Shown here: positions 1 through 35,032 of the stretch, in pieces
Layout: each line of letters opens with the position of its first letter
How positions within the stretch are numbered: the stretch's first letter is position 1
Source: Candidatus Aciduliprofundum sp.
GTDB lineage: Archaea; Thermoplasmatota; Thermoplasmata; Thermoplasmatales; ARK-15
DNA length: 35,032 bases
Direction of reading: 5' to 3'
Assembly (NCBI GenBank): GCA_002878135.1
Contig: PNIT01000176.1
Span: 1-35,032, forward strand
The notes under the pieces: model-generated
What the model was told of the DNA's origin: nothing
The model's database searches: none
What the model saw: the letters and a program-made list of their open reading frames with translations, nothing else
Position numbers and translations under genes: made by a program

Positions 1-786
1 TGCATAATCATCAGTATCTATATTTCTCACCAGCCTAAGGAAAAGGTAATTATAGCTTACACTATTGTTATATTTTCTGAGTATCTTCATTGCATCAACT
101 ATTTTGAAATGCTTTTCCAGGCTTTTTTCAATAAAAACCTCATGTATGAGTGGTGAGAAATTGCTTGTACCGCAAACACCCCCAGATGCACCCATGAGAA
201 CTGAGGGTAGGAGTAAATCATCCCTCCCCTGGAATACGTATACCTTTCCTGGTAGATCCGTGAAATAAAGGTTGAATTTTCTCATGTCACCCGAACTATC
301 CTTTACACCAACTATGTTTGGATATTCCACCATCAGCCTCGAAATTGTTGATGCATCAATATAATTCCCTGAAAGCTCTGGATTGTTGTATATGAATATA
401 TCCATGTCTAAATTTTCAGCAATGATCGAATAATAGTTGTAGAGATCTTCCTGCCCGAATTTCAGATAGTATGGAGTTATGACAACCGCACCATCATAGC
501 CCAGGTCCACAGCCTTCCTTCCAAGTTCAACAGTTTCATCAATGTTGTTCCTGCTTATGCCAGCAAGTTTTATAACGTTCTTCTTCAGGTTTTTTGCCAC
601 GTATTCAAGTATCTTCTCATGGTCCTTCATTGAGAATAGTGTAAAGGCACCTGTAGATGATCCTGGAAAAACACCCTCAATGCCATTTTCAACCAGGAAA
701 TCCAGCAAAAATCCAAGTGATTCATAATCAACATTATTCTTCCTCACCGGTGTTATTAGTGGAGTTATTATGCCTCCATAATTCAT
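1..786 (-). CDS. 2-keto-3-deoxygluconate aldolase / dihydrodipicolinate synthase family protein (partial, runs off left edge)
   Basis: Translated by hand on the minus strand from ATG at 786: MNYGGIITPLITPVRKNNVDYESLGFLLDFLVENGIEGVFPGSSTGAF...VVITPYYLKF...IFIYNNPELSG...IVGVKDSSGD. GSSTG, YNNP and GVKDSSGD (Schiff-base Lys) motifs of the DHDPS/NAL/KDG aldolase family. The frame stays open to position 1. Confidence 0.88.
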   Translation of the reverse strand, partial: MNYGGIITPLITPVRKNNVDYESLGFLLDFLVENGIEGVFPGSSTGAFTLFSMKDHEKILEYVAKNLKKNVIKLAGISRNNIDETVELGRKAVDLGYDGAVVITPYYLKFGQEDLYNYYSIIAENLDMDIFIYNNPELSGNYIDASTISRLMVEYPNIVGVKDSSGDMRKFNLYFTDLPGKVYVFQGRDDLLLPSVLMGASGGVCGTSNFSPLIHEVFIEKSLEKHFKIVDAMKILRKYNNSVSYNYLFLRLVRNIDTDDYA

Positions 787-791
787 GGAGA

Positions 792-1517
792 TCAGACCTC
801 CTGCAGGATAGATCTCTCAACAGGTTCTACATTGCCGGAAATAACCCTGTGCTCAAGGTCTATGAGGCCAAGGTAGTATGCGATGGTGGATGAAACAACT
901 GCCCTGTTATCTCCTTCAAGGTATTTGAACAGTGTGAGATATTTTTCCCTTGTGCTGAATTCTGAATAATAATATCCCCTGAGGGAGGATCTACTGTTAA
1001 CAAGGAACATCAGGTTGAGAGTCTCGTTTGCCCCCAGGTCGTGAACAGTATCTATCATCTTTCTAATTCTTGTGTATGAATCACCATCCATAATGGATAG
1101 AATGAATGCAAGCACCTCAGTATCAGTCTTATTCCTGAACTCAATGTTGAACTCCTTACCGAGTATCTCCTTCTTCACATGGCCATTGTGCGCTATGTAT
1201 ATTGTCTCCTCACCCTGAACCCTGTAGGGGTGTGAATCGTTTGCACCATTTATGGGCTCCCCTGTTGAAGCAAGCCTTGCATGGAACATGGCATAGGATC
1301 TTTCTGGAAAGATGTTCAATGGCATAATATACTCATATATTGGAATTGAACTCCTCCAGTAAATCTCCTCATTCTCGGAGAGTATTGCAATACCCCAGCC
1401 ACTGTTGTGGGATCTGTTTTCAAGGAAAACATCCCTTTCAGATGCAAAGAGAAGTGATCTGTAAAGCCTGGCATTGAAATTCCTATCGCCTGAGGAAATA
1501 AACATTCTGCAGTCCAT
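792..1517 (-). CDS. class II (Ntn-type) glutamine amidotransferase-like protein
   Basis: MDCRMFISSG... with HARLAST..NGANDSHPY and YIAHNGHVK motifs typical of GATase class II domains. Confidence 0.75.
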   Translation of the reverse strand: MDCRMFISSGDRNFNARLYRSLLFASERDVFLENRSHNSGWGIAILSENEEIYWRSSIPIYEYIMPLNIFPERSYAMFHARLASTGEPINGANDSHPYRVQGEETIYIAHNGHVKKEILGKEFNIEFRNKTDTEVLAFILSIMDGDSYTRIRKMIDTVHDLGANETLNLMFLVNSRSSLRGYYYSEFSTREKYLTLFKYLEGDNRAVVSSTIAYYLGLIDLEHRVISGNVEPVERSILQEV

Positions 1518-1539
1518 AGGGAAAGTATATCATTTTTAA

Positions 1540-2517
1540 TTATTTCATCTTTGGCTTTACCTTCTTAAGGTATTCCCTTATCTCATTCCTCATTGATCTT
1601 ATCTGGTTTTCAAGTGACTTTGCCTCTTTCTTTAGGTCATCAACATTCTTTTCATAGAGTAGTTTGTCTTCAATTAGATCATCCATCTCCTTCATGTATT
1701 TCTGCAATTTTAATCCCCTCCTTTCCAAATCCTCCTCAAGATTTTTTATGAACGAAACTGAGAGACCAAGGTCCATAAGACCTTCGAGATAATCCACAAG
1801 CCTGATGAACTGCTCAACACCAAGACCCCTTTCATTCATGGTCCTTATTGCCCTTGAAATCTCCATGAGGTCCTTCTTGCTGTAATTGAGTTTCTTTGCA
1901 TCGAGGATGAAATCCTTTATGTCCTCGTGACCCATATCAAGATGTCTTTCCATGAAAAGAAGTATTTCTAGGTATTCTTTTCTTCTATTTATTTCCCTTT
2001 CCAATTCAAGGACCCTCTCTTCAAGTTCCCTTTCTTTGGACTCAAGCTCTGATATCCTTCTTTCGCTGGAATCAATATTTTCCTTCAATTCCCCAGCTCT
2101 TAAAACCATCCTATCAAGTGCCTGCGGTATCTCGGAATAGTCTATTCCAGAATATCTGTTCAATTTCATCATTCTCAGTGAATTCTCTATTAGAGATTTT
2201 CTCCTATCTTCTTCCATATTCTTCAGTGAGATTATGAACCTCATTACCTCCTCCTTATCCATATCCCTGAATATCTCGTAATAATAGTATCCTTGGACTA
2301 TGTCCTCAGGTTTAAGATCCTTCTCAAGCATCAAAGATGCAATCTGCCTGATGTAATAATCATCATCGTAGAGCTTGAAATAACCGTTTATCCATTCATT
2401 CAATATCCTCTTAATCTCTTCAATTTCAATGTTGTATTCCCTTGATAAATCGCTTAAATTTTTCCCCTTCAGGTAGGATCTAATCAATTCTCCTTTTATC
2501 TTTAATGGAATTTCCAT
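1540..2517 (-). CDS. HTH-like N-terminus plus long coiled-coil protein, function unknown
   Basis: 325 aa; N-terminal LSDLSREYNIEIEEIKRILNEW looks helix-turn-helix-like; central and C-terminal heptad-rich stretches (ISELESKERELEERVLELEREINRRK; KKEAKSLENQIRSMRNEIREYLKK). Confidence 0.65.
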   Translation of the reverse strand: MEIPLKIKGELIRSYLKGKNLSDLSREYNIEIEEIKRILNEWINGYFKLYDDDYYIRQIASLMLEKDLKPEDIVQGYYYYEIFRDMDKEEVMRFIISLKNMEEDRRKSLIENSLRMMKLNRYSGIDYSEIPQALDRMVLRAGELKENIDSSERRISELESKERELEERVLELEREINRRKEYLEILLFMERHLDMGHEDIKDFILDAKKLNYSKKDLMEISRAIRTMNERGLGVEQFIRLVDYLEGLMDLGLSVSFIKNLEEDLERRGLKLQKYMKEMDDLIEDKLLYEKNVDDLKKEAKSLENQIRSMRNEIREYLKKVKPKMK

Positions 2518-2578
2518 AGGGATGAAAATAGGGAAATATATATTAAATTATCCAGAAATCTTACTTTTAATTTAAAAA

Positions 2579-2620
2579 ATTTTTAAAGGTAATCTATTTC
2601 CTGCACAAACCTTTAAAAAT
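2579..2620. promoter_or_regulatory. mirror-symmetric divergent promoter candidate (12-bp inverted repeat)
   Basis: ATTTTTAAAGGT (2579-2590) and its exact reverse complement ACCTTTAAAAAT (2609-2620), spacer 18 bp, between divergent genes starting at 2517(-) and 2665(+). Each arm resembles a BRE/TATA unit. Confidence 0.5.
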
Positions 2621-2664
2621 AAATTAATATACATAAATTCTTTTATCCTATTGAGTGATCTTAG

Positions 2665-3807
2665 ATGAGAGTAATTGTTGTTGGTGGCGGAGCAGGAGGA
2701 ACAATCGTTGCAAACAGGCTTTCAAGATTGCTTTCAGATAACGTTGACAGGGGTGAGCTGGAGATCGTTGTTCTTGACAAGAGTGAATATCACTATTATC
2801 AGCCAGGATATCTATTTGTAGCCCTGGGGGAGGAAGAACCTGAACATTTCATAAGAAAGGAGAGGGAACTCCTTGATGAAAATATTAAATTCTTCCATGG
2901 TGACCAGGGTGAAGTTGTGAAGATTATGGCTGCAGAGAATAAACTCCAGACAAAGGATGGAAGGATATGGGATTATGATTATATTGTACTTGCACTGGGA
3001 TCCATTCCGTACCTAGATGCAATACCTGGTCTGAAGGAGGGATCATACAGTTTCTATACAATGGAGGATGCAATCAAGCTGAGGGATGCCATCAATGATT
3101 TCAGGTCGGGGAAGGTTGTGGTGGGTGTTTCTTCATTACCATATAAATGCCCCGTTGCACAGTACGAGATACTCTTTGCACTCCATGATCTTTTTATAAA
3201 GGAAAAGAAGGATGCAAAGTTTGAGTATTTCTTCCCACTAAAGGGTACACATCAGCACCCTGCAGTAAGTCCTGTGGGTGAGAGATGGATGGTGGAGAAG
3301 GGTATAAAGATAATATCACCATTCAATGTTACCAGGGTGGATCCGGATAAGAAGGTAATATACTCAAAGGAAAATATTGAGATAAAATACGATATGCTGA
3401 TTGTTATTCCACCTCACATCTCACCAAGGGTGGTGAGGGATTCGGGCCTAGCTGATATGTGGGTTCCCACGGATCCATACACGCTTAAGTCTTTAAAATA
3501 TGACAATATGTATCTTCTGGGGGATATTACGGACATACATGGTGTACCCAAGGCAGGTTCTGTGGCAGAATACCAGGCTTCAGTTGTGGCCAAGAACATT
3601 GCATCCAGGATAAAGAAATCCGGTACAGTTTACAAATATGATGGAAGCGCATTCTGTTTCATAATGCACAGCATGGATGAGGCAGGTTATCTCTACATGG
3701 CATACACAAAACCACCCGTAATATCACTTCCATCAAAGTATGCAAAATGGATGAAGATGCTATACAATGAACTTTATTGGGGAATGTCTGCAAAGGCGGA
3801 GATATGA
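2665..3807 (+). CDS. sulfide:quinone oxidoreductase-like FAD-dependent pyridine nucleotide-disulfide oxidoreductase
   Basis: N-terminal Rossmann VIVVGGGAGGTIVANRL; SQR-type YHYYQPGYLFVA; Cys in SSLPYKCPVAQYE and GSAFCFIMH; LLGDITDIHGVPKAGSVAEYQA FAD motif. Confidence 0.85.
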   Translation: MRVIVVGGGAGGTIVANRLSRLLSDNVDRGELEIVVLDKSEYHYYQPGYLFVALGEEEPEHFIRKERELLDENIKFFHGDQGEVVKIMAAENKLQTKDGRIWDYDYIVLALGSIPYLDAIPGLKEGSYSFYTMEDAIKLRDAINDFRSGKVVVGVSSLPYKCPVAQYEILFALHDLFIKEKKDAKFEYFFPLKGTHQHPAVSPVGERWMVEKGIKIISPFNVTRVDPDKKVIYSKENIEIKYDMLIVIPPHISPRVVRDSGLADMWVPTDPYTLKSLKYDNMYLLGDITDIHGVPKAGSVAEYQASVVAKNIASRIKKSGTVYKYDGSAFCFIMHSMDEAGYLYMAYTKPPVISLPSKYAKWMKMLYNELYWGMSAKAEI

Positions 3808-3818
3808 GGTGATGAAAT

Positions 3819-4658
3819 ATGGTAAAGAAAACGGATGTAGCAAACAAAAATACGCACTCACTGCTTGAATTGATGGATCTTGTTAAGAGGGACGAACTTG
3901 TAAGGGTAATAAACAAGGTAATAGAGCTCCAGAAGGATGGCACAATAGATAAACTCCTCGCCGTTCTTGAGATACTTTCAAAGGATAAGACAGTTGAAAG
4001 GCTTTACTTCAAGGTTCAGGATCTATCAGAGAAGGGAACATTATCAAAGATGCTGGAGGGTAATCTACTGGACAGGCAGCTTGATGCACTCCTCAAGCTC
4101 TTACAGGATGGATCCCTGCTTAAGCTGATAGACATAGTGCTTGATCTCCAGAAGAAGGGTATACTGGATCAGCTTGTTGATCTACTTTCAAAATCCACAG
4201 TTCTACTGGATAGGCTCATGGAACTCCAGAAACAGGGATATATCGATATAAATTCAATATCCAGGTTGCTTGAGAAACTCCTTGTGATGATGAAGGAGGG
4301 AACGTTTGAAAAGCTACTCTCATTGCTGTCACCTCAGCTCATAGAGCTGGCATCCGCTCTTGTTGATTTGCTTAACTCTGAGGAATACAAGGAATATGTT
4401 CTAGAGCTCGGTTCCAAACTCTTCATACTTGTGGATAAGATAATTGAGCTTGACAGGAGGGGAATGCTGGATATTTCAAAGATATCCTCCCTTGTTGAGA
4501 AGTTTGTATATATGCTCAACAATGGAACATTCGACAAGCTCATAGATCTATTGACAATGCTATCTGCTCTTCTGGATGCGCTCAATGATGAGATGGTTAA
4601 GAGCATCGCACAGAAGGCAAACAAGGCCCTTGAGATGCTTGAGCCAGGAAAATTATAA
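3819..4658 (+). CDS. DUF1641-like alpha-helical repeat protein
   Basis: Leu-rich internal repeats (e.g. LQKQGYIDINSISRLLEKLLVMMKEGTFEKLLSLLS / LDRRGMLDISKISSLVEKFVYMLNNGTFDKLIDLLT); starts 11 bp after the SQR-like gene. Confidence 0.65.
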   Translation: MVKKTDVANKNTHSLLELMDLVKRDELVRVINKVIELQKDGTIDKLLAVLEILSKDKTVERLYFKVQDLSEKGTLSKMLEGNLLDRQLDALLKLLQDGSLLKLIDIVLDLQKKGILDQLVDLLSKSTVLLDRLMELQKQGYIDINSISRLLEKLLVMMKEGTFEKLLSLLSPQLIELASALVDLLNSEEYKEYVLELGSKLFILVDKIIELDRRGMLDISKISSLVEKFVYMLNNGTFDKLIDLLTMLSALLDALNDEMVKSIAQKANKALEMLEPGKL

Positions 4659-4670
4659 AAAATTTTTTAT
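4655..4670. terminator. palindromic A6T6 element containing both convergent stop codons; candidate bidirectional terminator
   Basis: ATAAAAAATTTTTTAT is a perfect palindrome; it contains TAA of the + gene (4656-4658) and TAA of the - gene (4667-4669); followed by a further T6 on + (4672-4677). Confidence 0.45.
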
Positions 4671-5857
4671 GTTTTTTCTTCTGCAGCGTAGAGTTCAAGC
4701 AACCTTTCAGGCTTTGTGAGGTCGAAGTAGAGATCGAATATATTGTCTATCTGTGACTGCAGTGTCATCCAGTATATCCTTGCCATCATCATCTTCATTA
4801 GATGCTTGAGCCTATCGGGTGGATATGGTACAACAGGATGCTCGTAATCTGCGATAACGAATGTTCCAAGACCATAACCTAGGTCAAAGGGGCAGTTTAT
4901 CCTTCCATTGAATTTAGAATCCAGCCCATGGAATAGATCCGCCACCACCTTTGCCTCAAGGTGTGCAGTAACACCTGTCTTGGATGTTGGCAGATTGTTT
5001 GTATCCCCCAGGGCAAATGCATCATCGAAGCCATTCACCCTCATGATGTACTTGTCCACCTTGACAAAACGGTCATCATCTATCACATTCTCCGGCTCAT
5101 ACTTGATCCTCACACCCCTGCAGGGTGGAACAATGGCAGGGAAATCGTATTTGATCTCCTCCCCCTCCATGGATATTATCTTTCTGTTAACTGGATCCAC
5201 GCTATCAACATTGAAGAATGGTACTACCTCTATACCCCTTTCCTTAACAATGGGCTCCACTATCCTGTTCATGGGCTCTGCAGGATATGCCCTTGGGAAT
5301 GGTGTAAGGAATATGAACCTGGTCTTGTTCTTCAGTCCCTTTTTATTTATGTACTCTTCGGCCATTAAAATACCCTCAAGCATGGATGGCGGGCATTTGC
5401 ATATTGTGCTTGATTGTGCGAGGACGAATGTTCCACCGTTGAAATCCTTGAACTTATTCCATAGCTTCCTTGCATTATCAAGTGTGCTGTGATAATCACC
5501 ATATTCATTATGAACAGTTTCAAGACCGGGTATTGTGGATACATCTGGTGTGGTTCCGGTACATATGGTGATGAAATCATAGTCATACTTCCTTTCAGAT
5601 ATTGTCTTCACATACCTGTCATTCAGGTTTATCTCCACCACCTCATCCTTGTAGAATTTAACGCCTGGTTTTATCAGGTCACTTATTCTCCTGTATATCT
5701 TCCTGTTTGATCCCTTGAATGCCACGTAAAGGTACCAGGGCTGATAGTAATGGTATTCGCTCTTATCAATTATTGTAATTTCATAATCTTTCAGGTTCAG
5801 GGAATTTGCTAGTATGATACCGCATCCACCACCGCCTATTATAAGTACCTTCTTCAT
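4667..5857 (-). CDS. second sulfide:quinone oxidoreductase-like flavoprotein
   Basis: Preferred start MKKVLIIGGGGCGIILANSL at 5857 (ORF extends to 5881); YHYYQPWYLYVAF; STICKCPPSMLEGI; ALGDTNNLPTSKTGVTAHLEA; late Cys in NCPFDLGYGLGTFVIADYEHPV. Confidence 0.85.
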   Translation of the reverse strand: MKKVLIIGGGGCGIILANSLNLKDYEITIIDKSEYHYYQPWYLYVAFKGSNRKIYRRISDLIKPGVKFYKDEVVEINLNDRYVKTISERKYDYDFITICTGTTPDVSTIPGLETVHNEYGDYHSTLDNARKLWNKFKDFNGGTFVLAQSSTICKCPPSMLEGILMAEEYINKKGLKNKTRFIFLTPFPRAYPAEPMNRIVEPIVKERGIEVVPFFNVDSVDPVNRKIISMEGEEIKYDFPAIVPPCRGVRIKYEPENVIDDDRFVKVDKYIMRVNGFDDAFALGDTNNLPTSKTGVTAHLEAKVVADLFHGLDSKFNGRINCPFDLGYGLGTFVIADYEHPVVPYPPDRLKHLMKMMMARIYWMTLQSQIDNIFDLYFDLTKPERLLELYAAEEKT

Positions 5858-5910
5858 CTTATCACCGAATATCGTAATCAAATTTCTCTATAAAATATTT
5901 TCCAATTCCT

Positions 5911-5940
5911 AAATTTTTAAAAAAATTTCCTTAAAAATTT
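5911..5940. repeat. 10-bp perfect inverted repeat upstream of the second SQR-like gene
   Basis: AAATTTTTAA (5911-5920), 10-bp spacer, TTAAAAATTT (5931-5940). Confidence 0.6.
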
Positions 5941-5971
5941 ATCGAAATTAATCATTAAAATAACGAAAAAT

Positions 5972-6751
5972 TCAAACACCTGCCTCCTCCAGTACCCTTC
6001 TGCACTTTTTTGAATCAACCCTTTCAATATCATTTACTGAGGCCTTCAGTACCTCCTTTGCCTTGTACTCATTTTCCTTCATTATTTTAATTACCTCCTC
6101 CGCAGTTACAGGTTTTTCTGCCCATACATCGTAGTCCGTAATGGTGGCAAGGGTGCTGTAGCACAGTCCAAGTTCCCTTGCAAGGTTTATCTCGGGAACA
6201 AGTGTCATCCCTATGATATCGGCAAAGTTCCTGAAAATCCTCGATTCTGCCCTTGTTGAGAACCTTGGTCCCTCTATGCAGATGTATGTTACATTCTCAT
6301 GCACCCTGTAACCCAGGTTCTTTGCATTCCTTGCCATTATTCCGTTCATATCCTCACAGAATGGGTCAGCCATGGATACATGAACCACCTTGGGACCATC
6401 GTAGAATGTGTATTCCCTTCTCTTAGTGAAATCTATGAACTGTGAAACTATGGCAAGATCCCCCGGCCTTAGATTCTCCTTCAAAGATCCAACAGCGCTT
6501 ATTCCTATGATCTTCTCTATACCTATCTCCTTCAGGGCAAAGATGTTTGCCCTGTAGTTAATTTTATGCGGAGGTATCCTGTGCCCCTTATCGTGCCTGG
6601 GAAGGAATGCCACAGTAACACCAGATATGGTACCTATGCTTATGTAGTCCGAGGGTGAACCGTACGGTGTGTGCAAGATCATCTTTTCCTTCTCTTCGAA
6701 AATATCGCCTATACCGCTCCCACCTATTATTGCTACCTTTGCCTTCTCCAT
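5972..6751 (-). CDS. mtnP: S-methyl-5'-thioadenosine (or methylthioinosine) phosphorylase
   Basis: [46 protein letters not shown]; GTxSAVGSL-like block; [48 protein letters not shown]. Confidence 0.92.
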
Positions 6752-6775
6752 AAATTTGCATGGGGAATTGGTATT

Positions 6776-7945
6776 TTAAGATTTTTTGGGTATGTAGAAC
6801 ATCATCAGGGAGCCTGCTATTGATATCACACCTATGATTATGAATGCAAGGTAGATGTTCAACGTCTGTGCAAAAACGCCTATGGCAATGGATCCAAGGG
6901 CACCTCCAATGCCACCCCCCAGACCGAATATGACGGCAGAATTCTCAGCCAGTTCCTCATCACTGGATAGCTCACCCACAAAGACCATGAGGAGTGGGAA
7001 ATTGGACATACCGAAGAAGTATGTAACTATGAATATGATTGATACGGTGTAGACATTGGAAACAAACATAAGGAGTATGAGCAGTATGCCAGGTATGAGT
7101 GATGTAACTATCAGCATTGTTTTTCCTCCATACCTGTCCGAGAGATATCCAAGGAATGGCTGCCCTACAATAGCAGTTGAATTCGCGATGAAAAGTATTA
7201 TGGCTATCAGGAAAGATGAGTAGTGCAGCGTGCTGTTCAGGAATGCTGGTAAAAGGTTGAAACCTCCCTGTATGGCTGTGTTTCTCAGGATTGTTGCAAC
7301 AAGGAAGAATGCTATTGGCAATGAAAACCTGAACACACCCCTCTTTATCTTCTTTTCAACGTATATCTCCTCCTTCCTCATATCATAGGCCACATAAAGT
7401 GATATTGCACCCATTATGAATGAGATTGATATTATTGAAAACACAAAATTTTTGTTGAATGCTGCAAGGAAACCCTCCATGATGACAGGGAAGAGTGCCC
7501 TCCCAAGGCTTCCGCCTATACCATTTATGCCAAGTACTGTCCCTGCATAATCCCTGTATCTGTAGTTGAGAATCATGGATCCTATGGGATGGTAGATTGT
7601 CGAAAATATGCTAATTATGAACATTGAAAACATGAATGATGGTATCGCGATGTACTGTGGATAAGGAGGTACAAGGAGAAGGAATGATAGGCTGAAGAGG
7701 AACATACCTATACCCATGAAAAGGCCCTTTTTCCTCGTACTGTCTATGTACCTGCCCATATATGGTGAAACAATGGCACTTCCTATGTAATAGCTCATGA
7801 GTATCATGGATTCTGCAAAGAATGAAAGATTGTAATTCTCCTTTATCATTATTATGAGGAAGAATGGAAGATAGGACAGGCCATCGTTTATGAAATGTGC
7901 AATGGTTGTATCGATCAAAATTCTATCAATCTTTATCCTTGTCAT
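6776..7945 (-). CDS. major facilitator superfamily transporter
   Basis: 389 aa polytopic protein with about 12 hydrophobic segments; early HFINDGLSYLPFFLIIM resembles the fosmidomycin-resistance-like MFS subgroup; GYLSDRYGGK loop motif. Confidence 0.85.
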   Translation of the reverse strand: MTRIKIDRILIDTTIAHFINDGLSYLPFFLIIMIKENYNLSFFAESMILMSYYIGSAIVSPYMGRYIDSTRKKGLFMGIGMFLFSLSFLLLVPPYPQYIAIPSFMFSMFIISIFSTIYHPIGSMILNYRYRDYAGTVLGINGIGGSLGRALFPVIMEGFLAAFNKNFVFSIISISFIMGAISLYVAYDMRKEEIYVEKKIKRGVFRFSLPIAFFLVATILRNTAIQGGFNLLPAFLNSTLHYSSFLIAIILFIANSTAIVGQPFLGYLSDRYGGKTMLIVTSLIPGILLILLMFVSNVYTVSIIFIVTYFFGMSNFPLLMVFVGELSSDEELAENSAVIFGLGGGIGGALGSIAIGVFAQTLNIYLAFIIIGVISIAGSLMMFYIPKKS

Positions 7946-7985
7946 TTAAAACAAAAAGTGAAAGCAATCCTGTAATTAAAACTTT

Positions 7986-8822
7986 TCAGAAGATGGTCTT
8001 CTTTTTTACACCCTGTGGAAGTATCCTGGATGCAACCTGAAAATTCCTTCCATCCCTTGAAATGAAATCCATGAGAACATAGCCCCTAGCAAAGTAATGC
8101 TGGTAAACATCAGATGTCATGATCCTCCAGTTTATTGCATCCTCAAGGTTCTTCTTCTTAATGGTATTTATATCCCTTGGTATCTCAATCAGGATATAAT
8201 CATCTGAGAGTGTGAGATCGATGTCCTTAGGTATCCTGTAATCACCCTTCTCCTCCGTTATTATTGCCTGGGGTAATTCACCGTAGCTATTATATTCCCT
8301 GTTCAGCCTTGATTTCACATGCCCGGAAAGAACGTACCACTCAGCCACCACCCTGTCCGATGGTATGCCAAAGTTCAGTGAATCCATCATGGTTCCGTAG
8401 TGGTTCTTCCTGTATGTCCTGGCTATGGCACCCAGCTTGTGGAGGTTGAAGTTTGAATTAAGACCCTGCAGCGGATCGAATGTCCAGGCAACAAGATCAA
8501 AACCCTTCTCCATGGCCCATTCCCTCTGCCTCAGCTTCAGGGAATAGCCAAGCTCAGTCTTCCTGAATTCGGGTATAACACCCGTCATATGTGAATAGAG
8601 GAAGAGGTTCCTATTCCTCTGGGCCAGCAGGGAGAAGGATATGCCCACCACCTGATCACCCTCGTATGCTAGAAGTACCAGGCCACCCGTGAATTTTATG
8701 GCTGTGAGGAGATCCTTCATTATTGTGCTCATATCCGTAACTCCCCATGCCTGTTTTATTACCTCAACACCCTTCCTTATCTCATCGGGGTTTTCAGCTA
8801 TCTCAATCCTTGGCATTTTCAA
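7986..8822 (-). CDS. GNAT-superfamily acyltransferase of COG3375 type (candidate amino acid N-succinyltransferase)
   Basis: MPRIEIAENPDEIRKGVEVIKQAWG...GGLVLLAYEGDQVVGISF...LYSHMTGVIPEFRKTELGYSLKLRQREWAMEKGFDLVAWTFDPLQGLNSNFNLHKLGAIARTYRKNHYG: hallmark blocks of COG3375. Confidence 0.8.
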   Translation of the reverse strand: MKMPRIEIAENPDEIRKGVEVIKQAWGVTDMSTIMKDLLTAIKFTGGLVLLAYEGDQVVGISFSLLAQRNRNLFLYSHMTGVIPEFRKTELGYSLKLRQREWAMEKGFDLVAWTFDPLQGLNSNFNLHKLGAIARTYRKNHYGTMMDSLNFGIPSDRVVAEWYVLSGHVKSRLNREYNSYGELPQAIITEEKGDYRIPKDIDLTLSDDYILIEIPRDINTIKKKNLEDAINWRIMTSDVYQHYFARGYVLMDFISRDGRNFQVASRILPQGVKKKTIF

Positions 8823-9918
8823 TCATCCTCCTGTAGATATCCCTGAATGTGATGAGCCTTTCAAGTGTAATATGCTCATCTGATCCATGGGCATTGTCAA
8901 GTGCAAAATCACCAGGACCGAATACAACAGTCTCAATGCCGTAGGCAATCATGTAGTTTGCATCATTGGACCCCTTACCCCCTATCGGTTCAGGAAATCT
9001 GCCCGTAACATCATGCACAGCCCCCTTCACCATACCAATGACATTGGAATCCAGGGGAATCTCCGCCGGTGGTACCTGATGTATTATCTCCACACTCATA
9101 TCCTTTCCCGTCAATCCTATCTCCTTTTTTATTCTTTCCATCAGGCCATCAACATCCATGGATGGTATTGTCCTTATGTCAAGAGTTGCCTCAGCATGGT
9201 CGGGTATAACATTCACCTTCTCACCACCATGGAAGGTGGTGCCCAGTGCCATGGTGGGATCCGGCAGATATTGATGCTTCCTGAAATCCATTCTAATGGA
9301 CTTTAGCCTTAACAGTAAGTCAGCAAGATTCATCACTGCATTATCACCAAGTTCAGGATCACTTCCATGGGCACTTTTTCCCCTGGAGATAATTTTTAAC
9401 CAGAGTGTTCCCCTTATACCCGGCCTGTAACATATCCTACCGTTAAAAACGGAACCTTCCATCACCACACCGTACCTTGCCCTGAGTTCCTCCAGTATAC
9501 TCCTGGTTCCAAGCTCTCCACCCTGTTCCTCATCAGCAACAAATGCAAATTTAAATTTTTTCAGCATATCCTTCTCTCCACGATCAACAATCTCCTCAAT
9601 GGCAACTATGAGGCTTGCCAGCGCTCCCTTCATATCCGAGGATCCCCTGCCGTAGATTATGTTACCCACGATCTCACCGTACGGGTTGTGTGTCCAGTAT
9701 CTGCCCACGGGCACGGTATCCATATGGCCGTTGAAAACAAGAAGATCCCCTGTGCCGAAGATAAGATTTACCCTGTTCTCACCCCTCCTTATTTCCTTCA
9801 GGTCCAGATAGTCCCTGAGCCTGGATTTGATAACATCCGCAACACCAGATTCATTCCCCGGTGGATTTTCACTCCTCTCCCTTATAAGCTCAAGTGTAAG
9901 TGCAGCAAGATCATCCAT
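8803..9918 (-). CDS. M20-family deacylase/peptidase (ArgE/DapE-like; candidate N-succinylamino acid desuccinylase)
   Basis: VFNGHMDTVPVG; IYGRGSSDMKGALAS; FAFVADEEQGG; GSNDANYMIAYGI metal-site motifs. Overlaps the GNAT gene by 20 bp. Confidence 0.87.
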   Translation of the reverse strand: MDDLAALTLELIRERSENPPGNESGVADVIKSRLRDYLDLKEIRRGENRVNLIFGTGDLLVFNGHMDTVPVGRYWTHNPYGEIVGNIIYGRGSSDMKGALASLIVAIEEIVDRGEKDMLKKFKFAFVADEEQGGELGTRSILEELRARYGVVMEGSVFNGRICYRPGIRGTLWLKIISRGKSAHGSDPELGDNAVMNLADLLLRLKSIRMDFRKHQYLPDPTMALGTTFHGGEKVNVIPDHAEATLDIRTIPSMDVDGLMERIKKEIGLTGKDMSVEIIHQVPPAEIPLDSNVIGMVKGAVHDVTGRFPEPIGGKGSNDANYMIAYGIETVVFGPGDFALDNAHGSDEHITLERLITFRDIYRRMIENAKD

Positions 9919-9924
9919 AAGGAA

Positions 9925-11013
9925 TCACCCTATCCTAAATGCATACCTGCTGTAACTTGATTTTTCAATGAATTCAATGTCGGGTTCAACACCTATTCCA
10001 TTGCCAGAGGGCACTGCAATGGTACCCTTCTCCATAATGAATGGCCTTTTTATTACATCCTTTTCAAAGTATCTGTCGCTCGGGCTTGTATCACCGGGCA
10101 GGGTGAACTCCTTCCTTGACTGCACTATAACATTCAGTGCCCTTCCTATACCCGTTTCCAGCATTCCACCGCACCATATTGGAATACCATTCTCCCTTGA
10201 GAAATCTATTATCCTCAGTGATTCAGAAAGTCCACCTACCCTGCCTATCTTCAGGTTTATTATCCTTCCAGCATCCATCTCATACATCCTCTCGGCATCC
10301 TCCACCGAATGTATGCTCTCATCAAGGCATATGGGTGTACTCATCTCCCTCTGAAGTTTTGAATGCCCGAGGAGATTCCTCTCATTCAGGGGCTGTTCTA
10401 TCATCAGGAGCTCGTATCTGTCAAGCATCTTTACCCTTTCCACATTTTTTTCAAAGGCCTGGTTTGCATCCACCGTAAGAGGTATATCACCGAATTCCTC
10501 CCTCACCCTCTTTACAACATCAACATCCCAGCCAGGCTTCACCTTCAGCTTTATCCTCTTGTATCCCCTATCAAGGGAATTCCTTATCATGGAAAGTAGC
10601 TTTTCCATGGGAAGTATGCCTATGCTTATTCCGGAATCTATCTTCTCCTTACTACCACCAATGATTTCCTTAAGGCTTTTACCCTTCCTCTTTGCCTGGA
10701 GGTCCCAGAGCATGGTTTCAACTGCAGATTTTGCCATATTGTGACCCTTAATCTTTCTTGCCCTTGAAATGAATTCCATTGGATCCTCAGTTTCCTTAAG
10801 TATTTCAAGGAGATAGGTCCTGAATATGTAGAGTGCAGTACCATTATCCTCATAGCTGTAACCAGGATATGAGTCTGTAACACTCTCCCCCCAGGCCTCT
10901 ACATCCCCAGAATATCTGAAAAGCAGGACATCCCTGACATTCTGCACGCCGAAGCTTGTTTCAAAAGGTACCTTGAGGGGAATTTTCATATTATAAACAA
11001 TGATCTCCGCCAT
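9925..11013 (-). CDS. enolase-superfamily N-succinylamino acid racemase / o-succinylbenzoate synthase-like enzyme
   Basis: RIKLKVKPGWD (KxK), LTVDANQAF, LMIEQPL, ICLDESI, INLKIGRVGG, and C-terminal GDTSPSDRYFEKDV, which resembles the NSAR/OSBS subgroup. Confidence 0.87.
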   Translation of the reverse strand: MAEIIVYNMKIPLKVPFETSFGVQNVRDVLLFRYSGDVEAWGESVTDSYPGYSYEDNGTALYIFRTYLLEILKETEDPMEFISRARKIKGHNMAKSAVETMLWDLQAKRKGKSLKEIIGGSKEKIDSGISIGILPMEKLLSMIRNSLDRGYKRIKLKVKPGWDVDVVKRVREEFGDIPLTVDANQAFEKNVERVKMLDRYELLMIEQPLNERNLLGHSKLQREMSTPICLDESIHSVEDAERMYEMDAGRIINLKIGRVGGLSESLRIIDFSRENGIPIWCGGMLETGIGRALNVIVQSRKEFTLPGDTSPSDRYFEKDVIKRPFIMEKGTIAVPSGNGIGVEPDIEFIEKSSYSRYAFRIG

Positions 11014-11101
11014 TGGAAAGATTATCCTGATTTACAATAAGAAATTTTTCCTTCATGGATTGACAAAAAAATAATAATCATAAAGATTTTTCAATGAATG
11101 C

Positions 11102-11746
11102 ATGAAAATCTCAAGGGAGTATGGTGGCTGGGTAACAGCATCCCTCACCTTCATATTATCCCTATCACTCTGTTTTAAATCTGGTAGAATTTCCATTGTT
11201 TGCATAATAATATGGATACCAGTATTCATCGGTCTTATATTTTTTGATAACAATAAGGATGAGATTCCAGTTTATATGAAGATAACAATTGTGATATTAT
11301 TCGTAATATCATTATTTTTATATATATATATAATTATACCCTACTCCTTTTTTCTTTCCTCCTATGTTCTGAAACATAAAAGGATGAAAAACTATCTTGT
11401 TACGCTCACAGGAATTGCGGGAGAATCACTTATGCTTGCAGTATCCATGAGCATCTCCGGGTATTCCAGCTTTTATGTTCCAGCCCTCATATTCATATAT
11501 CTCTATGGTGCAGAATTCGGTGTACAGTCCTTCATCAGGAGGAATTTTTACGTATCCCTCTACAACATTCTTCCGGCGATATTCTTCATCCTTGGTTACA
11601 GTGCATTCATTATCTGTCTTGTAAGGCTTTCCTATTTTAAATTAAAAAATATAAAAATTCTGGGAGTTCTGGAAACAATGCTCTACGCAATAATCATAAT
11701 ATCAATCATGGCAGGGTTTAAAATTCCCCCGTTTGGCCAGGTTTAA
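11102..11746 (+). CDS. polytopic membrane protein, possibly YwiC-like
   Basis: About 6 hydrophobic segments; N-terminal SREYGGWVTASLTF recalls the YwiC-like (R)EHGAWA start; no other family recognised. Confidence 0.5.
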   Translation: MKISREYGGWVTASLTFILSLSLCFKSGRISIVCIIIWIPVFIGLIFFDNNKDEIPVYMKITIVILFVISLFLYIYIIIPYSFFLSSYVLKHKRMKNYLVTLTGIAGESLMLAVSMSISGYSSFYVPALIFIYLYGAEFGVQSFIRRNFYVSLYNILPAIFFILGYSAFIICLVRLSYFKLKNIKILGVLETMLYAIIIISIMAGFKIPPFGQV

Positions 11747-12395
11747 GGATCACCACCTCTGAAACACCCTTCAATTCCTTTTTCAGCATTTCAGGATCCT
11801 GCCTTATTGCATCAAATGTGTTATAGTGTATGGGTATTACAATCTTTGATCCAAGCATCTTTGCAGCGAGTGCAGCCTCCCTTATGCCCATGGTGAAAAA
11901 GCCACCTATGGGCAGGAGAGATATCTCAGGCCTGTAGAGTTCACCTATGAGCTTCATATCACCGAATATGCCCGTGTCCCCAGCATGGTAAACAGTCCTT
12001 GTACCCCTGATGACAAATCCGCAGGGAAGGCCACCTGAATGATCGAAGTTGTCCATGCTGATACCTGCAGAATGTAGTGCATAAACCATGGTAATGGTCT
12101 TTCCCTTGAACTCAAAGGACCCTGAGAAGTTCATGCCAATTGCGTTCACACCCTTTGATGAAAGATATTCTGCAAGTTCATAGATGGCCACTATACTCAC
12201 ATTGTTTTCCTTTGCTATCTCTATGGCATTTCCGAGATGGTCACCGTGCCCATGCGTAACTAGGATTATGTCAGGGTGAAGATCGGATGCCTTTACTGGT
12301 GAAAGTGGATTTCCCTCTATGAAGGGATCTATCAATATCTTAACGCCATCGTCCACCATAACTGCGGAATGCCCGTACCAGGTTATCTTCATCAT
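11718..12395 (-). CDS. metal-dependent hydrolase, UPF0173 (MBL fold)
   Basis: MKITWYGHSAVMVDDGVKILIDPFIEGNP; ILVTHGHGDHLGNAIEIAKE; HAGDTGIFGDMKLIGELYRPEISLLPIGGFFTMG; VIPIHYNTFDAI. Confidence 0.93.
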   Translation of the reverse strand: MMKITWYGHSAVMVDDGVKILIDPFIEGNPLSPVKASDLHPDIILVTHGHGDHLGNAIEIAKENNVSIVAIYELAEYLSSKGVNAIGMNFSGSFEFKGKTITMVYALHSAGISMDNFDHSGGLPCGFVIRGTRTVYHAGDTGIFGDMKLIGELYRPEISLLPIGGFFTMGIREAALAAKMLGSKIVIPIHYNTFDAIRQDPEMLKKELKGVSEVVILKPGQTGEF

Positions 12396-12403
12396 TCATC
12401 ACC

Positions 12404-12961
12404 TCATATATTTGCCCTGCACTTGGGGCAAACGTACATGTTCTTGTAGAAAACAAGACGTGTGGAAAAATGGCCACATACATCACAGAGACCCGCAAAA
12501 AATTCCTCCTCCTCACCCTTTTCCTCGTACTCCCTTGATTTTTCAGAAGCTATCAGGAGCAAATCTGGAGATATCTTAACTATGTCATTTTCCGAGAGGA
12601 GGCCCACGATCCTATCATCGCTCACCACAGGCAATTTCCTTATCTTCTTCTTGTTCATCATGCTTGCTGCCCTCTCAAGCCTCTCATTCTCATCAACAAC
12701 AACAAGTGGTGATGACATGATATCACCCAGCTTAATCTCTGATGGATTAATGTCCCTTGCAACCACCTTTACCACAAGATCCCTGTCCGTTACAATGCCA
12801 ACGGGGATACCTTCCTTGGTTACTATGATCGTACTTATGCCCCTCTGAACCATCCTCTTAACAGCAGATGAAACATCTGTGTTCATATCCAGAACCATGG
12901 GGCTCCTTGACATTACCTCCTTTACCCTGATCTCCTTCATCTTTACACCCATGATAATCAT
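12404..12961 (-). CDS. tandem CBS-domain protein with C-terminal zinc ribbon
   Basis: VKEVMSRSPMVLDMNTDVSSAVKRMVQRGISTIIVTKEGIPVGIVTDRDLV and second CBS repeat; C-terminal CDVCGHFSTRLVFYKNMYVCPKC. Confidence 0.9.
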   Translation of the reverse strand: MIIMGVKMKEIRVKEVMSRSPMVLDMNTDVSSAVKRMVQRGISTIIVTKEGIPVGIVTDRDLVVKVVARDINPSEIKLGDIMSSPLVVVDENERLERAASMMNKKKIRKLPVVSDDRIVGLLSENDIVKISPDLLLIASEKSREYEEKGEEEEFFAGLCDVCGHFSTRLVFYKNMYVCPKCRANI

Positions 12962-13036
12962 GGATAAAATATTAGATAAATTTTTTTGTTCAATACTGAA
13001 AATGTTTTTAAACCTCCTATTTTTCCTTAGGATTGA

Positions 13037-15526
13037 ATGGAAACACCTCTGATGAAACAGTATTACGAGATAAAGAAAAAGTACAAGGACATGATTCTAT
13101 TCTACAGGGTAGGTGACTTCTACGAGACCTTCGGCGATGATGCAAGGGTTGTTTCCAGGGAACTGAACATAGTGCTCACATCAAGGAACAGGGAAAGGGA
13201 GAACATACCAATGGCAGGAATACCATACCATGCTCTCTACTCCTACATTGGTAAGCTCGTTAACAGGGGTTACAAGGTGGCACTCTGTGAACAGCTCGAG
13301 GACCCCAGGTATGCAAAGGGCATAGTGAAGAGGGATGTTGTCAGGGTATTCACTGCAGGAACTGTATACGAGGATGAGCTCATAACATCAGTGACAAACT
13401 ACATATGCTCCATAGATCTTGAAAATAGAGGAGCAATAGTCTTTGCTGATGTATCAACAGGTGAATTCAGGGGAACATGGTTCGATGAGGATCCCATTGA
13501 AAATATAATTTCAGAGATACAGAAGATAAATCCAAGGGAGGTGGTATTTGCAAATGCCATAAATGCTGAGATCAAGAACCTCCTTGAACAGAAGAACATA
13601 CCCTACAACGTGGAGGATATTGACAGATTTGAATCCACGGACATAATGAAAAGGCATTCAATGAATTCAGGAATGCTCGATAACGATGAGATTCTCAACG
13701 CCACGGGTGCCCTCCTTAAATATCTTGAGAGGACGAACATTGATGCATTCAGGTCCCTTGGTGATCTCAGGATATACAGGAGGGGGGATTACCTGATCAT
13801 GGATGATACAACACTGAAAAATCTGGAGATTTTCAGTGATATCAGGGGTGAGGTAAAGAATTCGCTTCTCGGTATTCTTGATCACTGCAGCACAAGGATG
13901 GGCAGCAGGATTCTCAGGAGATACCTCTTTCATCCATCCATAGATCCAGATGTTATAAGGGAAAGGCAGGATATGGTATCATCCTTCCTGGGGGATACGA
14001 TATCCAGGCTATCAATCATAGATCTACTGAGGAAATTACCTGACATTGAAAGGATCTGGTCAAGGGTGGAGGCTGGAAGGGCCTCACCCCAGGATCTAAT
14101 ATCCCTGAAGAGGGCATCCTTCGTTATAAGGGATATCCTGGCTATACTCTCCTCCATGAAGAATATGGAGGATCTGAAGAACAGGATCTGGTCCATGGAT
14201 ACACTTGCAGAAAAGATTGATAGGGCAATAAATGAGGATTTTACCACAAGCAGGATAAGGGATGGCTATGATCAGGTCCTGGATAGCTACAGGAGGATAA
14301 TATCTGAAAAGGAAAGGCTGATAGGTGAGATAGAGAGGAAGGAGATAGCCGCAACAGGTATAAAGAATCTGAGGATTGGCTACAATGAGGTATTCGGTTA
14401 CTACATAGAGGTGCCAAAATCCCAGGCATCCAGGGTACCTGCATACTACATAAGGAAACAGACACTTAAGAATGTGGAGAGGTACACAACTCAGGAATTA
14501 CAGAACCTTGAATACAGCGTACAGGACGCAAGGCTGAACATTGAATCCAGGGAGGAGGAGATATACAGGAATCTACTTGATGAGTTATCAGGAATGGGAA
14601 ATGTTAGGTCAAGTGCCCTTGCCCTGGGGGAACTGGATTTCTATGTTACCATGGCCGACCTCGCTGCGAAGAGGAGGTATTCCAGACCCGTAATAGATGA
14701 ATCCACAGATATAGAGATAAAGGAAGGAAGGCATCCAGTTCTTGAGCTTCAGGGTGATTTCATACCAAATGATGCAATCCTTGATACTGATGGGAATAGG
14801 TTCATCATATTAACCGGCCCGAACATGGCGGGAAAGAGCACATACATGAGGCAGATTGCACTCATCATAATAATGGCGCAGATAGGGAGCTTTGTACCTG
14901 CTGGAAGTGCAAGGATAGGGGTTGTGGACAGGATATTTACGAGGATAGGTGCAAGTGATGACATACTCAGGGGAAGGAGCACATTTCTTAACGAGATGGT
15001 TGAGCTATCAAACATACTGAACAATGCCACGAAGAGGAGCTTCATAATACTCGATGAGGTGGGAAGGGGGACCAGCACCTTTGATGGCCTGAGCATAGCC
15101 TGGGCAGCGGTGGAATACATACACAACAGGATAGGTGCAAAGACAATATTCGCCACACATTACCATCAGCTCATTGAGATGGAGAACAATCTTGAGGGTG
15201 TCAAGAATTACCATATGCCCGTCATTGAGGAGAACGGCAGGCTTGTTTTCACAAGGAAGGTAAGGAGGGGAGGCATAAGCGAAAGCTACGGTATAGAGGT
15301 GGCTGCAATGGCAGGTCTCCCCGGGGATTTCCTTGAAAGGGCAAGGGAGATACTTAAAAAGATAGAGGAGGAGAATGTCCTGGAGGTAAGGAAGCACAAA
15401 ATAACCCAGAGGAGCCTCCTTGAATTGTTCATAATGGAGGAGTTGAGGGGCATAGATCCAGATAAGATTGATGGTGAAAAGGCAAGGGAATTAATTAAAA
15501 GGATAAAGGAGATGATTCAGGGGTAG
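13037..15526 (+). CDS. mutS: DNA mismatch repair protein MutS
   Basis: FYRVGDFYETFGDDA (mismatch-reading FYE), GIPYHAL, CEQLEDP, Walker A GPNMAGKSTYMRQIALI, DEVGRGTSTFDGLSIAWA, FATHYHQL. Confidence 0.97.
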   Translation: METPLMKQYYEIKKKYKDMILFYRVGDFYETFGDDARVVSRELNIVLTSRNRERENIPMAGIPYHALYSYIGKLVNRGYKVALCEQLEDPRYAKGIVKRDVVRVFTAGTVYEDELITSVTNYICSIDLENRGAIVFADVSTGEFRGTWFDEDPIENIISEIQKINPREVVFANAINAEIKNLLEQKNIPYNVEDIDRFESTDIMKRHSMNSGMLDNDEILNATGALLKYLERTNIDAFRSLGDLRIYRRGDYLIMDDTTLKNLEIFSDIRGEVKNSLLGILDHCSTRMGSRILRRYLFHPSIDPDVIRERQDMVSSFLGDTISRLSIIDLLRKLPDIERIWSRVEAGRASPQDLISLKRASFVIRDILAILSSMKNMEDLKNRIWSMDTLAEKIDRAINEDFTTSRIRDGYDQVLDSYRRIISEKERLIGEIERKEIAATGIKNLRIGYNEVFGYYIEVPKSQASRVPAYYIRKQTLKNVERYTTQELQNLEYSVQDARLNIESREEEIYRNLLDELSGMGNVRSSALALGELDFYVTMADLAAKRRYSRPVIDESTDIEIKEGRHPVLELQGDFIPNDAILDTDGNRFIILTGPNMAGKSTYMRQIALIIIMAQIGSFVPAGSARIGVVDRIFTRIGASDDILRGRSTFLNEMVELSNILNNATKRSFIILDEVGRGTSTFDGLSIAWAAVEYIHNRIGAKTIFATHYHQLIEMENNLEGVKNYHMPVIEENGRLVFTRKVRRGGISESYGIEVAAMAGLPGDFLERAREILKKIEEENVLEVRKHKITQRSLLELFIMEELRGIDPDKIDGEKARELIKRIKEMIQG

Positions 15527-16449
15527 ATCCAGGTTCCAGATTTACCCTCGTATGATTCCTTCAGTTTCTCGGGGCTGGTGATTAGCACCTTCCTTCCACC
15601 ATTCTCAAGGAACCTCATGGCCGCAAGGATCTTGGGTCCCATGCTTCCTGGCTTGAAATGTCCCTGCCTGTAATATTCCCTCATCTCCCTGAGGGTGGCA
15701 CTATCTATGCCCTTCTGGTTCTCCTTCCCATAGTTCAGGTATACCATATCCACAGCAGTCAGTATAATGAGCTCTATTGCATCTATGTCCTTTGCAAGTG
15801 TTGCAGCCCCAAGGTCCTTGTCTATTACACCCTCAACGCCTATCAAAGTTCCATTTTTCCTTATCACTGGTATACCACCGCCACCCACACCTATGACAAT
15901 AAATCCAGCCTCAAGCAGGGAAAGGATTGCACCACTCTCAACAATCCTCCTTGGATCGGGGGATGGCACCACCCTCCTCCAGCCCCTGCCTGAATCCTCC
16001 ACCATTCGCCAGCCCTTCTCCCTTATGAGCTCCTGGGCCTGGTACCTGGTGTAGAATGGGCCTATTGGCTTCGTAGGATTCTTGAAGGCAGGGTCGTTCT
16101 CATCCACCTCCACCCTTGTGAGAAGTGTAATTATATCCCTGTTTATACCCCTTGCCTTGAGCACATTGTTGAAGCTCTGTTCAAGCATGTAACCTATCAT
16201 ACCCTGTGATTCAGCACCGCAGACATCCAGGGGCATGGGTGGAACAATATCCCTCGCATGCTCATTCTGCAGAAGGATAGCACCCACCTGCGGCCCATTT
16301 CCATGCGTCAGTGCCACCTGCCTGTCCTCGAATATCCAGGATATATATTCTGCCGTTTCCCTTGCCCTCCTGAACTGTTCCTCAGAAGTACCCTTATCAC
16401 CTGGCCTCAGAAGGGCATTACCGCCCACAGCTATTACCACCCTTTCCAT
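15517..16449 (-). CDS. arcC: carbamate kinase
   Basis: Preferred start MERVVIAVGGNALLRPGDKGTSEEQ at 16449 (ORF extends to 16602); LTHGNGPQVGAILLQNE; LDVCGAESQGMIGYMLEQ; VGGGGIPVI; GVIDKDLGAATLA; GSMGPKILAA. Confidence 0.93.
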   Translation of the reverse strand: MERVVIAVGGNALLRPGDKGTSEEQFRRARETAEYISWIFEDRQVALTHGNGPQVGAILLQNEHARDIVPPMPLDVCGAESQGMIGYMLEQSFNNVLKARGINRDIITLLTRVEVDENDPAFKNPTKPIGPFYTRYQAQELIREKGWRMVEDSGRGWRRVVPSPDPRRIVESGAILSLLEAGFIVIGVGGGGIPVIRKNGTLIGVEGVIDKDLGAATLAKDIDAIELIILTAVDMVYLNYGKENQKGIDSATLREMREYYRQGHFKPGSMGPKILAAMRFLENGGRKVLITSPEKLKESYEGKSGTWIYP

Positions 16450-16534
16450 CTTTTCACCCTGAGAGAATTGGAGAATGTTTTTGAAATATTTAAAAAAAAC
16501 TGATGGAAAATAAAATATACAGGTTTTTACCTTA

Positions 16535-17809
16535 TTGGATATTATGAGCATTTTAATTAAGGGAGGAATGGTTGTTACCCAGAACCTTGATAGAAAGATC
16601 ATGGATGCTGATATTTACATTGATGAGAACTTCATAACAGAGATAAATAGAAACATATCCGTTGAGGCGGACCATGTGATAGATGCAAGGAACAGGATAG
16701 TGATGCCCGGATTGATAAATACTCACACCCATGTGGGCATGTCCATGTTCAGGGGTGCCGTTGAGGATATGCAGCTGGACAGGTTCCTGGAGAAGACTTT
16801 TAAACTGGATGCCCAAAGAACAGAGGAGGACATTTATTATTCATCCCTACTTTCAATGGCGGAGATGATAAGGACAGGTACCACATCATTCCTTGATCTA
16901 TACTATGACGAGCATATAGTTGCAAGGGCAGTGGAGAAATCAGGAATGAGGGGATTCCTATCATGGGTAACGCTGGATAGGGAGTTCACCACCCAGAAGG
17001 GCGAACCATTGAAGAATGCTGAGGAGTTTATCTCATCACACAGGGGAAAGGAGAGGGTAGTTCCATCCATAGGGTTCCAGGGCGTTTATGTATGCTCAGA
17101 TGAAACACTCCTAAAGGGAAAGGAGATAGCTGAAAGGTACGGTGTAATAGAGCACATGCACCTTTCAGAAACAAGGAAGGAGGTCTACGATTATTTAAAA
17201 AAGAAGAACAAAAGGCCTGTGGAGCATCTCAAGGAGATAAATTTTCTCAGCAATAATCTGGTGGCCGCCCATACCGTATGGTTGACCGTAAGGGAGATAG
17301 ACTATCTGGGACAATCTGGTGTAAGCGTTTCACATAATCCTGTTAGCAACATGAAACTTGGAACCGGGGGTGCTGCACCTGTACCAGAGATGATGAAAAG
17401 GAATGTTAATGTTACACTTGGCACGGATAGTTCTGTGACAAACAACAACCTCGATATGTTCGACGTGATGAAGACGGCAGGATTGATGCACAAGAATGAT
17501 AGATGGGATGCATCTGTATTACCATCACAGTCGATACTTGATTTTGCCACCATAAATGCTGCAAAGGCGCTGAAGGTATCATCGCTCCTTGGATCCATAG
17601 AGGAGGGTAAGCTCGCGGACATCATAATCCTGGATCCTTTCCCATCAGGTATTCCATTGAAGAAGGAGAACATAGTTGCAAACATAGTGTATGCTCTAAA
17701 GGGTCTGAATGTTACACATACAATAGTGGATGGCAGGATACTTATGTCCTCCGGTGTAATAAGATCATTCGATGTTGGTGAGGTATTATCCTTCATGGAA
17801 AAGATCTAG
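16535..17809 (+). CDS. mtaD: amidohydrolase, 5-methylthioadenosine/S-adenosylhomocysteine deaminase-like
   Basis: VMPGLINTHTHVGMSMFRG; MAEMIRTGTTSFLDLYY; IEHMHLSET; AAHTVWL; SHNPVSNMKLGTGGAAPVPEM; TLGTDSSVTNNNLDMFDVMKT. Start may be the ATG at 16544. Confidence 0.88.
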   Translation: MDIMSILIKGGMVVTQNLDRKIMDADIYIDENFITEINRNISVEADHVIDARNRIVMPGLINTHTHVGMSMFRGAVEDMQLDRFLEKTFKLDAQRTEEDIYYSSLLSMAEMIRTGTTSFLDLYYDEHIVARAVEKSGMRGFLSWVTLDREFTTQKGEPLKNAEEFISSHRGKERVVPSIGFQGVYVCSDETLLKGKEIAERYGVIEHMHLSETRKEVYDYLKKKNKRPVEHLKEINFLSNNLVAAHTVWLTVREIDYLGQSGVSVSHNPVSNMKLGTGGAAPVPEMMKRNVNVTLGTDSSVTNNNLDMFDVMKTAGLMHKNDRWDASVLPSQSILDFATINAAKALKVSSLLGSIEEGKLADIIILDPFPSGIPLKKENIVANIVYALKGLNVTHTIVDGRILMSSGVIRSFDVGEVLSFMEKI

Positions 17810-19011
17810 GTTACATATAGAAGTGCAAATACAACGGCATCTTTAACAAGGTTATCAATCTTGCAGTATTCATTGGGACTGTGTTCAACAGGATCCAGCG
17901 TTGACCATACAACAGCGGGAAATCCCCTTCTCCTCAGGATTGCTGCGCATGTGCCTCCACCTATACCCACCAGCTTTGGCTCTATGCCCCTCTTTTCCCT
18001 GAGTATCCTGAGCAGCTTCTGTACGATCTCAGAATTCCTATCGGTTGTTCCAGCACTATCCGCCCTCTGAACGATGGAAAAATCTATGGTTGCTCCTGTG
18101 TTCCTCTCTACCCTGGCACATATGTTTTTAACATCCTCAATTACACTATCTATGGAATACTGTGGAAGTATCCTGCAGTCAAAGTAGAACCTTTCCTTTC
18201 CAGGTATTGTGTTTATGTTCTGCACGTTCGCTTCCCTCTTTGTGGGTTCAAAGGTGGAGTATGGTGGTATGAATATATCATCCCTCGCATCATATTTTAC
18301 GTGCAATTCTTTATCTATTTCAACTGCAATTTCATTGGCTATCCTGTGCGCATTCAGGCTGAGATCGGGTCTTGAGCCATGGCCCTGCCTTCCATTGACT
18401 GTGATGGAGAACCAAAGAATACCCTTTTCAGATATCTCCACCTCTGTACCATCCTCATTCCCTGAATCTGGTACAAGGAATTCATCCCCATCACCGAATT
18501 TATAATTCCGTACAACATACTCAAGGCCCCATCTGCTTCCCATCTCCTCATCTGATGCGAATATGAGGCCAATGGAATTCCTTGGCCTAATGCCAGATAT
18601 CTTCACAGCCTTGAATGCGTAGAGGGCACCAACAAGTGACTGCCCATTATCCTCACTGCCTCGGCCATATATCTTACCATCCTTTATGTAGGGCTTGAAC
18701 GGATCCCCTTCCCAGAGGCTCCTGTCGCCCTCTGGCACAGTATCCATGTGGGCCACTATCCATATTGTCTTTTCCCTGTTCTCACCATAGATCCTTGCCA
18801 ATATGTTTGGCCTTATGATACCCCTGTCATCCCTGGCATCCACCCTTATTATCTCATCAGGTCCTATCTCCCTGAGCTTTTTCTCCAGAAAGTTTGCCCT
18901 ATCAAGCTCACCCTTGCCACCGGATTCAGGGCTTATTGCCACAATGGGTATCATCTCCATTAGCGTATTTACCATATCATCCTTCATGGATAGTACAATA
19001 TTTTCAATCAT
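17806..19011 (-). CDS. M20-family metallopeptidase
   Basis: IWIVAHMDTVPEG; IYGRGSEDNGQSLVGALYAFKA; FASDEEMGSRWG; IGGGTCAAILRRRGFPAVVWSTLDPVEHSPNEY. Confidence 0.88.
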   Translation of the reverse strand: MIENIVLSMKDDMVNTLMEMIPIVAISPESGGKGELDRANFLEKKLREIGPDEIIRVDARDDRGIIRPNILARIYGENREKTIWIVAHMDTVPEGDRSLWEGDPFKPYIKDGKIYGRGSEDNGQSLVGALYAFKAVKISGIRPRNSIGLIFASDEEMGSRWGLEYVVRNYKFGDGDEFLVPDSGNEDGTEVEISEKGILWFSITVNGRQGHGSRPDLSLNAHRIANEIAVEIDKELHVKYDARDDIFIPPYSTFEPTKREANVQNINTIPGKERFYFDCRILPQYSIDSVIEDVKNICARVERNTGATIDFSIVQRADSAGTTDRNSEIVQKLLRILREKRGIEPKLVGIGGGTCAAILRRRGFPAVVWSTLDPVEHSPNEYCKIDNLVKDAVVFALLYVT

Positions 19012-19195
19012 CCCTTTTCACCTCTGCAAGTTCAGGGAGGAGCATTGGAATGCCCTCCTCTATCCTGTATATCCTTCCGCACTTCCTGCATCTAAGAGTT
19101 CCTCTCCTGATATCACCATTGCCCTCGATCACGCTTAGATCGAACTCCCCGAGGCAGACGGGGCACCTCAGTATCTCAAGTGTTTCAGCTTTCAT
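19004..19195 (-). CDS. Trm112/UPF0434-like small zinc protein
   Basis: Preferred start MKAETLEILRCPVC at 19195; paired CPVC/CRKC with RIEEGIPMLLPE. Confidence 0.82.
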   Translation of the reverse strand: MKAETLEILRCPVCLGEFDLSVIEGNGDIRRGTLRCRKCGRIYRIEEGIPMLLPELAEVKRDD

Positions 19196-19199
19196 CTTA

Positions 19200-19574
19200 T
19201 TATGTAAGGAAATAGTTAGATGTACCAATTATGGCATAGAGCAGCCATATGGCATATATGATCGTGGCAATGGCTACTATCCAGAATATTATGTTTATTA
19301 GTTTTATTCTCTTAACTCCCATGTCAAGTATTATTCCCCTGAGACCATTGAGCGCATGGTATGTGACCGATATTATGAAGGCTATGTAGAAGGCCTGCCA
19401 CCACGGGTCCTGCAGCCTCTCAAGTATCTTCTGGAAAAGTATGTTATTTATGCCATACGCATGTGCTATTATGAGATGAACACCTAGGAAGAAGACCATG
19501 AAGACTGCTGTAACCATCTGGAATAGCCAGGCCAGGGGCTCCATGCTTTTCTTAACACTCTCATTGAATGCCAT
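19200..19574 (-). CDS. sdhD: succinate dehydrogenase membrane anchor subunit (SdhD-like)
   Basis: Three TM segments; YHALNGLRGIILDMG signature; adjacent to sdhC, sdhB and sdhA. Confidence 0.8.
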   Translation of the reverse strand: MAFNESVKKSMEPLAWLFQMVTAVFMVFFLGVHLIIAHAYGINNILFQKILERLQDPWWQAFYIAFIISVTYHALNGLRGIILDMGVKRIKLINIIFWIVAIATIIYAIWLLYAIIGTSNYFLT

Positions 19575-19964
19575 CTATGCTCCCCCCATGAAGCTTTCCA
19601 CAACAAAGTATGTTAGTATTAACCATCCTATAAGACCGAGGACCATCATTATCCAGAAGAATAGCTTCCTCTTCCTTGTTCCTATGCCAAACTCCTGGAC
19701 AACAAGTCTCACACCATTTGCACCATGGTAGAATATAACCAGGAATAGCAGTATATCAAGAACAACGAACGGAGGAGATTCGACAGTTGAAAGAAAATTC
19801 CTGTAAGCAATACCACCGTTGAGGAGCTGTGAGAGTGCTGTGAGATGCATGTAAAGGTAGAGAAGAATTACAAGCCCCGTCAATCTATGGAGAATGAAAG
19901 CTATGCCGCTCTGCAAATGCCTACCCTTTATGTTTATCCAGTTAAGTGAATCCTTGAAAGACAT
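19575..19964 (-). CDS. sdhC: succinate dehydrogenase cytochrome b556 subunit (SdhC-like)
   Basis: SGIAFILHRLTGLVILLYLYMHL and FYHGANGVRLVVQEFG. Confidence 0.87.
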   Translation of the reverse strand: MSFKDSLNWINIKGRHLQSGIAFILHRLTGLVILLYLYMHLTALSQLLNGGIAYRNFLSTVESPPFVVLDILLFLVIFYHGANGVRLVVQEFGIGTRKRKLFFWIMMVLGLIGWLILTYFVVESFMGGA

Positions 19965-20687
19965 CTATTCCTTCACCCCCAGATGTAAAAATTTCTTCAG
20001 TTCATAACCGGCAGCCTGTACCTTAAGCTTCTGTATTGCACCTGCCGGATCAATGTCCTTGGGGCATGCCTCGGAACATTCAGAGGAGAAGTGGCATCTC
20101 CAGCATCCCTCTGCATCGCTAACAACCGCCAGCCTAAGGTTTTTACCCTGGTCCCTGCTATCGGCATTGAACCTGTATGCCGCAGCAAGTGCTGCTGGGC
20201 CAAGATAGAAAGGATCGCTTACGGCCACCGGGCATGCGGCAAGGCACGCACCGCATTTTATACATAGTGTAAATTGCTTGTATTTTGCAAGCTGTTCAGG
20301 GGATTGAAGCAGCTGCCCCTCAGGATTATCCTTCCTTATGAGATATGGTTTCACACTCTCATGCTTCTTGAAGAAACCATCAAAATCAACCACAAGATCC
20401 CTTATCCAGGGATAGCCTGCCAGTGGTTCAAGTGTTATCACCTTCTTACCAATGGTTTTTATCTGTGTGGAGCATGCAGTTCTTGGAAAATTGTTAACCA
20501 TTACTGCACAGGATCCGCACACCTCCATCCTGCATGATGCCCTGAAGGAGAGTGTTCTGTCAATGTTATCCCTTATGTAATAGAGGGCATCCAGTATAGT
20601 GGTACCATTCTCCACTGGCACCTCATAATCCCTGTATTCCCATTTTTCTGGCGTACCCTTCTTTATCCTAAAGATTACCTTATCCAT
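19965..20687 (-). CDS. sdhB: succinate dehydrogenase/fumarate reductase iron-sulfur subunit
   Basis: SCRMEVCGSCAVMVNNFPRTAC (2Fe-2S), CIKCGACLAACPV, CHFSSECSEACPKDIDPAGAI. Confidence 0.96.
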   Translation of the reverse strand: MDKVIFRIKKGTPEKWEYRDYEVPVENGTTILDALYYIRDNIDRTLSFRASCRMEVCGSCAVMVNNFPRTACSTQIKTIGKKVITLEPLAGYPWIRDLVVDFDGFFKKHESVKPYLIRKDNPEGQLLQSPEQLAKYKQFTLCIKCGACLAACPVAVSDPFYLGPAALAAAYRFNADSRDQGKNLRLAVVSDAEGCWRCHFSSECSEACPKDIDPAGAIQKLKVQAAGYELKKFLHLGVKE

Positions 20688-20696
20688 ATGATCACC

Positions 20697-22397
20697 TCAG
20701 TACTTCCTTTCCTCCGGTTTCCATTTTGTTACCCTTACAGGTATGTAGCTGAGCTGTATCTCCCCATTGACCTTCTGTGCAATTGTATGTTTCATCCAGT
20801 TCACATCATCCCTCTTTGGATAATCTGTTCTATAGTGAGCACCCCTGCTTTCCTTCCTCGCAATTGCTCCAAGTATTACCACCTCCGCCACCTCCAGTAA
20901 GTTATCAAGCTCAAGGTAAGTGAACAGGTTTGTGTTGTATTCCATCACCCTGTCCTCCACATATACATTCCTGAACCTCTCCTGGAGTGATTTAACAATC
21001 TTCAGTGCGTCAAGGAGATCCTTCTCATTCCTGAATATGCCCACCTTCTCCTGCATGGTGTTGTTAAGTTCTCTCCTCAGAAGTGGGACTGTTTCATCAC
21101 CCCTCTTCTTGAAAGCCTCAACATAGATCCTGTTCTCCTCCGCCTTCACCTTCTCCATGTCTATGTCGTTCATCCTTGCATTCTTAACATATAGTGCCGC
21201 ATTCCTTCCGGAAATGTCACCGAAAACAAGGCACTCTGCAGTTGAATTTGATCCAAGCCTGTTTGCACCATGTATGCTTATGCATGAGGCCTCACCTGCT
21301 GTGAATATTCCCTTTACCGGTGTGCTTGTATCATTATCCGCATGTATTCCACCCATGGTGTAATGTGCAGCAGGCCTAACAGGCAATGGTTCATCCTTTG
21401 GATCTATTCCATTGAATTTAATTGCAATATCCCTTATGGCGGGTAATCTTTCCCTTATCTTTGCATCACCCAGGTGCCTCAGGTCAAGGAGCAGGTAGGG
21501 TCCCCATGGACCTGTAAAGCCCCTGCCCTCCTGTATCTCCCACATCATGGATCTTGAAACAACATCCCTGGGTGCAAGTTCCATCTTCTGCGGTGCATAT
21601 TTCTGCATGAACCTTTCATTCTTGTTGTTGAGGAGATATCCTCCCTCACCCCTTGCACCCTCGGTTATGAGTATGCCGGATGGTACTATACCAGTGGGGT
21701 GGAACTGAATGAACTCCATGTCCTTCAGCTGCATGCCTGCCTTCAGTGCCATTGCAGCACCATCACCTGTGACCGTATGTGAATATGTGGTGAATGAGTA
21801 TAGCCTCCCCAGGCCTCCGGTGGCAATTATCAGGGCCTTTCCCCTGAAGAGAACAAATTCACCATTCTTCATGTTTATGGCGGTGAGTCCTGAGAATCCC
21901 TCCTTATTTATTATGAAGGATGTTACGAAATACTCCTGGTACCTCTCTATGTTTTCATAGAAAAGCATCCTCTCATAGAGGGTATGAAGCGCATGAAAAC
22001 CTGTCCTGTCTGCAGCGTATGTTGCCCTGGGGAAGCTGTGACCACCGAATGGTCTCTGTGCAATCCTTCCATCGGGTAACCTGCTCCAGGGACATCCCCA
22101 GTGATCAAGGTCAAGAATCTCCTTGGGCATTGTCCTTACGAATATTTCAACGGCATCCTGATCCGCAAGGTAATCGCTACCCTTTATAGTATCGTAAGCG
22201 TGTAAATCATAGCTATCACCCTCATAAAGAACGGCTGCTGTACCTCCCTCTGCCGCTACAGAATGGGATCTGAGGAAAAATAGCTTTGATATGACTGCAA
22301 TCTTTATGTTCTTATCTGTTTCGGCAGCGGATATTGCTGCCCTGAGTCCCGCGAGACCTGCACCAAGTATCAATAAATCTGCCTCAATCTTCTCCAT
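20697..22397 (-). CDS. sdhA: succinate dehydrogenase/fumarate reductase flavoprotein subunit
   Basis: LILGAGLAGLRAAISA; RSHSVAAEGGTAAVL; FIQFHPTGI; TEGARGEGGYLLN; AAHYTMGGI; GEASCISIHGANRLGSNSTAECLVFG. Confidence 0.97.
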   Translation of the reverse strand: MEKIEADLLILGAGLAGLRAAISAAETDKNIKIAVISKLFFLRSHSVAAEGGTAAVLYEGDSYDLHAYDTIKGSDYLADQDAVEIFVRTMPKEILDLDHWGCPWSRLPDGRIAQRPFGGHSFPRATYAADRTGFHALHTLYERMLFYENIERYQEYFVTSFIINKEGFSGLTAINMKNGEFVLFRGKALIIATGGLGRLYSFTTYSHTVTGDGAAMALKAGMQLKDMEFIQFHPTGIVPSGILITEGARGEGGYLLNNKNERFMQKYAPQKMELAPRDVVSRSMMWEIQEGRGFTGPWGPYLLLDLRHLGDAKIRERLPAIRDIAIKFNGIDPKDEPLPVRPAAHYTMGGIHADNDTSTPVKGIFTAGEASCISIHGANRLGSNSTAECLVFGDISGRNAALYVKNARMNDIDMEKVKAEENRIYVEAFKKRGDETVPLLRRELNNTMQEKVGIFRNEKDLLDALKIVKSLQERFRNVYVEDRVMEYNTNLFTYLELDNLLEVAEVVILGAIARKESRGAHYRTDYPKRDDVNWMKHTIAQKVNGEIQLSYIPVRVTKWKPEERKY

Positions 22398-22461
22398 GGG
22401 ATCTACCTCTTTAAATTCAATGATACCTCTATTGAAACTCCATATTTAAAAGATTCGAAAT

Positions 22462-23313
22462 CTATTCCTCAAATTCAAGATCCATCTCCCTGCTACCCTG
22501 CTTGTATAGATCCTTCCTGTGTGCCTCCAACATGTTTATTTCCTCATTGTTCATCTCCGCGTATGTGAAGATATTACCATTTTTATAAACATCCCCCAGC
22601 CTTTCCCTGTAGCTAAGGTCCCTGAGCAGATGGTGATCAAGAACCACTCTATCTATCTCTTTTGATATTTTTTTCAGGTTTTCAATGCTCCTCTCGAGAT
22701 CCCTCTGGGAGAATCTGTAGCCAAGGAAATATGTTGGTGGTCCATCAATGATGGCCAGATCAGGATTCTCATTTATTATGTAATCTGCAACGGATTCAAC
22801 AATCGGCCCTTCAACATCTGAAGAAAATAGTACCTTACCATTCCTTTCCACTGTTACTGAGAATACGAAACCCAGTTTCGATTTCTCATCCCCGTGATGG
22901 AATGGGGGTGAAATCTTTATCCTTGTTCCTGAGATATCAAATGTGTTTGAGTCACCTATCTCATATTTTTTTATCCTGTTTATGAAATACTCAGCCCTTA
23001 TCCTCTGGCTCCTGTTTATGTTTTTCTCTGGATTCTTAATTATTAGCCTCTTGTTGTCATAAAAATTCCCCTCAGGGTCATAGTGATCATAGTGGTAATG
23101 AGTGATAATTATTATGTCCGAAGCTTCTGCAAGTGAATTTATTTTCTTCTTGCACTCCTGGAGCTTCCTGTACTCAATCTCCGTTGGTCTCAGGCCATAC
23201 CTGTAAGGTCCAAGCGATGCCGATGGATCTATGGATATCTTGATGCCAGAATCTATGAAAATTGCCATGGACCTCACACCCTGTGAATCTGAACAAATAA
23301 ACCTGAGATCCAT
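22462..23313 (-). CDS. metallo-beta-lactamase-fold protein, UPF0282-like
   Basis: FICSDSQGVRSMAIFIDSG; IDPSASLGPYRYGLRPTEIEYRKL; IIITHYHYDHYDP; FSSDVEGP; VVLDHHLLRDLSYRERL. Confidence 0.9.
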   Translation of the reverse strand: MDLRFICSDSQGVRSMAIFIDSGIKISIDPSASLGPYRYGLRPTEIEYRKLQECKKKINSLAEASDIIIITHYHYDHYDPEGNFYDNKRLIIKNPEKNINRSQRIRAEYFINRIKKYEIGDSNTFDISGTRIKISPPFHHGDEKSKLGFVFSVTVERNGKVLFSSDVEGPIVESVADYIINENPDLAIIDGPPTYFLGYRFSQRDLERSIENLKKISKEIDRVVLDHHLLRDLSYRERLGDVYKNGNIFTYAEMNNEEINMLEAHRKDLYKQGSREMDLEFEE

Positions 23314-23379
23314 ATTTCACAATATGATCTCTTTTATTTACTTTTTTGGGGGAATTTTAAATAACCTGAAATTTTAAGG

Positions 23380-24921
23380 GTGAGTATGCAGGTAACAAGA
23401 TCCGAAATAAGGGCACATAAAAGGAAGATCTACATCTCCGTTCTGAGGTTTCTCCTGATAATAAGGAAGATCCATAGATATTCAAAGAAGGGCAGGAGTG
23501 AAAAGGTGAGGAAGCTTGCGGAGAAGAATGTTGAAATATTCTACAGGCTGGGCCCTACATTCATAAAATTTGGGCAGGCCCTTTCATCCAGGGGTGACAT
23601 GTTCCCCCAGGAGTACATAGACAAGATGTCGGAGCTACAGGATATTGTTCCACCAGCTCCATTCGAGGAGATAAGGAAGGAGATAGAGGAGGAGTACGGA
23701 AGACCACTGGAGTCCGTCTTTGAAGAATTTGAAAGTGAACCAATCTTTTCAGCAAGCCTTGGACAGGTTCATCTGGCAAAGCTCAATGGAAGGAGGATAG
23801 TTGTTAAGGTCCTCAGGCCGGGGATAAGGAGGAGGGTGGAACTTGACCTGGGTGCAATAAAGAGCATGAAGTTTCTTTTTAAGGTCCTGATGGGCGATGA
23901 ATTCTACTTCATGGCACAGAGGATGATATCAACATTTGAAAGGAGCATATACGACGAGATGGATTATAGAAAGGAGGCAAGGAACCTTCTTGAGATATCT
24001 GGAAATCTTTACTCAAGGGAAAAGGACCTGAGGATACCAGGCATATACTTGGATCTTGTGAGGGAAAAGGTTCTACCAATGGAGTACATACCCGGAATTA
24101 AGATAACGGATGTTGAAAAACTCAAGGAGAAGGGATTTGACCTGAAATCACTTGCATCCAGGGTGGTCGAGGTATTCACCACCATGGTTATTAAGGATAA
24201 TGTTTTCCATGCCGACCCACATCCAGGTAACATATATGTGGATGAGGATGGGTCTCTGATACTCTACGATTTTGGTATGGTGGGAAGACTGGATAAAAAG
24301 ACGAGAAGGAACCTATTCCTTCTCTACAATGCCCTCATATCCAAGGATCCTGATATGATAATAGATGCCATGATAAGGCTCGATGCCCTTGATCCTTACG
24401 CTGACAGGTATGTTATAAAGAAGGGAATTGCTCTTGCCCTGAGGTCACTTGAGGGGCAGCAGGTAAGCGAATACGAAGTAAGGGAGCTAGTAAACTTTGC
24501 AAATAGGATATTCTATGAGTTTCCATTCAGGCTTCCGGATAACCTGGCACTATTCATAAGAATGTACGTTCTCATGGAGGGTGTTGCCCTTACCCTGGAT
24601 CCTGAGTTCAATATGCTCGCCACTGTTGGAAGGATACTCGATTCACCTGGAATGAGGAGGGAGCTCATAACTAGTACATTATCATCAGAGTTTGAATCAA
24701 TTGTTTCAAATTACAGGGCAATTATGAGGATAATACCAAAGCTTGATGATTATCTCGACATGCAATCTAACTATAAAAGGGAGGATAAAAAGATCTATGA
24801 TTATATGATTCCTGGTTCGATACTGGTTGGAAGCTCAATACTTGCTCTGAGCTATCCCCTGATTTCTGCCGTGGGATTCACTTTATCTGCTTTACTCTTC
24901 ATCTATTTTTACTTTAAATGA
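23380..24921 (+). CDS. ABC1/UbiB-family atypical kinase with C-terminal transmembrane region
   Basis: FIKFGQALSSRGDMFPQEYIDKMSELQD; FSASLGQVHLAKLNGRRIVVKVLRPGI; VFHADPHPGNIYVDEDGSLILYDFGMVG; hydrophobic C-terminal hairpin. Confidence 0.94.
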   Translation: MSMQVTRSEIRAHKRKIYISVLRFLLIIRKIHRYSKKGRSEKVRKLAEKNVEIFYRLGPTFIKFGQALSSRGDMFPQEYIDKMSELQDIVPPAPFEEIRKEIEEEYGRPLESVFEEFESEPIFSASLGQVHLAKLNGRRIVVKVLRPGIRRRVELDLGAIKSMKFLFKVLMGDEFYFMAQRMISTFERSIYDEMDYRKEARNLLEISGNLYSREKDLRIPGIYLDLVREKVLPMEYIPGIKITDVEKLKEKGFDLKSLASRVVEVFTTMVIKDNVFHADPHPGNIYVDEDGSLILYDFGMVGRLDKKTRRNLFLLYNALISKDPDMIIDAMIRLDALDPYADRYVIKKGIALALRSLEGQQVSEYEVRELVNFANRIFYEFPFRLPDNLALFIRMYVLMEGVALTLDPEFNMLATVGRILDSPGMRRELITSTLSSEFESIVSNYRAIMRIIPKLDDYLDMQSNYKREDKKIYDYMIPGSILVGSSILALSYPLISAVGFTLSALLFIYFYFK

Positions 24922-25320
24922 TCATTCCACCTTTATCTTTGAAGCCTTTCCTATTGGAACAGTCACAGTCAAAACTCCATTCTCATACTTTGATGTTGCT
25001 TTTTCCTCCTCAACATTCACGGGTAATAATATTCTCTTATAGAATCTCTCAGGTCTCTGCCTCACATGTACAAGTGATTTTTCACCGTAATCTATCTTCC
25101 TGTTCACCTGTATCTTGAGGTATGCGGAGCTGATCTCCACGTTTATGTCCTCTTTCCTTAGACCTGGCAGGTCAGCGGTGATTACAAGATTGTTGTCTAT
25201 CTCCACTATATCCACTGGAGGTAGCACCGATTCAAAAAATCCCTTTCTCCTTTCAGCCATCAATTTCTCCACATCGTTTTTAATATCCTCCGTGAAGAAT
25301 TTTAGCCAAGTTTCCACCAT
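24922..25320 (-). CDS. small heat shock protein, Hsp20/alpha-crystallin family
   Basis: VDIVEIDNNLVITADLPGLRKEDINVEISSAYLKIQV...FYKRILLPVNVEEEKATSKYENGVLTVTVPI. Confidence 0.95.
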   Translation of the reverse strand: MVETWLKFFTEDIKNDVEKLMAERRKGFFESVLPPVDIVEIDNNLVITADLPGLRKEDINVEISSAYLKIQVNRKIDYGEKSLVHVRQRPERFYKRILLPVNVEEEKATSKYENGVLTVTVPIGKASKIKVE

Positions 25321-25668
25321 CTTATATCACCTATAAATTATAAGATGGTTTACTTAATTAATTTTTTGTTATAATTTTTGCCAATTTTATCAGGAATAAA
25401 CAGGTAAAAATCCTCTCAGAAAGATTAATTCTTCATAATTTTCCTTTATTTCTCTTTTAAATTAAAGACATTAAAAAAGATTAAAAGGATGATGTTAAAT
25501 AGAGTTCATAGATTAAAGATTTCTTAAAAAGCCCGTATTTACTAATGAATTAAAGTACCCGAAGAATTTAAGATGTAATTCTCATCGCTATGGAATTTTT
25601 TTTTTGGGATCACGATTTCTGTGCACTGGTAATTATTTATATCAGAAACATTTTATGGGGTATATATA

Positions 25669-26715
25669 ATGGAAACAGTTAATAGAAAACCGTACATATC
25701 GGTGATAATAACTGCCCATAACAGGAAGGAATTTCTTAAGGAAGCCATTCAGTCTGCATTAAATCAAACACTTGAAAGATCAAACTATGAGATCCTGGTA
25801 ATCAAGAATTTTAAGGATGAAGAGATAGACAGAATTATAGAGCAAAATGGTATAAGAAACATATTCACCAGGGATGAAAGCACGATAGGGGAAGATCTTG
25901 CACTAGGAATTGAGAAATCGGAGGGGGATGTCTTATGTTTTCTGGATGATGATCTATTTTTCCCTGAAAAATTGCAGACTGTTTTTAATAAATTTAAGAA
26001 ATACGATGAATTATCCTATTTCCATAATGGTGCATACTTCATAGATGAAAAAGGGAATTCCATAAAATTCTGGATAGAAGAACTGGACCAAGATTTAGTC
26101 TTTAAAGAAATCAAAAGTCTTGATCAACTATTAAAATTAATTGGTTATGGACTTTTCTTCAATATGAGCAGTATCAGTGTGAAAAAAAATAAAATTTCTC
26201 CATATCTGAATGAATTAAAATTAATTTCAACGAATCCTGATGTTTTTATGTTTTTTATATCAGTTTATCAAGAACCTAGGATGTTTATTCTCTCAAGAGA
26301 AAAATTGACGAAATACAGGGTGCATCAAAGTTCTTCAGTCTTCATTGGCACGGATGAAAAAGATTTAGCAAGAAATAAAATAGAATTCTGGTACAAGTCA
26401 ATCAGGAGTAATGGAATAATCTATGAAATAATAAAAAAGGATAAGTTCTTAGCACCTATAATTGATTATCATATAATTAAAAATAAATTTTTCATTCATT
26501 TATATGGAGAAAGAATTAATATTTCAATTATAGAAATTTTTAAATATATAAATTATGCAATTAAAGAAAAAGATTTGAAAGAATACATTGATGCCTTCTA
26601 TCACATATCCCTGATTTTACTGTCAAAGATCTTTTATGAAAAGATTGTTATTTACTATAGAAGAAGAAATTTTATGTATCTTAAAAGAAAATATGAATAT
26701 TATATTAATAAATAG
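25669..26715 (+). CDS. family 2 glycosyltransferase
   Basis: KPYISVIITAHNRKEFLKEAIQSALNQTLERSNYEILVI; GDVLCFLDDDLFFPEKL. Confidence 0.88.
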   Translation: METVNRKPYISVIITAHNRKEFLKEAIQSALNQTLERSNYEILVIKNFKDEEIDRIIEQNGIRNIFTRDESTIGEDLALGIEKSEGDVLCFLDDDLFFPEKLQTVFNKFKKYDELSYFHNGAYFIDEKGNSIKFWIEELDQDLVFKEIKSLDQLLKLIGYGLFFNMSSISVKKNKISPYLNELKLISTNPDVFMFFISVYQEPRMFILSREKLTKYRVHQSSSVFIGTDEKDLARNKIEFWYKSIRSNGIIYEIIKKDKFLAPIIDYHIIKNKFFIHLYGERINISIIEIFKYINYAIKEKDLKEYIDAFYHISLILLSKIFYEKIVIYYRRRNFMYLKRKYEYYINK

Positions 26716-26815
26716 GGGTGTATATTTAAAAATCTCGGGAATCAAAGTAAAATTTCTCAGAAGGGTGTAATGAAAAATTATATCTACAATTAAGGAATTC
26801 ACTTATTAAGGTGAT

Positions 26816-29485
26816 ATGATGAAATACATTTACTTTTTCGAGGAAGGAAACAAGGATATGAAGGATCTTTTAGGTGGGAAGGGTGCAGGTCTCTCTGAGA
26901 TGACAAACATAGGTCTTTCTGTTCCTCCCGGTTTTACCATCACAACTGAAGCATGCAAGGTATACATAAAAACAGGGAATTTTCCTGAGGGGCTCTGGGA
27001 TCAGGTACTCGAATCCATGAAAAAACTTGAGGAAAAGGCAGGTAAGAAGTTCGGTGACGAAAAGAATCCACTTCTTGTGTCTGTTCGATCAGGTGCACCT
27101 GTTTCAATGCCAGGTATGATGGACACAGTATTGAATGTAGGCCTAAACGATAAAACTGTGAAGGGCCTGGCCAAAAAGACAAACAATGAAAGGTTTGCTT
27201 ACGATTCATACAGAAGGTTAATTCAGATGTTCGGTAGGATAGTTTTAAACGTACCCGGAGAAAATTTTGAAAATGCCATGGATGAGATTAAGAAAAAATA
27301 CAACGCAAAGAATGACATAGATCTTAACACTGAATCACTGAAGGAGCTTGTTGAGGTGTACAAAAAAATCATTAAGGATCATGGAAAGGAATTCCCACAG
27401 GATCCCTACAAGCAGCTTGAATTATCCATCAGGGCTGTTTTTGAATCCTGGAACAATGAGAGGGCGAAGGTCTACAGGAAGCTCAACAATATTCCAGAGG
27501 ACCTGGGTACAGCAGTTAGCATAGTTATGATGGTATTTGGGAATATGGGACCAGATTCCGCCACAGGTGTTGCATTCACCAGGAATCCAAGCACAGGTGA
27601 AAAGGTGCTTTTCGGTGAGTACCTGACCAATGCCCAGGGTGAGGATGTTGTTGCAGGTATAAGAACACCAAAGCCCATTGCTGAGATGGAAAAGGAGATA
27701 CCTGAGGCTTACAGGGAGCTGGTAAGGAGTGCAGAGATACTGGAGAAACACTACAGGGATGTGCAGGACATAGAATTCACAGTGGAGAAGGGTAAATTCT
27801 ATCTACTTCAGACAAGGAGTGCGAAGAGGAATGCAAGGGCAGCGGTCAAGATAGCTGTGGATTTCTTCCATGAAGGTATAATAGATAAGGAAGAGATGAT
27901 AATGCGCGTAGAACCATCCACTGTTGATCAGCTCCTGCATCCACAGGTGGATGAGAGGGCACAGAAGACATTGATTGCAAAGGGCCTGGCAGCATCACCA
28001 GGTGCAGGCATAGGAAAGGTGGTTTTTGATCCAGATACCGCTGTAATACTGTCACAGAAGGGTGAAAAGGTGATACTGGTGAGGCCAGAGACCATGGCGG
28101 ATGATGTCCATGGAATAGCTGTGGCCCAGGGTGTTCTGACGTCCAGGGGAGGAATGACATCCCATGCTGCGGTGGTGGCAAGGGCAATGGGTAAACCCGC
28201 CGTGGTAGGTTCAGAGGAAGTAAAGATAGACATGAAGGCAAGGATCTTCCAGTCAAGGGGATTCACAGTGAAGGAGCTAGACGTTATAACGGTGGATGGT
28301 ACCACAGGATCCGTTTATCTTGGTGCTGTGCCAGTCTCGGTTCCTGGACTTTCACCTGAGCTGAGGGAATTCCTGAAATACTGCGATGAGGTGAGGAAGC
28401 TCGGCATAAGGGCCAATGCCAATACCCCGGAGGAGGCAAGCATAGCCAGGGAATTTGGTGCTGAGGGCATAGGTCTTGCAAGGACAGAGAGGATGTTCCT
28501 CGGTGCTGACAGGCTCCCAATAATGCAGGCCATGATAATGAGCAAAACAAAGGAGGAGAGGGTGGAACATCTGAACAGGCTGCTTGATATGCAGACAAAG
28601 GACTTCGTGGAATTCTTCAGGATAATGGACGGATTCCCCGTTATAATAAGGCTCCTGGATCCACCTCTGCATGAGTTCCTTCCTAAGCATCTTGAGCTAA
28701 TAAATGATATAAATGAGCTTAAGATGAAGCTCAGGGAATCTAAAACACTCAAGGAGATGGATGCAATCATAGAGGAAATCAACGAGAAGGACAGGATCCT
28801 CAGGACGGTAATGGCACTGGAGGAATTCAACCCCATGATAGGTTTCAGGGGATGCAGGGTGGGAATAATCTATCCTGAGATATATGAGATGCAGGTGAGG
28901 GCCATAATCAGGGCAGCTGTGAAGGTGAAGGAAGAGGGGAAGAATGTGATACCTGAGATAATGATACCCCTTGTGGGTATTGAGGGGGAGATAAGAATAC
29001 TCAGGGAGAGGCTCATACCCATAGCCGAGGAGGAATCAAAGGGAAGGATAAAGTACATGTTCGGAACGATGCTCGAGGTGCCCAGGGGTGCCCTTGTTGC
29101 GGATAAGATAGCAAAGCACGTGGACTTCTTCTCATTTGGAACAAATGACCTTACACAGATGACGTTTGGATTCTCCAGGGATGATGTGGAGGCCATATTC
29201 ATGAACAAATACCTTGAACTTGGTGTCCTGAAGGACAATCCTTTCGAGATTCTGGACAGGGAAGGCGTTGGTGAACTGATGAAGATAGCAAAGGAGAAGG
29301 GCAGAAGGGGCAATCCAAACCTTGAGCTGGGTATATGCGGTGAACACGGTGGAGAACCCTCCTCAATCGAATTCTGCCATATCATAGGTCTTGACTATGT
29401 TTCAGCATCACCCTACAGGATACCCATAGCAAGGCTTGCGGCAGCACAGGCAGCAATCAGACATAAAAAGGATTTAAATAAATGA
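26816..29485 (+). CDS. ppdK: pyruvate, phosphate dikinase
   Basis: YFFEEGNKDMKDLLGGKGAGLSEMTNIGLSVPPGFTITTEAC; LTSRGGMTSHAAVVARAMGKPAVVG; GLARTERMFLG; MLEVPRGALVADKIA; FSFGTNDLTQM; ICGEHGGEPSSIEF. Confidence 0.97.
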   Translation: MMKYIYFFEEGNKDMKDLLGGKGAGLSEMTNIGLSVPPGFTITTEACKVYIKTGNFPEGLWDQVLESMKKLEEKAGKKFGDEKNPLLVSVRSGAPVSMPGMMDTVLNVGLNDKTVKGLAKKTNNERFAYDSYRRLIQMFGRIVLNVPGENFENAMDEIKKKYNAKNDIDLNTESLKELVEVYKKIIKDHGKEFPQDPYKQLELSIRAVFESWNNERAKVYRKLNNIPEDLGTAVSIVMMVFGNMGPDSATGVAFTRNPSTGEKVLFGEYLTNAQGEDVVAGIRTPKPIAEMEKEIPEAYRELVRSAEILEKHYRDVQDIEFTVEKGKFYLLQTRSAKRNARAAVKIAVDFFHEGIIDKEEMIMRVEPSTVDQLLHPQVDERAQKTLIAKGLAASPGAGIGKVVFDPDTAVILSQKGEKVILVRPETMADDVHGIAVAQGVLTSRGGMTSHAAVVARAMGKPAVVGSEEVKIDMKARIFQSRGFTVKELDVITVDGTTGSVYLGAVPVSVPGLSPELREFLKYCDEVRKLGIRANANTPEEASIAREFGAEGIGLARTERMFLGADRLPIMQAMIMSKTKEERVEHLNRLLDMQTKDFVEFFRIMDGFPVIIRLLDPPLHEFLPKHLELINDINELKMKLRESKTLKEMDAIIEEINEKDRILRTVMALEEFNPMIGFRGCRVGIIYPEIYEMQVRAIIRAAVKVKEEGKNVIPEIMIPLVGIEGEIRILRERLIPIAEEESKGRIKYMFGTMLEVPRGALVADKIAKHVDFFSFGTNDLTQMTFGFSRDDVEAIFMNKYLELGVLKDNPFEILDREGVGELMKIAKEKGRRGNPNLELGICGEHGGEPSSIEFCHIIGLDYVSASPYRIPIARLAAAQAAIRHKKDLNK

Positions 29486-29503
29486 TGAACATAAGGTGAA
29501 AGC

Positions 29504-30712
29504 ATGAGCATTATAGACAGCGTTAACATCCGGAAGATACTTGACTCAAGGGGCAATCCAACCGTTGAGGTGGATGTATTGACCATCTCAGGTGCATTCG
29601 GCAGTGCAATTGCACCTGCGGGGGCGAGCAAGGGGTCCCATGAGGTGAAGGATTATCCACCCAAGGGTGTGGATGAGGCAGTAAGGATTTTCAAGGAAAA
29701 GGTGGTTCCAGAGCTGATAGGCCTGGATGCCCTTGATCAGAAGGGCATAGATTCCATTCTCCATGAGATAGATGGCACAGATAATTTTTCAAACATAGGG
29801 GGCAATGTGGCCATAGCCACATCAATTGCAGTTGCCAAGGCTGGAGCAGATTTTCTCGGTATACCACTTTACAGGTATGTGGGTGGAATTAACTCCATAA
29901 GGATACCATTCCCCCTGGGTAATGTGATAGGTGGTGGAAAGCATGCAATCAATGGAACAACGATACAGGAATTCCTTGTTCTAACAATGGCAGATAGTGT
30001 GAAAAACTCAGTATTCACAAATGCTGAGATACACAAGGCCATAGGTAAAAAGCTCAAGGAGAAGATGCCAGGTGTATCCATAGGCATGGGGGATGAGAAG
30101 GCATGGGTGGCTTCAATAAAGGATGAGGATGCCTTCCAGATACTTGTGGATGTTATAGATGAGTACAGGTCCTCAACTGGATACAAGATATATCCAGCCG
30201 CTGATTTTGCAGCATCCTCATTCTATGTGAATGGAAAATACAGATACAGGGACAGGGAGCTTTCAAGGGAGGAACAGATAAATTATGTTGCAGAGCTTGT
30301 TGAAAAGTATGGTCTCTTCATTGTAGAGGATCCACTTGAGGAGAATGATTTTGAGGGATTTGCAAAGCTCACAGAGATGGTGGGCTCAAAGTGCCTCATA
30401 GTTGGTGATGATCTCTTCGTAACAAATATTGAGAGGTTGAGGAAAGGCGTTGAAATAAATGCTGCAAATGCGATACTCCTCAAACCAAACCAGATAGGGA
30501 CCCTTAGCGATTTCATAAAGACAGTGAATTTTGCTAAGGAATCTGCATATTCAACAGTCTTCTCCCACAGGAGCGGGGAGACTGAGGATTCAGCCCTGGC
30601 TGATATAGCGGTGGGTCTTAACGCTGATTACATAAAGACTGGAACTGTTGGCGGTGAAAGGACCGCAAAATTGAACCAGCTGATAAGGATAGAGGAAGAG
30701 ATGGAGGAATAA
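29504..30712 (+). CDS. eno: phosphopyruvate hydratase (enolase)
   Basis: [90 protein letters not shown]. Confidence 0.95.
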
Positions 30713-30714
30713 GG

Positions 30715-31311
30715 ATGGTTGAATTGCTTGTATCAGAGGAGGAATATCTCAAGGCAGGTGTGCAGATAGGAACGCAGGTGAAATCAAGGCAGATGGTACC
30801 ATTCATCTTCAAGGTACGCTCAGATGGCCTGAACATACTTGACATTGCAAAGACTGATGAGAGGCTGAGGATAGCATCAAAATTCCTATCAAGGTTTGAC
30901 ATGGATAAGGTGCTTCTAGTAGCACAGAGACAGTACGCACAGCAGCCAACAAAGATGTTTGCAAAGGTAACAGGTGCAAAGTACATAGTGGGAAGGTTCA
31001 TACCTGGCACATTAACCAACCCAAATCTACCCAACTACACAGAGATAGATGTTCTTCTGGTGAATGATCCCATAACGGATTCACAGGCCATGAACGAGGC
31101 TGTGAAGATAGGGGTACCCATTGTTGCTCTTTGCGATGCAAACAACAGGATATCATATGTTGATGTAGTTATTCCCACAAACAACAAGGGAAGAAAGGCC
31201 CTTGCTCTCGTATACTATCTCATGGCGAGGGAGGTATCACTTCTGAAGGGTAAGATAAAGTCCTACGATGAGTTCCCATACAAGGTAGAGGATTTCGAGG
31301 CACCTCTATGA
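30715..31311 (+). CDS. rpsB: 30S ribosomal protein uS2
   Basis: [48 protein letters not shown]...[11 protein letters not shown]...[28 protein letters not shown]. Confidence 0.97.
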
Positions 31312-32123
31312 GGGAGCCAGCAGTAGCAGGTGAATTTTATCCATCGGAACCTGGGGAGCTCCTGAGGGCCATTGAGCTCTCCTTCCTTCATCCCATAGGC
31401 CCTGGAAGGGTACCTGTGCTTTCAGAGAGAAGGGAAGGAAGGATACTTGGGGGTGTTGTGCCCCATGCGGGATACATATATTCGGGTCCGGTTGCTGCGC
31501 ATTTCTATGCTGAACTTGCCATGGATGGTTTTCCTGAGACATTCATAATTATAGGGCCAAACCATACGGGCATGGGATCACTTGTCTCCATTACCATGGA
31601 GGATTTCAGGACACCCCTGGGGGTAGCAAGGGTGGATAAGGAGATTGCAAGGGCAATACACAGGGACATCGTGGATCTTGACAGCGATGCACACGCATAT
31701 GAACATTCACTGGAGGTACAGATACCATTTCTGCAGTTCTTCAGGAGGGATGTGAGGATAGTTCCAATAGTTATGATGGCACAGGAGTACGATTTTGCCC
31801 TTGAGCTCTCAAAGATCATAAAGGATGCAATCACAGGAAGGGATGTGGTTATAATAGCGTCATCTGATTTTTCCCATTATGTACCCAGGGAAATTGCTTA
31901 CGAGAGGGATATGAAGGGCATAGAAAGGATACTGGAGGGGGATGTGAAGGGTTTTTACGAAGCCCTGAGGAGATACAATATAACCGCATGCGGCTATGGT
32001 CCAATAGCCACCATGCTCCTTGCAACTGGTGGAAGGGCAAGATTGCTGAAGTATGCCACAAGCGGTGATGTTTTCAGGATGAATGATGTTGTAGGTTATG
32101 CATCAATTGCTGTAGAGAGGTGA
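31308..32123 (+). CDS. MEMO1 family (AmmeMemoRadiSam protein B)
   Basis: [77 protein letters not shown]. Confidence 0.95.
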
Positions 32124-32129
32124 TATATT

Positions 32130-33494
32130 ATGGATGAAAAGATAGGATGGCTGAAGATAGGTGAAAAGGAGAAGGATGAGATAATGGATTTTTCCAGGGA
32201 TTACATGGAATTCCTCAGAAAGGTAAAGACAGAGAGGGAGGCAGTAACATACTTCCTCAACCTTGCTGAGAAGAAGGGGTTCAGGCCCCTGGGAAAGGGA
32301 ATAAAGAAGAATGGTAAGTACTACCTGGTAAAGAATGAGAAGGCAGTTGCATTCGTATTCATTGGGGATGATCCGGAGAAACCATACAGGATAATAGCAT
32401 CACACATAGATTCACCAAGGCTTGATCTCAAGCCTGCGCCCATAGTTGAGGATAAGGATTCCCACCTTGTTCTCTTCAAGACACATTACTACGGTGGGAT
32501 AAAGAAGTATCAGTGGGTATCAAGGCCCCTTGCAATACACGGTATAGTGGTGACAAAATCTGGTAAAAAGGTGAACATTGTTGTTGGCGAGGAAGAGGAT
32601 GATCCAGTTTTCACAATACCCGATCTACTTCCACACCTTTCAAGGAAGGTACAGGGTGAGAAGAAGTTACTGGAGGGATTTGAGGGTGAGGATCTACAGC
32701 TCCTCATATCACACATACCGGAGAAGGATGAGGAGAAGAGCCCATTCAAGAAGGCTCTTTTGAAGCTCCTGAAGGAGAAGTATTCGATAGAGGAAGATGA
32801 TCTCTATTCAGCTGACCTTGAGGTGGTTCCGGCCTCACAGCCAAGGGATGTGGGTCTTGACAGATCCATGCTCGGTGCCTACGGACAGGATGACAGGATA
32901 TGTGCATACACATCAGTCAGGGCACTGCTTGATTCAAGGCCTGAGAATAATACAATCGTAATACTGTTTGATAAGGAGGAGATAGGAAGCGATGGAAATG
33001 TTGGTGCCCAGAGCAACCTTGTGGAATATGTTATCACCAAGGTACTCGATGCATCCGGTAGGGATTATTCCTACGGTAAACTCCTGGACATAATGCACTC
33101 ATCAAAGGTGATAAGTGCCGATGTTAACGCCGTTGTAAACCCACTGTTCAAGCAGGTCCATGATATGAACAACGCAGCAAGGGCGGGGAATGGTGTAATA
33201 GTTACAAAGTACACAGGAAGCGGTGGAAAGTACAGTTCAAGTGAGGCACAGGCAGAACTCATGGCTGAGATAAGGAACATATTCGATTCAAAGGGTGTAA
33301 TTTACCAGTTCGGTCTTCTCGGTAAGGTGGATGAGGGCGGCGGTGGCACTGTGGCAAAATACCTGGCAAGGTATGGCATGAACGTTGTTGACATTGGACC
33401 AGGTCTCCTGAGCATGCATTCACCCTTCGAGGTCGTGAGCAAGCTTGATCTATGGAGTGCATACAGGGGATATAAGGCATTCATAGAGGCCTGA
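32130..33494 (+). CDS. M18-family aminopeptidase
   Basis: IASHIDSPRLDLKPAPI; GRYGQDD-like LGAYGQDDRICAYTS; LFDKEEIGSDGNVGAQS; VVDIGPGLLSMHSPFEV. Confidence 0.93.
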   Translation: MDEKIGWLKIGEKEKDEIMDFSRDYMEFLRKVKTEREAVTYFLNLAEKKGFRPLGKGIKKNGKYYLVKNEKAVAFVFIGDDPEKPYRIIASHIDSPRLDLKPAPIVEDKDSHLVLFKTHYYGGIKKYQWVSRPLAIHGIVVTKSGKKVNIVVGEEEDDPVFTIPDLLPHLSRKVQGEKKLLEGFEGEDLQLLISHIPEKDEEKSPFKKALLKLLKEKYSIEEDDLYSADLEVVPASQPRDVGLDRSMLGAYGQDDRICAYTSVRALLDSRPENNTIVILFDKEEIGSDGNVGAQSNLVEYVITKVLDASGRDYSYGKLLDIMHSSKVISADVNAVVNPLFKQVHDMNNAARAGNGVIVTKYTGSGGKYSSSEAQAELMAEIRNIFDSKGVIYQFGLLGKVDEGGGGTVAKYLARYGMNVVDIGPGLLSMHSPFEVVSKLDLWSAYRGYKAFIEA

Positions 33495-33496
33495 TC

Positions 33497-33940
33497 ATGA
33501 ACATAGAGGAGATCCTTTTGAATACAAAAAAGATCGCCGTCATAGGGGCCTCCACGGACAGAACCAAGCCCAGCAGGAGCGTCATGAGGTATCTCATGCG
33601 CCATGGTTACATATGCTATCCCGTGAACCCTAAGGCAGAATACATAGGTGGCATAAAGGCATACAGGAGCATACTTGACATACCCGATGAAATAGATGTC
33701 GCAGATGTATTCCTTCCGAGCGAAAAGGTGATGGATGTCATAGACGATATTGTAAAGAAAAGGGTGAAGGTTCTCTGGCTCCAGGAAGGCATAATAAATG
33801 AGAAGGCAGCAGAGATAGCAAGGAGGAATGGCATAGATGTGGTAATGGACAGGTGCATGATGAAGGAGCACGTTAAACTCAGGAAGGAGGGAAAGATAGA
33901 ATCAAGGCCCGTTCTTCAGAATATTCCCGATGAATTTTAG
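33497..33940 (+). CDS. CoA-binding domain protein (YccU-like)
   Basis: KKIAVIGASTDRTKPSRSVMRYLMRHGYICYPVNPKAEYIGGIKAYRSILDIPDEIDVADVFLPSE...LWLQEGIINEKAAEIARRNGIDVVMDRCMMKEH. Confidence 0.93.
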   Translation: MNIEEILLNTKKIAVIGASTDRTKPSRSVMRYLMRHGYICYPVNPKAEYIGGIKAYRSILDIPDEIDVADVFLPSEKVMDVIDDIVKKRVKVLWLQEGIINEKAAEIARRNGIDVVMDRCMMKEHVKLRKEGKIESRPVLQNIPDEF

Positions 33941-33989
33941 AAACCCGTACCAAAGAATTTTAAATACTATTATTATTTTATCTTTTTAA

Positions 33990-34616
33990 ATGAGTATAAC
34001 GGAGATAGCCATAGCCCTTATAATCGATTTCCTTGCGAAGTACGGTTATGCTGCAATATTCTTCCTCATGCTCCTTGAGAGCATGATGCTACCAATACCC
34101 TCGGAGGTGGTGATACCATTCGGCGGATATCTTGCATACAAGGGTGTATTGAACATATATGGTGTAATATTATCTGCCACCCTAGGTGGCCTTGCTGGAT
34201 CCTACATAGCATTCCTCATAGGTTACTATGGTGGAAGGCATTTCATAATTAAATATGGAAAATACATGCTTATAGACAGGGAGAACCTGGAGAGGGCAGA
34301 GAGATGGTTCAGCAGGTATGGTAGTATATCTTTATTCACAACAAGGCTTGTGCCCGTAATAAGGACATTCATATCCCTTCCAGCGGGCATAGCAAGGATG
34401 GATACCTACAGGTTCCTTCTTTACACATTCCTTGGATCCCTCATATGGAGCATATTTTTGGGTGTATTTGGTTATCTTCTTAAGGAGAGATGGACCATAA
34501 TATTCACGGCATTCTCAAGGCTTGATCCAGTGATAGTGGGTATAGGGATTGCAATCCTAGGATATATTATATATAAATTGTATAAAAATTATAAAAAAGA
34601 TTTGGGAATTCAGTAG
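33990..34616 (+). CDS. DedA/SNARE-associated (VTT-domain) membrane protein
   Basis: LESMMLPIPSEVVIPFGGYLAYKG; GSYIAFLIGYYGGR; FTTRLVPVIRTFISLPAGIARMDTYRFLLYTFLGSLIWS. Confidence 0.93.
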   Translation: MSITEIAIALIIDFLAKYGYAAIFFLMLLESMMLPIPSEVVIPFGGYLAYKGVLNIYGVILSATLGGLAGSYIAFLIGYYGGRHFIIKYGKYMLIDRENLERAERWFSRYGSISLFTTRLVPVIRTFISLPAGIARMDTYRFLLYTFLGSLIWSIFLGVFGYLLKERWTIIFTAFSRLDPVIVGIGIAILGYIIYKLYKNYKKDLGIQ

Positions 34617-34972
34617 GATTTAAGTCCCTCTATGATGGATTTAATCTCCTCAATCTTCTTGTTAAGATCATTCTCTATCTCTGCAACAATCTCTGAGAAG
34701 GGCTTGCTCAGCCTGTATTTATAGACGGGCCTTCCCTTTCCTTCCTTCTTTATGTCCTTCTTTACTATCCATCCCTTTTTCTCAAGTAGCTGCATTGCAA
34801 TTGATACCTCAGGCTGCCTCAATCTTGCTGCCCTCTCAATCTCAACTGATGTTGATTCCTCTACCTTCTTTAGATAAACGAGCGCCTTTGCAATGTTCCT
34901 CTGTAAACCTGCCTTTACAAGATTCTTTATGAGCTGCTCATCCTTCTCATCAAGTTCCGGCATAACATTCAC
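34610..34972 (-). CDS. winged-HTH transcriptional regulator
   Basis: LVKAGLQRNIAKALVYLKKVEESTSVEIERAARLRQPEVSIAMQLLEKKGWIVKKDIKKEGKGRPVYKYRLSKP: wHTH recognition helix and beta-wing, then coiled-coil tail. Confidence 0.85.
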   Translation of the reverse strand: MNVMPELDEKDEQLIKNLVKAGLQRNIAKALVYLKKVEESTSVEIERAARLRQPEVSIAMQLLEKKGWIVKKDIKKEGKGRPVYKYRLSKPFSEIVAEIENDLNKKIEEIKSIIEGLKSY

Positions 34973-35032
34973 CCAATATATATAAATAGATTAAATATAT
35001 AAAGTTTTCTAAAATCTCTCATTAATAATTTT

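Follow-up and report, generated by a model that had tools for sequence, protein, structure and literature searches.

The window, by which we mean the whole 35,032-nucleotide stretch of contig PNIT01000176.1 analyzed here, comes from a 1.37-Mb draft genome (181 contigs, 91% complete) of an archaeon of the Thermoplasmatales kind. It carries three co-directional, touching genes, as a preliminary description of this DNA had proposed, and open reading frames are indeed found for all three. The features of the locus are:

9925-11013, minus strand: NSAR-like enzyme, 362 aa, of the N-succinylamino acid racemase/o-succinylbenzoate synthase (NSAR/OSBS) subfamily of the enolase superfamily
8803-9918, minus strand: M20 amidohydrolase of the ArgE/DapE type, 371 aa (PF01546 and PF07687)
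7986-8816, minus strand: GNAT N-acyltransferase, 276 aa from the ATG at 8816, with a conserved C-terminal domain
7986-8822, minus strand: GNAT reading frame, open to a TTG at 8822, 278 aa
8827-8832, minus strand: AGGAGG, a Shine-Dalgarno-like site for the GNAT within the tail of the M20 gene (consensus match only)
6776-7945, minus strand: MFS transporter (PF07690), downstream, a possible member of the unit

The NSAR and M20 genes are separated by a gap of 6 nt, and the M20 and GNAT genes overlap, the junction reading AGGAGG...TTGAAAATG. The preliminary description had the GNAT begin at TTG 8822, the only point on which it needed correction. The sequence indicates that ATG 8816 is probably the start, since the AGGAGG motif lies 10 nt before it and the GNAT of a congener, G002, begins MPEI.. 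from a matching ATG; counted from this codon, the overlap with the M20 gene is 14 nt. The MFS gene follows 40 nt past the GNAT and is itself followed by a gene for S-methyl-5'-thioadenosine phosphorylase. The MFS protein had been put forward as a possible amino acid/peptide transporter. Its family is as described, but its link to the trio is weak, being kept only within the genus: it adjoins the three genes only in G002, with an extra gene in between. A role as transporter of the pathway is a possibility only.

The racemase-like protein belongs to the enolase superfamily, as first described, with its KxK/D/E/D/K catalytic set complete (K155, K157, D182, E206, D231 and K255, plus R258) and the GDTSPSDRYF tail present at residues 307-316. 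It matched PF13378 with an E-value of 1e-46, and its best NCBIfam match was TIGR01928 (menC_lowGC_arch, o-succinylbenzoate synthase; 347.7 bits, E=5e-104, cut-off 200.65). The best PDB match was 1sja, an N-acyl/N-succinylamino acid racemase from Amycolatopsis (305.8 bits). The two align over almost their full length, and the window enzyme shares with the Amycolatopsis racemase (1sja, 4a6g) the catalytic set, K163/K165/D189/E214/D239/K263/R266 of that enzyme in the motif alignment, including the R266 equivalent, and the S/F pair in the 20s loop. It differs in its host context and at position 323, which is Y, not F, as in most of the subfamily. Assignment as a dipeptide epimerase, which would have spoken against the original proposal, was rejected, the relevant models scoring far under their cut-offs (NF041118, 87.6 bits vs. 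500; NF011708, 77.7 vs. 343).

Pfam gives the GNAT only a faint match (PF13480, E=5e-4, below cut-off), and NCBIfam gives none. Its AlphaFold model (pLDDT 95, pTM 0.90) nevertheless matched solved GNATs in Foldseek with an E-value of 3e-7 and a probability of 1.00 over about 165 residues, the C-terminal domain falling outside the matches listed. A scan of genome contigs with the single GNAT sequence found no relatives, but a profile search of GTDB genomes with a GNAT alignment yielded 218 that were confirmed, and we retained 80 of them. The profile search also placed members of this family in operons of Cytobacillus and other Bacillaceae, at about 30% identity, and 18 columns of the alignment are invariant over 24 sequences. 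By analogy, we propose that the protein would act as an acyl(succinyl)-CoA:D-amino acid N-acyltransferase.

The M20 protein carries PF01546 and PF07687 and scores just below the cut-off of TIGR01910 (203.6 bits vs. 217.6, E=5e-60), so that the family assignments originally made for all three proteins hold. When it is aligned to the DapE structure 3ic1, the metal-ligand positions are kept. We propose, again by analogy, that it would be an N-acyl(succinyl)-L-amino acid hydrolase. M20s of the window type adjoin GNAT and NSAR genes in Actinomycetota and Chloroflexota, where they score 244-296 bits, compared with 103 for the other M20 of the window. In the window's genus, and through much of family f6, the hydrolase next to NSAR is of the ArgE/DapE type; family f3 has an M20D amidohydrolase there, as the Bacillaceae operons do; and in genus g11 no M20 adjoins the NSAR gene. 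Since the type of M20 varies by lineage, it would appear to be the hydrolase step that is retained, rather than one gene, with the gene being swapped between lineages.

Among the 80 kept GNAT loci, an NSAR-like gene was present on the same stretch in 40 and within 300 bp in 33. The loci were picked by the GNAT alone, and the linkage to NSAR is therefore not built into the sample. NSAR-linked GNATs occurred in seven phyla (Thermoplasmatota, Thermoproteota, Nitrososphaerota, Bacillota, Actinomycetota, Chloroflexota and Planctomycetota). Across 41 genomes of the order, with NSAR called above 280 bits, 25 had both genes, 15 had neither and one had the GNAT only. The corresponding figures for 243 genomes of the phylum were 22 with both, 216 with neither, five with the GNAT only and none with NSAR only (Fisher p = 2.5e-10 and 8e-27, respectively, shared ancestry being ignored). 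The two genes are also jointly missing from several lineages within groups that otherwise have them, for example from a congener of the window's organism (G001, 88% complete) and from G313 of genus g14 (97% complete). Their joint absence points to a genuine functional link, and one that adjacency does not explain, because the genes lie far apart in many of these genomes. Against the pathway reading, the GNAT is not beside NSAR in genus g11 or in f3. The five genomes with GNAT only, together with Acidobacteriota GNAT loci in which NSAR is absent nearby, suggest that the GNAT may have uses outside the NSAR pathway.

Two further arrangements were seen in this survey. In f3 (loci L095-L108), the GNAT sits away from NSAR in a fixed block beside genes that, by sequence look only, resemble those for tRNA-guanine transglycosylase and primase. 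In the type-strain record of Thermogymnomonas acidicola JCM 13583 (L162, L239), the NSAR, M20 and GNAT frames are in pieces, through either decay or assembly errors.

An operon encoding NSAR, a GNAT succinyltransferase and an M20 desuccinylase in Geobacillus kaustophilus was reportedly described by Sakai and colleagues in 2006 as a D- to L-amino acid pathway, its gene order said to be M20-GNAT-NSAR. The window holds three homologous functions in one operon, as the preliminary description had recognized, and its GNAT is homologous to those encoded beside NSAR and M20 genes in Bacillota, Actinomycetota and other groups. The GNAT family is that of the Bacillaceae M20D-GNAT-NSAR operons, among which the G. 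kaustophilus sequences were not identified by name; in one checked genome such an operon occurs alongside a separate men operon. The window differs from the G. kaustophilus case in its archaeal host, in its gene order (NSAR-M20-GNAT), in having a hydrolase of the ArgE/DapE type rather than an M20D, and in a racemase that belongs to a distinct Thermoplasmata/Nitrososphaerota clade.

With the families, active-site residues, linkage and co-occurrence of these genes established here, we consider it likely that the three form an operon for the one-way conversion of D- to L-amino acids. The GNAT would N-acylate a D-amino acid, most likely from succinyl-CoA; NSAR would racemize the N-acyl amino acid via a Mg2+-stabilized enolate, using lysines K157 and K255; and the M20 metallohydrolase would deacylate the L form only, releasing the free amino acid and drawing the equilibrium in that direction. 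We infer the acyl group, the D-selectivity of the GNAT, the L-selectivity of the M20, the direction of the pathway and its benefit to the cell from the analogy with the bacterial system. We found no assays of archaeal members, and no work on archaeal NSAR in this pathway, in the open literature. The archaeal trio extends a known type of bacterial pathway and is not a new kind of system. If the proposal is correct, a pathway described experimentally in bacteria reaches a whole archaeal order as well as Thermoproteota and Nitrososphaerota, and would account for wall-less acidophiles feeding on D-amino acids. More tentatively, deracemization may be an order-wide trait by which wall-less acidophilic scavengers use D-amino acids from bacterial remains, with hydrolases swapped between lineages and the 'menC' expression reported from acidic bioelectrochemical cells reflecting D-amino acid use instead of menaquinone shuttling; we regard this broader picture as possible and do not hold it firmly.

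The same enzymes could instead handle another acyl group (acetyl, malonyl or other) or serve another purpose, such as removing harmful D- or N-acyl-amino acids or salvaging the N-acyl amino acids of neighbors. Acyl promiscuity within the subfamily is consistent with this, the Amycolatopsis enzyme having been deposited as both an N-acyl and an N-succinylamino acid racemase. So are four Thermoplasmata loci (L160, L161, L165 and L170) in which M20D precedes the GNAT and NSAR is absent within the retrieved stretch; there, the racemase may be encoded at another site, or the two genes may serve a different function. That NSAR and GNAT co-occur so strictly speaks against these variants, and favors a pathway producing the N-acyl amino acid itself over one that takes it up. 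Taken together, we consider these variants unlikely.

A different possibility is that the enolase-superfamily gene is the MenC of menaquinone synthesis and that its neighbors are incidental. The TIGR01928 score, well above cut-off, would fit this, and members of the NSAR/OSBS subfamily can have OSBS activity, as their names in the PDB also reflect. Thermoplasmatales do contain menaquinone, and among the quinones of cultured members it dominates, with MK-7:7 in Oxyplasma and Cuniculiplasma (PMC11349054). The TIGR01928 match loses its weight, however, in a single Bacillus genome, where the MenC encoded after menD, menB and menE scored 401.7 bits with the model and the enzyme encoded after M20D and GNAT scored 413.1 bits. 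Both enzyme types score alike, and the name o-succinylbenzoate synthase is therefore uninformative.

As this name was of no help, gene context served as the label in an IQ-TREE phylogeny of 99 rows. Eighteen Bacillaceae sequences with MenE directly upstream were labeled men (MenC sampling thus covering Bacillaceae only), and 21 sequences from bacteria, each adjoining a GNAT of the window's family, were labeled GNAT-linked; many of the non-men rows had been gathered via the GNAT. The men-operon MenCs formed one clade with 100/100 support, to which the window racemase did not belong; its own clade numbered 42 rows, of which 39 were Thermoplasmata and the remaining 3 other archaea (support 98/87). 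The comparison of racemase and OSBS lineages called for at the outset thus came out on the side of the original proposal. The Bacillus men-operon MenC shares with the window racemase its NCBIfam equivalog, fold and catalytic residues, but differs at five positions: in window numbering the men clade has H20, L21, V130, S290 and I309, whereas the window enzyme and nearly all GNAT-linked enzymes have S, F, S, G and T. The residues of the men clade may be traits derived within it and not ones that set specificity. The arginine equivalent to R266, beside the second catalytic lysine, has been linked to NSAR activity; it is R258 in the window racemase, but is also found in 17 of the 18 men-operon MenCs, and is therefore uninformative as a discriminator. 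The tree also contained a second, distant GNAT-NSAR lineage (L129, L130, L133, L136, L137, L146, L151 and L187), made up of other Thermoplasmata groups and Actinomycetota sequences (support 86/93), whose position suggests a separate acquisition of the pathway.

The preliminary description had noted that no menaquinone-synthesis gene is in the window, and this argument against a MenC role can be extended to the genome and its relatives: neither MenD nor MenB (TIGR00173, TIGR01929) was found over cut-off in any of the 41 genomes, that of the window included. In eight f6 genomes, paired MqnE-like radical-SAM genes, called by score under the curated cut-off, lie close together beside a PF02621 gene, and these relatives look to be using a futalosine-type route. 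The window's genome has two PF02621 genes, but neither MqnC nor MqnE was found there, and we therefore do not claim this route for it. Given the lack of MenD and MenB, the phylogeny and the signature residues, a dedicated MenC role was rejected, and we consider it very improbable that the gene serves menaquinone synthesis. The proposed D- to L-amino acid pathway would also bear on published transcript data. In acidic bioelectrochemical cells with Ferroplasma-like and Cuniculiplasma-like archaea, high levels of 'menC' transcripts in the Ferroplasma-like population, and some in the C. divulgatum-like one, were interpreted in terms of menaquinone shuttles (PMC6289977). This claim may rest on naming of the TIGR01928 type; if the menC in question belongs to the NSAR family, the menaquinone-shuttle reading does not follow. 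The widely used automatic name o-succinylbenzoate synthase/menC is thus untrustworthy for the NSAR family in archaea, and this uninformative name, the order-wide spread and the swapped hydrolase are what the present analysis adds to the preliminary description.

Finally, it is very unlikely that the M20 serves in making lysine or arginine (DapE/ArgE), with the cluster a biosynthetic remnant: ArgE/DapE is the best general family for this M20, but no DapE or ArgE equivalog matches at cut-off, window-type M20s accompany GNAT and NSAR in the two bacterial phyla named above, and M20D occupies the same place in other lineages.

Elsewhere in the window, genes for succinate dehydrogenase and sulfide:quinone-reductase-like proteins are found at 19200-22397 and 2665-5881, and a full-length MutS with domains I-V is encoded at 13037-15526. 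Other housekeeping genes include those for enolase, ribosomal protein S2, Memo and an M18 aminopeptidase.
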